Shown here one piece after another: positions 1 through 52,938 of a DNA stretch of 52,938 bases. The notes beneath the pieces were generated by a model, which searched no databases, was not told the origin of the DNA, and worked only from the letters and a program-made list of their open reading frames with translations. Location: assembly GCA_028705565.1 (NCBI GenBank), contig JAQWDH010000007.1:1-52938 (forward strand). Direction: 5' to 3'. Each line of letters begins with the position of its first letter. Position 1 is the stretch's first letter. Position numbers and translations under genes: made by a program. The stretch is from Patescibacteria group bacterium. GTDB lineage: Bacteria > Patescibacteriota > Patescibacteriia > Magasanikbacterales > GWA2-37-8.

Positions 1-168
1 TACCAATTTGTTAATATTATATTTTTTTGTAAAACTTTCATGGTAAGAATTTTTTGTTTTGTGTTCATATATACGACGGGCTAAACTATTGCTGACTCCC
101 GTATAAAGAGTGGTGTTATTTTGATTGGTCATGATGTAAATATAATATTGTCTTCTGCGCATATTCAT
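1..168 (-). CDS. GIY-YIG endonuclease-like protein, partial (runs off window start)
   Basis: Minus-strand translation MNMRRRQYYIYIMTNQNNTTLYTGVSNSLARRIYEHKTKNSYHESFTKKYNINKLV... fits the GIY-YIG N-terminal pattern (YYIYI...LYTGVSNSLARRIYEHK). Not in the ORF track because it is open at the edge. Confidence 0.85.
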   Translation of the reverse strand, partial: MNMRRRQYYIYIMTNQNNTTLYTGVSNSLARRIYEHKTKNSYHESFTKKYNINKLV

Positions 169-332
169 GGGATTGCCACGCTTCGCTCGCAATGACAATT
201 GATATTGTCTTCTGCGCGTATTTGCGGGATTGCTTCTCCGCCCAGGGCGGATCGCAATGACAAATAAAAAAGACCCTTTTTCGGTCCTCCTTCCGAGCGT
301 TCATTTTATCACTAAAAACAATAAACGCAAAA

Positions 333-1016
333 TTATTTGTAACTTACTTTATCAACGATTTCTTTCACTACAACATGTCTTATTATCTCGCTTGTCTTTC
401 CGTGCTTTTTGATGGCTGTGATTACAATCGTGTTCACTCCAAGCGACAAATCAATCGTTGCGTCAAATTTTCCTTCTTCATTCGCGCGAACTTCTTGTCC
501 ATTAATGGTAAGATTGACTTCCTTTTCAGTTTCGCCTCGCACCTGCGCGCTGTATTTATTCACTATGCTGCCCTCAATCGGAGTAAAAACAAAAAGTTTC
601 GGCGCCTGCAAAATTCCTCTTACTTCCCAGCCCAGATATCCGGCGAACACCGCGACCAAAACCAAAATTGTAATACTACGCAACATTATCGCGACGGAAT
701 TAAAAGGAAAAAACTTAAGATCGGCGCGCGGATGAATAATTTTGTTTTCCACCACGTCTTCCTCATCGCGAAATTTGGATAAAATTTCTTCCGCGTCCAA
801 ATTCAAAGCTGACGCGTATTCGCGAATGTATGAAAGACGATAAATTTTCGCCGGAGGCAAAACCGCGAACCTGCAATCTTCAATCGCTTCAAGGTATTTC
901 TGCGGGATGCGCGTGGTTTTTGACAAAAATTCCAAACTTAACCCCAGCTCTTCGCGGATTTTTTTCAAACGGTGGCAAACGCGCACCGGCTGGTCAAGTT
1001 TTTTTGAACTAAACAT
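333..1016 (-). CDS. RodZ-like membrane protein: N-terminal HTH, one TM segment, C-terminal Ig-like domain
   Basis: LKKIREELGLSLEFLSKTTRIPQKYLEAIE HTH, TM segment, then an FTPIEGSIVNKYSAQVRGET... beta-rich domain. Confidence 0.75.
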   Translation of the reverse strand: MFSSKKLDQPVRVCHRLKKIREELGLSLEFLSKTTRIPQKYLEAIEDCRFAVLPPAKIYRLSYIREYASALNLDAEEILSKFRDEEDVVENKIIHPRADLKFFPFNSVAIMLRSITILVLVAVFAGYLGWEVRGILQAPKLFVFTPIEGSIVNKYSAQVRGETEKEVNLTINGQEVRANEEGKFDATIDLSLGVNTIVITAIKKHGKTSEIIRHVVVKEIVDKVSYK

Positions 1017-1094
1017 AAATGTTTAATTTCCAAATTCCAATATTAAAATAATTATCAATTTTTTTCTCCCTTACTACATACTGCATCAATCGTT

Positions 1095-3416
1095 TCAATC
1101 CAGCACCGTTCCTCCGGAATCGTTTGTTTGGTCTTCCGGCGGTATTTCTTCATCTTTTTTTTCTTCCGCTTCTTTGTTATCAACAATTTCATCAACAATG
1201 TCGCCGCGGTTATGCTCAAGATGTTCCAAAAATACTTCACGCGGTTTAGCGCCGTCCGCAGGTCCTACTATACCAGCTTCTTCCATCTCGTCAAGCAATC
1301 GTGCGGCGCGGGCGTATCCGACTTTGAGCCGGCGCTGAAGCAAAGACGCGCTCGCCTTGCCGGATTCAATAACGACTCGCTTCGCTTCATTAAACAACGA
1401 GTCCGTACCGCTGTTAAAATCATCTCCAAAAAGATTAACCTGATTTCCGGTAAAATTATTTCTGGAAACAACCGAATCGTCATATCTCGGCGGCTCATCT
1501 CCTTTCAAATAATTTACCACTCTTTTTATCTCTTCATCAGAGATGTAAGCGCCTTGAATTCGTTTCGGTTTGCTTAATTCCGCCGTGAGGTAAAGCATAT
1601 CTCCTCGCCCCAAAAGTTTTTCAGCTCCCGGGCAATCCAAAATCGTGCGCGAATCAACGAGCGACGCGACGGAAAAAGCGATACGCGCCGGTATATTTGC
1701 TTTCATCAAACCGGTGATAATATCCACGCTCGGACGCTGAGTCGCCACAATCAAATGAATGCCAACGGCGCGCGCCATTTGCGCTATGCGGATAATGCCG
1801 GCTTCCACTTCGCTAGCGGCCGAAAGCATTAAATCGGCTAATTCATCAATCACAAAAACGATAAAAGGCATTTTTTCTTCAGCCACGCTGTTATAAGAAT
1901 CAATATCTCGTTTCGCGGATTGCGCCAACATATTAAATCGCCTGTCCATTTCTCCGATTACCCATCTTAAAGCGTTCACCGTTTTGCCCGGGTCGGTAAT
2001 AACCGGCGTTAGTAAATGCGGTATGCTGTTGTATAGTGTTAACTCAACCCTTTTTGGGTCCACCATAATCAAGCGAAGCGTCTCGGCCGTATTTTGATAA
2101 AGCAAACTTAATAAAATTGAATTGATACAAACCGTTTTTCCCGAACCAGTGGCGCCTGCAATCAAAAGATGCGGCATTTTTCCCAAATCTCCGAACAAAA
2201 TTTTACCTGACACATCCTTACCTAAAGCAATCGTCAAGCTGCTTCTTCTTTCCTTAAAATCAGAACATTCCAAAAGTTCTTTCAATGTTACCATCGCCAC
2301 TTTTTGATTCGGCACTTCAATACCGACGAGTGATTGCCCGGGAATCGGCGCCTCAATTCGTATTGGATGCGCGGCGAGCGACAACGACAAATCATTATTA
2401 AGAGCCGTGATGCGGTTAAGTTTGATGCCTTTCGCGGGTTTAAACGAATATTGCGTTACTGTCGGACCCACTCGCACTTCTCCCATATCAACTTCAATTC
2501 CAAAATTTTGCAATGTGTCTTTAATGACAGCCGCGTTGCTTTTTATGTCTCCGGATGTCGGCTTGCTCTTAACCGCGCTCAATAAATCCAATGGCGGCAA
2601 ATCGCGAATAACCACTTTATTTTTTCTTTCTCTTTCAAAATCGTTTTCTTCTTTTTCATCTTTACCTGAATCGGATTCCTCATCATCTTTTTTGTTTAAC
2701 GCTTTTTGTTTAAACGCCCTTTTTTCCTCTTCAATTTCTTCCTCGCCGGCGGTTTTTTCCGCGTCATCGTCTTCAAAATTTTCATTATTTTTCGCGTTGT
2801 ACTCTCCGTTTATTTTAAATCTCAATTGCCCGTCTTTTTTGAAAAGCGAAAAAAAAGAAATTATCTGACGGCCAAACCATCCCAAAAGTAAAAATAATTG
2901 TTTATGCAAATTAACTATGCGCGCGAGCGAAGTGTTGAATAAAAAAATTACAGCCACCAAAAGCGCGCCGGTCAAAACCACAACAGCCCCCCAATAATTA
3001 AGATACTTCAAAAGAGGCCATGATAAAATCAAACCGGATAGCCCGCCTCCGAATCCCTGCATCGCCAAGCTTGGCATTTCTGAAATCGGTTTTTGCAAAT
3101 GTATGAGCCCGTTAAAACTTAAAAAAAATAAAACCGCTCCGAGCCAATGCGTGGGTCGGTATTCATATTCCAAATCGCGAAGCATTAAAACCGCGACAAT
3201 GATAAGCACGAGAGGAAAAACATATCTTACTTGCCCGAAAACTATTGATAAAAACGAATCTATAAAATTTCCGGCGACTCCGGCGAGAGAAAAAAAACTC
3301 AAAGCCGAAAGTCCGGCGACAATAAACAATAAAACAGCCAAGATTCCCCGGCTGATTTCAGAATTTAAAATCGGCTCGCGCTGATGGTATGGTTTGCGTG
3401 AAGAATAACGGCGCAT
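1095..3416 (-). CDS. ftsK: DNA translocase FtsK/SpoIIIE
   Basis: N-terminal TM segments, Walker A (LIAGATGSGKTVCINSILLSLL), FVIDELADLMLSA, C-terminal winged helix (SLLQRRLKVGYARAARLLDEMEEAGIVGPADGAKPREV). Confidence 0.95.
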   Translation of the reverse strand: MRRYSSRKPYHQREPILNSEISRGILAVLLFIVAGLSALSFFSLAGVAGNFIDSFLSIVFGQVRYVFPLVLIIVAVLMLRDLEYEYRPTHWLGAVLFFLSFNGLIHLQKPISEMPSLAMQGFGGGLSGLILSWPLLKYLNYWGAVVVLTGALLVAVIFLFNTSLARIVNLHKQLFLLLGWFGRQIISFFSLFKKDGQLRFKINGEYNAKNNENFEDDDAEKTAGEEEIEEEKRAFKQKALNKKDDEESDSGKDEKEENDFERERKNKVVIRDLPPLDLLSAVKSKPTSGDIKSNAAVIKDTLQNFGIEVDMGEVRVGPTVTQYSFKPAKGIKLNRITALNNDLSLSLAAHPIRIEAPIPGQSLVGIEVPNQKVAMVTLKELLECSDFKERRSSLTIALGKDVSGKILFGDLGKMPHLLIAGATGSGKTVCINSILLSLLYQNTAETLRLIMVDPKRVELTLYNSIPHLLTPVITDPGKTVNALRWVIGEMDRRFNMLAQSAKRDIDSYNSVAEEKMPFIVFVIDELADLMLSAASEVEAGIIRIAQMARAVGIHLIVATQRPSVDIITGLMKANIPARIAFSVASLVDSRTILDCPGAEKLLGRGDMLYLTAELSKPKRIQGAYISDEEIKRVVNYLKGDEPPRYDDSVVSRNNFTGNQVNLFGDDFNSGTDSLFNEAKRVVIESGKASASLLQRRLKVGYARAARLLDEMEEAGIVGPADGAKPREVFLEHLEHNRGDIVDEIVDNKEAEEKKDEEIPPEDQTNDSGGTVLD

Positions 3417-3443
3417 ATATGAATTATTATATCATAAAACGCG

Positions 3444-4856
3444 TCACGAGGCACGTTTTATGGCAATAATCGCAATGATTATCCAAAATATCATTGCCAA
3501 ATCATTTTTAAAATAAGGAACATCAACCAAACCGTGTATTAAAATCACGGCCAAGCAAGCGATTAGCGCCGCGCCGAAAACCTTATCGCGTTCTCTGATT
3601 TTGTTCGCCGCCCAAAAAGCCCACCCTAAAATCGCGGAAAAAGAAATCATTCCGAAAAAACCCGTTTCGGTCCAAAAATTCAAAAAAGTGTTGTGCGGAT
3701 AAATAAGCCGCTCCATCTCCTCCGGCTCGTATCGCGATTTTTGTATCTTGCGAAAAAATTGGCGAATGCCGGTTCCTAAAATAAAATTTTTCGGCGAAGC
3801 GGAAAGATACTCATAAGAATATTTCCAAAGCGTCAAGCGGTTTTGCCCGGCTTGGTCTTGAAAAAAAACCGCTGAGCGAAAAGAGGAAATTGAGAGCGAC
3901 ACAATCGCTCCAATCGCCAAGACCGCTATTGCCGTTTTTTTATACCCGATAAAATACGCGAATAAAACCGCGCTAACGGCGAAAGCGATAATCGCGCCTT
4001 GTGAAAAAGAAAAAAAGATTGCCAAAAGAGACAAAAGAAAAATCAAGCAACAGACAGTTCGTTTTAAAAAACCATTGGCGGTTTTCAAACAAATAATAAT
4101 TAAAAAAACAATCGGAACCAAATATAAACCTATCGCGTTAGGCGAGGTGAAAAAAGAAACAACCCTCCCGCCCAAATCATCATCCCATAAACTCGGAGGA
4201 AAAAATCCGTTAAAAAATTTTTGCGCGATTGCCAAAACGCTTACGCTTAAAGTTGAAAGCGCGAGAAAAAAAATAATAAATCTCGCGCTTATTTTTTCTT
4301 TTATGTTTTCGGATTGAAAAGACATTCGGCTCGCGAGCATTACAAAAATTAGCATTGGTTCCAAAAAATAAGCCCTCCATTGTCCGGCGGATTTCAACCA
4401 CATATCGCTCGCAAAAATGGAAACTATTGAAGATAAAAAAAATACCGCCATCGCCACAAATAAAAATTTGCTTTCCGCTCGAGACGGAAAATCGTTTAAT
4501 CTGTCATTCCCGCAAAAGCGGGAATCCATATAATCGGACGATGGATTCCCGCTTTCGCGGGAATGACAACAATTGGAGTTTACCCCGTCGGATGACGGGG
4601 CGGGAATGACAAACATTTGGCGACAATCCAAAAATATGTTCCAAAAAATTTTTAAATCGTTTTTTCCGAATTTAACGAGCCAAACAAAAAAAATCGCGAA
4701 AAAAGATAATTCTAAAACCGTGGATGGAATCGGACCGATATTAAACCTGATTAAATAAGCCGGCAAAGACAAAATAAAAATTCCGACCGCCAGCCGAAAA
4801 TTCCGCCAAGCGAGAAAACAAAACAATAAAAAATAAACAACAATGATTAAAGACAT
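3444..4856 (-). CDS. O-antigen ligase (Wzy/WaaL)-like polytopic membrane protein with an in-frame repeat insertion
   Basis: Multiple TM segments; typical C-terminal region (NRLTLWKYSYEYLSASPKNFILGTGIRQF...PHNTFLNFWTETGFFG). Confidence 0.8.
   Translation of the reverse strand: MSLIIVVYFLLFCFLAWRNFRLAVGIFILSLPAYLIRFNIGPIPSTVLELSFFAIFFVWLVKFGKNDLKIFWNIFLDCRQMFVIPAPSSDGVNSNCCHSRESGNPSSDYMDSRFCGNDRLNDFPSRAESKFLFVAMAVFFLSSIVSIFASDMWLKSAGQWRAYFLEPMLIFVMLASRMSFQSENIKEKISARFIIFFLALSTLSVSVLAIAQKFFNGFFPPSLWDDDLGGRVVSFFTSPNAIGLYLVPIVFLIIICLKTANGFLKRTVCCLIFLLSLLAIFFSFSQGAIIAFAVSAVLFAYFIGYKKTAIAVLAIGAIVSLSISSFRSAVFFQDQAGQNRLTLWKYSYEYLSASPKNFILGTGIRQFFRKIQKSRYEPEEMERLIYPHNTFLNFWTETGFFGMISFSAILGWAFWAANKIRERDKVFGAALIACLAVILIHGLVDVPYFKNDLAMIFWIIIAIIAIKRAS
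4502..4568. repeat. Palindromic element: 28-bp inverted arms, 11-bp spacer, inside CDS 3444..4856
   Basis: tgtcattcccgcaaaagcgggaatccat / atggattcccgctttcgcgggaatgaca, one mismatch between arms. Confidence 0.9.
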
Positions 4857-4951
4857 AAAATTTTTCTATCATGAATGACGAGGTAGAAATGACAAATATT
4901 ATTTATAATTTAATTGAAAATTAAAAATTTGATATTTATTAGTTATTTGTC

Positions 4952-5905
4952 CTATCCTCTTTTCACCAAAAAAACCATATAAACAAGGAACAGTAAAATA
5001 AATACAATTCCCTGCCACCTGTCCAGCTTTTTTTTCGCGCCGACAAACATAAACAAAAATAAAAGCAAGGTCGCGGCTAAACATACCAAAATATCCGCGT
5101 TGACCGCGGCGTTAAATGGGAGCGGTAAAATAACGGAAGTCAAACCGAGAATCCAAAACACATTAAAAATATTGGAACCGACAATATTGCCGATGGCAAT
5201 ATCGTCTTTATGATGATACGCGGCAACAGCCGAAGTTGCGAGCTCGGGCAAAGATGTGCCGGCCGCCACAATCGTAAGACCGATGAATGATTCGGATAAA
5301 CCGGCCAAACGAGCCAAAAGCACGGCGTTATCAACCAACACTTTGCCACCGACCGCCAATAATCCCAAACCGGCCAATATGTAAAATAAAGAAACGGGTA
5401 AATTATAAATTTTTACTTCTTCTGATTCGGCTCCATTTTTAGCCGAACTGAAAATATAAAACATAAAAATAATAAAAACCGAAATCAACAAAAATCCGTC
5501 AATGCGTGTAATGGCGTTAAAAGGCAGACCGTCTATTATAGCGTCATTACCCATGACAAAAACCAAAATAACTGCCAAGATTGCAAACGGAATTTCTTTC
5601 CAAACCGTATTGCCCTTCACGGATAATGGATAAATAACCGCGGAAATGCCCAAGATGAGCAAAATATTAAAGATATTGGAACCGATAATATTGCCGATGG
5701 CGATATCTGACGCGCCTTTAAACGCAGAGATGATATTAACCACAAGCTCCGGCGCGGAAGTTCCAAAAGCCACAATCGTAAGGCCGATGACCAATTCGGA
5801 AACGCCTATTTTTTTCGCGAACGAAGATGCTCCGCGCACCATCGCCTCGGCTCCAACAACCAAGACAGCCAATCCGACTATAATCAAAAAAATTGCCAAA
5901 ATCAT
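4952..5905 (-). CDS. Calcium/sodium antiporter (CaCA family, YrbG-like)
   Basis: Two alpha repeats: GLTIVAFGTSAPELVVNIISA...GNIIGSNIFNILLILG and GLTIVAAGTSLPELATSAVAA...GNIVGSNIFNVFWILG. Confidence 0.92.
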   Translation of the reverse strand: MILAIFLIIVGLAVLVVGAEAMVRGASSFAKKIGVSELVIGLTIVAFGTSAPELVVNIISAFKGASDIAIGNIIGSNIFNILLILGISAVIYPLSVKGNTVWKEIPFAILAVILVFVMGNDAIIDGLPFNAITRIDGFLLISVFIIFMFYIFSSAKNGAESEEVKIYNLPVSLFYILAGLGLLAVGGKVLVDNAVLLARLAGLSESFIGLTIVAAGTSLPELATSAVAAYHHKDDIAIGNIVGSNIFNVFWILGLTSVILPLPFNAAVNADILVCLAATLLLFLFMFVGAKKKLDRWQGIVFILLFLVYMVFLVKRG

Positions 5906-5977
5906 AATTTTGTATTAAAATTATCGTGATTTGTTGTAAGATAAATTTTATCAGAAATTCATGTTAATTTCAATTGT

Positions 5978-7207
5978 ATGTTCAAAAAAATAACAACCAT
6001 AACAGCGATAATCGCGGCTCTAATGATGAGCGTGAGTTTCGCGATGCCGGTTGCCGCGCAATCAGAACCTTACCAGGAATTAAACCTTTATTTTTTTTGG
6101 GGAGAAGGATGCCCGCATTGCGCGAAAGAAAAAATTTTTCTTGAAAATCTAAAAGAAAAATATCCGGGCTTGAAAATTTATGAATTTGAAATTTGGCACA
6201 ACAGCGACAATGTTAAAATTTTGCAAGAAGTCGGCGAGGAATTAAAGGCGGACATCTCGCTGATACCTTTCACGGTTGTGGGAGAAAAGTATAACACCGG
6301 ATATTTATCCGACGAAACAAGCGGGGCGGATATTGAAGATATTATAAAATACGCTTTACGTCATAAATATCGCGATGTGGCAGGCGAAATTACAGGCATT
6401 GTCAAACCGTCAGAACCAACACCGACAATAGAGCTGGGATCGGAGGAACAACAAATTCCGGAAAAAATCACATTGCCCGTTTTCGGAGAAATCGCGGTAA
6501 AAAACTTTTCCCTGCCGATACTTTCGGCTATTTTCGGTATTTTGGACGGTTTTAATCCTTGCGCGATGTGGACTTTGATATTTTTAATCGGCCTGCTTTT
6601 GAACATGAAAAATAAAAAAAGAATGTGGGTTTTGGGTGGAACGTTTATCGCAGCTTCGGCCGGAATTTATTTCCTTTTTATGACCGCATGGCTGAATTTG
6701 TTTCTATTTTTAGGGATGATTTTCGCCATTCGTCTTGCCATAGGACTCGTAGCTTTAGGCGCGGGATGGCACAATCTCAAAGAATATTTTACGAACAAAA
6801 ATGTTGTCTGCAAAGTCACCAAAACCGAAAAACGGCAAAAGATTTTTGAAAAATTGAAACAAATCACGCAACAGCAAAAATTTTGGTTGGCGCTCGCCGG
6901 CATAATTCTTTTGGCATGCGCGGTCAATATGGTGGAAGCCGTGTGCTCCGCCGGATTGCCAGCGATTTTCACACGCATCCTCACTATCACCGATCTTCCG
7001 GTTTGGCAATATTATTGTTATATTCTGCTTTATCTGTTCTTTTTTATGCTGGATGATATGATTGTTTTTTTTACCGCAATGGCAACATTAAAAGTAGTCG
7101 GCGGAACTGCAAAATACACGCGCGCGTCAAATTTAATCGGCGGGATTTTAATGCTCGCGCTCGGATTGCTTTTAATTTTTAAGCCCGAATGGCTGATGTT
7201 TGGATAA
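5978..7207 (+). CDS. Thioredoxin-like domain (CPHC) fused to DsbD/CcdA-like transmembrane domain
   Basis: FFWGEGCPHCAKEKIFLENL followed by GFNPCAMWTLIFLIGLLL and further TM segments. Confidence 0.8.
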   Translation: MFKKITTITAIIAALMMSVSFAMPVAAQSEPYQELNLYFFWGEGCPHCAKEKIFLENLKEKYPGLKIYEFEIWHNSDNVKILQEVGEELKADISLIPFTVVGEKYNTGYLSDETSGADIEDIIKYALRHKYRDVAGEITGIVKPSEPTPTIELGSEEQQIPEKITLPVFGEIAVKNFSLPILSAIFGILDGFNPCAMWTLIFLIGLLLNMKNKKRMWVLGGTFIAASAGIYFLFMTAWLNLFLFLGMIFAIRLAIGLVALGAGWHNLKEYFTNKNVVCKVTKTEKRQKIFEKLKQITQQQKFWLALAGIILLACAVNMVEAVCSAGLPAIFTRILTITDLPVWQYYCYILLYLFFFMLDDMIVFFTAMATLKVVGGTAKYTRASNLIGGILMLALGLLLIFKPEWLMFG

Positions 7208-7258
7208 AATTATCCAAAATTTTTAATTAAACAATACTGAAAATTATTTTTATAATAT

Positions 7259-7993
7259 ATGAATAATTTAATTTTAATCATTCTCGGAACATTTTTAATA
7301 TCGCTTGGCTCGCTCATCGGCGTCCTCACTTTGTTTGTCAATCAAAAAATTTTAAACAAGGTCCTGCTCGGACTTGTCGGTTTATCATCCGGCGCGCTTT
7401 TGGGCGCGGCATTTATTCATTTAATGCCGGAAGGCGTGGAAAATCTTTCTCCAGATTTATTTTTTTTAATAATGCTCGCTACAATCCTTGGCGATTTATT
7501 GATAGAAAAACTTTTACATTGGCGACATTGTCATTCCGGTCCGCATTGTTCAACACATACTTTTGGATATATGAACTTGGTCGGCGACAGCGTTCATAAT
7601 TTTATTGACGGGTTGATTATAGCATCCTCTTTCGCGGTCAACACCGGACTTGGCGTTTCCACGGTCTTGGCGATAGCCCTGCATGAAATTCCGCAAGAAA
7701 TCGGGGACTTCGGTGTTTTGCTTTACGCCGGATTTGAAAAAAAGAAAGCTCTTGTCTTAAATTTTTTAGTAGCTTTGGCAGTGGTCGCCGGCGGACTCGC
7801 GGGGTGGTTTCTTTCAACTCATATTGAAAACATAACAAAATTTTTAGTTCCCGTCGCTTCCGGCGGATTCATATATATCGCTTTAAGCGACATTTTGCCG
7901 GAAATAAGAAAGGCGTCGGGTTTAAAAAAATTCTTTTCCGGATTTGCTTTTATAGTCATCGGTATCGCAATGATGTTTTTTTTGAGGGATTGA
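7259..7993 (+). CDS. ZIP family metal transporter
   Basis: GDSVHNFIDGLIIASSF ... ALHEIPQEIGDFGVLL motifs. Confidence 0.92.
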   Translation: MNNLILIILGTFLISLGSLIGVLTLFVNQKILNKVLLGLVGLSSGALLGAAFIHLMPEGVENLSPDLFFLIMLATILGDLLIEKLLHWRHCHSGPHCSTHTFGYMNLVGDSVHNFIDGLIIASSFAVNTGLGVSTVLAIALHEIPQEIGDFGVLLYAGFEKKKALVLNFLVALAVVAGGLAGWFLSTHIENITKFLVPVASGGFIYIALSDILPEIRKASGLKKFFSGFAFIVIGIAMMFFLRD

Positions 7994-8052
7994 CGCTTGA
8001 CGCTTATTTAAAAAACATTGTATAATCAAATACATAGAATTAACCAAACAAT

Positions 8053-8442
8053 ATGTCCTCCAAACCATCCTTTTCAAAAGAATTCCTTGCCAAAATTGAA
8101 GAAAATCTTTTGAAAGAAAAAATTAAAATGGAAAACGAACTGAATAAATTCGCCAAAAAAAATCCGGATGTGGAAAATGATTATAATTCCACTTTTCCGG
8201 ATTATGGAGACAAGGAAGACGAAAACGCGAGCGAGGTGGCGGATTATGAAACAAACCTTGCCTTGGAAAAAAATCTGGAAAAAAACTTGCGCGATGTCGT
8301 GAATAGTTTGCAGAGGATAAAAAAGGGGACATACGGAATCTGCAAATACTGTAAAAAACCGATTGAAGAAAAACGGCTTTTGGCGCGACCGACTTCAAAC
8401 GCCTGCATGGAATGCAAAAAAGCAATAAAGCAGGAATTCTAA
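8053..8442 (+). CDS. TraR/DksA family zinc-finger protein
   Basis: YGICKYCKKPIEEKRLLARPTSNACMECK zinc-finger signature. Confidence 0.9.
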   Translation: MSSKPSFSKEFLAKIEENLLKEKIKMENELNKFAKKNPDVENDYNSTFPDYGDKEDENASEVADYETNLALEKNLEKNLRDVVNSLQRIKKGTYGICKYCKKPIEEKRLLARPTSNACMECKKAIKQEF

Positions 8443-8449
8443 AAAAATT

Positions 8450-8920
8450 ATGAGCAATAAAAAAGTCCGCTTTATTTTATTTTTATTAAGCGGTCTTTTT
8501 TTATTTTTGGACAGATTTTTAAAATGGCAAGCCGCGAACGGATGGACGGAAAAAAAATTGATTAACGAATATCTCGGCTGGCAACCGTATTTCAATTCCG
8601 GCATCGCTTTCGGTTTGCCAATGACAGCTTGGTTGATCCTTGTTTTGTCGGCGATAATAATTTCACTCATCATTTATTTTATTTACCTGAATTTAAAAAC
8701 CGCAAATACATCTTCTCGCCTCGTTTCTTTTTCGCTATCGCTCGCTCTCGCCGGCGCGCTGTCCAATTTTTTTGACCGGCTCGTTTACGGACACACGGTT
8801 GATTATTTATCGGTTTTCACTAGTATTTTTAATTTAGCGGATATTTTAATCGTCATGGGATTTTTGATATACTTTTATCTGTCATCGCGAAAAATTTCCA
8901 AAAGGAGTGACAATTCATAA
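8450..8920 (+). CDS. lspA: Signal peptidase II (lipoprotein signal peptidase)
   Basis: Four TM segments; GALSNFFDRLVYGHTVDYLSV and NLADILIVMG catalytic Asp motifs. Confidence 0.93.
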   Translation: MSNKKVRFILFLLSGLFLFLDRFLKWQAANGWTEKKLINEYLGWQPYFNSGIAFGLPMTAWLILVLSAIIISLIIYFIYLNLKTANTSSRLVSFSLSLALAGALSNFFDRLVYGHTVDYLSVFTSIFNLADILIVMGFLIYFYLSSRKISKRSDNS

Positions 8921-8938
8921 TTCGTAATTCATAACCGT

Positions 8939-10456
8939 ATGTTTCTTAAACTTAATTCCGCGGCGGCGATGGGATTGGACTGCCTGCCAGTGGATGTGGA
9001 AATTGATATAAACAAAGGACAAACGAATTTTAACATTGTTGGATTGGCGGACGCGTCAATCAAAGAAGCCAAAGATCGCATACATTCCGCTCTTAAAAAT
9101 TCTGACTTCGCTTATCCTTTTAATTTTCGCATTTTAATAAATTTGGCGCCTGCTGATTTGAATAAAGAAGGCCCTGCTTATGATTTGCCGATGGCGGTCG
9201 GGATAATAGCGATAAGCAACGACATTCCGCTCACGCTGGAAGACGCTCTGCTCGCCGGAGAATTGGCTTTGGACGGAACCGTGCGGCATGTGAACGGAAT
9301 ACTGCCATTGTCCATATTCGCGAAAAAACGAGGGCTTAAACGGCTATTTGTGCCTTATACGGACGCGGCCGAGGCCGGTTTGGTTGATGGTTTGGAAATT
9401 TATCCGGTAAAAAATTTAAAACAGATAATAAACCATATTGCCGGCGTTGAACCGATAGAACCATACCGACAGCCGGATGAAATGCTATTTAGCAATCCTG
9501 TTGATTACGAAGTTGATATGTCAATAATTAAAGGGCAAGAATTCGCGAAACGCGCTTTGGAAATCGCCGCGGCCGGAAGCCATAATATCTTGATGAGCGG
9601 ACCTCCTGGTTCCGGAAAAACTCTTCTCTCTCGCGCCCTGCCTTCAATTCTTCCTCGTCTTACGCGCGAAGAAGCGTTGGAAGTTACAAAAATTTATTCG
9701 GTTGCCGGACTTTTACAAAATAATTTTATTCAAACAAGGCCTTTCCGCTCTCCGCATCACACCGCCTCGGGAGCCGCCCTTGTGGGCGGCGGCCGCGTGC
9801 CGCGGCCGGGCGAGATTTCTCTCGCCCACCGAGGCGTACTTTTTCTGGATGAATTTCCGGAATTTCCCCGTTTCGTGATTGAAAGTTTAAGACAACCATT
9901 GGAAGATGGCGTGATTACCGTTTCCCGCGTGCAAGGCACGGTTACTTTTCCGGCGAGATTTATTTTAGTGGCTTCGCAAAATCCATGCCCGTGCGGATAC
10001 GCTACAGACCCGGACCGCGCCTGCTCCTGCGCGCCGATGCAAATCATCCGTTATAATAAAAAAATCAGCGGCCCTCTTTTAGACCGCATTGATTTGCATA
10101 TTGAAGTGCCGCGCGTAAAATTTGAAAAGCTTGCTTCAACCGAACTCGCTGAATCATCCGTAAAAATTCGCGAACGAGTGGAAACGGCGAGAGAAATTCA
10201 AAACCGCAGATTTTATGGTTTGCCGGTAAAAGCGAACAGTGAAATGCGCAACCAAGAAATTCGCGAATTTTGCAAATTAAACGAAGAATCAATGGATCTT
10301 CTGCGCGCGGCCGTTACACAAATGCATCTTTCCGCCCGCGCTTACAATCGTATTTTAAAACTCTCGCGCACAATCGCCGACCTCGCCGGCAAAGACGAAA
10401 TTCAAACTGAGCACATCGCCGAAACATTGCAATACAGGTCAAAAATAGAATCTTGA
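8939..10456 (+). CDS. comM: YifB/ComM family Mg-chelatase-like AAA ATPase
   Basis: Lon-like N-terminal domain, GPPGSGKTLLSRALPSILP, FLDEFPEF, CPCGY...CSC zinc region. Confidence 0.93.
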   Translation: MFLKLNSAAAMGLDCLPVDVEIDINKGQTNFNIVGLADASIKEAKDRIHSALKNSDFAYPFNFRILINLAPADLNKEGPAYDLPMAVGIIAISNDIPLTLEDALLAGELALDGTVRHVNGILPLSIFAKKRGLKRLFVPYTDAAEAGLVDGLEIYPVKNLKQIINHIAGVEPIEPYRQPDEMLFSNPVDYEVDMSIIKGQEFAKRALEIAAAGSHNILMSGPPGSGKTLLSRALPSILPRLTREEALEVTKIYSVAGLLQNNFIQTRPFRSPHHTASGAALVGGGRVPRPGEISLAHRGVLFLDEFPEFPRFVIESLRQPLEDGVITVSRVQGTVTFPARFILVASQNPCPCGYATDPDRACSCAPMQIIRYNKKISGPLLDRIDLHIEVPRVKFEKLASTELAESSVKIRERVETAREIQNRRFYGLPVKANSEMRNQEIREFCKLNEESMDLLRAAVTQMHLSARAYNRILKLSRTIADLAGKDEIQTEHIAETLQYRSKIES

Positions 10457-10693
10457 ACGAATAGCGATGCAAACTACGCAGAACGATGCAGTGTGTAGCA
10501 AATAGTATATACGCCGTTAACTCAATCAAATACAAAATTTTTAATTTTTTAATTTTCAATTTTTGAAATAAATCCAAAATTCAAATTTTTAAATTGCTAT
10601 CTCAAAATGGCGTTTAAAAATTAATACATTAAAAATTATTTATAAAATTAAAAAATTAAAAATTTTTCTTTTATATTATAATTTACGCTTCGC

Positions 10694-13555
10694 CTATCTC
10701 ACGCTAACTTCCAAAATTCTCTCTTCAATATTATTATTTTTGTCCGTGAGAACTGCGGTTAAAATTGAAATTCCTTTTCCCGGGGAATGTTGCCATGTGA
10801 AAGAAAGATGTCCGTTTTCAATTTTATCTTCTTCCGGTTTGAAAGTGTAAATAAGCCGGCGCGAATTTGTTTCGCCAAGATAAATTTTTATATCTTTTAC
10901 TTCTTCCCAACGAAAAGGCGAAAGTAAAAACGGACGCGGATAAGCGTCTTCGCTCAAAGATAAAGGGGTAGAGTCAAACCATTCCACCGATGGCGGGTCT
11001 TCTTCAACATCAAGAATAATTTTAATTTCTTTTTCTCCTCCATTACCCAAGTCATCTTCGGCTATCGCTTTTAACGCGTGTTCGCCTTTGATTATTTTTT
11101 TCGCGTAAAAAGTCAAATTAAACGGGAAGGTGTTGCTCTCGCCAATTTTTTGTCCGTCAATATAATATAAAACACGCGATACCCCGCGCGGGGCCGTGGC
11201 GGAAATTTGAAAATCAATTTGACGCGAGTTTAAAATTTGTCCGTCTTCCGGATAAATAAAATCAACCGATGGAGAAAGTTCGGAAGATTGCAATATGTCA
11301 TATTCTGTCGGCGGTTCGCTCAAATCCAAATTTCTGCCGGCTTCCCGCTCTTTCATAATCCAACTTTGCAAACCTTCTTCCCACGCTTCATATTGAGAAT
11401 CCTCCGCCGGATTTGCCGGCGCAGACCCGCGCGGGTCGTCTTTATTCACATAATATAAAATGTCATGTGGCAATAAAAAAGTTTTTTCAATAACCAGTCT
11501 TTCCGGCGTGGTGGATGAAGCGAGTTTGCCGCTAAATCTATTTATTTTTAGAGTAAGTCCGCCGTTTGAACCGCGTAAAACAGGTTTTAAAGCGTCATTG
11601 ACCGGCGGGTCGGGAAACGGTTCCGGAGGAATATTTTTTAACGCCTCTTTCATAAAATTATTCCAAATCAAACCGGCTAATTTATTTCCACCGCCTTTCA
11701 TCGGAGACGGCGTTGTGTTGCCGACCCAAACGCCGGCCGCCAAAGACGGAACATAACCCATTGTCCACGCGTCTTTGTAATCATTTGTTGTGCCGGTTTT
11801 CGCGGCAACTTTTCTACCGGGAAGCGTAAGCGTGCTATTGCCGCCAAAAACAAACGCGCGAGAAGCGTCGTCAGTTAAAACATCGCCAATAAGCGCGGCT
11901 AATTCAGGTTTTACGGCCTCGGTTCCTTCGGTCGCCTGCCATTCGTAAAGAATTTCATTTTGAGGATTTGTAACTTTCAAGATACTGCTCGGCGCGTTAT
12001 AAACGCCATTATTCGCGAGAGTCGCGTAAGCGTCTGTATGTTCCAAGAGGTTAACTTCCGCGCCTCCCAAAACCAAGCTCAACCCGTAGTCGCCGGTAAA
12101 AGTTGTGTATCCGAATCGTTTGGCAAATTCAATCGCGTTTTGCGGTCCGACCAAATATAAAGTTTTAACCGCCGGAATGTTCAGCGACCCTTGCAGCGCC
12201 TTGCGCATAGTCACAAGCCCGTGTTCTTTGTCATCGTAATTTTTTGGAATATAATCTTCTCCATTCGCTTTTTTGCCAAAAGCTGTAATCGTATCGTAAA
12301 GCACGGTGTCCGGCGTGTATCCTTTTTCAAAAGCAGCCAAATAAACGAATGGTTTAAAAGAAGATCCGGGTTGACGTTTTCCTAAGGTAGCGACATTGAA
12401 TTGTCCGTCAATTTCTTCGTTGAAAAAATCCCGCGACCCGACCATTGCCAATATCTGTCCGGTTTTCGGGTCAATCGCCACCAACGCGGCGTTGTTCGCA
12501 TTTGATTCTTTGGCAAACTTATCTCCCTGCTCCTTAATAATTTTTTCCGCCGCCATTTGTTTATCATAATCCAAAGAAGTGAGGACTTTTAATCCGCCCG
12601 TGTCAACTAAATTTTCTCCAAATCTGTCCGCAAGCTGTTGTTTCACATAAAGGACAAAATGTGGCGCGTCCATAATTCCGGAACTGCGATAAAATCGCGG
12701 AGCCGCGCCCTGAGCGTCTTTTTTTTCTTCCTCGCTGATAACGCCCTGCTCAAACATCAAATCCAAAACATAATCTCGGCGAGTTCTTAAAGCGTCAATG
12801 TTATTCAGATATTTACTCGGCGCTTTCGCGAGAGCCGCCAAAGTCGCTGATTCGGCGAGGGTTAAGTCCTTGGCGTTTTTATGAAAATAACTTTGACTCG
12901 CGGCTTCAATACCATAGTTTGTGGATCCGTATGGTATTTCATTAAAATACATTTTTAATATCTGGTCTTTGCTGTATTTTTTTTCCAGTTGCAACGCGAG
13001 AATGGCTTCTTTAATTTTTCTGAAATAAGAATGTTCGTCCCCAACGATAGCATTTTTTATCAGTTGTTGCGTAAGGGTTGACGCTCCGCCCGAGCCGGCT
13101 TTTCGTCCGATAAGATTGTTAAATCCGGCGCGTAAAATACTTGAAACGCGGATGCCACTATGTTCATAAAAATATTTGTCTTCAATCGCGATGGTGGCTT
13201 TAACCGCCATGGGAGCGACTTGGTCCAAATTTACCATCGTTCTTTTTTGATTTTGAAAAATTTCATAAAGCAAATGTTCGCCGGTGCGGTCGTAAATTTT
13301 TGTGCTTTGAGCAACCTGTCTGTCTATCAGTTTGTTCGGGTCCGGCAAATCTCGGCTTACAAAAGCCGCGACCGCTATCGCGCAAACAAAAAATACAGCC
13401 CCGGCCGCTAAAGCCAAGGTTAGAAGTTTTTTCAGCCATTTGCGATTCGGTCGCGCGATTTTAATTTTAATTTTTTTTATCGGCTCCAAAACGCGTTGGC
13501 GGGAAGAAATATCGCCATAGCTTCTGACCCGTCTTTTTAATTGAGAAATGGGCAT
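10694..13555 (-). CDS. Class A penicillin-binding protein (PBP1A type)
   Basis: Transglycosylase motifs (EDKYFYEHSGI, GGASTLTQQLIKN), transpeptidase motifs (PGSSFKPFVY, SLN, KTGTTNDYKDAW). Confidence 0.95.
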   Translation of the reverse strand: MPISQLKRRVRSYGDISSRQRVLEPIKKIKIKIARPNRKWLKKLLTLALAAGAVFFVCAIAVAAFVSRDLPDPNKLIDRQVAQSTKIYDRTGEHLLYEIFQNQKRTMVNLDQVAPMAVKATIAIEDKYFYEHSGIRVSSILRAGFNNLIGRKAGSGGASTLTQQLIKNAIVGDEHSYFRKIKEAILALQLEKKYSKDQILKMYFNEIPYGSTNYGIEAASQSYFHKNAKDLTLAESATLAALAKAPSKYLNNIDALRTRRDYVLDLMFEQGVISEEEKKDAQGAAPRFYRSSGIMDAPHFVLYVKQQLADRFGENLVDTGGLKVLTSLDYDKQMAAEKIIKEQGDKFAKESNANNAALVAIDPKTGQILAMVGSRDFFNEEIDGQFNVATLGKRQPGSSFKPFVYLAAFEKGYTPDTVLYDTITAFGKKANGEDYIPKNYDDKEHGLVTMRKALQGSLNIPAVKTLYLVGPQNAIEFAKRFGYTTFTGDYGLSLVLGGAEVNLLEHTDAYATLANNGVYNAPSSILKVTNPQNEILYEWQATEGTEAVKPELAALIGDVLTDDASRAFVFGGNSTLTLPGRKVAAKTGTTNDYKDAWTMGYVPSLAAGVWVGNTTPSPMKGGGNKLAGLIWNNFMKEALKNIPPEPFPDPPVNDALKPVLRGSNGGLTLKINRFSGKLASSTTPERLVIEKTFLLPHDILYYVNKDDPRGSAPANPAEDSQYEAWEEGLQSWIMKEREAGRNLDLSEPPTEYDILQSSELSPSVDFIYPEDGQILNSRQIDFQISATAPRGVSRVLYYIDGQKIGESNTFPFNLTFYAKKIIKGEHALKAIAEDDLGNGGEKEIKIILDVEEDPPSVEWFDSTPLSLSEDAYPRPFLLSPFRWEEVKDIKIYLGETNSRRLIYTFKPEEDKIENGHLSFTWQHSPGKGISILTAVLTDKNNNIEERILEVSVR

Positions 13556-13656
13556 AATTTTTTATATCATACCTTTTTCGCGCCTTCTTGACAAGATTCA
13601 CGGCATTTGGTTCTATGGAATGGTTGGTATCCATAATTCATAATTCATAATTCACT

Positions 13657-14100
13657 ATGAAAACCGGATTCATAGTCGGAAAATTTATGCCTCCTCACAA
13701 AGGGCATTTGGCTTTGATTGATTTCGCTTTGAAAAATTGCGACAGTTTGATAATCGCTGTTTGCTCGCGTCCTGATGATCCGACTTCCGGAAGCGAGCGT
13801 TTGCTATGGATGAGGAAATTATTTAAATCGCGTAAAAATATAAAATTTGTGTCAATAAAAGCGAACCTTCCGCGCGGTGAAAAACAATCGCGCGCTGCTT
13901 CGGATGTTTGGTGCAAATACATAAAAAAACGATTTGGAAAAATTGATGTTGTTTTTTCTTCGGAAAAATATGGAGATTATCTGGCAAAATTTTTAAGCAT
14001 AGAACACAAACTTTTTGATTTAAAAAGAAAAAAATTTCCTATTTCCGCGACTCAAATAAGAAACAACTCTTTGAGATATTCTGGCTTCATCGCGAAGTAG
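13657..14100 (+). CDS. Nicotinamide-nucleotide adenylyltransferase-like (NadR N-terminal type)
   Basis: GKFMPPHKGHLALIDFAL (HxGH) and ISATQIRNN motif. Confidence 0.75.
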   Translation: MKTGFIVGKFMPPHKGHLALIDFALKNCDSLIIAVCSRPDDPTSGSERLLWMRKLFKSRKNIKFVSIKANLPRGEKQSRAASDVWCKYIKKRFGKIDVVFSSEKYGDYLAKFLSIEHKLFDLKRKKFPISATQIRNNSLRYSGFIAK

Positions 14101-14173
14101 AATGGTTGACAAAACCGGATTTTTTTATTAAGGTTGTCTTTATGCTGTTCTTTTAAAATAATAGGAGGAAAAA

Positions 14174-15064
14174 ATGAAAATAGAAACTTTTAATATCGTT
14201 ATAGGCGATGCAAAATGCAACGCCAAGTGTCCTTTTTGTACAACTATAATGACCGGATTTGAAGAAATTCCACAAAGACACGCAGAAGGGTCTAGAATAA
14301 ACGAAATAAATTTAAAAAAAGCATGCAAACTCGCTTGCCTTGGATCCGCCACTACCGTGCTTTTAACTGGAAAAGGCGAGCCGACTCTTTATCCAAATGA
14401 AATTACGGAATATATGGAGCGTCTTTGGAGATGGAATTTTCCAATTGTTGAACTTCAAACCAACGGGATTATTTTTGGAAAAATGGCGGAAGGAAAAGAA
14501 GTAAAAAATTATTACAGTGTTATTTTGGAAGACTGGTATGAAAAAGGATTAAACACAATTGCCATTTCAGCCGTTCATTATGACAAGGGGCTTAATAAAT
14601 TAATTTCCGATGATTGTCCGGATTTGGCAAAAACCATAAAATTTCTTCACTGTTTTAGGTTCGCTGTCCGTCTAAATATAATAATGCTAAAAAATTTTAT
14701 AGACAGCCCAAAAAAAGTTTTTGAACTTATTAATTGGTGCCGCAATAACGATGTGGACCAACTCACTATTCGTCCTGCAAGAAAACCTGAAGAAAATCAA
14801 TGTGCGGTTGAGTTTACAAATAACAATTGTTTGGGGGGCGAAATGTGCGAGAAAATTGAATACGAATTGCTCTCAAAAGGGTCCCGTCTAATGTCTTTGG
14901 ACCATGGGACTGTTGTGAATATTGATGGGCAGAATATTTGTATTGCGGACTGTCTGTCTCCACATAAAAAAAGCGAAATTAGAACATTAATTTTTTATTC
15001 CAACGGTTTATTGACCTACGACTGGCAATTGAAAGGAGCAAAAATTCTACGCGGACGGGAATAA
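14174..15064 (+). CDS. Radical SAM protein
   Basis: CNAKCPFC (CxxxCxxC) cluster motif, TGKGEPTLYP, strong RBS ataggagg. Confidence 0.85.
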   Translation: MKIETFNIVIGDAKCNAKCPFCTTIMTGFEEIPQRHAEGSRINEINLKKACKLACLGSATTVLLTGKGEPTLYPNEITEYMERLWRWNFPIVELQTNGIIFGKMAEGKEVKNYYSVILEDWYEKGLNTIAISAVHYDKGLNKLISDDCPDLAKTIKFLHCFRFAVRLNIIMLKNFIDSPKKVFELINWCRNNDVDQLTIRPARKPEENQCAVEFTNNNCLGGEMCEKIEYELLSKGSRLMSLDHGTVVNIDGQNICIADCLSPHKKSEIRTLIFYSNGLLTYDWQLKGAKILRGRE

Positions 15065-15077
15065 ACGAATGACCGCC

Positions 15078-15162
15078 GGACAGAGATCCCTCTCCGCCCT
15101 GGGCGGATCGGGATGACAAATATTTAACTGTCATCCCGAGCGGTAGAGAGGGATCTCTGTCC
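15078..15162. repeat. Long imperfect palindrome (GGACAGAGATCCCTCT...AGAGAGGGATCTCTGTCC with inner CGGGATGACA/TGTCATCCCG); a partial extra copy continues to about 15235
   Basis: Arms read directly in sequence. Confidence 0.9.
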
Positions 15163-15240
15163 AACAACTTACAACAGGACAGAGATCCCCTGCCTACCAA
15201 CAGGCAAGCTCTTCGCTACGCTCCTCGGGATGACAAGCGA

Positions 15241-15269
15241 TTGACAAAATCGCTAAAATGTGCTATACT
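15241..15269 (+). promoter_or_regulatory. Sigma-70-type promoter
   Basis: TTGACA-17-TATACT. Confidence 0.8.
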
Positions 15270-15323
15270 ATTTAATCACGAAGATACCATACGGTATCTT
15301 TTTTGATTGAAAGGAACAAAAAT

Positions 15324-15851
15324 ATGGCTTTATTTAGCGAAAAAATCAATAAAAAAATGATAAAATCAATAGCCAATACTTTGGTTTTAGCCCTTGTTTT
15401 AGCCGTTTTGGTAAATCCGACCGCGACTTACGCGAAAAGCGAAGGATTAGGCATTCTTTCCTTTATTTTTGGCCAAAATAATGAGGAAAAAAGATTTCCA
15501 CAAGCGTCAGACCGCGAACCGGACAAAAAAGTCATATCGGTTATTACGGCTTACACAAGCACTCCGGACCAAACCGATGACTCTCCGTTTATCGCCGCTA
15601 CCGGCAAAAGAGTTTACGATGGTATGATAGCCGCCAACTGGCTTCCTTTTGGAACAAAGATTAAAATTCCGGAACTTTACGGCGACAAGGTTTTTACGAT
15701 TGACGACCGCATGAACTCGCGTTACGGCTACGGCCGTATGGATATTTGGCTTGATGTTTCCAAAGCCGAAGCGAAAAAATTTGGCGTGAAAAGAGTGGAA
15801 GTGGAAATTTATTACAGCCCAAAAACAGAACAGCTTGCCAAGATTGATTAA
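15324..15851 (+). CDS. Secreted 3D-domain / double-psi beta-barrel protein
   Basis: ATG start after gaaagga RBS (the track used TTG at 15303); VITAYTSTPDQTDDSPFIAATGKRVYDGMIAANWLPFGTKIKIPELYGDKVFTIDDRM. Confidence 0.8.
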   Translation: MALFSEKINKKMIKSIANTLVLALVLAVLVNPTATYAKSEGLGILSFIFGQNNEEKRFPQASDREPDKKVISVITAYTSTPDQTDDSPFIAATGKRVYDGMIAANWLPFGTKIKIPELYGDKVFTIDDRMNSRYGYGRMDIWLDVSKAEAKKFGVKRVEVEIYYSPKTEQLAKID

Positions 15852-15944
15852 AAAATCCGGTCAATGGACGACGGACGATGGATTCCGATTAAGTCAAAAT
15901 AAAAAGGCGGCTCAATGCGTTGAACCGCTTTTAGTTTCTTCAAA

Positions 15945-16154
15945 TTATTGTGGGTTGGACAGTTTTACCAACCCCTCAACCCAATCCCCGAGCGCGGGGA
16001 GAGCAAAACACCAGAGTCCGAGAACGACCATTATAATTAAAGCCAAAATAATTATATTAATTATAATGGACACCCAAAGAACCCTGTTCGTTTCTTTTTC
16101 AAATTTTTTTTCTGCTTTTTCAAATTCATCCTCGTATTTATTTTTTTTTACCAT
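15945..16154 (-). CDS. Small single-TM protein, unknown function
   Basis: RBS aaggagg 9 nt upstream; consensus-like promoter upstream; central TM segment. Confidence 0.6.
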   Translation of the reverse strand: MVKKNKYEDEFEKAEKKFEKETNRVLWVSIIINIIILALIIMVVLGLWCFALPALGDWVEGLVKLSNPQ

Positions 16155-16218
16155 CTTTTTTGCCTCCTTGTAAGATGTTAAAATTTAAACATTTTTTTAT
16201 AATTTTGTCAATACTCTC

Positions 16219-17343
16219 TTACTGCCTCACAGGCATTACAATATATAAATAATCGTTATTGTTTTTTGGCGCGAAAATACATGGATTTTCGCCGTTTATG
16301 ACTTTAAACATCATCGTTTCGTCGTCAATGTTTCCAAGCCCGTCCAAAACATAACGGTGATTCAAAAGAATTGAATTATCAGGTCCTTTTATTTCCGTAT
16401 TTATTTCCGATTTATGTTCTCCTGTTTGTGTTGATGTGGAAGAAAAACAGACTATGCCTTCCGAGGATTTTATATTAAACAAAACCGCGTTAATGCCGAT
16501 TGTCGTGAACAAACTGGCGGCCTTAATTTCTTTAATTGTTTTGGCTACCGGCATTTCAGCGACTGTAAGAAAATCTTTGGGAATAATTTGCGTATAATCC
16601 GGATATTGCCCTTCCACCAGACGCGAAACCATTTCCACATCGTCAAAACGAGCCACCAGTTGGTTGTCGCTTACTAATAATCTGAAGTTCTTTTCCGATT
16701 CGCTTCCTCCGGAAACGCTTATAATATGAATTATTTCCTGCGCCGCTCGGAATGGAACAATCACTTTTAAAGAGTCCTGCCCTTGCGCCAGCGCCAATTT
16801 TTTCTCAGCCAAACGATAACTGTCTGTTGCGGCTAAAACCAAACCCTTATAGTCGTCTCTGTTAAAATTAAAAAAGACCCCGGAAAGTTCCGGTCTTATT
16901 TCGTTTTTAGCGGAGGCAAAAACAACCTGTTCAAGACCTCTCTTTAAATTTTGCGCGTCAATTAAAAACCCTTTCTCGCCTGAAACAGCGGGCACAACCG
17001 GAAATTCATCGGCCGGCGACCCCTTGATTTTAGTTGCTGTTTTCCCGCAAATTATTTTAAGTTCGCTTCCTTCCAATTCCATTTCCACTTTTTCATCCGA
17101 CAAAAGATTAACCAAATCAAACAGTGTCCGAGATGGCACGGTGAAAGAACCTTCTTTTTCAATCTTGGCTCTCAAATTGGCTGTGATAGCGATTTCCAAA
17201 TTAGTCGCGATAATTTCAACTTTTTGATTAAGAGCTTTGATAAGTATATTTCCCAATATCGGCAAGTTTGGATTTTTGTTTACCACCCCGTTTACCAAAT
17301 TAAGAGCTCGTGATAAATTTTCTTTTGTGCACACAAGTTTCAT
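16219..17343 (-). CDS. dnaN: DNA polymerase III subunit beta (sliding clamp)
   Basis: MKLVCTKENLSRALNLVNGVVNKNPNLPILGNILI ... C-terminal YLYIVMPVRQ; next to dnaA. Confidence 0.95.
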   Translation of the reverse strand: MKLVCTKENLSRALNLVNGVVNKNPNLPILGNILIKALNQKVEIIATNLEIAITANLRAKIEKEGSFTVPSRTLFDLVNLLSDEKVEMELEGSELKIICGKTATKIKGSPADEFPVVPAVSGEKGFLIDAQNLKRGLEQVVFASAKNEIRPELSGVFFNFNRDDYKGLVLAATDSYRLAEKKLALAQGQDSLKVIVPFRAAQEIIHIISVSGGSESEKNFRLLVSDNQLVARFDDVEMVSRLVEGQYPDYTQIIPKDFLTVAEMPVAKTIKEIKAASLFTTIGINAVLFNIKSSEGIVCFSSTSTQTGEHKSEINTEIKGPDNSILLNHRYVLDGLGNIDDETMMFKVINGENPCIFAPKNNNDYLYIVMPVRQ

Positions 17344-17597
17344 ATTGGTTGTTTAAATATATAATATATAAATATAATAATAACAATAAGGGAGTGGAAA
17401 ACTAGGAAAACCGTTGTTTGCTTTTTATTTAAGCGAAAATATCGGTTAAGAACTTTTTGTAAAAATGTAAAAAACTTTGTATAACTTTTTTCTTTTTTTT
17501 AAGCCCTGTGGAAAAGCGTGAAATTTATTAAAAAAAAGTTAATATGTTTTTTTGTTTTTAACAACGCCGCGGCTGAAAAAGAGGCGTTTATCCACAG
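17344..17597. other. Putative oriC part 1 (dnaA-dnaN intergenic)
   Basis: AT-rich; perfect DnaA box TTATCCACA near 17588, variant TTTTCCACA (reverse strand) near 17506. Confidence 0.6.
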
Positions 17598-19025
17598 CTA
17601 TTGAACAGTGTTTAAATAAAGCCGCTGTTTTATCATTTCTATTTCTTGTTTGAGTTTTAAATTTTCTTCAATTGATTTGTTTATTTTTTTGTAAGCGTGC
17701 AGAGCGGTTGTATGGTCGCGGTTGTTAAGCTCGTTGCCTATGTCGGGAAAAGACATATTTAATTCTTCCCTCATTAAAAACATTATTATCTGGCGCGGGT
17801 TGCAAATTTTTTTCTCTCTGCTTTTACTGAGTATTTCCGTGGAGGTGATTTCGTAAAATTCGCTTACTTCTTCAATCACTTTTCGTGTCGTCAAAGAGCT
17901 TCGCATGGAAGTCGCGCGAGCGTTGGACAGAAGCGATTTTACGGATTCCACTGTTGGGACGATATTTTTTAGCTGATGGTAAACGATGATTTTGTTAAGA
18001 GCCCCTTCCAGTTCGCGAATGTTATTTTGCACGATAACGGCGATGTTTTGCAAAATTTCCGAAGGCAACGGGAAGTTTTTTTCCTCGCTTTTTTGTTTTA
18101 AAATGGCGATTCTTGTCTCCAAATCCGGCGCGCCGACATCAGCTATCATTCCCCACTCAAAACGGGACTTCAAACGGTCTTCCAATGTTGGAATCGCTTT
18201 CGGCGGGCGGTCAGAGGTGAGCACTATTTGTTTGTTTTGTTGGTGAAGTTCGTTAAATGTGTGAAAGAACGATTCTTGAGTCCCATCTTTGCCGGAAATA
18301 AATTGGATATCATCTATTAAGAGCAAATCCACATTGCGATATCGGTTTTGAAATTCTTTTGCCTGACCCCCTCGCACAAGAGAAATAAAATCATTGCAAA
18401 ATGTCTCTGTCGTGACATAAAGAATACGGGTGCCCGGGTTGTTTTTTAAAATTTGATTTCCGATGGCATGGAGAAGGTGTGTTTTTCCCAAACCCACGCC
18501 GCCATAAATAAACAGAGGATTATAACTTACGCCGGGTTTGGCGGCGACTGCCTGCGAAGCCGCAAAAGCAAGTTCCGAGCAAGGACCTACGATAAAAGTT
18601 TCAAATGTATAATTCGGATTTAAACCGCGCGCGTTTGTTGAAGCCGGCGCGTAAGCGGGTGTTTGATCTACTGAATAGGTTTGACTGTTTTCGGATTCAT
18701 TAATCTCAATTGTTAATTCTTTTTGTTCATCCGGTTTTTGAGTATTCTCTTTTTCAATTTCAATTGAGAGATTTTTTATATTTGATATTTTATACTCCAA
18801 TTTTTTTATCGGCTTGCTTGTGATTCTTTCCAATGATTTAATAATGGTTTGATGATATTTTTTTTCCAAATAAGCCTGAGTAAAATTATTCGGCACGCAC
18901 AAAAGTACCTCGTTTTCCTGGTAATTTATAATGCCGGTGTTTTTAAACCAAGTGATGAAATTCGGTTTGGAAATTAAAAGCTCCAATTCACCTAAAACGG
19001 ACTGCCAGATTTCTTGAGTATTCAT
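17598..19025 (-). CDS. dnaA: Chromosomal replication initiator DnaA
   Basis: FIYGGVGLGKTHLLHAIGNQ, LLIDDIQFISGKDGTQESFFHTFNEL, C-terminal NRDHTTALHAYKKI. Confidence 0.97.
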   Translation of the reverse strand: MNTQEIWQSVLGELELLISKPNFITWFKNTGIINYQENEVLLCVPNNFTQAYLEKKYHQTIIKSLERITSKPIKKLEYKISNIKNLSIEIEKENTQKPDEQKELTIEINESENSQTYSVDQTPAYAPASTNARGLNPNYTFETFIVGPCSELAFAASQAVAAKPGVSYNPLFIYGGVGLGKTHLLHAIGNQILKNNPGTRILYVTTETFCNDFISLVRGGQAKEFQNRYRNVDLLLIDDIQFISGKDGTQESFFHTFNELHQQNKQIVLTSDRPPKAIPTLEDRLKSRFEWGMIADVGAPDLETRIAILKQKSEEKNFPLPSEILQNIAVIVQNNIRELEGALNKIIVYHQLKNIVPTVESVKSLLSNARATSMRSSLTTRKVIEEVSEFYEITSTEILSKSREKKICNPRQIIMFLMREELNMSFPDIGNELNNRDHTTALHAYKKINKSIEENLKLKQEIEMIKQRLYLNTVQ

Positions 19026-19400
19026 ATGAAAGCGTAAAACAAAATATATTAAAAAGGGTAGTTAAATTGTAGCACAGATTTTTTGAATAAAAAATCATTC
19101 AATCCGGTCAAAAGTTAATAGGTATTGGAAAACCTGTGGAAAACCATGTTGGCATCTTATATTTTTTAAATTTTTTGTCAACACAGTGTAGTCCAAACTG
19201 TTCGTCAAGACTACACGGGACTGTCGCCGAATGAATGATTTTCGTTATTCGGCGATAGTCCTAAAATGCGGTTGTCTTGGATCCCCGCTTGCGCGAGGAT
19301 GACAAACACATTTGGCGACAATCTCTATAAAGGGACGGGCGTCCCATTGACTTTTTTAAAAATAAGGAGTAATATAACAATTGTCATTTAATTTTAACAT
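19026..19400. other. Putative oriC part 2 (dnaA-rpmH intergenic) with tandem hairpins
   Basis: DnaA box variant TGTGGAAAA near 19134; hairpins 19186-19216, 19218-19261, 19332-19345. Confidence 0.5.
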
Positions 19401-19406
19401 TTTATT

Positions 19407-19583
19407 ATGCCAAAAAGAACATATCAACCAAAAAAGAGAAAAAGAGCTAAATCTCACGGGTTTCGTAAAAGAATGAAAACAAAAGCCGGCCGCACCGTTT
19501 TAGCGCGCAGACGCGCCAAAGGCAGAAAGAAATTGTCGGTTTCAGACGAAAGGAAAGGCAAGAGATTGAGAAAAACAAGATAA
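19407..19583 (+). CDS. rpmH: 50S ribosomal protein L34
   Basis: [58 protein letters not shown]; missing from the supplied track. Confidence 0.97.
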
Positions 19584-19589
19584 AAACAA

Positions 19590-19619
19590 AACCCGCCTGA
19601 GCAATTATGGCGGGTTTTT
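19590..19619 (+). terminator. Intrinsic terminator after rpmH
   Basis: aacccgcctgagcaattatggcgggttttt. Confidence 0.7.
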
Positions 19620-19635
19620 GATATAATATTAAAAT

Positions 19636-20031
19636 ATGTTGCCAAAAGAAAATCGTTTAGCTAAAATCAGGGATTTTAATTTGGTTATAAAACATGGCCG
19701 TTGGGCGAATGGCGCTTTTTTGGACATAAAATATGTTGAGTTAGCTAAAATTCAAACTTATTTTCCTAAAAAAATTGATTTGGAAAGTTTTAAAAAACAG
19801 CTTAAATTAGCCTTTTCAGTCGGTTTAAAAGTTTCAAAAAGCGCGGTAAAACGCAACCGTGTCCGTCGTCAAATGCGAGAGGTGGTTCGTCTCCTAATAA
19901 AGGAGGGGAAAATAAAAGAAGGGTATTATGTTTTGTTCACTGCCAAGCCGGATGTTTTAACAAAAGATTTCGCTGAAATAAGCCAAGAAATGAACTTATT
20001 ATTAAACAAAGCAAAAATAATAAAATTATGA
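19636..20031 (+). CDS. rnpA: Ribonuclease P protein component
   Basis: MLPKENRLAKIRDFNLVIKHGR ... SAVKRNRVRRQMREVVR; position after rpmH. Confidence 0.93.
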   Translation: MLPKENRLAKIRDFNLVIKHGRWANGAFLDIKYVELAKIQTYFPKKIDLESFKKQLKLAFSVGLKVSKSAVKRNRVRRQMREVVRLLIKEGKIKEGYYVLFTAKPDVLTKDFAEISQEMNLLLNKAKIIKL

Positions 20032-20288
20032 AATTAAAACTGATTTTTGCTTTACCTTCGCTTGTCTTATCTTTTTTTATTCGTATTTACCAATGTATGA
20101 TATCTCCGGACCATAGTTTTATCGGCCGGATTTTTTATCCGTTCGGATGCTGCAAATTTTATCCTTCATGCAGTGAATACGGATATCAATCAATAAAAAA
20201 ATACGGCCTTTTGAAAGGGTCGTTAAAAACAATTTGGCGCGTTTTACGATGTAATCCGTGGAACAAAGGAGGAGTTGACGCGCCTTAA
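20028..20288 (+). CDS. yidD: Membrane protein insertion efficiency factor YidD
   Basis: IRIYQCMISPDHSFIGRIFYPFGCCKFYPSCSEYGYQSIKKYGLLKGSLKTIWRVLRCNPWNKGGVD. Confidence 0.95.
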   Translation: MKLKLIFALPSLVLSFFIRIYQCMISPDHSFIGRIFYPFGCCKFYPSCSEYGYQSIKKYGLLKGSLKTIWRVLRCNPWNKGGVDAP

Positions 20289-21049
20289 ACCAAGTTTAAA
20301 AGTTTTTTGTGAATCAATCCGTTGCTGGCGATAAGTGTTGAATCGCTGATTTTCCATTCTTCGCCTTTAAAGTTAGTGACTTTTCCTCCGGCCGAGCGAA
20401 CGAGCGCGATGCCGGCCAAAACATCCCAAGGATGAATTTCCGTAAGCGCACACCCATCGGCGCGGCCGCACGCTACCGAAGAAAGTTCAAGTCCGGCGGA
20501 AGCGAATATACGCGCGTGAATTTTTATGTTTTCAATTTTTTTAATAATTAAGGACAGGCGTTTTTTTCCTTTCGGCGAATGGCCGCCGCAAAACAAAATC
20601 ATAAGGTGAGTGTCAGTCGGTTTTCTTTTGGAGACCGTTATTTTTTTTCCGTTTAAAAAAGCCGCGCTGTTTTTTTTCGCCCAAAAAATTTCATCGGCCA
20701 TTGGAACGCCCACCACTCCGGATTCAACATCGTTATTTTTTGTCCGCGCGAGACAAACCGAGAAGTCGCGCAAACCGAACGCAAAATTTGTTGTTCCGTC
20801 CAAAGGGTCTATATACCACGCGTCGGGAGCGGTTTTATTTTGTTTATTTTCTTCGCTGATGATTTTTTCTTTTGGAAAATATTTTTTAAGTTTCTTGATG
20901 ATTAAATCGTTCGCCGCGATATCAACATCTGTGGTAATTTCATTATTTTTTTTCAAACGCGCGGCAGGAACGCCGAAGACGCGATATTTTTTTACAAGGA
21001 ATTTATTGGCTTGATTGATTATTTTTATGGCTGTTTCAAGTTGCGTCAT
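20285..21049 (-). CDS. Inositol monophosphatase family protein
   Basis: IISEENKQ, WYIDPLDGTTNFAFGL, HPWDVLAGIALVRSAGG motifs. Confidence 0.9.
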   Translation of the reverse strand: MTQLETAIKIINQANKFLVKKYRVFGVPAARLKKNNEITTDVDIAANDLIIKKLKKYFPKEKIISEENKQNKTAPDAWYIDPLDGTTNFAFGLRDFSVCLARTKNNDVESGVVGVPMADEIFWAKKNSAAFLNGKKITVSKRKPTDTHLMILFCGGHSPKGKKRLSLIIKKIENIKIHARIFASAGLELSSVACGRADGCALTEIHPWDVLAGIALVRSAGGKVTNFKGEEWKISDSTLIASNGLIHKKLLNLV

Positions 21050-21885
21050 AATGATTTTCTGATATTTTTTAATTTTTTCAAATCATTTTTTACTTTTTCA
21101 CTCTCAGTTTCCAAAATGAAATTTATATCCGGCAATTTTTTCGCGGACAACAAATTTTTAAATCCAGCGAGGCCGATGAGACCTTCGCCGAGATGCGCGT
21201 GGCGGTCGCGGCGCGAGCCGAGTTCGGTAAGCGAATCACTGCAGTGCGAAAGTTTTAATTTTTGCAATCCGATAGTTTGATTAAACGCGTCCAGAGTTTT
21301 TTCTACCGCTTTTGGCGTTCGTATATCATATCCGGAGGCAAAACCATGCTGTGTGTCATAACAAACGCCAAGGTTGTATTTTTTGAGTTTCGGGTGGTTG
21401 ATTATTTCCGCTATTTCTTCAAAAGTGTCGCCGATAATTTCTCCCGCGCCGGCTGAAATTTCAATCAGGAACTTGGTTTTGCCAACATATCCGTTTAAAA
21501 CTTTTTCCAAAGAATCCGCGAGGCGGATAAATCCGATTTCTTTGCCGGAATCTTTATAACTGCCGAGATGCGTCATGATATATTTCGCTCCGAGCATTGA
21601 GGCGCGTTCAAGTTCTTCACGGACGACTTTTATTGAAGCGTAAACAATTTTTTTATTAGCCGAAGCGAAGTTTATAAAATACGGAGTGTGGACATACCAT
21701 TCTTTTTGTTCGGCTTTTTCGCAATTTGTTTTGAATTCTTCGGCGATTTTTTTATCGCAAGGAGGAACCCATCCGCCTTGCGGAGAACGAGTAAAAAATT
21801 GAAAAACTTCGCAGCCGATTTCGGCAGCGTTAAGAGGAGCGTTAGGCAGCCCTCCGGCAATTGAAACATGGGCCCCGAATAGCAT
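21046..21885 (-). CDS. nfo: Deoxyribonuclease IV (Nfo-type AP endonuclease)
   Basis: Start set at MLFGAHVSIAGG; YIMTHLGSYKD, YDTQHGFASGYD, DRHAHLGEGLIG motifs. Confidence 0.92.
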   Translation of the reverse strand: MLFGAHVSIAGGLPNAPLNAAEIGCEVFQFFTRSPQGGWVPPCDKKIAEEFKTNCEKAEQKEWYVHTPYFINFASANKKIVYASIKVVREELERASMLGAKYIMTHLGSYKDSGKEIGFIRLADSLEKVLNGYVGKTKFLIEISAGAGEIIGDTFEEIAEIINHPKLKKYNLGVCYDTQHGFASGYDIRTPKAVEKTLDAFNQTIGLQKLKLSHCSDSLTELGSRRDRHAHLGEGLIGLAGFKNLLSAKKLPDINFILETESEKVKNDLKKLKNIRKSL

Positions 21886-21899
21886 ATTTGAGATTTTAA

Positions 21900-23189
21900 T
21901 TATTTGTTTTGGCCGCAAATTTTCGTTTTTAGCCACGCTATCACCTTTCTATTTTGAACAGTGGAAGCGATAGTGTCAATCACTTCCGGCCGTTTGAGAT
22001 TTTCTTCAACCGTTTTGTCGCCCGCGTAAGAAGTTTTTATCAGTTCAATTTCTTTGTCCAAATCAGCTTTTTCAACTTTAATATTATTATCCAGAGCCAC
22101 TTGGCGGGAAACCAACGCGGCTTTTACTCTTTTATCGGCTTGCGCCGCGAAGTCGTCAAAAATTTCTTTTTCCGTTTTTTTGATATCTGTCAGATATTTT
22201 TCAATTGTGATGCCGCGTTGCTCTAAATCGTGTTTCAATTCGTGAAACATTTTTTGTTTTTCATAATCAATGAGCGAATCCGGAATTACTTCAAATTCGC
22301 TACCAGCGACTATTTTTTCCAGCATTTCAATTTCAACCCGTTGGTCTTCGCGCGTTTCTTTTTCTTTTGTGAGGTTTTCGGCAATTCTTTCTTTTAATTT
22401 ATCCGCGTTTTCCTGTCCGAGAGTTTTGGCAAACTCGTCGTTCACTTCCGGATATTCAATTTTATAAACATCCTTAACATTTGTTTTTAAATCAATATCC
22501 CGCCCGGCTAAATGTTTTTGGTAATGTTCTTTTGGAAATTTTAAAGTAAATTCTTTTGTGTCGCCTTTTTTGAGCCCGACAAGCTGTTCGGCCATGCCAG
22601 GGATGTAGTTCGGCTCGTTCAGATAAACCTGATGGTTTTTTGCCTGCCCGCCTTCAACAGGAACTTTATCCAAGAACATATCCAAATCAATCACGATTTT
22701 GTCTTCTTTTTCCGCGGTTCCGTTTTTTAAAATTTCTTTGGCTTGCATTTTACGAAGATTTTGAACAACATCTTCTGTTTCTTTATCCGTAGTTTTTTGC
22801 GTTTTTATTTCAATTTTGATTTTATTCAAATCGCAAAGTTTAATTTTTGGCATCAAACTCGCCACGGCCTTAAAAACAAAATCATTGCCCGGCGCGATTT
22901 TTTCAATCGTGATTTGAGGCGTCCCAACGGTTTCCAAGTTTTCTTTTTTAATGACGGCAAACAAATTTTTTTCCACGATTGACTGCATCGCTTCTTCAAA
23001 AATTTTTATTTCGCCGACTTGTTCTTTGACAATATTGTAAGGCGCTTTGCCCTGTCTGAATCCTTTAATTGACGCTCGGTCGGAAATGCGCGCGGCGGCT
23101 TTTTCCAAATCGTCTTTATAATCCGCCGGTTCCACGAAAATGTTTAATTCCACTTGCGCTTTGCCGAGTTTTTTTATTTCATGTTTCAT
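21900..23189 (-). CDS. tig: Trigger factor
   Basis: DRASIKGFRQGKAPYNIVKEQVG, FKBP-type middle domain, helical C-terminus. Confidence 0.93.
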   Translation of the reverse strand: MKHEIKKLGKAQVELNIFVEPADYKDDLEKAAARISDRASIKGFRQGKAPYNIVKEQVGEIKIFEEAMQSIVEKNLFAVIKKENLETVGTPQITIEKIAPGNDFVFKAVASLMPKIKLCDLNKIKIEIKTQKTTDKETEDVVQNLRKMQAKEILKNGTAEKEDKIVIDLDMFLDKVPVEGGQAKNHQVYLNEPNYIPGMAEQLVGLKKGDTKEFTLKFPKEHYQKHLAGRDIDLKTNVKDVYKIEYPEVNDEFAKTLGQENADKLKERIAENLTKEKETREDQRVEIEMLEKIVAGSEFEVIPDSLIDYEKQKMFHELKHDLEQRGITIEKYLTDIKKTEKEIFDDFAAQADKRVKAALVSRQVALDNNIKVEKADLDKEIELIKTSYAGDKTVEENLKRPEVIDTIASTVQNRKVIAWLKTKICGQNK

Positions 23190-23326
23190 AAAGTGTATAA
23201 CGAATTATGAATTATGAATATTATTACCCCGAAGAATGAGATAACAAGTGTTTAATTGTCATCCCGATCCGCCCGGGGCGGAGAGCCTGCCTGCCGGTAG
23301 GCAGGGGATCTCTGTCCGGTTGTAAT

Positions 23327-25312
23327 TTATTTCAACAATAATCCTACAATCAACAATGCCACAATGTTTACAACTTTAATCATCGGGTTGATTGCCGGCC
23401 CAGCAGTATCTTTGTATGGGTCGCCGACAGTGTCGCCTGTCACGGCCGCTTGATGCGCGAATGAACCTTTTCCGCCATAATTTCCATTTTCAATATATTT
23501 TTTAGCGTTGTCCCACGCGCCTCCGCCGGTTGTCATTGAAATGGCGACAAAAACTCCTGTAATGATAGTGCCAAGCAAAAGCCCGCCCAATGCCTCAACG
23601 CCCAAAAACCAACCGACAAAAATTGGCGTGATTATCGGTATCAAAGCCGGTAAAATCATTTGTCCGAGCGCGCCTTTAGTGACTATATCAACAGCCTTTC
23701 CATAATCCGGTTTGGCTGAGCGTTCCATTATGCCTGGAATTTCACGAAATTGGCGTCGCACTTCTTCAACCACCTTGCCGGCTACCTTGCCGACAGATTC
23801 CATTAAATTGGCGCCGAAAAGATAAGGTAAAAGTCCTCCGATAAAAAGTCCGGCCAAAACTTTCGGTTCATTTATTAAAAATTTTACCGAATCAGGAAGT
23901 TTGTGCGTGTAGTCGGCGAATAATACGAGTGAAGCCAATGCCGCGCTTGCGATTGCGTAACCTTTTGTCACCGCCTTGGTTGTGTTGCCAACCGCGTCCA
24001 ACGGGTCAGTGATATTTCTAACGCTTTCAGGTAGTTCGCTCATTTCAGCGATACCTCCGGCATTGTCCGTAATTGGACCATAAGCGTCAATCGTGACAAT
24101 TATACCTGTTAAAGAAAGCATACTAACGGCCGCTATGGCTATTCCGAAAAGTCCTGCCAATGAATAGCTTATTAAAATCGCGGCTACAATAAAAATAACA
24201 GGCATAGCCGTGGAGCGCATTGATAACGCAAGGCCGGAGATTATGTTTGTGGCATGTCCGGTTTCACTGGCTTTAGACAGCTTTTTAACCGGATTATATT
24301 TAGTGGAAGTATAATATTCCGTAATCAAAACCATTGCCGCGGTTAAAGCCAAACCGACAACAGTCGTAAGAAAGATATTATTGGCGGATATTCCTTCCAA
24401 ATTATTCATCAACCAGCGAGTGGCGAAATAAAAGCCAATTAAAGCGAGGGCTCCTGACGCGGCGAGTCCTTTATACAAAGCGTTCATTATGTTTAAACTT
24501 TTACCCAAACGAATGGCAAATGTTCCCAAAACGGAAGCGATGATTGATATTCCTCCCAAAATCAACGGATAAACAATAGCTTTTTCATTTCCGACAAAAA
24601 GCAAACTGGCGAGAACCATTGTCGCGATTGCCGTTACGGCGTAAGTTTCAAAAAGGTCGGCCGCCATGCCGGCGCAGTCGCCGACATTGTCCCCCACATT
24701 ATCCGCGATAACCGCGGGATTGCGCGGGTCGTCTTCTGGAATTCCTTTTTCCACTTTGCCCACCAAGTCCGCTCCGACATCAGCGGCTTTGGTAAATATG
24801 CCTCCGCCGATTCTCGCGAACACGGAAATCAAACTGCCGCCAAAACCCAAACCGATTAAAGCGGAAACATCTTTTGTAATAAAATAAAATCCGGAAACGC
24901 CCAAAAGTCCAAGTCCGGCAACCAAAAGCCCGGTGATGGAGCCGCCTTTTACAGCCACATTTAACGCTTCTTTCAAACCTGTCTTGGCGGCTTCCGCTGT
25001 TCTTATGTTGGCTCGCACAGATATGCTCATGCCAATCGCGCCGGCCAATCCGGACAGAATCGCGCCGAGAAGAAATCCGAGAGCTGTCATCCAATCAACA
25101 AATAATCCAATCAAAATAAAAACAATCAAGGCCACGATTGCTATGGTTTTATATTGCCGTTTAAGATAAGCCTTTGCTCCTTCTTGAATCGCTTTTGCGA
25201 TTGCCTTCATACGGTCGTCGCCGGAAGGTTGTTTGTTAATCCAAACGATAAGAGCCACGCCATATGCCACGGCTATTAAAGCCGGCAGTATGGAAAATAA
25301 AAATATCTGCAT
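23327..25312 (-). CDS. hppA: Membrane-bound proton-translocating pyrophosphatase
   Basis: [77 protein letters not shown]. Confidence 0.96.
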
Positions 25313-25442
25313 ATTTTCCGTTAAAATTAAATTTTAAAAAATTTTTAATCAAATCAGCCACTCGGCCGACTTGCTTTTTTAATGATTATCCTTTATGTAT
25401 ATATCACTATATGCTAAAATAAGCAAATAGTCAATCCAGTGT

Positions 25443-26759
25443 ATGAAATACAATATTTGGCTGAAAATTTTATATTCCCTCATTTATTTGAAACGGGTTT
25501 TAAAATGGGTCGGCGAAAAACTTTTTTCGGTTTTTGGCCGTTTTTTTGGTTTTTTTTGGAAGCTTTACATCCTCGCCGGATATAAAACCGGATATTATTT
25601 AAAAAAAATCGGCGTTGACAGAATAGACGCATTGCTTTTAAAAAGGGATAATTTACAAATTTTGATTTTTATCACATTGCTTTTTTTGGTAATTCCTCAA
25701 TCTACGATTTTTGCAAAAAAAAGAGCTGATTTGGCTGGTCGTAAAACAATAGCTTACGGTCTTACCGGCATGGAAGACGATGCGTCTGTTTTAGAAGAAA
25801 TCACATCTGGGAGTTCGGTGTATGAGCCGACAGCTTACCGTTTACAAGGATTTTTAGGAGCGGAACAGGCGAGCTCCGGCAATGTGTCCTGGCAAGAAAA
25901 TGGATTTTCCGGTCCGGTAGCCGGAGGGTCTTCTTTATATAAACCATTGATTTTTCCCGGTGTTTCATTATCAGGAGGTCGCGTTGAAACCATTGAATAT
26001 GCTGTGGCGGTTGGAGATACATTGAGCGGCATAGCGGCTCGTTTTGGCATAAGCGTCGCCACTATTTTATGGGAAAACAATTTAACTTTAAATTCAAGAA
26101 TAAAACCTGGCGACAAATTGCGTATATTGCCGGTAAGCGGAGTCTCTTACACAGTCAAGAAAGGCGATACTTTGAAAAAAATCGCTTCCACTTACGGGGT
26201 TGTGGCGGAAGACATCGCCAAGTTTAATAAATTAAAAGAGGACGGCAGCAACCTCGCGAAAGGCGAAACTTTAATCATACCCGGAGGCATAAAACCGCAA
26301 CAAAAATCCTACGCAAGCGTTCCAAGCAGTTATGCCGGCGTAAAACAATACGCGGCGCCATCCGCTTCCAAGCAACAGCCGACAAATTCCGGTTTTGTAT
26401 GGCCGGCTGGCGCGAAAATCATAACTCAATATTACGGATGGACGCATCACGGTTTGGACATCGCGGGTCCTTTTGCGACCCCGATTTACGCGGCAAAATC
26501 AGGCACGGTTGAAATTTCACAATGCGGGTGGAACAGCGGGTATGGTTGTTATATCGTGATAAACCACGGTGGAGGAGTCAAAACGCTTTATGGCCACAAT
26601 TCGCGTTTATTGGTTACGCCGGGCGATTATGTTACTACGGGGCAGACCATCTCTTTAATGGGTAATACAGGTAAAGTCCGCGGTGTTACAGGTATACATT
26701 TGCATTTTGAAATTCAAATCAACGGCGCGCGCGTGAATCCGTTGGGATATGTGAGATAA
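25443..26759 (+). CDS. Peptidoglycan-binding/hydrolase protein: two LysM domains and M23 peptidase
   Basis: YAVAVGDTLSGIAARFGISVATILWENNL, YTVKKGDTLKKIASTYGV, HHGLDIAGPFATPIYAA...HLHFEIQING. Confidence 0.93.
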   Translation: MKYNIWLKILYSLIYLKRVLKWVGEKLFSVFGRFFGFFWKLYILAGYKTGYYLKKIGVDRIDALLLKRDNLQILIFITLLFLVIPQSTIFAKKRADLAGRKTIAYGLTGMEDDASVLEEITSGSSVYEPTAYRLQGFLGAEQASSGNVSWQENGFSGPVAGGSSLYKPLIFPGVSLSGGRVETIEYAVAVGDTLSGIAARFGISVATILWENNLTLNSRIKPGDKLRILPVSGVSYTVKKGDTLKKIASTYGVVAEDIAKFNKLKEDGSNLAKGETLIIPGGIKPQQKSYASVPSSYAGVKQYAAPSASKQQPTNSGFVWPAGAKIITQYYGWTHHGLDIAGPFATPIYAAKSGTVEISQCGWNSGYGCYIVINHGGGVKTLYGHNSRLLVTPGDYVTTGQTISLMGNTGKVRGVTGIHLHFEIQINGARVNPLGYVR

Positions 26760-26957
26760 GATGGACGATGGACATTAGGGAGGATGTTGTTGCTATTTTT
26801 CAAAAACGAAAATTCAAAAACAAAACTTGACAAAACCTCTAAAATATACTTTAATATACTTTAATTATATTTCCTTTGACAACAATGAACGAGTTAAGCG
26901 GGGGTTATAAAAAAACAACCATTTAACCAAATAACCAAAAATAGAAAGGAGGAAAAA

Positions 26958-27671
26958 ATGAAAAAAGTAGTTGTTTTTTTTATTATTTTTTGTTTGTCTT
27001 TTAATTTTCTGGGATGTGTGGATGACATCCCACAAGCCCACAAAGGGCAAATATTTAATAGAACAGGTTTTTGGGCGTTGTATATTGGCGGTGACGGATT
27101 ATCAGGTCCGGTATTAGGGCCGGGGACACACTATATAGGTGTGTATAATAATTTAAGTTTAGTCAATTGCGCTCAATTGACTCGTTTTGAGGAAGTAACG
27201 TCTTTAACAAGAGACGGAGTACGGTTTTCTATTAATATTAATACAAGGTATAGCGCAAATTGTAGCAATGACGCTATACAAAAAATTCTTTCTACACTTT
27301 CCCCTGATAGAAGAGACATGATATTCCATAGAAATAGAAGAAGAGATATAATTACGCCAGAACAAATTTATTTAATATTTATTCAACCAACTTTATGGGA
27401 GGCGTTAGATGAGGCCGTATCTCCTTATTCAGCCAACGACATAAAAAATAAAAATAATAGAGAAAAAATTATGGATAAAATAAAGAACAGAATAAGGGAA
27501 ATGATGAAGAAAAAACCGCTGGCAAGAGTGTGGGAAATAAATCTGCATCTGTCAAATATGGACTTTCCCGACTCCATAAAACAAATTAACATAGAACGGG
27601 CCACTTTATCTGCAGTATGTTTTGTTAGAGATAGAGAAAATGCCAATCTATCTTGCCAGAGAGAAAAGTAA
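26958..27671 (+). CDS. SPFH/band-7-like lipoprotein
   Basis: Signal peptide with lipobox-like LSFNFLGC; LGPGTHYIGVYNNLSLVNC...VTSLTRDGVRFSININTRYSA; RBS aggagg. Confidence 0.65.
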   Translation: MKKVVVFFIIFCLSFNFLGCVDDIPQAHKGQIFNRTGFWALYIGGDGLSGPVLGPGTHYIGVYNNLSLVNCAQLTRFEEVTSLTRDGVRFSININTRYSANCSNDAIQKILSTLSPDRRDMIFHRNRRRDIITPEQIYLIFIQPTLWEALDEAVSPYSANDIKNKNNREKIMDKIKNRIREMMKKKPLARVWEINLHLSNMDFPDSIKQINIERATLSAVCFVRDRENANLSCQREK

Positions 27672-27707
27672 TCTTATTATAACGGCTCCGGCGCCGAAAA
27701 GGATATA

Positions 27708-27735
27708 GCGCATCTTAATAAAAGATGCGTTTTTT
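27708..27735 (+). terminator. Intrinsic terminator
   Basis: gcgcatcttaataaaagatgcgtttttt. Confidence 0.75.
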
Positions 27736-27881
27736 AATTTTTATCTCTTGAAAAAAAAGGAGAAAAATGTTATCTTGAAGTGAGATGAAGATAGTTTATA
27801 GCATTAACGGCATTTTGGCTCACTTTGGAGCCAGTGGGGTGTTAAATAAAATTCAAATATCAAAATAATTATCAAATATCT

Positions 27882-28165
27882 GTCATTCCGATCCGCCCAG
27901 GGCGGAGAGGAATCCCTGTCTCATTTGTAATGGTAATTTATGTTCGTTGGATATTGACCGTTGACCACCGGACAGAGATCCCCTGCCTACCGGTTTACAT
28001 ACCGTAGGTATGCAGGCGGGGAATCTCTGTCAAACAACCTACAACCGGACAGAGATCCCCTGCCTACCGGCAGGCAGGCTCGTCATTTCATTCCTCGGGA
28101 TGACAATTAAACAACTGTCATTCCGAGCGAGGCTTGCCTACCGGCAGGCAGGCTCTGGCGGGGAA
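27882..28165. repeat. Cluster of TGTCATTCCGA / GGACAGAGATCCCC / CCTGCCTACCGGCAGGCAGG palindromes
   Basis: Repeated motifs in both orientations; same family at 15078, 23239, 38171, 39467, 41129. Confidence 0.85.
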
Positions 28166-28188
28166 ATTAAAAATTTTGAATTAAATTT

Positions 28189-28260
28189 GGTACCGTAGCC
28201 AAGCGGTAAGGCAAGAGTCTGCAAAACTCTTATGCGTGGGTTCAATTCCCACCGGTACCT
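28189..28260 (+). tRNA. tRNA-Cys (anticodon GCA)
   Basis: Cloverleaf by eye: GGTACCG...CGGTACC acceptor, anticodon loop ctGCAaa, U73; no encoded CCA. Confidence 0.92.
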
Positions 28261-28262
28261 CT

Positions 28263-28322
28263 ATGTTTTATGTTTACGCGTGGCAAAGCTTAAAGGATAT
28301 AAAGTGGTTGTATATAGGATAA
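28263..28322 (+). pseudogene. GIY-YIG endonuclease N-terminal remnant (19 codons)
   Basis: MFYVYAWQSLKDIKWLYIG* resembles the GIY-YIG start (YVYxLQSLKDxxxYIG) and stops right after the YIG. Confidence 0.5.
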
Positions 28323-28441
28323 AAGTTTAAATCCGCCATAATGGCGTTTTTTTTGTTTTTTTAAACAAGGTTCTTGACAAGAGACAGATTAACGTTTAAC
28401 TTACATTTAGGACATTGACATTTAAAAAAAGGAGAAAAAAC

Positions 28442-30454
28442 ATGATATTAAATCCAAAAGGGTTTCAAGTAAGTATTATCAATTCCGATAAGATATATGA
28501 GTGTTTGAAAAAAAATCATAAAAATTTGATTTTAGGTCGCGCTACGCTCACTCCCCCGTTTTCAAGTATAGGTTTTGAAGCCACTTCGTCTGAAAATTTT
28601 TTTTCCTCAGTGATAAAAATATCGGTGGATTCTTTTTATGAAAAAGGAGGAGTAAAAAGTTTTTATGTAGTGTCTTTGCCAAGAGAAGAATTAGCAAAAC
28701 ATTTCTTCGCGCGGTTTTCCGGGGACAATGTCGCTTATATTTATCCGAATAAAGATAGCAAAAATCCGATTTTTGTCATAGAAAATTTTGGCAGCTCAAT
28801 TACTATTAACGCGGGATTGGTTAGCCAGACAAGCGCCCCCATCACGCCTATCGGTTCGCCTGAAAAATTTTCCGAAATTCTTAGCTTCTTGGCAAAATTA
28901 ACGCTTTGTATCGTTAAAAAAACATACAGCGCTTTTTATGCTGATTATGGCGAGCCATTTGCTGAGCCGGATAGTATTTTTTATATTTGTTCCTCGGTTA
29001 TTTACGACAACAATAGCGATAATGACGAAAATGATTTGGCAGGTCAGCCGAGAAGGGAAACGGATCTTAGTGTTGAAAAAATAGATCCGGATAAAATTAA
29101 AGAAACACTGGATGATGTCCAGGGCGTGGACGAAGCAAAAGAAGAAGTTTTAGAAGTGGTTGATTTTTTAAAGAATCCGAAAAAATATGAAAAAATGGGA
29201 GCAAAAATTCCTCGCGGTATTCTTCTTACTGGACCGCCCGGTACAGGGAAAACGATGCTTGCAAAAGCCATAGCAAAATCAGCCGGAGTTCCATTTTTTG
29301 TTTCAAGTGGTTCAAAATTTGCATTAATATATGTCGGGCAAGGTTCAGTCAATATTGGTCGTCTTTTTAAAGAAGCGCGAAAACACACCCCTTGTATAAT
29401 TTTTATAGACGAAGTGGAAACACTTGGAAAACAAAGGACAGGAGCCACTGGCGGAAACGGAGCGAATGAAGACGCCCTTTCGCGGTTTTTAACTGAACTG
29501 GACGGTTTTGACGAAGGAAAAAACAAAAGTATTGTGGTGATTGCCGCCACAAACGCGCCAGAGTTTCTTGACACGGCTCTTACTAGACCGGGCCGTTTTG
29601 ACCGCCATATTGTATTGGATTTACCGGATGCCGAAGGCAGAGAAAAAATTCTTAAAGTACACTCAAAAGGCAAACCAACAGACAAAGATATTGATTTTAG
29701 AAAAATCGCTTTTTCTATGCACGGTTTTTCCGGCGCGCAAATAGCGTCTGTAATGAACGAGGCGATTCTCTTAACAATGAGAAAAAATAAAGAAATAATT
29801 ACAAACGAAGAAATCCGTGAAGCGACTGAAAGAGTGCTCGCTGGTCCGGCAAGAAAAACGAGAGTTTCTCCGGAAGAAAAACTACAAATAGCCCTTCATG
29901 AACTTGGACACGCTGTTGTCAATATGTGTTTATATCCAAAGACAAATCCGATTAGTTTTATCACTGTGCAGCCAAGGGGTGATTCAATGGGAAAAGTTGT
30001 AACCATTCCGGAGAAAGAATCTTATTTATCCAAAAAGGATGAATTAGAGGCAACAATTACTGAACTTTTAGGGGGCCGCGCGGCAGAGGAAGTGTTTTTT
30101 GGAAAAGACGAGTGTTCTACTGGATGCTCGTCTGATTTGGAAAAGGCGACAAATATCTGTAGAAAGATGGTAACAAATTTTGGAATGGGAAAGAAAACGG
30201 GGTTAGCCAGTTTGGGGAAAATATTCCAGTTGAAATATATGGGCGGCGGAAACAGAGAATATTGTTCCGAGGAAACACAGAATTTAATTGACAAAGAAGT
30301 GAGAAAAATTATTAAAAAACAGTACAAGGAAGCGTTAAAAATTTTAAAACAACACAAAGAAAAAATAGAAGAAATGGCAAAAAGTTTAATTGTAAAAGAG
30401 ACTATAAGCGGCAAAGAACTTAAAGAAATATTTTTAGTTAAAACAAGAAGATGA
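28442..30454 (+). CDS. FtsH-like AAA+ M41 metalloprotease lacking obvious N-terminal TM helices
   Basis: RBS aaaggag before ATG 28442; GPPGTGKTMLAKAIAKSAG, FIDEVETLGKQR, RPGRFDRHI, HELGHAVV (HExxH). Confidence 0.9.
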   Translation: MILNPKGFQVSIINSDKIYECLKKNHKNLILGRATLTPPFSSIGFEATSSENFFSSVIKISVDSFYEKGGVKSFYVVSLPREELAKHFFARFSGDNVAYIYPNKDSKNPIFVIENFGSSITINAGLVSQTSAPITPIGSPEKFSEILSFLAKLTLCIVKKTYSAFYADYGEPFAEPDSIFYICSSVIYDNNSDNDENDLAGQPRRETDLSVEKIDPDKIKETLDDVQGVDEAKEEVLEVVDFLKNPKKYEKMGAKIPRGILLTGPPGTGKTMLAKAIAKSAGVPFFVSSGSKFALIYVGQGSVNIGRLFKEARKHTPCIIFIDEVETLGKQRTGATGGNGANEDALSRFLTELDGFDEGKNKSIVVIAATNAPEFLDTALTRPGRFDRHIVLDLPDAEGREKILKVHSKGKPTDKDIDFRKIAFSMHGFSGAQIASVMNEAILLTMRKNKEIITNEEIREATERVLAGPARKTRVSPEEKLQIALHELGHAVVNMCLYPKTNPISFITVQPRGDSMGKVVTIPEKESYLSKKDELEATITELLGGRAAEEVFFGKDECSTGCSSDLEKATNICRKMVTNFGMGKKTGLASLGKIFQLKYMGGGNREYCSEETQNLIDKEVRKIIKKQYKEALKILKQHKEKIEEMAKSLIVKETISGKELKEIFLVKTRR

Positions 30455-30476
30455 AGGTTAATTCGTATAGTATCGT

Positions 30477-30505
30477 CCCCTCCTTTCATAAGGAGGGGTT
30501 TTTTA
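30477..30505 (+). terminator. Intrinsic terminator
   Basis: cccctcctttcataaggaggggtttttt. Confidence 0.85.
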
Positions 30506-30561
30506 ATTCTTGCCCAAAAGGCGAAATAGGAATAAGATAATATCAAATATAAAAGCGATTT

Positions 30562-33276
30562 ATGAAAAAACTTATTATCATTGACGGCAACGCGATTGTG
30601 CATCGGGCTTATCACGCCTTGCCTCCCTTGACTACCAAAAATGGAAAAATAGTAAATGCTGTTTATGGCTTTACTTCAATGCTTTTAAAAACATTGAAGG
30701 ATTTGCGGCCGACGCATATAGCCGTGACTTTTGATTTGGCAGGTCCCACTTTTCGCCATTTGAAATATAAAGAATACAAAGCGACTCGCGTAAAAGCCGA
30801 CCAAGAGCTTTATGACCAGCTTCCTTTGGCGCATGATATCGCGCGCGCTTTTAATATGCCAATTTATGAAAAAAAAGGTTTTGAGGCGGATGACGCTATC
30901 GGAACGATAGTCAAAAAAGCCAAAAACGATAAGGATATTGAAATCTTTATCGTGACCGGAGATATGGATACGCTACAGTTGGTTGAAAAAAATGTAAAGG
31001 TTTATACTTTGCGCAAGGGTTTGAGCGACACGATAATTTATGATGAAGAAGCCGTAAAGAACAGATTCGGTTTCGGACCTGAATCGGTTGTGGATTATAA
31101 AGCGTTGCGCGGAGACGCGTCAGACAACATAAAAGGAGTCGCCGGAATCGGGGAAAAAACAGCCACCGAATTGATACAAAAAATTGGCGGAATAGAAAAA
31201 ATTTACAAGGATATTAAAAGTCCGAAATCCGAAACGAGAAAGCTGTTTAGCGAAAGCGTGGTTAAAAAGTTGGTTGCCGGCGAGAGCGACGCGAATATGA
31301 GCTATGAACTGGCTCAATTGGATTGCGACGCGCCGGACTTAAATTTTAAACTGGATGACTGCGAAATAAAAGATTTTGACAGGGAAAAAATAATTAAACT
31401 TTTTCAAGAATTGGAATTCACCTCGCTTTTGAAAAGAGTGCCTGGCGGGGAGGCGCTAATTCAAGACACAAAATTCAAGACGCAAAACCCAAGACACCAA
31501 AATTTAAAGTTTAAACCCGCCTGCCAACAGGCAGGAAGCAAAGATTTTGTTTTTTCGGAAATAAAATCAAAAGCCGAAGTAAAAAAACTTGTTGATCTGA
31601 TAAAAAAAGAAAAGAGATTCGCGTGCAAAGAAGTTTTAGCGGGAAAAGATATTTTTATGGGAGAATTGAAAGGGCTGGTTTTTGTTGTCGGGGAAAATGG
31701 ATTTTTTCTGGGAGAAAATTTTATCGGCGATTGCGCGGAAATTTTTACGGATTCTTCGGCGCAGGCGGAATTAATAGGACACGATTTAAAGCAATTGATT
31801 AAGGCGCTGGCATTTAAAAATATAAATAAAATAAAAAATAAAATTTTTGACGCGATGATAGCTTCGTATCTTTTGAATCCAGGCAGCAGAGCGCATGATG
31901 TCGCGAATATTGTTTTAAAATTTTTAGGAAAAGAATTGCCGGCGACCTCCGGACAAAATAGTTTGTTTGGTCCTGATGCGGAAAAATTGTCTTATGAATT
32001 GTTTTTAGTATCGCAAGCAGTTGAAAAATTAAAAGAAGAATTGGTAAAAATAGACGACTATGGGCTTTTTCAAAAAGTTGAGATGCCATTGACGGCGGTT
32101 TTGGCGAAGATGGAAATGAATGGGGTTAAAGTTGACACTGTAATGCTCGCTAAACTTTCCGAGGAAATTAAAAACGAAATAAAAAAAGTTTCCGGCAAAA
32201 TTTATAAAATGGCAGGCAAGGAATTTAATATCTCATCGCCGCTGCAACTGCGTGAAATACTTTTTGAAAAATTAGAGATTCCGGTTGAAGGAATTAAAAA
32301 AGGCAAAACAGGGCTTTCCACTTCAGCCGAAGAACTGGAAAAAATGCGCGGGTTGCATCCGATTATTGAAGAAATCGGAAATTACCGCGAATTTTCAAAA
32401 TTACAAAATACATATATTGATGTTTTGCCGGCATTGATTGATAAAAAAACCGGACGCATACACGCGAATTTTAACCAGGCGATTACAGCCACAGGGCGGT
32501 TGTCAAGCTCAGACCCGAATTTGCAAAATATTCCAATTCGCACTGAATTAGGCAATAAAATACGCGAGGCGTTCATAGCGGAAAAAGATTATTTACTTGT
32601 GAGCGCGGATTATTCGCAGATTGAACTTCGCATTGTGGCGTCTTTGGCGAAAGACAAAAAAATGATGGAAATTTTTGAAAAAGACGAGGATATTCATATA
32701 GCAACCGCGGCTGCCATCAACGGAGTGCCTTTGGAAAAAGTGACGAAAGAAATGCGGAGGGCGGCAAAAGAAATAAACTTTGGCGTTCTTTACGGAATGG
32801 GAGCGTATGGATTAAGTTGGCGCGCTGATATTTCACGATGGCAGGCGAAGGAATTTATTGAAAAATATTTCAGGGAATTCAGCGGAGTAAAAAAATACAT
32901 TGATGAAACATTGGAGTTCACTCGCAAAGAAGGATATTGTGAAACGCTTTTCGGACGCCGCCGTTATATTCCAGAATTAAAATCATCTAATTTTCAATTG
33001 CGCGGGGCGGCGGAACGGATGGCTGTCAATCATCCGGTGCAAGGAACGGCGGCTGATTTGATAAAAATGGCAATGGTTGAGATTAACGTGAAAATTTCCG
33101 AAAAGGAAGCAAAAATGATTCTGCAGGTTCATGACGAATTGGTGTTTGAAGTTAAAAAAGAGCTCGCGGAAGAAATTGGAGAAAAAGTGAAAAAAATTAT
33201 GGAAGACGTTGTTAAACTTCTCGTGCCTGTAAAAGTTGAGGTTGAAACGGGAAAAAGGTGGGGAGAAATGAAGTAG
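30562..33276 (+). CDS. polA: DNA polymerase I (5' nuclease, degenerate 3'-5' exonuclease, polymerase)
   Basis: LIIDGNAIVHRAYHAL; VSADYSQIELRIVASLA; RRAAKEINFGVLYGMGAYGL; QVHDELVFEV. Confidence 0.96.
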   Translation: MKKLIIIDGNAIVHRAYHALPPLTTKNGKIVNAVYGFTSMLLKTLKDLRPTHIAVTFDLAGPTFRHLKYKEYKATRVKADQELYDQLPLAHDIARAFNMPIYEKKGFEADDAIGTIVKKAKNDKDIEIFIVTGDMDTLQLVEKNVKVYTLRKGLSDTIIYDEEAVKNRFGFGPESVVDYKALRGDASDNIKGVAGIGEKTATELIQKIGGIEKIYKDIKSPKSETRKLFSESVVKKLVAGESDANMSYELAQLDCDAPDLNFKLDDCEIKDFDREKIIKLFQELEFTSLLKRVPGGEALIQDTKFKTQNPRHQNLKFKPACQQAGSKDFVFSEIKSKAEVKKLVDLIKKEKRFACKEVLAGKDIFMGELKGLVFVVGENGFFLGENFIGDCAEIFTDSSAQAELIGHDLKQLIKALAFKNINKIKNKIFDAMIASYLLNPGSRAHDVANIVLKFLGKELPATSGQNSLFGPDAEKLSYELFLVSQAVEKLKEELVKIDDYGLFQKVEMPLTAVLAKMEMNGVKVDTVMLAKLSEEIKNEIKKVSGKIYKMAGKEFNISSPLQLREILFEKLEIPVEGIKKGKTGLSTSAEELEKMRGLHPIIEEIGNYREFSKLQNTYIDVLPALIDKKTGRIHANFNQAITATGRLSSSDPNLQNIPIRTELGNKIREAFIAEKDYLLVSADYSQIELRIVASLAKDKKMMEIFEKDEDIHIATAAAINGVPLEKVTKEMRRAAKEINFGVLYGMGAYGLSWRADISRWQAKEFIEKYFREFSGVKKYIDETLEFTRKEGYCETLFGRRRYIPELKSSNFQLRGAAERMAVNHPVQGTAADLIKMAMVEINVKISEKEAKMILQVHDELVFEVKKELAEEIGEKVKKIMEDVVKLLVPVKVEVETGKRWGEMK

Positions 33277-33483
33277 ATTGCAAAATAGGCTGGATTTTAA
33301 AGTTGTTGACGATATGTTGGCAACTTTTGTTTAAATGATATAATTAAAGTTGTCAACACGCCGTCAACATATATGAAATTTAGAGAGCTTATATTAGCCA
33401 AAATTCAAAAACAAAAGTGAATTAAGACCATTAAAATTATTAAACAGATCGGTTTTTTGCGAAACTATGTTAAATCATTGTTT

Positions 33484-34446
33484 ATGATTATTTATATTTT
33501 TGGGGAAGATACTTTTCGCAGCAGGGAATATCTCGGACGGACGATATCGGAATTTAAAAATAAACGCGACCCGCAAGGATACAATACTTCTGTTTTGGAC
33601 GCGAGTGTCGGCGCGGAAAAAATTTTGAGCGAGATAACCGCCTCGCCTTTTTTGGCTGAAAAAAGATTGATTGTTTTAAAAAATGTTTTATCTTCCAAAG
33701 ACGACGCGTTAGTTTCCGCGTTTTTGGAAATTTATAAAAATAAAAAAGTTCCAGAGAATAATATTATAATTTTTTGGCAAGGCGAACCTGTCGGAAAATC
33801 CAAAAATGTGAAAGAATTGGCGGAATTTTTGAGTAAAGAAAAATACAGCCAAGAATTTCCATTTTTTGACGGAACCAAACTTGCGGTTTGGACGCGTGAA
33901 GAAATTAAAAAACGCGGAGGGACGATCAGTCAGCAGGCATTGTCGTATTTATCCGCGAATGTCGGCAAGGATATGTGGTTTTTAAATTCCATTATTGACC
34001 AGCTGATATCTTTTAAAAATAAAGATGAAATTCAGTTGGCTGACGCGCAGGTGTATTTGGACGAGAAGGCCGACGATAATATTTTTCATATGGCGGAAGC
34101 GATGGCGAGCGGAGATAAAAAGTCGGCCTTTAAACTTTTATCAGAGCAGAGGCGTATGGGCGAAGACGAGGGATATATTTTTGGAATGGTTTTGCGTCAG
34201 TTTAGAATTTTGTTGGAACTTCGCGATTTGTTTGAACGCGAAGATAATATAACGAGCGACGAGGCCGCGAAACGAATTAGTTTGCATCCATTTGTAGTCA
34301 AAAAAAGTTTGCCATTGGCTCGGCGTTATCCGATGTCCAAACTCAAAGAAATATACAATCAATTGTTGGATGTTGATATAAAAACAAAAACCGGTCAAGG
34401 CGACCGTGAAACACTTCTTGATTTGTTTGTTGGGAAATTAAATTAA
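33484..34446 (+). CDS. holA: DNA polymerase III subunit delta
   Basis: MIIYIFGEDTFRSREYL..., family-like length and C-terminal helical region; start set at ATG 33484. Confidence 0.82.
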   Translation: MIIYIFGEDTFRSREYLGRTISEFKNKRDPQGYNTSVLDASVGAEKILSEITASPFLAEKRLIVLKNVLSSKDDALVSAFLEIYKNKKVPENNIIIFWQGEPVGKSKNVKELAEFLSKEKYSQEFPFFDGTKLAVWTREEIKKRGGTISQQALSYLSANVGKDMWFLNSIIDQLISFKNKDEIQLADAQVYLDEKADDNIFHMAEAMASGDKKSAFKLLSEQRRMGEDEGYIFGMVLRQFRILLELRDLFEREDNITSDEAAKRISLHPFVVKKSLPLARRYPMSKLKEIYNQLLDVDIKTKTGQGDRETLLDLFVGKLN

Positions 34447-34448
34447 AA

Positions 34449-34478
34449 AAATAATCCCGATTAAGTCGGGATTATTTT
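34449..34478. terminator. Bidirectional terminator between holA and rpsT
   Basis: aataatcccgattaagtcgggattattttt. Confidence 0.85.
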
Positions 34479-34479
34479 T

Positions 34480-34731
34480 TTATTTCTTATTGATTTTTTT
34501 CATCAATCTGGAAAGCTTGCGCGCGGCTGTATTTTTCTTTATCGTTCCTTTTTTTGCCGCTTTGTCCAAGGCCTTTTGAGCCAATCTAACGAGATTTTTC
34601 GCTTCATCGGTTGTTTTGGCTTTTAAAACTTTTTTAATCGCCCCTTTAAAAGCTTCTTTTCTCGCTTTGTTCAAAATAGCTCTTTTTTTTGCTTGTCGCA
34701 AAGCTTTTTTCGCGTTTGGTTTATTTGGCAT
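34480..34731 (-). CDS. rpsT: 30S ribosomal protein S20
   Basis: MPNKPNAKKALRQAKKRAILNKARKEAFKGAIKKV...KAAKKGTIKKNTAARKLSRLMKKINK. Confidence 0.95.
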   Translation of the reverse strand: MPNKPNAKKALRQAKKRAILNKARKEAFKGAIKKVLKAKTTDEAKNLVRLAQKALDKAAKKGTIKKNTAARKLSRLMKKINKK

Positions 34732-34805
34732 AGAATTTATTTTTTTCTAAAATTTTGTGAGAGCGAAAGTATGGTATGCTTTTTTTAAAGATTTGTCAAT
34801 AGCGG

Positions 34806-35891
34806 TTATTCGTCCATAACCGGTTTTTCAATAACTGTTGGTTCAATTTTTTTCTCCGCGCCGGCGATACGCACAACATCCTTGTCTATTTTATTCAATT
34901 CTTTGTAAGCGATATTGTAAGTATTTATTACTGTGGACAGATTGGAGCCGAGTTTTTTATAATATTCGTCATAAGCCCAAATATGTTTGCCAAGTTCTTC
35001 CACTCTTTTTCGTATTTCTTTCGCGGATTCCTCAATTTGCATTGAGCGGAGGCCTTGGAGAACGGTTTGTAAATACGCTAAAAACGATGTCGGCGAAACG
35101 ATTATCACGTGTTTTTCTTTGAACGCGTATTCAATCAGCGAGTTTGTATTGGTTTTAAGAGCGCCGACTTTATTGATAAGCAAGTCATAATAAATTCCTT
35201 CCGCAGGAATGAACATAAAAGCGAAATCCATCGTGTTTTCTTTTGGTTTGATGTATTTAGATGTTTCATCAATGCGATTTTTCAAGTCGCGTTTAAAGGA
35301 ATCTTCTAATTCTTGTTTGCGTTCCGGATTTTTTTCTTCGGCCGCGCGATTATAATTTTCCAAACTGAATTTTGAATCAATCGGAATAACTTTGTCTTTC
35401 ACGAAAACGGCCGCGTCAACGATGTCGCCGTCTGAAAACTTATACTGCATTTGATACGAGCCCGGAGGCAAGACATTTTTTAAAACATTTTCCAAATAAT
35501 ATTCCCCGAGAATGCCGCGATGTTTTGGATTTTGCAGTATGTTTTCCAGATTTTGCAATTGGTCGGCGAAGCCCATCACCTGCCTGTTTGTTTCGTCCAA
35601 TTTTGTGAGCCGTTCCGTGACATCGGTGATGATTTTTACGCTCTGCCCGAATTGCGATTGGATGGTTTTGTGCAGATTGTTTTGCGTGTCAGCCATTGTT
35701 TTTTGCGTTTCGTTTATTTTTTGGTCAACCATTCTGCCGAGGTCCTGCATTTGATTTTGTAGCATTAAAAACAGGTTTTGTTCGCCTTCTTTCGGTTTTT
35801 GCGCGTTTTGAATTTTTCGGAAAAACGAATACAAAACAACAAGCGTCGCGCCAATGGCTATAATAATAAAAAGCAAAAGAAAATTTGTCAT
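34806..35891 (-). CDS. rmuC: DNA recombination protein RmuC
   Basis: N-terminal TM; GILGEYYLENVLKNVLPPGSYQMQYKFSDGDIVDAAVFVKDKVIPIDSKFSLENYNR. Confidence 0.93.
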   Translation of the reverse strand: MTNFLLLFIIIAIGATLVVLYSFFRKIQNAQKPKEGEQNLFLMLQNQMQDLGRMVDQKINETQKTMADTQNNLHKTIQSQFGQSVKIITDVTERLTKLDETNRQVMGFADQLQNLENILQNPKHRGILGEYYLENVLKNVLPPGSYQMQYKFSDGDIVDAAVFVKDKVIPIDSKFSLENYNRAAEEKNPERKQELEDSFKRDLKNRIDETSKYIKPKENTMDFAFMFIPAEGIYYDLLINKVGALKTNTNSLIEYAFKEKHVIIVSPTSFLAYLQTVLQGLRSMQIEESAKEIRKRVEELGKHIWAYDEYYKKLGSNLSTVINTYNIAYKELNKIDKDVVRIAGAEKKIEPTVIEKPVMDE

Positions 35892-36088
35892 AAAAGTTTT
35901 GTTATAAATTTCAGATACCGCCCAATGAGGCATACCTATTGTATATTAAATTCAGACATTAAAAAAGAAGCTGATATTATCCTTTTTGTCAATAAGCGGA
36001 AACCCGAGCCGAGCTCTTGAAAAAAATAAATTTTTATGTTAGTATGAAAACAGAATATTTTTAAACAAAATTGTTGTTTTTTAAATTT

Positions 36089-36160
36089 GCCCTCGTAGTT
36101 CAACGGATAGAACAGGTCCGTCCTAAGGACAAAACGGGGGTTCAATTCCCTCCGGGGGCA
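36089..36160 (+). tRNA. tRNA-Arg (anticodon CCU)
   Basis: GCCCTCG...CGGGGGC acceptor, anticodon loop gtCCTaa, T-loop ttcaatt; no encoded CCA. Confidence 0.9.
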
Positions 36161-36419
36161 CAAATATAAAATTCCAAAACACCAATGACCAATGACTGGT
36201 AAAAATTTTCAATTTACAATTTTCCTGCCTGCCTTTGGCGGAAAAATTGAAAATTATTTTGGAAATTTGATATTTTGATTTGATTGGGCATTGGGAATTG
36301 AGATTTGGGATTTAAAAATTATTTTAAAATTTGGATATTGCCTGCCTACATACCTACGGTATGTAAACAGGTAGGCATGACCTGCGCGGGAATGGCAAAC
36401 GATAATTGGAATTTTGAAC

Positions 36420-36490
36420 GGGCCTATGGTTCAGTGGTAGAACGCGGCATTCGCATTGCCGAAACGGCAGTTCGATTCTGCCTAGGTCCA
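36420..36490 (+). tRNA. tRNA-Ala (anticodon CGC)
   Basis: GGGCCTA...TAGGTCC acceptor with G3:U70, cggca-ttCGCat-tgccg anticodon arm, T-loop ttcgatt. Confidence 0.9.
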
Positions 36491-36507
36491 CAAAAAGGAG
36501 AAAAAAA

Positions 36508-36801
36508 ATGAAAAAAAATATTAGTTCTTTATTTGTTTTTTTATTTGAAATGGAGGAAAAAATTAATAATTCTTTCCTTCAAATTTTATTTGTTTTTTTA
36601 TTATTTCTGTTTTTTCCAATTTTTTTACTGTTTTTTTTACTTTATGTTTTTTTCGTTATTTTATTGCCGGCAGGATTTTTCGTCCTGCCACATATAATAA
36701 TGAGGAGAATTTTTAAAAGGAACGGGTTTTTTGTAAAATACGGAGACAGAGCGTATGAGCTCTTGGTTTCTAAGGATTCATTTAAAAAAATTAAACTATA
36801 A
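36508..36801 (+). CDS. Small hydrophobic membrane protein, unknown
   Basis: RBS aaaggag directly after tRNA-Ala; strongly hydrophobic; terminator-like hairpin follows at 36813. Confidence 0.55.
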   Translation: MKKNISSLFVFLFEMEEKINNSFLQILFVFLLFLFFPIFLLFFLLYVFFVILLPAGFFVLPHIIMRRIFKRNGFFVKYGDRAYELLVSKDSFKKIKL

Positions 36802-36812
36802 GTTACATCTAT

Positions 36813-36845
36813 TCAATCACGGCTTACAAAGACCGTGATTTTTAA
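36813..36845. terminator. Terminator between 36508..36801 and the permease
   Basis: aatcacggcttacaaagaccgtgatttttaatt. Confidence 0.75.
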
Positions 36846-37808
36846 TTAAAAAACCAAATTAAAAAAATAACCGGTGAAGATTATACCCAAACCTACGACC
36901 GTCGCGAATATTATTATCAGTTTTGTTTTCATCACTTTTTTTAAAATCAAAAATTCTGGCAGTGAAAGAGCTGTTACGGCCATCATAAAAGCCAGCGCCG
37001 TTCCCAAAGGTACCCCTTTTTCAAATAGAGCGTTCACAATCGGAATAACTCCGGCCGCGTTTGAATAAAGTGGAATACCTATAAGCGTTGCTATTGGAAC
37101 CGCATACCATTCATTCGCGCTCGTGTATTTTGCTAAAAAATCCGCCGGAACATAACCGTGTATTAACGCCCCAAAGCCGATTCCGATAAAAATATACGGC
37201 CAAACTTTTTTAATAATTTTTGTTGTGTAATTTTTTGCGTATAGAATCCTTCTTCTCAGTTGTATTTTTTTTGAATCGTTTCTCAGATTTTCAGTTTTTT
37301 CATCAAAAGAGAAATTTTTTATTAAATTTTCGGTTTTTAATTTTCCGATAACAATTCCGGAAAATATGGCGATTGTTAATCCGCTAAAAACATAAAATAA
37401 CGCTATTTTCAAACCGAACATTCCTAAAAGCAAAACCAAAGCGACTTCGTTTATCATTGGCGAAGCGACGAGAAAAGTAAAAGTAATTCCGAGCGGCACG
37501 CCTGCTTCCGTAAAACCTAAAAAAAGAGGCACGGCGCTGCAAGAACAAAAAGGAGTGATAATGCCGAAAACCGCGGCAAGAAAGTGTCCGAAGTATTTAT
37601 TATGTCTGGAAAGAATTTTTTTGATTTTTCGTTTTGGGAGGAATGTCCGTAAAAAAGAAACCGCGAATATTATGACAGCGAGAAGAATAAAAATTTTTAT
37701 TGTGTCATAAATGAAAAAATTAACCGCTTCGCCGAAGATTGTTTCTGGCGATAAGCCGAAAACCGCGCAAGATAGCCAGTCGGCGAAAATTTTTATCGGA
37801 TAAAACAT
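36846..37808 (-). CDS. Permease of the UPF0718/DUF318 (YraQ/ArsP-like) family
   Basis: GIITPFCSCSAVPLFLGFTEAGVPLGITFTFLVASPMINEVALVLL and GIPLYSNAAGVIPIVNALFEKGVPLGTALAFMMAVTALSLPEFLIL. Confidence 0.88.
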   Translation of the reverse strand: MFYPIKIFADWLSCAVFGLSPETIFGEAVNFFIYDTIKIFILLAVIIFAVSFLRTFLPKRKIKKILSRHNKYFGHFLAAVFGIITPFCSCSAVPLFLGFTEAGVPLGITFTFLVASPMINEVALVLLLGMFGLKIALFYVFSGLTIAIFSGIVIGKLKTENLIKNFSFDEKTENLRNDSKKIQLRRRILYAKNYTTKIIKKVWPYIFIGIGFGALIHGYVPADFLAKYTSANEWYAVPIATLIGIPLYSNAAGVIPIVNALFEKGVPLGTALAFMMAVTALSLPEFLILKKVMKTKLIIIFATVVGLGIIFTGYFFNLVF

Positions 37809-37817
37809 ACTTTATTA

Positions 37818-38102
37818 TTAAGAAAATAAATTATCCAAAAATTTTATATTTTGTTTCAGATTTTTTTTATTGAGTTTGCAGATAATCCATAATCCTTGTT
37901 TTTTTGCGGTTATCAAGCCGAGATTTTTGAGGATTTTTAAATGATGAGAAGCGAGGTTTTGCGGAATTTTCAAATGTTTCCAAATTTCGCAAACGCATTT
38001 TTCGTCATTTTTTAAAAAACGCAAAATTTCAAAACGGTTTTTTTCCGCGATGGCGTGGAGAAACAGAGATGTTTTTTCAGTTTGTTTTTTATCTGTTTTC
38101 AT
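37818..38102 (-). CDS. ArsR family transcriptional regulator
   Basis: RFEILRFLKNDEKCVCEIWKHLKIPQNLASHHLKILKNLGLITAKKQG winged helix. Confidence 0.9.
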   Translation of the reverse strand: MKTDKKQTEKTSLFLHAIAEKNRFEILRFLKNDEKCVCEIWKHLKIPQNLASHHLKILKNLGLITAKKQGLWIICKLNKKNLKQNIKFLDNLFS

Positions 38103-38170
38103 ATCACATCAATTTATATTGATATAGTTATTTTATGGTAAAACGGAATAAAAGTCAAGGAATTATGAAC

Positions 38171-38338
38171 TGTCATCGCGAGGAGCGAGCCCTGTCATTC
38201 TACGGGGTAAACTCCGCCGAGCGACGCTTGCCATCCTTTGGCTTGCGGTAACCCTGATGTGTCAAAACACATTACTGGCGCCGCCGAACCATAGAATTGC
38301 TTCTCCTGCTCGCCAATGCGAGCGGAATCGCAATGACA
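38171..38338. repeat. MITE-like palindromic element with TGTCATCGCGA / TCGCAATGACA ends
   Basis: Terminal inverted repeats and internal 'ttactggcgccgccgaaccatagaattgcttc', related to 39494-39529 and 41129-41164. Confidence 0.75.
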
Positions 38339-38364
38339 GTCAATTGTATTTTCCACTGTTATTC

Positions 38365-38393
38365 TTGACAAAATTATAAAAAATGTTTAAGAT
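38365..38393 (+). promoter_or_regulatory. Sigma-70-type promoter
   Basis: TTGACA-17-TAAGAT. Confidence 0.7.
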
Positions 38394-38495
38394 AAAGTAT
38401 CTTACAAGGAGGAAAGAAAGACGGCACCTTAAAAATTTAGTGATTTTTTACTTGTTTTTTTAAGGAATTAAAAAAAATAAAAAAGGAGAATAAAA

Positions 38496-38927
38496 ATGGA
38501 TGAAGAAAGAAAAACGACTTTGGTAAAAGTTTTAGGAATAGTTGCTTGTACCCTCAGTTTATTTTTTATTTTATCACTCATATCGGATGTTTTTTTTAGA
38601 AAAATAGAGCTGAAAAAAGAGCAAGACGGCAGTACATATATAATAAATAAGGGTGTGGAGGCTTGGTACGCTTTACACCTTAAGGATATTGGGGTTGGAA
38701 ATAAAAATGAACAATCTTGCTACCTTGAAAAAGGTAGTAAAATAAAAAGGGTCGGGAAGTTTAAAGTTTCTACTTTAATACTAGGGGATGAAGCTTACCC
38801 CATTTATAAGATAATTGGTGTGAGTAGTAATAGGGATGATATATGCACAGTTGGGTTATTTGTGCATTATCACGCTGATGGGTACTGGGAGGACTCAAAA
38901 ACAAAAATAAAAGGAGAGAAACGATGA
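38496..38927 (+). CDS. Hypothetical single-TM protein
   Basis: RBS aaaggag; N-terminal TM segment; overlaps next ORF by 4 nt. Confidence 0.6.
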   Translation: MDEERKTTLVKVLGIVACTLSLFFILSLISDVFFRKIELKKEQDGSTYIINKGVEAWYALHLKDIGVGNKNEQSCYLEKGSKIKRVGKFKVSTLILGDEAYPIYKIIGVSSNRDDICTVGLFVHYHADGYWEDSKTKIKGEKR

Positions 38928-39289
38928 ATAAAAAAGCGTTATCAATGGACGACCCAAAGCGGCGGTTGGTAAAATTAGAGGAACTCATCCCCAACGCCAC
39001 CGATGGTGTACTCTACGACTTCGGTCGTTATCTGGCGGACTACCTCAACCCAGAGCTCGTGCCGATAGGGTTCGTGGTGGGGTGCGAGTTGGCACTCCAC
39101 GACCTTCAAGCAGGCGTCAACGGGTCTGGCAAGCCCATTTCTTGCCGACTTGTCGGCTACCCGCCTGTAATTTATATTTTACTTCGGATGGAAATTCCGC
39201 GCATTGCTGACGCGATTTTTCCTCCGTCATTCGCGTCGGAGGTAAAGAAAATTATTGACAAAATGGCAAAATCAAGCAAGATAAGATAA
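38924..39289 (+). CDS. Hypothetical protein in a locally GC-rich segment
   Basis: Overlapping start with 38496..38927 (ggagagaaacgatga); terminator-like hairpin follows. Confidence 0.55.
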   Translation: MNKKALSMDDPKRRLVKLEELIPNATDGVLYDFGRYLADYLNPELVPIGFVVGCELALHDLQAGVNGSGKPISCRLVGYPPVIYILLRMEIPRIADAIFPPSFASEVKKIIDKMAKSSKIR

Positions 39290-39299
39290 AAGCTCAGTG

Positions 39300-39322
39300 G
39301 GCATCTTCGGATGCCTTTTTTG
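39300..39322 (+). terminator. Intrinsic terminator
   Basis: gggcatcttcggatgccttttttg. Confidence 0.75.
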
Positions 39323-39331
39323 TTTGGGATT

Positions 39332-39429
39332 TGTGAAAAACTGTGGATAAGTGTGTGCAAAAGTAAGTGTTTTGGGGGATAAATGTATAGACAAGTGTAT
39401 ACAAATAGGATTTTTTGGAGTGTGGAAAG
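39332..39429 (-). promoter_or_regulatory. dnaA box: DnaA-box-like cluster
   Basis: TGTGGATAA (perfect box, reverse complement TTATCCACA) at 39342; TGTGAAAAA 39332, TGTGTGCAA 39352, TGTATACAA 39396, TGTGGAAAG 39421. Confidence 0.45.
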
Positions 39430-39466
39430 TTGGTGGTGAATTATGAATAACGAATTTAGTAAATTG

Positions 39467-39579
39467 TCATTGCGATCCGCCCTGGGCGGAGAAGCAATCC
39501 CATAGTTTGGTAGTGCCAATAATGTTTCTGAAACATTGGGATTGCTTCGTCGCTCCCTTTGAGAGCCCCTCGCAATGAC
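39467..39579. repeat. MITE-like palindrome with TGTCATTGCGA...TCGCAATGACA ends
   Basis: Nested inverted arms GAAGCAATCCCA / TGGGATTGCTTC. Confidence 0.85.
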
Positions 39580-39584
39580 AATTA

Positions 39585-39626
39585 TATTCGTAGTTCATTG
39601 TCCATTGTCCATAGTCCACAGTCCAA
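39585..39626. repeat. Degenerate 7-bp tandem array (6 units)
   Basis: tattcgt agttcat tgtccat tgtccat agtccac agtccaa. Confidence 0.85.
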
Positions 39627-39628
39627 TT

Positions 39629-39644
39629 TGTTTCACGTGAAACA
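39629..39644. promoter_or_regulatory. parS: parS centromere site (ParB binding)
   Basis: TGTTTCACGTGAAACA, exact match to the canonical bacterial parS consensus. Confidence 0.9.
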
Positions 39645-39658
39645 TTTTGAAAAAAAAT

Positions 39659-39700
39659 AAGGGCCTTTTTCACTTTTTTTAAGTGAAAAAGACCCTTTTC
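39659..39700. terminator. Bidirectional terminator-like hairpin
   Basis: aagggcctttttcacttttttttaagtgaaaaagacccttttcttatt. Confidence 0.75.
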
Positions 39701-40579
39701 TTATTGTTTTATTATTTTTACCTCCTTTGCCTCGTATTGAGGCAACCCGGCAGGATTATTTGCCGGCACGGAACCTATCAAAGTTCCGTATTTTATAATC
39801 GTCCCTTTTTTTAAAAAAAGAAAATTATGTCCCTCAAGTGACGACCAGTGAATTCTCACCGGTCTTCTTTTAAAATCTTTTCCGTATGCTATTCCACCAG
39901 CAATGGATGAAAATTCAATTTCTGCCTCCATTTCTTCTAATTGTATCTCCTTCTTTTGTGGTTGTGGAGGGGGGGTGGAGGGGATATCTATACTATTTTT
40001 CAGAATATTATTTAAGAGAGTGACCATCTCCGGCCACCTTTTTTTTGTCTCTAACTCAGAACAGCGGATTTCCCCTTTTTTTCCTCCGTAACAGTGTAAT
40101 TCCCATTGTTGGTGGAGACATAAAAAAAATATGTCCTCTTTTTCTATGGGAAATACCCTTATGAGAATGTCCCATATTTTTACCTCCCCAAGTGGGAGGA
40201 TTTCTAAAAAGCGAAGAGAATTTTCTTCGTTTTTTATAAAAAGTGAAAACGGCTCGAAGTCTCTTTGGAAGACCAAACTCTTCTTTTGAAACCTTTTGTA
40301 CTCCAGGAATTGCTCCTGGATTTCTTTTTCTTCGCCCTTTATTCCAACTTTTTGGTCTCTTCCCTCGTCCCTGAGGGTTTTTTGTTGGTATATAGGGATA
40401 AGTGAATTATTACTGATATTGATGTAGAGATTTGTGGAGACAGCGTCTCCTTTTTTAAAATTATTCCCCAGCGAGAAATACTTATTCTCGCTAAGATTCG
40501 TGGGGGAAGAATTAAAAAACACTATACCATTTTTCTCTACTATAATTTTTATCTGGTTATTTTTGTTATTTTCTTCCAT
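39701..40579 (-). CDS. Unknown protein; C-terminus possibly cold-shock-domain-like
   Basis: Start set at MEENNKNN with GGAGAAAAAAATGG RBS; C-term VRIHWSSLEGHNFLFLKKGTIIKYGTLIGSVPANNPAGLPQYEAKEVKII resembles a CSD tail. Confidence 0.6.
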   Translation of the reverse strand: MEENNKNNQIKIIVEKNGIVFFNSSPTNLSENKYFSLGNNFKKGDAVSTNLYINISNNSLIPIYQQKTLRDEGRDQKVGIKGEEKEIQEQFLEYKRFQKKSLVFQRDFEPFSLFIKNEENSLRFLEILPLGEVKIWDILIRVFPIEKEDIFFLCLHQQWELHCYGGKKGEIRCSELETKKRWPEMVTLLNNILKNSIDIPSTPPPQPQKKEIQLEEMEAEIEFSSIAGGIAYGKDFKRRPVRIHWSSLEGHNFLFLKKGTIIKYGTLIGSVPANNPAGLPQYEAKEVKIIKQ

Positions 40580-40607
40580 TTTTTTCTCCTTCGCATTATC
40601 GGCGACT

Positions 40608-40667
40608 CGCCAATTGGCGATGTTTTGGGTCAAACAGTTCCATTCATGAAGAATAGCCTTGTTTGAC
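40608..40667 (-). promoter_or_regulatory. Structured leader copy B (hairpin plus CGCCAATTGGCG palindrome)
   Basis: About 54/60 identical to 40869-40928. Confidence 0.7.
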
Positions 40668-40713
40668 GCGGAGAGCATTCTATATTCTAGTTCCACAGCC
40701 CCCTGCTGGAGGG

Positions 40714-40851
40714 CTATGACGACGACAATGTTAGCCACATAGAGACGGCAATCATTAAAAAAAATGATTCGCTTACCGTCATTATGTGTAAAACACAGGA
40801 CAATAATAGTAAAAGAAATATGATATCTCTTAAGATAATCGTTGTTCCCAT
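40714..40851 (-). CDS. 45-aa small hydrophobic protein
   Basis: MGTTIILRDIIFLLLLLSCVLHIMTVSESFFLMIAVSMWLTLSSS*, RBS AATGGAGAAAAAAATGG; two hydrophobic stretches. Confidence 0.5.
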   Translation of the reverse strand: MGTTIILRDIIFLLLLLSCVLHIMTVSESFFLMIAVSMWLTLSSS

Positions 40852-40868
40852 TTTTTTCTCCATTTTTT

Positions 40869-40928
40869 CGCCAATTGGCGATGTTTTGGGTCAAACAAAT
40901 CCATTCATAAAGGATGGTCTTGTTTGAC
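40869..40928 (-). promoter_or_regulatory. Structured leader copy A
   Basis: GTCAAACAAGACCAT-CCTTTATGA-ATGGATTTGTTTGAC hairpin then CGCCAATTGGCG. Confidence 0.7.
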
Positions 40929-41018
40929 ACAGGGTTTATTGTACATGGACTACTGACCGTAGACTACGGTCTATTGTCTTTTTAGTCCATTATTTTTTTA
41001 ATTGTCAAAGAATAAGTA

Positions 41019-41047
41019 AGTATAGCATACTTTGAAGGTTTTGTCAA
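41019..41047 (-). promoter_or_regulatory. Sigma-70-type promoter for the 40851-39701 operon
   Basis: Minus strand TTGACA-17-TATACT. Confidence 0.8.
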
Positions 41048-41128
41048 GGGTAAAAAATGGCTTAAAAAAGGGGTTTTGCGGGCGGTGGGGCGAGGTGGTG
41101 TGTTGTAAATTATAAATAAATTTATGTC

Positions 41129-41256
41129 AGAAACATTATTGGCACTACCGAACTATGGGATTGCCTGCCTGCATACCTGCGGTATGTAAACATACCTACG
41201 GTATGTAAACCGGTAGGCAAGCTTCGTTTCCACCCAGGGCGGATCGCAATGACAAT
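41129..41256. repeat. MITE-like element containing nested 20-bp palindromes
   Basis: AGAAACATTATTGGCACTACCGAACTATGGGATTGC...GGATCGCAATGACA, inverted relative to 39494-39529. Confidence 0.85.
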
Positions 41257-41258
41257 TG

Positions 41259-41377
41259 TATCCGTCGTTCATTGTCCATCGTCAATCGTCCGTTGTTAAT
41301 TGTCAATCATCTGTTGCCCATAATCCATCGTCTATAGTCTATAGTCTATTGTCTTTGGTCCATCGTCCATCATCCAA
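41259..41377. repeat. Degenerate 7-bp tandem array (17 units)
   Basis: tatccgt cgttcat tgtccat cgtcaat cgtccgt tgttaat tgtcaat catctgt tgcccat aatccat cgtctat agtctat agtctat tgtcttt ggtccat cgtccat catccaa. Confidence 0.9.
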
Positions 41378-41379
41378 CT

Positions 41380-41395
41380 TGTTCCACATGAAACA
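41380..41395. promoter_or_regulatory. parS: Degenerate parS-like site
   Basis: TGTTCCACATGAAACA, two mismatches to TGTTTCACGTGAAACA. Confidence 0.6.
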
Positions 41396-41446
41396 TTTTT
41401 ATAAAACGTAAAAGTTTGTCAAAAAAGTTTTACACAGGTTTGGCTG

Positions 41447-41475
41447 TTGACAAAGAAAAAATAAAATTATACAAT
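41447..41475 (+). promoter_or_regulatory. Sigma-70-type promoter for 41504..42250
   Basis: TTGACA-17-TACAAT. Confidence 0.75.
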
Positions 41476-41503
41476 ATATCTGTCAGAAATAATTGACAGT
41501 GCT

Positions 41504-42250
41504 ATGCTTGATGTCAATAATCTTCTGAAGAAGTTTGGCTTGACGGAAAAAGAGGCCTCCGTATTTTTAGCTTTATTTAAATTCGGCAAAATGTCCGCGA
41601 GCGAGGTCGCGTCAGTTTCCGGTGTCGGTAGAACGAATGTTTATCATATAGCGCCGGATTTGAAGAAAAAAAATTTGGTTTATGAAATCAAAGAAGGCAG
41701 AACGCGAAAGTTTATCGCCGTTGATTATGAAAGATTAGTAAGTTTAGCGGATGACAAAGCCGAAGAGTGGCGCGAAATCAAAAACGAACTTGCGAGTGCG
41801 GAGAGCCAATTTACATCCTTGCTTTTCGGAAATTTTAAAACCAAGCTTGTTTCTTTGGCGAACGCGGAGTCGGCGGAAAAAATCATAAATGAAATAAAAA
41901 CGGATTTGGAAAACACAGAACCGACATCCGCCGGATTGAAAAACGATTTGTTCGTTTTTTATTCTTATGAAAAGTTTATAAAAATTTTTCCGGTTTGGAA
42001 TTCAGCTTCGTTCAACGCGTCAAAAAAAGAAATCATCTGCGGCGCGCCGGAAAATATTTTGCCGAACTCGGAAATAAAATTATGGCCGAAAGAAAAAGGC
42101 GATTTGCCGGCCGCGTTTATTCTGTGGAAAGGAAAAGCCGTTATAATAGACTGTAAAACCGGCCCGCCGGCCGGAATAAAGGTTGAGAATTCGGCGGTCG
42201 CGGAAACATTGAAAATATGGTTTTATGAAATTTGGAAAGGATTGGGATAA
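41504..42250 (+). CDS. TrmB-like HTH transcriptional regulator
   Basis: FGLTEKEASVFLALFKFGKMSASEVASVSGVGRTNVYHIAPDLKKKNLVYEIKEGRTRKFIAVD. Confidence 0.8.
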   Translation: MLDVNNLLKKFGLTEKEASVFLALFKFGKMSASEVASVSGVGRTNVYHIAPDLKKKNLVYEIKEGRTRKFIAVDYERLVSLADDKAEEWREIKNELASAESQFTSLLFGNFKTKLVSLANAESAEKIINEIKTDLENTEPTSAGLKNDLFVFYSYEKFIKIFPVWNSASFNASKKEIICGAPENILPNSEIKLWPKEKGDLPAAFILWKGKAVIIDCKTGPPAGIKVENSAVAETLKIWFYEIWKGLG

Positions 42251-42337
42251 TTCGGTGGAAAATTTTTTGGAAATGAACGCGAGTTGTGATATAATATGTA
42301 ATATAAAATAATTTTTTAATTTTTTAATTTAAATTAT

Positions 42338-44650
42338 ATGCCTCAAATTTCGGAAAGTCGGCTTGTCAAAATTTTTGACATCGCCTCTTACGTGATTCTT
42401 TTGCTGAGCATCGCAATCGTGCCTTTGCTCATAGACAAAAGTTTGTTGAATTATTTTGTGTTGCCGAAGCAATACATTTTTATGGGTTTGGTTTGCCTGC
42501 AACTTTTGCTTTTTGCGGGTAGAGCCGTCTTGTCAAAAAAATTCGTTTTTAAATTTTCCATTATTGATATTCCGATTCTCGCGATTTTGGTTTTTATTTT
42601 AATATCGTCGTTATTTTCTTCCAGTTTGTTTGATAGTTTCATGGGCAGAAACGAATTTTTCACTTTCAATTTTATTTTCGCTTTGTTCCTTGCTTTGTTT
42701 TATTTTATTCTTGTTAATCATCTAAATACAGCGGCGCGTTGGAGAGCCGCCTTGGAAACTCTTTTGGCGGTTGGAGGAATCACGGCTTTGATGTTTGTCG
42801 CGCGCGCGGTTTTTCACATTGAAATTCCATTCCTAAAAGATATTTATAATTTAATAGACAGCACAAACAGTTTGTTCGGGCTTTGGCTTATCGTGATTTT
42901 CACTTTGTCAGCAGGTCTTCTTATCAAGAAAAATTTGGGTGTCGGCAGAGCGCTTTCGTATTTCTTCGTAATGATTTTATCTTTTACGGTTCTTACGCTT
43001 TTAAACTTTAAGTCGCTTTGGTGGCTGATGCTCGCGAGTTTGATTTTACTTTTGCTTTTGGGAATCAGTTTGATAAAAAAAGCGCGGACAGGGTGGCTTT
43101 CTGTGCTGTTCACTTCTTTGATTATAGTCGTTATCGCAATAATTTTTGGAATTCCGAAAAGCGTGCAAACCGCGGTGCCGGTGGAAATCGGTTTGGGTTC
43201 GGGTCCGTCGTTCACAATCGCTTACAAAACAATGTTTTCAGGCGCGAAAAGTTTTCTCTTCGGAAGCGGTCCGGGAACTTTTGGAATTGATTTTTCCAAA
43301 TTCAGAAGCTCTGACTTCAATTACAACGATTTAACATGGTCGTTGCGTTTCAGTCAACCGTTCAGTTCATTTTTCGCAATTATGTCCGAAGGCGGCATAA
43401 CATTTGTTTTATCAATGTTGCTTGTGCTTTTTCTCGTGCTCGGACATGTGCTTCATACATGGCTGAAAGAACGCGGTTCGGATTTAGTCCAAAACATCGC
43501 CGCGAGCCTGCGTCTCGCTTCAGTTGATATTCATTTTGATGTTTTTCTCGCGGCCGTGGCGTGGATAGTGCTTTGGATCGGAATGTTCACTAATTTTTAC
43601 GGACCGACTTTGTGGTGGCTATGGTGGTTGCTTTTGGGATTGATAATTTCAGGTCTCGGACTTTTGGGACACGGAGTCGTAAAAGAAAAAGAGTTCGCCA
43701 TAGAAGACACTCCTCAATACAATCTCACATTTTCATTCGCTTTGATAGTTGTGATGGCGACAGTGATAATGGTTGGAGTTTTGGGCGCGAGATTTTATAT
43801 GGCGGATAAAGAATATGTCGCGGCTTTGAATAGCGCGAATTATAAAGAAGCTGAAACAAGATTGAAAGATGTTTTGCAAAAAAGAAATAATCTTGACACT
43901 TATCATGTGTCCTTGGCGAAGGTGTATTTGATGCAAGCGGCCGAAGCGACGCAAAAAGGAGATAAGGTTGATGTGATGGCCGTGGCTGATTTGCTTGCCA
44001 AAGCCGTGAACGAAGCGAAAACCGCGACTGATTTGTCTCCGAATTCCGTTTCAATTTGGGAAAATTTAGCCACGATGTATGAGAACGCTTCATTGGTTGT
44101 GCCTGAAGCGCGCGAGTGGACAATAAAATCTTTAAACACGGCGAAAGATTTGGAGAGTAGCAACGCGATTTTATGGTGGCGTTTGGGCAATAATTATGTC
44201 GCCGGAAAGGATTTGACGAAAGCCGCGGAAAGTTATCAAAAAGCCATTGATTTGAAAACGAATTATGTCGGGGCGTATATGAGCTTGGCGGATGTTCATG
44301 AACAAAACAAGCAAACTGACAAAGCGATTGAACTTTATCAAAGAATTTTATCATCGGCTTTGGATAATCAGGAAGTATTATTCAATTTCGGACGGCTTCT
44401 TTACAATCGTCGCCAAACGGACGATATGAAGAACGCCGAGGCGCTTTGGCTGGAATCGGTTCGTTTGCAGCCTAATTATTCCAACGCGCTTTTCGCTCTC
44501 GGAATGTTGTATGAAACAAATGGAGATAAATCAAAGGCGTTGCAGTATTATTATAAAGTGAAAGATTTGAATCCGGACAATAAAGATGTGTCCGCGAAAA
44601 TTAGAAGTTTAATCGGGGTGAGCGAACCGGTTGAAACGGAAAAGAAATAA
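42338..44650 (+). CDS. Polytopic membrane protein (O-antigen ligase-like) with C-terminal TPR repeats
   Basis: About ten N-terminal TM segments; ILWWRLGNNYVAGKDLTKAAESYQKAIDLKTNYVGAYMSLADVHEQNKQTDKAIELYQRIL. Confidence 0.8.
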   Translation: MPQISESRLVKIFDIASYVILLLSIAIVPLLIDKSLLNYFVLPKQYIFMGLVCLQLLLFAGRAVLSKKFVFKFSIIDIPILAILVFILISSLFSSSLFDSFMGRNEFFTFNFIFALFLALFYFILVNHLNTAARWRAALETLLAVGGITALMFVARAVFHIEIPFLKDIYNLIDSTNSLFGLWLIVIFTLSAGLLIKKNLGVGRALSYFFVMILSFTVLTLLNFKSLWWLMLASLILLLLLGISLIKKARTGWLSVLFTSLIIVVIAIIFGIPKSVQTAVPVEIGLGSGPSFTIAYKTMFSGAKSFLFGSGPGTFGIDFSKFRSSDFNYNDLTWSLRFSQPFSSFFAIMSEGGITFVLSMLLVLFLVLGHVLHTWLKERGSDLVQNIAASLRLASVDIHFDVFLAAVAWIVLWIGMFTNFYGPTLWWLWWLLLGLIISGLGLLGHGVVKEKEFAIEDTPQYNLTFSFALIVVMATVIMVGVLGARFYMADKEYVAALNSANYKEAETRLKDVLQKRNNLDTYHVSLAKVYLMQAAEATQKGDKVDVMAVADLLAKAVNEAKTATDLSPNSVSIWENLATMYENASLVVPEAREWTIKSLNTAKDLESSNAILWWRLGNNYVAGKDLTKAAESYQKAIDLKTNYVGAYMSLADVHEQNKQTDKAIELYQRILSSALDNQEVLFNFGRLLYNRRQTDDMKNAEALWLESVRLQPNYSNALFALGMLYETNGDKSKALQYYYKVKDLNPDNKDVSAKIRSLIGVSEPVETEKK

Positions 44651-44662
44651 CCAGAACCAAAG

Positions 44663-44691
44663 AATTCCCCCCGATTTTGTCGGGGGGAATT
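44663..44691. terminator. Strong hairpin before 44706 CDS
   Basis: aattccccccgattttgtcggggggaatt, perfect stem; no long T tract. Confidence 0.5.
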
Positions 44692-44705
44692 CAATTTATT
44701 TGTTT

Positions 44706-45326
44706 ATGAAAGTTTTGAAACCAATTTATTTTTTACTTGCTTTGTTTTTGTCGTTTTATCCTCTTTGTTCGCGTGGCGAGATGTCCGCTGGCGATTATTA
44801 TATTTACGCGGATAGCGTGAATACCGGTGGAGTTATCAGTGGCGGAGATTATGGCGTAAGAGGAACTTTTAATGAATCGCCGATTGGTTTTACGACAAGC
44901 ACGAGTTATGAAACGCGTGGCGGATACCAGCCGATGGAGTTGGGCATGAAAGTAAGCGCGTCTTCTTTAAGTTTGGGAACTTTGAGCGCAACGGCGATAA
45001 AAACAGCAAGCGCTGACGCTATTGTTTGGAGCGATGCCGGCACCGGCTATACTCTTTCCATCGGAGGAGTAAGCGGAACAAGCATCGCGAATGTAAGCGA
45101 TGGAATAATCACAATCGGTTCAGAAGAGTACGGTTTATCCGTGTCAGGCGTTGACAGAGCTTTTACAAATGACAGGGCGATAGCGGAAAGACTGATTTTG
45201 GCTTCTTCAAGCGAACCGGTTACAAACAGTAAAACAACCCTTACTTTCAAAGCGTCAATCAGCGATACATCGGTTGGAGGAAGCTATAGCCAAGCAATTG
45301 TTTTAACCGTTTCCGGTAATTTTTAA
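44706..45326 (+). CDS. Secreted hypothetical protein
   Basis: MKVLKPIYFLLALFLSFYPLCSRGEMSAGDYYIYADSVNTGG, signal peptide; start set at ATG 44706. Confidence 0.65.
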   Translation: MKVLKPIYFLLALFLSFYPLCSRGEMSAGDYYIYADSVNTGGVISGGDYGVRGTFNESPIGFTTSTSYETRGGYQPMELGMKVSASSLSLGTLSATAIKTASADAIVWSDAGTGYTLSIGGVSGTSIANVSDGIITIGSEEYGLSVSGVDRAFTNDRAIAERLILASSSEPVTNSKTTLTFKASISDTSVGGSYSQAIVLTVSGNF

Positions 45327-45346
45327 ATTTAAAACAGGTTTGTTTT

Positions 45347-46228
45347 ATGTTTAAAAAAAGATATTTTTTTATATTGTTTATTTTTTCCTCGTTTTTTTTA
45401 ATTCAAGACGCGGACGCGTTGGTTATAAGTCCGGCGCGTTTTAATGTGACGATTGAGCCGGGAGCGAGTCAAAATTTAATTATAAAAATTAAAAATGACG
45501 AGGCGCAAAAAGTTGATTTGAACTTAAAAGTTTTAGGAGCCAAACAAGATGAATACGGACGGCCTTTGTTTTTTTCCGGAATTGAAAAAGCGGAAGAATG
45601 GGTAAAACCGAAAACCAACAAAATAACAGTCGGCGCTTCGCAAGAAAAAAACGCGGAATTTTTAATTGAAATTCCCAAACAAATTATTCCAGGGTCGCAT
45701 TATTTGGGATTGGCGGTTGAACAAATTCAAACTGAAAATTCAAACCAAGTCGGATTATCCGGCCGTTTGGTCGCTCTTTTAACTTTGCGAATAACGGGAA
45801 ATATCACCGAAGACGCGAATTTTGTAAAATGGACAGGCCGTAATTTTACATGGAACAAAGAATGGCCGTTTGTTTTGGAATTAAAAAATCAAGGGAATAT
45901 TGAAGTCGCGTTAACCGGCGAGACGGCAATAAAGAATTGGAGAGGCAAAGAGATATTCAGACAGCCTGTTTTTTTAGGCAATTCATTATTGGCCGGCGCG
46001 ATTCGTTTTAACAGCGGGAAAGTAAAAATAGGCGATAAAATCAAATGGCCTGGTTTGTATCAAACGGAAATGAGAATTATATACGGCCAGTCGGAAAAAA
46101 GAATTTCAAAAGTTTTTTATATTTGGTATTTTCCAAAATGGAGCGCGGCGGCGTTTTTTGTGACGATGTTTATTATATTACGGCGAATGATTAGGGAAAT
46201 AAGACGCAAACGCAAATTTGGAAATTAA
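45347..46228 (+). CDS. Secreted/anchored DUF916-like protein with C-terminal TM
   Basis: Signal peptide; ISPARFNVTIEPGASQNLIIKIKNDEAQKVDLNLKV; C-terminal TM and basic tail. Confidence 0.6.
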   Translation: MFKKRYFFILFIFSSFFLIQDADALVISPARFNVTIEPGASQNLIIKIKNDEAQKVDLNLKVLGAKQDEYGRPLFFSGIEKAEEWVKPKTNKITVGASQEKNAEFLIEIPKQIIPGSHYLGLAVEQIQTENSNQVGLSGRLVALLTLRITGNITEDANFVKWTGRNFTWNKEWPFVLELKNQGNIEVALTGETAIKNWRGKEIFRQPVFLGNSLLAGAIRFNSGKVKIGDKIKWPGLYQTEMRIIYGQSEKRISKVFYIWYFPKWSAAAFFVTMFIILRRMIREIRRKRKFGN

Positions 46229-46231
46229 ATT

Positions 46232-49200
46232 ATGTCTTTTCGGCCAAAAATTATTTTATTTTTTTTATCAACGATTATTTTATCGGTCGGATTTTTTTTA
46301 TTTTGTTTTTTTCAATTTGAAAAAGTTTCGGCCGCTACGGACAGTCAAATTATCAATGTTGGTTTTACTGTTACAGAACCCGGTCAAGGACAGGGAGGAA
46401 CAACTCCTCCGCCGCCTCCGATTGATAATTTTCCTTCAATTTCAAATGTCGCGGTTTCGGTTTCTTACACAACCTCAACAATAACTTGGAACGCGTCCGA
46501 TGATAAAGGCATATCCGCAGTCGGTTTTGTTTACGGAGTATCAACAGCTTACGGAAACAACGGAGTCGTGTCAGGAACGTATCAAACAAATTTAAGCGGC
46601 CTTAGCTCTGGTGTTTTATATTATTACAAAATTTCCGTGACAGACAGCGGAAATCAAACATCAAATTACACCGGAACTTTTACGACTTTGTCTCCTCCCG
46701 ACAATACCCCGCCTATTATTTCCGGAATCACAGCGACTCCCGGCATAACGACATCTTCAATTTTTTGGCAAACAAATGAATCCGCAAACAGCCAAGTTAA
46801 TTACGGATTTACAAATGGTTATGGAAGCATAAGTTCAGACACAAATTTTGTTTTATCCCACAATCTTTTGCTTTTGAATTTATTGTCCAACACCACTTAT
46901 CATTACAGAGTTGTTTCTTCCGATGTCGCTGGTAACAGCGCCGCTTCGTCTGACGCGACATTTTTAACTTTAAAAGACAACGTTCCTCCGCCTGATGTTT
47001 CAAATTTACAATTGAACGTTGGGTCAAATAAAATGGTTTTAACATGGACAAACCCGAGTTTGACGACTGCGCCTGATTTTATGGGAGTGAAAGTTTTGCG
47101 AAAAATCGGCAGCGCTTCATCCAATTCAACCGACGGGTCTTTGATGTACACGGGCGCCGGAGAAAGTTTTACGGACAACAATGTCGCGATGAATATAACA
47201 TATTTTTACACGGTTTTTTCTTTTGACACATCCGGAAATTACAGCGCAGGAACTTATAAAAGCGGAAAAATAATTCCTCCTGCCGAAGTTTGCAATAATG
47301 GCGTTGATGATGACGAAGACGGAAAAGCGGACTGCGCGGATAGCGATTGTTCAGCGAGTTTGAGCTGTCAAATTCCTCCTGCCGAAGTTTGCAATAATGG
47401 CGTTGATGATGACGAAGACGGAAAAGCGGACTGCGCGGATAGCGATTGTTCAGCGAGTTTGAGCTGTCAAATTCCTCCTGCCGAAGTTTGCAATAATGGA
47501 ATTGATGATGATATTGATGGACAAATAGATTGTCTTGATGCGGATTGCGTAGGTTCCGCTTTGTGTCAAGTCGGTCCCGCGGGAACCGGACAGGAAATTT
47601 GCAACAATGGCGTTGATGATGATGGAGACGGAAAAGTTGATTGCGCTGACGGTGATTGTTCCGGTTTTGCTGAGTGCGTTTCGGCCGGAGAGGCGCCGGT
47701 TGGCGGAGCCGCCTCTCCTCTTTGCGAAGACGGCGCTGATAATGACAACGACGGACTTGTTGATTTTCCCGCGGACCTTGGATGCGAGAACGCCGCGGAC
47801 AATGATGAATATAATCCGCCGGCTGAAACAGTTCCGACATTCGCGAAAATTTCTTTGAGCGATTTGATATTTTTAGCCGCTGATAGAAAATTAAATCTTG
47901 TTTTGTTAGATAATAAAATTACCGGCCTCGCAGGAACGAGTTTGGCGGTTGGCATTAAAAAAGAAGAATTGATAGGCGAGCCGAAAACTTTTTTAATAAA
48001 AATCGGCGGAACAGAGCATCATCAATTTGTTTTGGACTCGGCGAGCGGAATTTATTTTTCCGATTTTACTTTTCCACCAATAGGAGAGCATGAAGTGTAT
48101 GTGGAAATTGATTATGGCGGCGGGCAAAACGATTCCGTAAGTTTTAAAATTTCCAGTTTAAAATGGGGCGATGTTTTCGGAGCCGATAGCGAACGATTAG
48201 GTAAAACGCAAATAACGCTTTTATCGGAAAATGGGCAAAGAGCGTTGATGGAAAATTACGGTCAGGCAAATCCTCTTCTTACAAACGCGAACGGAGTTTA
48301 TGGATGGATGATTCCAAACGGGATTTATTCAATTACAGCGGTAAAAGACGGATATTATGAAAGAAGAACTGCAAATTTTTCCGTAAATAACAATGTCATT
48401 AACATTACTTTGAATTTAATAGCCAAACCTCCGGCGCTTGCGGAAATTATAGACCCAAACGCGACTTTAGGTAAAAACATAGGAAATGTGGCGAAAAATT
48501 TAGCGGAAAAAACAAAGGCGGCGGCGCAAGTTTCATTTCAAGATTTTACCGACACGGCAAAAACCGCGCAAGAAGCCGCCGATAATCCGCAAGTTGAAAA
48601 AGCCACTGAACAATATGTGGCGCCTGTTTCAGCGGCCGCCATCACGGCAATAACCATTCCGCTTATTTCTTGGTTGGATTTTTTGCCGTTTTTGCGTTTG
48701 CTTTTTTTACAGCCGCTTATGCTTATTGGCGCGCGCAAAAGAGAAAAATGGGGATTGGTTTACAATTCGCTTAATAAATTACCGGTTGACTTGGCGATTG
48801 TTCGTTTAATCAACTCCATCACGAATAAAATAATTCAGTCAAAAGTTACCGATATTCAAGGGCATTATGTTTTCGCGGCCGACCCTGGAAAATATAGAAT
48901 TGAAGTGACAAAAGGAAATTTTGTTTTTCCGTCGTCGCTTTTGGCAGGCTTGAAAAATGACGGCAAGAGAACTGATATTTATCATGGTGAAATTATTGAA
49001 GTGAATGAGGGTAACGCGTCAATTACAGCCACCATACCTTTGGATCCGGCCGGCGAAGTGAAAAAACCAAAGCGTCTTGTTTGGGAGCAGTGGGGCAGAA
49101 GATTCCAAACGGTTGTGTCTTGGATAGGTATTATTATTACGGCTGTTTCGGTTTATATTTCTCCAAAGTGGTATATTATTGCTTTGTTATTTTTACATTT

Positions 49201-49519
49201 ATTTATATTTTTTATCGTGCAATATTTCGCGCGGCGCAGAAAATCAAAAAGTTGGGGAATTGTTTACGACGCGGACACGAAAAAACCGATCATAAGAGCG
49301 GTTGCCCGTCTTTTCAGTTCGCAATTTAATAAATTGGTCGCCACTCAAGTTACTGATAATAGCGGAAGATATTATTTTTTGGCTGGTGACAACCGTTATT
49401 ATGTCACATACGACCATCCGGCTTACGAGACATTAAAATCAAATGAAATTGATTTAATAGGGAAGGATGCCGAGGCGATTTCCATTGATGTGGAATTGAA
49501 AAAAGCGGAAAAAAAATAA
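46232..49519 (+). CDS. Large surface protein: FN3-like domains, CNNGVDDDxDGxxDCxDxDC repeats, carboxypeptidase-regulatory-like domains, TM segments
   Basis: Signal peptide; repeated Asp-rich Cys motifs; two KAKxWGxVYxxxTKxPIxxAxVRL-like regulatory domains. Confidence 0.75.
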   Translation: MSFRPKIILFFLSTIILSVGFFLFCFFQFEKVSAATDSQIINVGFTVTEPGQGQGGTTPPPPPIDNFPSISNVAVSVSYTTSTITWNASDDKGISAVGFVYGVSTAYGNNGVVSGTYQTNLSGLSSGVLYYYKISVTDSGNQTSNYTGTFTTLSPPDNTPPIISGITATPGITTSSIFWQTNESANSQVNYGFTNGYGSISSDTNFVLSHNLLLLNLLSNTTYHYRVVSSDVAGNSAASSDATFLTLKDNVPPPDVSNLQLNVGSNKMVLTWTNPSLTTAPDFMGVKVLRKIGSASSNSTDGSLMYTGAGESFTDNNVAMNITYFYTVFSFDTSGNYSAGTYKSGKIIPPAEVCNNGVDDDEDGKADCADSDCSASLSCQIPPAEVCNNGVDDDEDGKADCADSDCSASLSCQIPPAEVCNNGIDDDIDGQIDCLDADCVGSALCQVGPAGTGQEICNNGVDDDGDGKVDCADGDCSGFAECVSAGEAPVGGAASPLCEDGADNDNDGLVDFPADLGCENAADNDEYNPPAETVPTFAKISLSDLIFLAADRKLNLVLLDNKITGLAGTSLAVGIKKEELIGEPKTFLIKIGGTEHHQFVLDSASGIYFSDFTFPPIGEHEVYVEIDYGGGQNDSVSFKISSLKWGDVFGADSERLGKTQITLLSENGQRALMENYGQANPLLTNANGVYGWMIPNGIYSITAVKDGYYERRTANFSVNNNVINITLNLIAKPPALAEIIDPNATLGKNIGNVAKNLAEKTKAAAQVSFQDFTDTAKTAQEAADNPQVEKATEQYVAPVSAAAITAITIPLISWLDFLPFLRLLFLQPLMLIGARKREKWGLVYNSLNKLPVDLAIVRLINSITNKIIQSKVTDIQGHYVFAADPGKYRIEVTKGNFVFPSSLLAGLKNDGKRTDIYHGEIIEVNEGNASITATIPLDPAGEVKKPKRLVWEQWGRRFQTVVSWIGIIITAVSVYISPKWYIIALLFLHLFIFFIVQYFARRRKSKSWGIVYDADTKKPIIRAVARLFSSQFNKLVATQVTDNSGRYYFLAGDNRYYVTYDHPAYETLKSNEIDLIGKDAEAISIDVELKKAEKK
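47273..47470 (+). repeat. Exact 99-bp tandem duplication (two identical units, then a diverged third)
   Basis: attcctcctgccgaagtttgcaataatgg... starts at 47273, 47372, 47471. Confidence 0.95.
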
Positions 49520-49551
49520 TTGTTTTTTAAATTTAAAAAACAAAACAATCA

Positions 49552-49582
49552 AAAACGGTGAAAAAAGACCGTTTTTTGTTTT
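49552..49582 (+). terminator. Intrinsic terminator
   Basis: aaaacggtgaaaaaagaccgttttttgtttt. Confidence 0.8.
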
Positions 49583-49712
49583 GTTTCAGCCAAATTTTTG
49601 GAAAAAAGTTATCCACAGATTTTTAAAAATTTTTTTTAAAAAAATGTCGTAAAAAATCGTTTAAAATATGGTATAATATACGGTGGATAGTCATATCCAG
49701 AACAAGGAGTTT

Positions 49713-52700
49713 ATGAAGGTAGAAACTCGGATAGGGAACGCGAGAAAAAAGTCCCGAATTTTTTTGATATTTGGGATAATTTTGTTATCCATAATTTGTT
49801 TTTGCGTTTTTGATTTTGGAGGAAAAGCGCGAGCCGCGAGCGCGCCGGCGATTATCACTTATCAAGGAAAATTGCTTATCAGCAACGCCGCGGCAACCAC
49901 CACGCAAAACATGTATTTTATTTTGTATGACGCGGCGAGCGGCGGGAACATACTTTATTCAGCAGGCGGAACTTCTTTGTCGCCAAGCTACATCAGCGTT
50001 ACTCCGACTTCAGGATTATTCAGCGTTGATATAGGCGGTTCAAGCACGAACGCGTTGGACGAAAATATTTTTAAAGATAACGCGACGGTTTATTTGGAAG
50101 TTCGCGTCGGAAGCGAAACATTATCTCCGCGCAAAAGAATTACTTCTGTTCCTTACGCTTTCAACGCGAAATATTTGGATGGTGTCGGAACAAACACGGT
50201 ATCGTCTTCAACTTACATTCCTGTTTCCAACAGCGCGGGCGATTTTAATTTCAGGACCACCACGATTTCCAGCTCAACCGCGTACACGGCGAACATCGGA
50301 AGTTTGACCGTTTCAAGCAGTTTGAATCTGCCGACTGGAAGTTTAACAAACACAATGCTCGCCGGCAGTATTAGCGATGACAAACTTTTACAAATTACAA
50401 CAAACGATAAAGTCGCGTCATCGTCTTTGGTTGACAGGAATGTTATAGCGTTTTTAAATCAGGATGAAACAGTATCCGGTCTTTGGACTTTTTCCGCCAC
50501 TACCACTTTCGCCACATCAACGTTTACATCATCAACAATTTCCACTGCGAATGTTTCTAACCTATTTGTTTTAAACGGAGTTTCTTTGCCTGACAATTCC
50601 ATCACCGACGCGATGGTCGCGAACACAATCACAGTGTCAAATTATTTGCCTTTGGCTGGAGGAACAATGGCTGGAAATATCGCAGTGGGAGGCAACAGTA
50701 TTACCGGACTTACGGATTTGACAGTGAGCGGAAATTATTTTGTTTCCGACGGTTCAACCACTTCTACTCTCACAAAAAATTCTTTAACAATCGCGAAAGA
50801 TTCTTCCAACGCGTTGGGAAAGTTTTATATTGACGCTTCAGGAAATGTCTCCGTGAGCGGCACAATTTTTACTAATAATTATTTGGCTGACGCGAAAGAA
50901 ATTTTTTCAACCAGCAATGGCGAATGGAATTGGGCGATAGGGACGGATTATGATGACAGTGGCAAATTCAAAATTTCTTCCTCAACTGATTTGGGAACAG
51001 AAGACAGATTTACGATTGACAACAGCGGTCAAGTCGGAATCGGCGCGACTTCGCCAACTGCAATGTTGCACATAAGTAAAAGCGACCCGATGCCTTCCGG
51101 ATACTATGATTTATTAAGATTAGGAGTATCCGGTGTGCCAATTTCGGAAACCGGCGCGAGAATAATTTTAGAATCTTCCAGTTCCGGAGTTGGAAGACAA
51201 GCGGAAATTATCGGAGTTTCTGAGTCAGGATTGAGCGCGGGCGCTTTGATATTTAGAACGCACGACAACACAATGTCCGCTGATGCTACCGAGCGTATGA
51301 GAATTGATTCTGTCGGCAATGTAGGCATTGGCAATTCCGATCCATCCGCAAAGCTTACAATTTCAGGAGGGAATCTTTCAGTCGGAAGCAATTCCGCAAC
51401 ATCAACTTTAACTGGAACAACTTTTTCAACTGGAATCGCGGATGGATACGGCGCCGGAAAGTTTTATGTGGACGCGGATGGAAACGTGAGCGCGAGTGGA
51501 ACATTGGGAATTTTTGGAGATGTTATTTTTTATTCTGATTTGGCTGTCACAGGCACATCCACTTTTACAACCACAACGGCGGCTTCATCAACAATTACAA
51601 ATTTAAACGGTAATTTAGCATATCTCACAACCGTAAATTCAAACTCGGTTGTCGCGGAATCAATCACTTTAAACGGAGTGACACAAACTGTTTGGCCGAG
51701 TGGAAGCGGAGGGGCTGGAAGTTGGTGGGCTACAACAACGAACAGTTTAATCGGATATCCGAATTTGGATGTCGGATATGCGGTTGTGATTGGCGCGAAC
51801 ACAACTTCCACTAACGCGAAATTTGAAGTGGTCGGCAATGCCAATATCCGTTCAGGAGTTTTATCCGTTGCGAGCGGCGGAACCGTAACATCCACATACA
51901 ACGCGAATACAATAATTTCAGGCAAAACTACAAATTATGATTTGGGCAAGTTTTATGTTGACAGTTCGGGCAACATCTCCGCCTCTGGCACCCTCAACTC
52001 CTACGGAGCCGCCACTTTAAGAAACGGCCTTACATTATCCGGAGCAGGATTAACAATGACCGGTTTAGACATCGGGACAGCATCAGCCAGAGCGGGAACA
52101 GGATACTGGACAACCGTGTCCTCAACCAATGGCCACTTCTCAACACTTAACGTAAGTTCAACTCTTTATCTTCCAAACAATTCCATTTTAGACGCATACC
52201 TTTCTTCCAATGTCCCTCTCATCAACGCGAACAACACCTTTACCGGCAACAACACTTTTTCAGCCACCACAACTTTCGCGACCTCAACATTTACATCGTC
52301 AACAATTTCAACGGCGAATGTTTCCAACCTGTTTGTTTTAAACGGAATTTCTTTGCCGGATAATTCCATCACCGACGCGATGGTCGCGAATACAATCACA
52401 GCGTCAAATTATTTGCCTTTGGCTGGAGGAATAATGGCTGGCAATATCGCAATGGGAGGCAACAGTATTACCGGACTTACGGATTTGACAGTGAGCGGAA
52501 ATTATTTCGTTTCTGATGGTTCAACCACGTCAACACTTACAAAAAATTCTTTAACAATCGCGAAAGATTCTTCCAACGCGTTGGGGAAGTTTTATGTTGA
52601 CAGTTCGGGCAACATCTCCGCCTCGGGCACACTCAACTCCTACGGAGCTGCCACTTTAAGAAACGGCCTTACATTATCCGGAGCAGGTTTAACAATGACC

Positions 52701-52938
52701 GGTTTAGACATCGGGACAGCATCAGCCAGAGCAGGGACAGGATATTGGACAACCGTGTCCTCAACCAATGGCCACTTCTCAACACTTAATGTAAGTTCAA
52801 CTCTTTATCTCCCAAACAATTCCATTTTAGACGCATACCTTTCTTCAAATGTCCCTCTTATCAACGCGAACAACACCTTTACCGGCAACAACACATTCTC
52901 AGGTTCAATCGTCTCGCCGCTTTCCATATCCGATGGGA
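49713..52938 (+). CDS. Very large modular secreted/surface protein, partial (open at window end)
   Basis: RBS aaggag; MKVETRIGNARKKSRIFLIFGIILLSIICFCVFDFGGKARAASAPAIITYQGKLLISNAAATTTQNMYFILYDAASGG...; frame open to the window end, so absent from the track. Confidence 0.85.
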   Translation, partial: MKVETRIGNARKKSRIFLIFGIILLSIICFCVFDFGGKARAASAPAIITYQGKLLISNAAATTTQNMYFILYDAASGGNILYSAGGTSLSPSYISVTPTSGLFSVDIGGSSTNALDENIFKDNATVYLEVRVGSETLSPRKRITSVPYAFNAKYLDGVGTNTVSSSTYIPVSNSAGDFNFRTTTISSSTAYTANIGSLTVSSSLNLPTGSLTNTMLAGSISDDKLLQITTNDKVASSSLVDRNVIAFLNQDETVSGLWTFSATTTFATSTFTSSTISTANVSNLFVLNGVSLPDNSITDAMVANTITVSNYLPLAGGTMAGNIAVGGNSITGLTDLTVSGNYFVSDGSTTSTLTKNSLTIAKDSSNALGKFYIDASGNVSVSGTIFTNNYLADAKEIFSTSNGEWNWAIGTDYDDSGKFKISSSTDLGTEDRFTIDNSGQVGIGATSPTAMLHISKSDPMPSGYYDLLRLGVSGVPISETGARIILESSSSGVGRQAEIIGVSESGLSAGALIFRTHDNTMSADATERMRIDSVGNVGIGNSDPSAKLTISGGNLSVGSNSATSTLTGTTFSTGIADGYGAGKFYVDADGNVSASGTLGIFGDVIFYSDLAVTGTSTFTTTTAASSTITNLNGNLAYLTTVNSNSVVAESITLNGVTQTVWPSGSGGAGSWWATTTNSLIGYPNLDVGYAVVIGANTTSTNAKFEVVGNANIRSGVLSVASGGTVTSTYNANTIISGKTTNYDLGKFYVDSSGNISASGTLNSYGAATLRNGLTLSGAGLTMTGLDIGTASARAGTGYWTTVSSTNGHFSTLNVSSTLYLPNNSILDAYLSSNVPLINANNTFTGNNTFSATTTFATSTFTSSTISTANVSNLFVLNGISLPDNSITDAMVANTITASNYLPLAGGIMAGNIAMGGNSITGLTDLTVSGNYFVSDGSTTSTLTKNSLTIAKDSSNALGKFYVDSSGNISASGTLNSYGAATLRNGLTLSGAGLTMTGLDIGTASARAGTGYWTTVSSTNGHFSTLNVSSTLYLPNNSILDAYLSSNVPLINANNTFTGNNTFSGSIVSPLSISDG

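What the first reader, a model, noticed from the sequence alone, without database searches (positions are those of the whole stretch)
40608..40928. Duplicated about 60-nt structured leader driving two consecutive genes
Two copies (40869-40928 and 40608-40667, 261 bp apart, about 54/60 identical) contain GTCAAACA..TGTTTGAC inverted arms, an ATGAATGG loop and the perfect palindrome CGCCAATTGGCG. Each lies before an RBS (GGAGAAAAAAATGG) on the minus strand. This looks like a cis-regulatory RNA or protein operator reused within one operon between the parS sites.
Basis: seen in the sequence. Interest (0 to 1): 0.65.

Follow-up and report, generated by a model that had tools for sequence, protein, structure and literature searches.

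The report
Genome-specific two-hairpin mRNA leader family
In one small bacterial genome, a structured stretch of RNA made of two hairpins sits just before the start of at least eight genes, copied once per gene inside operons; it is probably a built-in control or stabilising element for those messenger RNAs, and it matches no known RNA family.

Summary
The duplication is real: 54/60 identical, 261 bp apart, same strand, each copy just before a ribosome site. It is not confined to the window. The 0.93-Mb genome holds nine copies in five unlinked loci, all in the sense orientation. Eight sit 38-50 nt upstream of an ATG. Three operons carry one copy per gene; one extra copy precedes a terminator. 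The usual architecture is promoter, TTCTTTGAMAATT motif, variable hairpin, hairpin 1 (CGYG-YYAAACA..TGTTTRR-CCCWWAACA), hairpin 2, Shine-Dalgarno, ATG. Three of nine hairpin-1 pairs show compensatory changes, and the G-U pairs fit the sense RNA. Hairpin 2 is rebuilt with unrelated sequences but keeps its fold and place. Nothing matched in Rfam, in 85 relatives of the order, in about 380 sampled genomes of the class, in IMG/VR or in plasmids; the few GTDB pattern hits look like chance. Most likely it is a genome-specific structured mRNA leader acting in cis on translation initiation or mRNA stability. How it works, what might bind it, and whether it responds to a signal are not shown. Predicted sequestration of the ribosome site is inconsistent, so a simple thermosensor is not supported. 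Downstream genes are mostly ORFans or lipoproteins. One copy follows a hammerhead-ribozyme candidate.

The parts
41019..41047 (-). sigma-70-type promoter of the X-Y operon (TTGACA, 17 nt, TATACT, with TG before the -10)
   Evidence: 11 of 12 consensus matches; same promoter layout at nine sites in the genome
41000..41012 (-). TTCTTTGACAATT motif close to the expected transcription start; resembles boxA (identity not tested)
   Evidence: pattern found at nine sites in the genome, 0 in the reversed-pattern control
40945..40990 (-). HP0: locus-specific hairpin between the motif and HP1 (ATGGACTA...TAGTCCAT)
   Evidence: MFE fold of the leader; a different hairpin lies at the same place in the other loci
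40890..40928 (-). HP1 copy a: hairpin 1, arms GTCAAACA (40921-40928) and TGTTTGAC (40890-40897)
   Evidence: nine-copy covariation
40868..40881 (-). HP2 copy a: palindrome TCGCCAATTGGCGA
40858..40861 (-). Shine-Dalgarno GGAG of gene X
   Evidence: read from sequence
40714..40851 (-). gene X: 45 aa, start MGTTIILRDIIFLLLLLSC; lipoprotein-like signal by eye; no family
   Evidence: ORF; no PHROGs hit for this form; no Pfam hit for the 49-aa form
40629..40667 (-). HP1 copy b: arms GTCAAACA (40660-40667) and TGTTTGAC (40629-40636)
40607..40620 (-). HP2 copy b: palindrome TCGCCAATTGGCGA
40586..40589 (-). Shine-Dalgarno GGAG of gene Y
   Evidence: read from sequence
39701..40579 (-). gene Y: 292-aa ORFan
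   Evidence: no Pfam, no PHROGs and no significant NCBIfam hit, absent from 24 genomes of the family, from phages and from IMG/VR
39659..39697 (-). intrinsic terminator of the operon (17-bp stem and T run)

Best explanation
The repeat is a structured mRNA leader belonging to a family of at least nine copies in this genome. Each complete copy is hairpin 1 (conserved arms, variable loop, conserved single-stranded CCCWWAACA flank), then hairpin 2 (conserved fold, free sequence), then Shine-Dalgarno and AUG. It works in cis on the sense RNA. Shown: structure, strand, spacing, one copy per gene in three operons, copies in five unlinked loci. Inferred: the hairpins shape the translation-initiation region and shield the mRNA from decay, probably with a trans-acting RNA-binding protein that reads the hairpin-1 arms and CCC flank, so that each gene of the operon carries its own expression element.
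For: Nine copies, all sense-oriented to the adjacent gene. Spacing is tight in the eight complete copies: HP1 end to ATG 38-50 nt, HP1 to HP2 7-15 nt, HP2 end to ATG 13-27 nt. HP1 has 96.3% of cells paired against 24-46% for slid partners, three pairs changed on both sides, six double-change cells against 1.7 in shuffles with 0/500 reaching it. The U-G pairs keep pairing only on the sense strand (they would be C-A on the other). HP2 is CGCCAATTGGCG, CCGCTTT..AAAGCGG, CGTCGGCTTAAAAGCGGACG or TCCGCC...GGCGGA at the same place, and CCGCTTTN0-12AAAGCGG occurs in the genome only at the three copies that carry it. First copies follow a promoter.
Against: No homologue outside this genome was found, so covariation rests on nine related copies; copies within an operon are near duplicates, so independent events are fewer than cells. 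No expression or probing data. SD accessibility differs among copies (mean unpaired probability 0.09-0.86), so no uniform switching is predicted. One copy (C36c) precedes a terminator and no gene.
Confidence: 0.6

Rival explanations
1. The copies are by-products of segmental duplication and gene conversion of leader plus gene, with no present function.
For: Copies within one operon are the most alike: C5 pair 54/60, the C20 pair differs at a few sites, the C36 trio shares arms and flanks. C36c is an orphan copy without a gene.
Against: Diverged copies at five unlinked loci keep pairing through double changes and keep the HP1-HP2-SD-ATG spacing although HP2 sequence is not kept; the downstream genes are not related by inspection.
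Confidence: 0.15
2. HP1 is a DNA recombination or transposition site (integron attC-like, Xer-like, or a REP hairpin of a Y1/RAYT transposase), and the operons are arrays of gene cassettes.
For: Arrays of ORFan genes separated by hairpins; a hairpin after the last C36 gene; GTCAAAC/GTTTGAC comes within one base of the attC core RYYYAAC/GTTRRRY; one Y1 transposase-like gene exists in the genome.
Against: No integron integrase above the curated cut-off; only weak tyrosine-recombinase matches that also occur in all 14 control genomes. The AAC/GTT triplet is broken in C35 (GCTTGAC) and C20 (CAAATG). C31 and C35 are single copies between promoter and gene. All nine copies are sense-oriented with fixed spacing to ATG, which transposition would not give. 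No copy was found on the contig with the Y1 gene.
Confidence: 0.1
3. HP1 and HP2 are palindromic DNA operators for a transcriptional repressor.
For: Both are inverted repeats near promoters; the HP1 arms are conserved in sequence at five copies.
Against: Second and third copies lie inside operons far from the promoter; HP2 has unrelated sequences at different loci; HP1 arms change on both sides; U-G pairs break the DNA palindrome but not the RNA stem; HP1 lies some 80-120 nt downstream of the promoter.
Confidence: 0.08
4. The leader is a processive antitermination signal: the TTCTTTGAMAATT motif is a boxA and HP1 recruits a Nus-type or NusG-paralogue factor.
For: boxA-like motif near the start of the transcript at the promoter-proximal copies and also after the ribozyme at C36a; hairpins in leaders can recruit such factors, as the dfn hairpin does for LoaP (PMC12691694).
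Against: The motif also occurs in front of genes without HP1 (C12, C17, C34); HP1 is repeated at every gene and spaced from the ATG rather than from the promoter or a terminator. boxA identity was not tested against the rRNA operon.
Confidence: 0.07

Closest known systems
Stabilising or translation-modulating 5' UTR hairpins of bacterial mRNAs (for example the ompA leader; from general knowledge)
   Same: hairpins upstream of the Shine-Dalgarno in the 5' UTR, fold more conserved than sequence
   Different: here a recognisable family is repeated before unrelated genes and inside operons, once per gene, with conserved HP1 flanks; effect on stability not measured
LoaP-dependent leader hairpins (dfn, mln; PMC12691694)
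   Same: small hairpin in the leader
   Different: LoaP hairpin is a UNCG-type hairpin in long leaders with terminators; HP1 has no UNCG loop, lies close to the start codon and is repeated per gene
boxA-bearing leaders (rRNA and phage antitermination)
   Same: TTCTTTGA-like motif at the start of the transcript
   Different: motif is not specific to the HP1 genes; Nus-factor dependence untested
Integron attC sites
   Same: imperfect hairpins between ORFan genes in arrays
   Different: no integron integrase above cut-off, conserved triplet not kept, no second box pair, copies between promoter and single genes

Membership tests
cis-acting structured leader RNA (general class) | lies in the 5' UTR or intercistronic leader, sense orientation, near the start codon | tested here: met
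   eight of nine copies 38-50 nt upstream of ATG; C36c is the exception
cis-acting structured leader RNA (general class) | secondary structure conserved by compensatory change | tested here: met
   limited by nine copies from one genome
cis-acting structured leader RNA (general class) | structure changes expression | not testable with these tools
   needs reporters
known Rfam families | score at or above a family's gathering cut-off | tested here: not met
   no HP1/HP2 match
RNA thermometer | Shine-Dalgarno sequestered in the fold in every copy | tested here: not met
   mean unpaired probability of SD 0.09 to 0.86 (prediction at 37 C only)
integron attC | integron integrase in the genome | tested here: not met
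   TIGR02249: no hit over cut-off
integron attC | conserved AAC/GTT core triplets | tested here: not met
   broken in C35 and C20 copies
REP element of a Y1/RAYT transposase | dispersed in both orientations, linked to the transposase gene | tested here: not met
   all nine copies sense; a Y1-like gene exists on C24 but no HP1 on that contig
boxA/Nus antitermination leader | NusB/S10-dependent read-through | not testable with these tools
   motif present; dependence needs experiments
LoaP leader hairpin | UNCG-type loop | tested here: not met
   HP1 loops vary in length and sequence; feature from PMC12691694

The most novel reading that the evidence does not exclude
The organism uses a modular leader-plus-gene expression cassette: a two-hairpin leader is copied with each newly gained gene, kept homogeneous within each operon, and can be exposed by a new 5' end made either by transcription start or, at C36, by a self-cleaving hammerhead ribozyme, giving gene-by-gene post-transcriptional control of accessory surface genes.
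Probability: 0.12. Interest if true: 0.7.

Novelty: new member of a known kind. Interest (0 to 1): 0.45.

Why it matters
Small, reduced genomes are expected to be poor in elaborate regulation, yet here a structured leader family is repeated in front of mostly ORFan or lipoprotein-like genes and once per gene inside operons. It would be an undescribed structured RNA family with a clear consensus, testable by RNA-seq from the organism or by reporters in a laboratory host. The per-gene reuse raises a clean question: are leader and gene acquired together, or is the leader copied onto new genes?

Tried and rejected
Coding repeat: a 409-aa frame runs through both copies and would encode SNKxILxEWxCLTQ twice. 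Rejected because loop lengths shift the frame in C36a and the same frame has stops in C31, C35 and C20 (read). Integron attC and REP/RAYT: see membership test. Known RNA families: Rfam at gathering and at E-value thresholds gave nothing for the element. Wider distribution: exact-arm pattern in 56 relatives, R2 in 85 further genomes of the order and in about 380 of the class, relaxed pattern in the order with a reversed-pattern control (own genome 6 hits, all known copies; relatives at background), R3 in 23 relatives (best foreign hits inspected and not convincing), one GTDB pattern scan (7 hits, at about the number I expect by chance and inspected as unrelated contexts), IMG/VR (0; 0; the looser pattern returned 80 loci that were not examined further), plasmids by blastn. 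SD sequestration by the CCC flank: predicted in some copies only. A script copy of the whole genome was not available, so copies too diverged for R3 or the patterns may remain.

Full report
Observation. A 29-mer containing the palindrome and one arm occurs twice in the window and never in shuffles with up to 3 mismatches. On the minus strand each copy reads hairpin 1 (HP1), CCCAAAACA, palindrome (HP2), Shine-Dalgarno, ATG. As sense RNA both fold better than all 200 shuffles, z -4.3 and -4.7; the other strand also folds (z -5.1 and -2.7), so folding alone does not choose the strand.

The operon. A promoter at 41047-41019 (TTGACA, 17, TATACT with TG, 11 of 12) precedes TTCTTTGACAATT, a locus-specific hairpin HP0, HP1a, HP2a and gene X (45 aa from the second ATG, lipoprotein-like start by eye), then HP1b, HP2b, gene Y (292 aa) and a 17-bp terminator at 39697-39659. 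Y is an ORFan: no Pfam or PHROGs hit, no significant NCBIfam hit, none in 24 genomes of the family, in phages or in IMG/VR. X has no family hit.

More copies. BLAST found two further copies on contig C36, a pattern search raised this to three there and none in 56 relatives. Model R1 then found diverged copies on C31 and C35. A search for promoter plus TTCTTTGAMAATT found nine sites with none in the reversed control, and reading them revealed a C20 copy. Model R3 recovered all eight and added a second C20 copy. R3 was built from the first eight, so its scores for those are by construction; the ninth is an independent find at E 7.6e-9. The total is nine copies at five loci: C5 (2), C36 (3), C20 (2), C31, C35.

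Anatomy. HP1 is CGYG-YYAAACA, a loop of varied length, TGTTTRR, then CCCWWAACA or close to it. HP2 has unrelated sequences but always folds: TCGCCAATTGGCGA, TCCGCTTT..AAAGCGGA, CGTCGGCTTAAAAGCGGACG, TCCGCC...GGCGGA. CCGCTTTN0-12AAAGCGG occurs in the whole genome only at the C35, C36a and C36b copies. In the eight complete copies the distances are HP1 to HP2 7-15 nt, HP2 to ATG 13-27 nt, HP1 to ATG 38-50 nt. The ninth, C36c, leads into a terminator. Three operons carry a copy per gene, and copies within an operon are more alike than between operons.

Covariation. On nine copies 96.3% of HP1 cells pair, against 24-46% with slid partners; three of nine pairs change on both sides; six double-change cells against a shuffle mean of 1.7, none of 500 reaching it; covariation score 0.309 against 0.187, none of 500. 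Earlier alignments of seven and eight copies gave the same direction with weaker numbers. Relatedness within operons means that the six cells represent fewer events, probably three or four. The U-G pairs (C35 column 8/43, C20 column 12/39) are pairs only on the sense strand, which favours RNA.

Distribution. Outside this genome I found no convincing copy: 85 other genomes of the order and about 380 of the class by R2, the order by relaxed pattern against a reversed control, 23 relatives by R3, one GTDB scan with 7 hits that I read as chance, two specific IMG/VR scans with 0, and plasmids by blastn. Over 40 genomes the search uses stricter filters that lose weak matches, so diverged relatives could be missed. 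Rfam has no match.

Genes served. C31: a 379-aa protein with MopE-type repeats (Pfam PF11617). C35: a 138-aa lipoprotein-like protein with TDTDTD repeats, followed by a guanylate-kinase-like gene. C20: a 294-aa lipoprotein-like protein with SDTDSD repeats, then a protein whose end looks like an outer-membrane barrel by eye. C36: two small ORFs behind a P-loop gene and a Csx3-like gene (Pfam 2.1e-6, below the NCBIfam cut-off). Lipoprotein calls are by eye.

Mechanism. Position, strand, spacing and conserved pairing point to a structured leader acting in cis on the sense RNA. The conserved HP1 arms and CCC flank with a free loop suggest a protein contact at the base of the stem; HP2 at the upstream edge of the ribosome footprint suggests control of ribosome access or protection from decay. 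These last steps are inference. Simple sequestration of the Shine-Dalgarno is not consistent: mean unpaired probability runs from 0.09 (Y) to 0.86 (C36a). An antitermination role cannot be excluded, but the motif that resembles boxA also precedes genes without HP1.

Alternatives. Integron attC fails on integrase and core triplets; a Y1 transposase-like gene exists on C24 without HP1 nearby; a DNA operator does not explain internal copies or free HP2 sequence. Neutral duplication explains similarity within operons but not maintained pairing and spacing across loci.

Verdict. The finding is real and broader than described: a genome-specific leader family, not in Rfam, with function inferred only. 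Literature searches covered open-access papers in PubMed Central and did not turn up this element. The genome's name was not given; 0.93 Mb and gene content suggest a reduced, Patescibacteria-like lineage, which I did not test.

Noticed in passing
L005:6739-6781 minus (G000:C36), same as L004:1962-2004 minus: Type III hammerhead ribozyme candidate with the core CUGAUGAG...CGAAA (Rfam RF00008, 30.3 bits, below the gathering score of 48.5), between a Csx3-like gene and the first HP1 copy of that operon.
   Followed up: partly
L005:6957-7259 and 7339-7923 minus (G000:C36): Csx3-like protein (Pfam E 2.1e-6, NCBIfam below cut-off) next to a P-loop protein in the same operon.
   Followed up: partly
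window 39629-39644 and 41380-41395: Two parS-like palindromes (0 and 2 mismatches to TGTTTCACGTGAAACA) inside repeat blocks that bracket the X-Y operon; 9 of 100 shuffles reach two matches.
   Followed up: no
window 39500-39531 and 41127-41158: 32-nt inverted repeat, 97% complementary, flanking the X-Y operon.
   Followed up: no
G000: C5, C12, C17, C20, C31 (two), C34, C35, C36: Promoter plus TTCTTTGAMAATT motif at nine sites, 0 in the reversed control; also in front of genes without HP1.
   Followed up: partly
L207 (G000:C20), second gene of the operon: Protein ending ...WVVLPFVNFVLF looks like an outer-membrane barrel by eye, unexpected if the genome is Patescibacteria-like.
   Followed up: no
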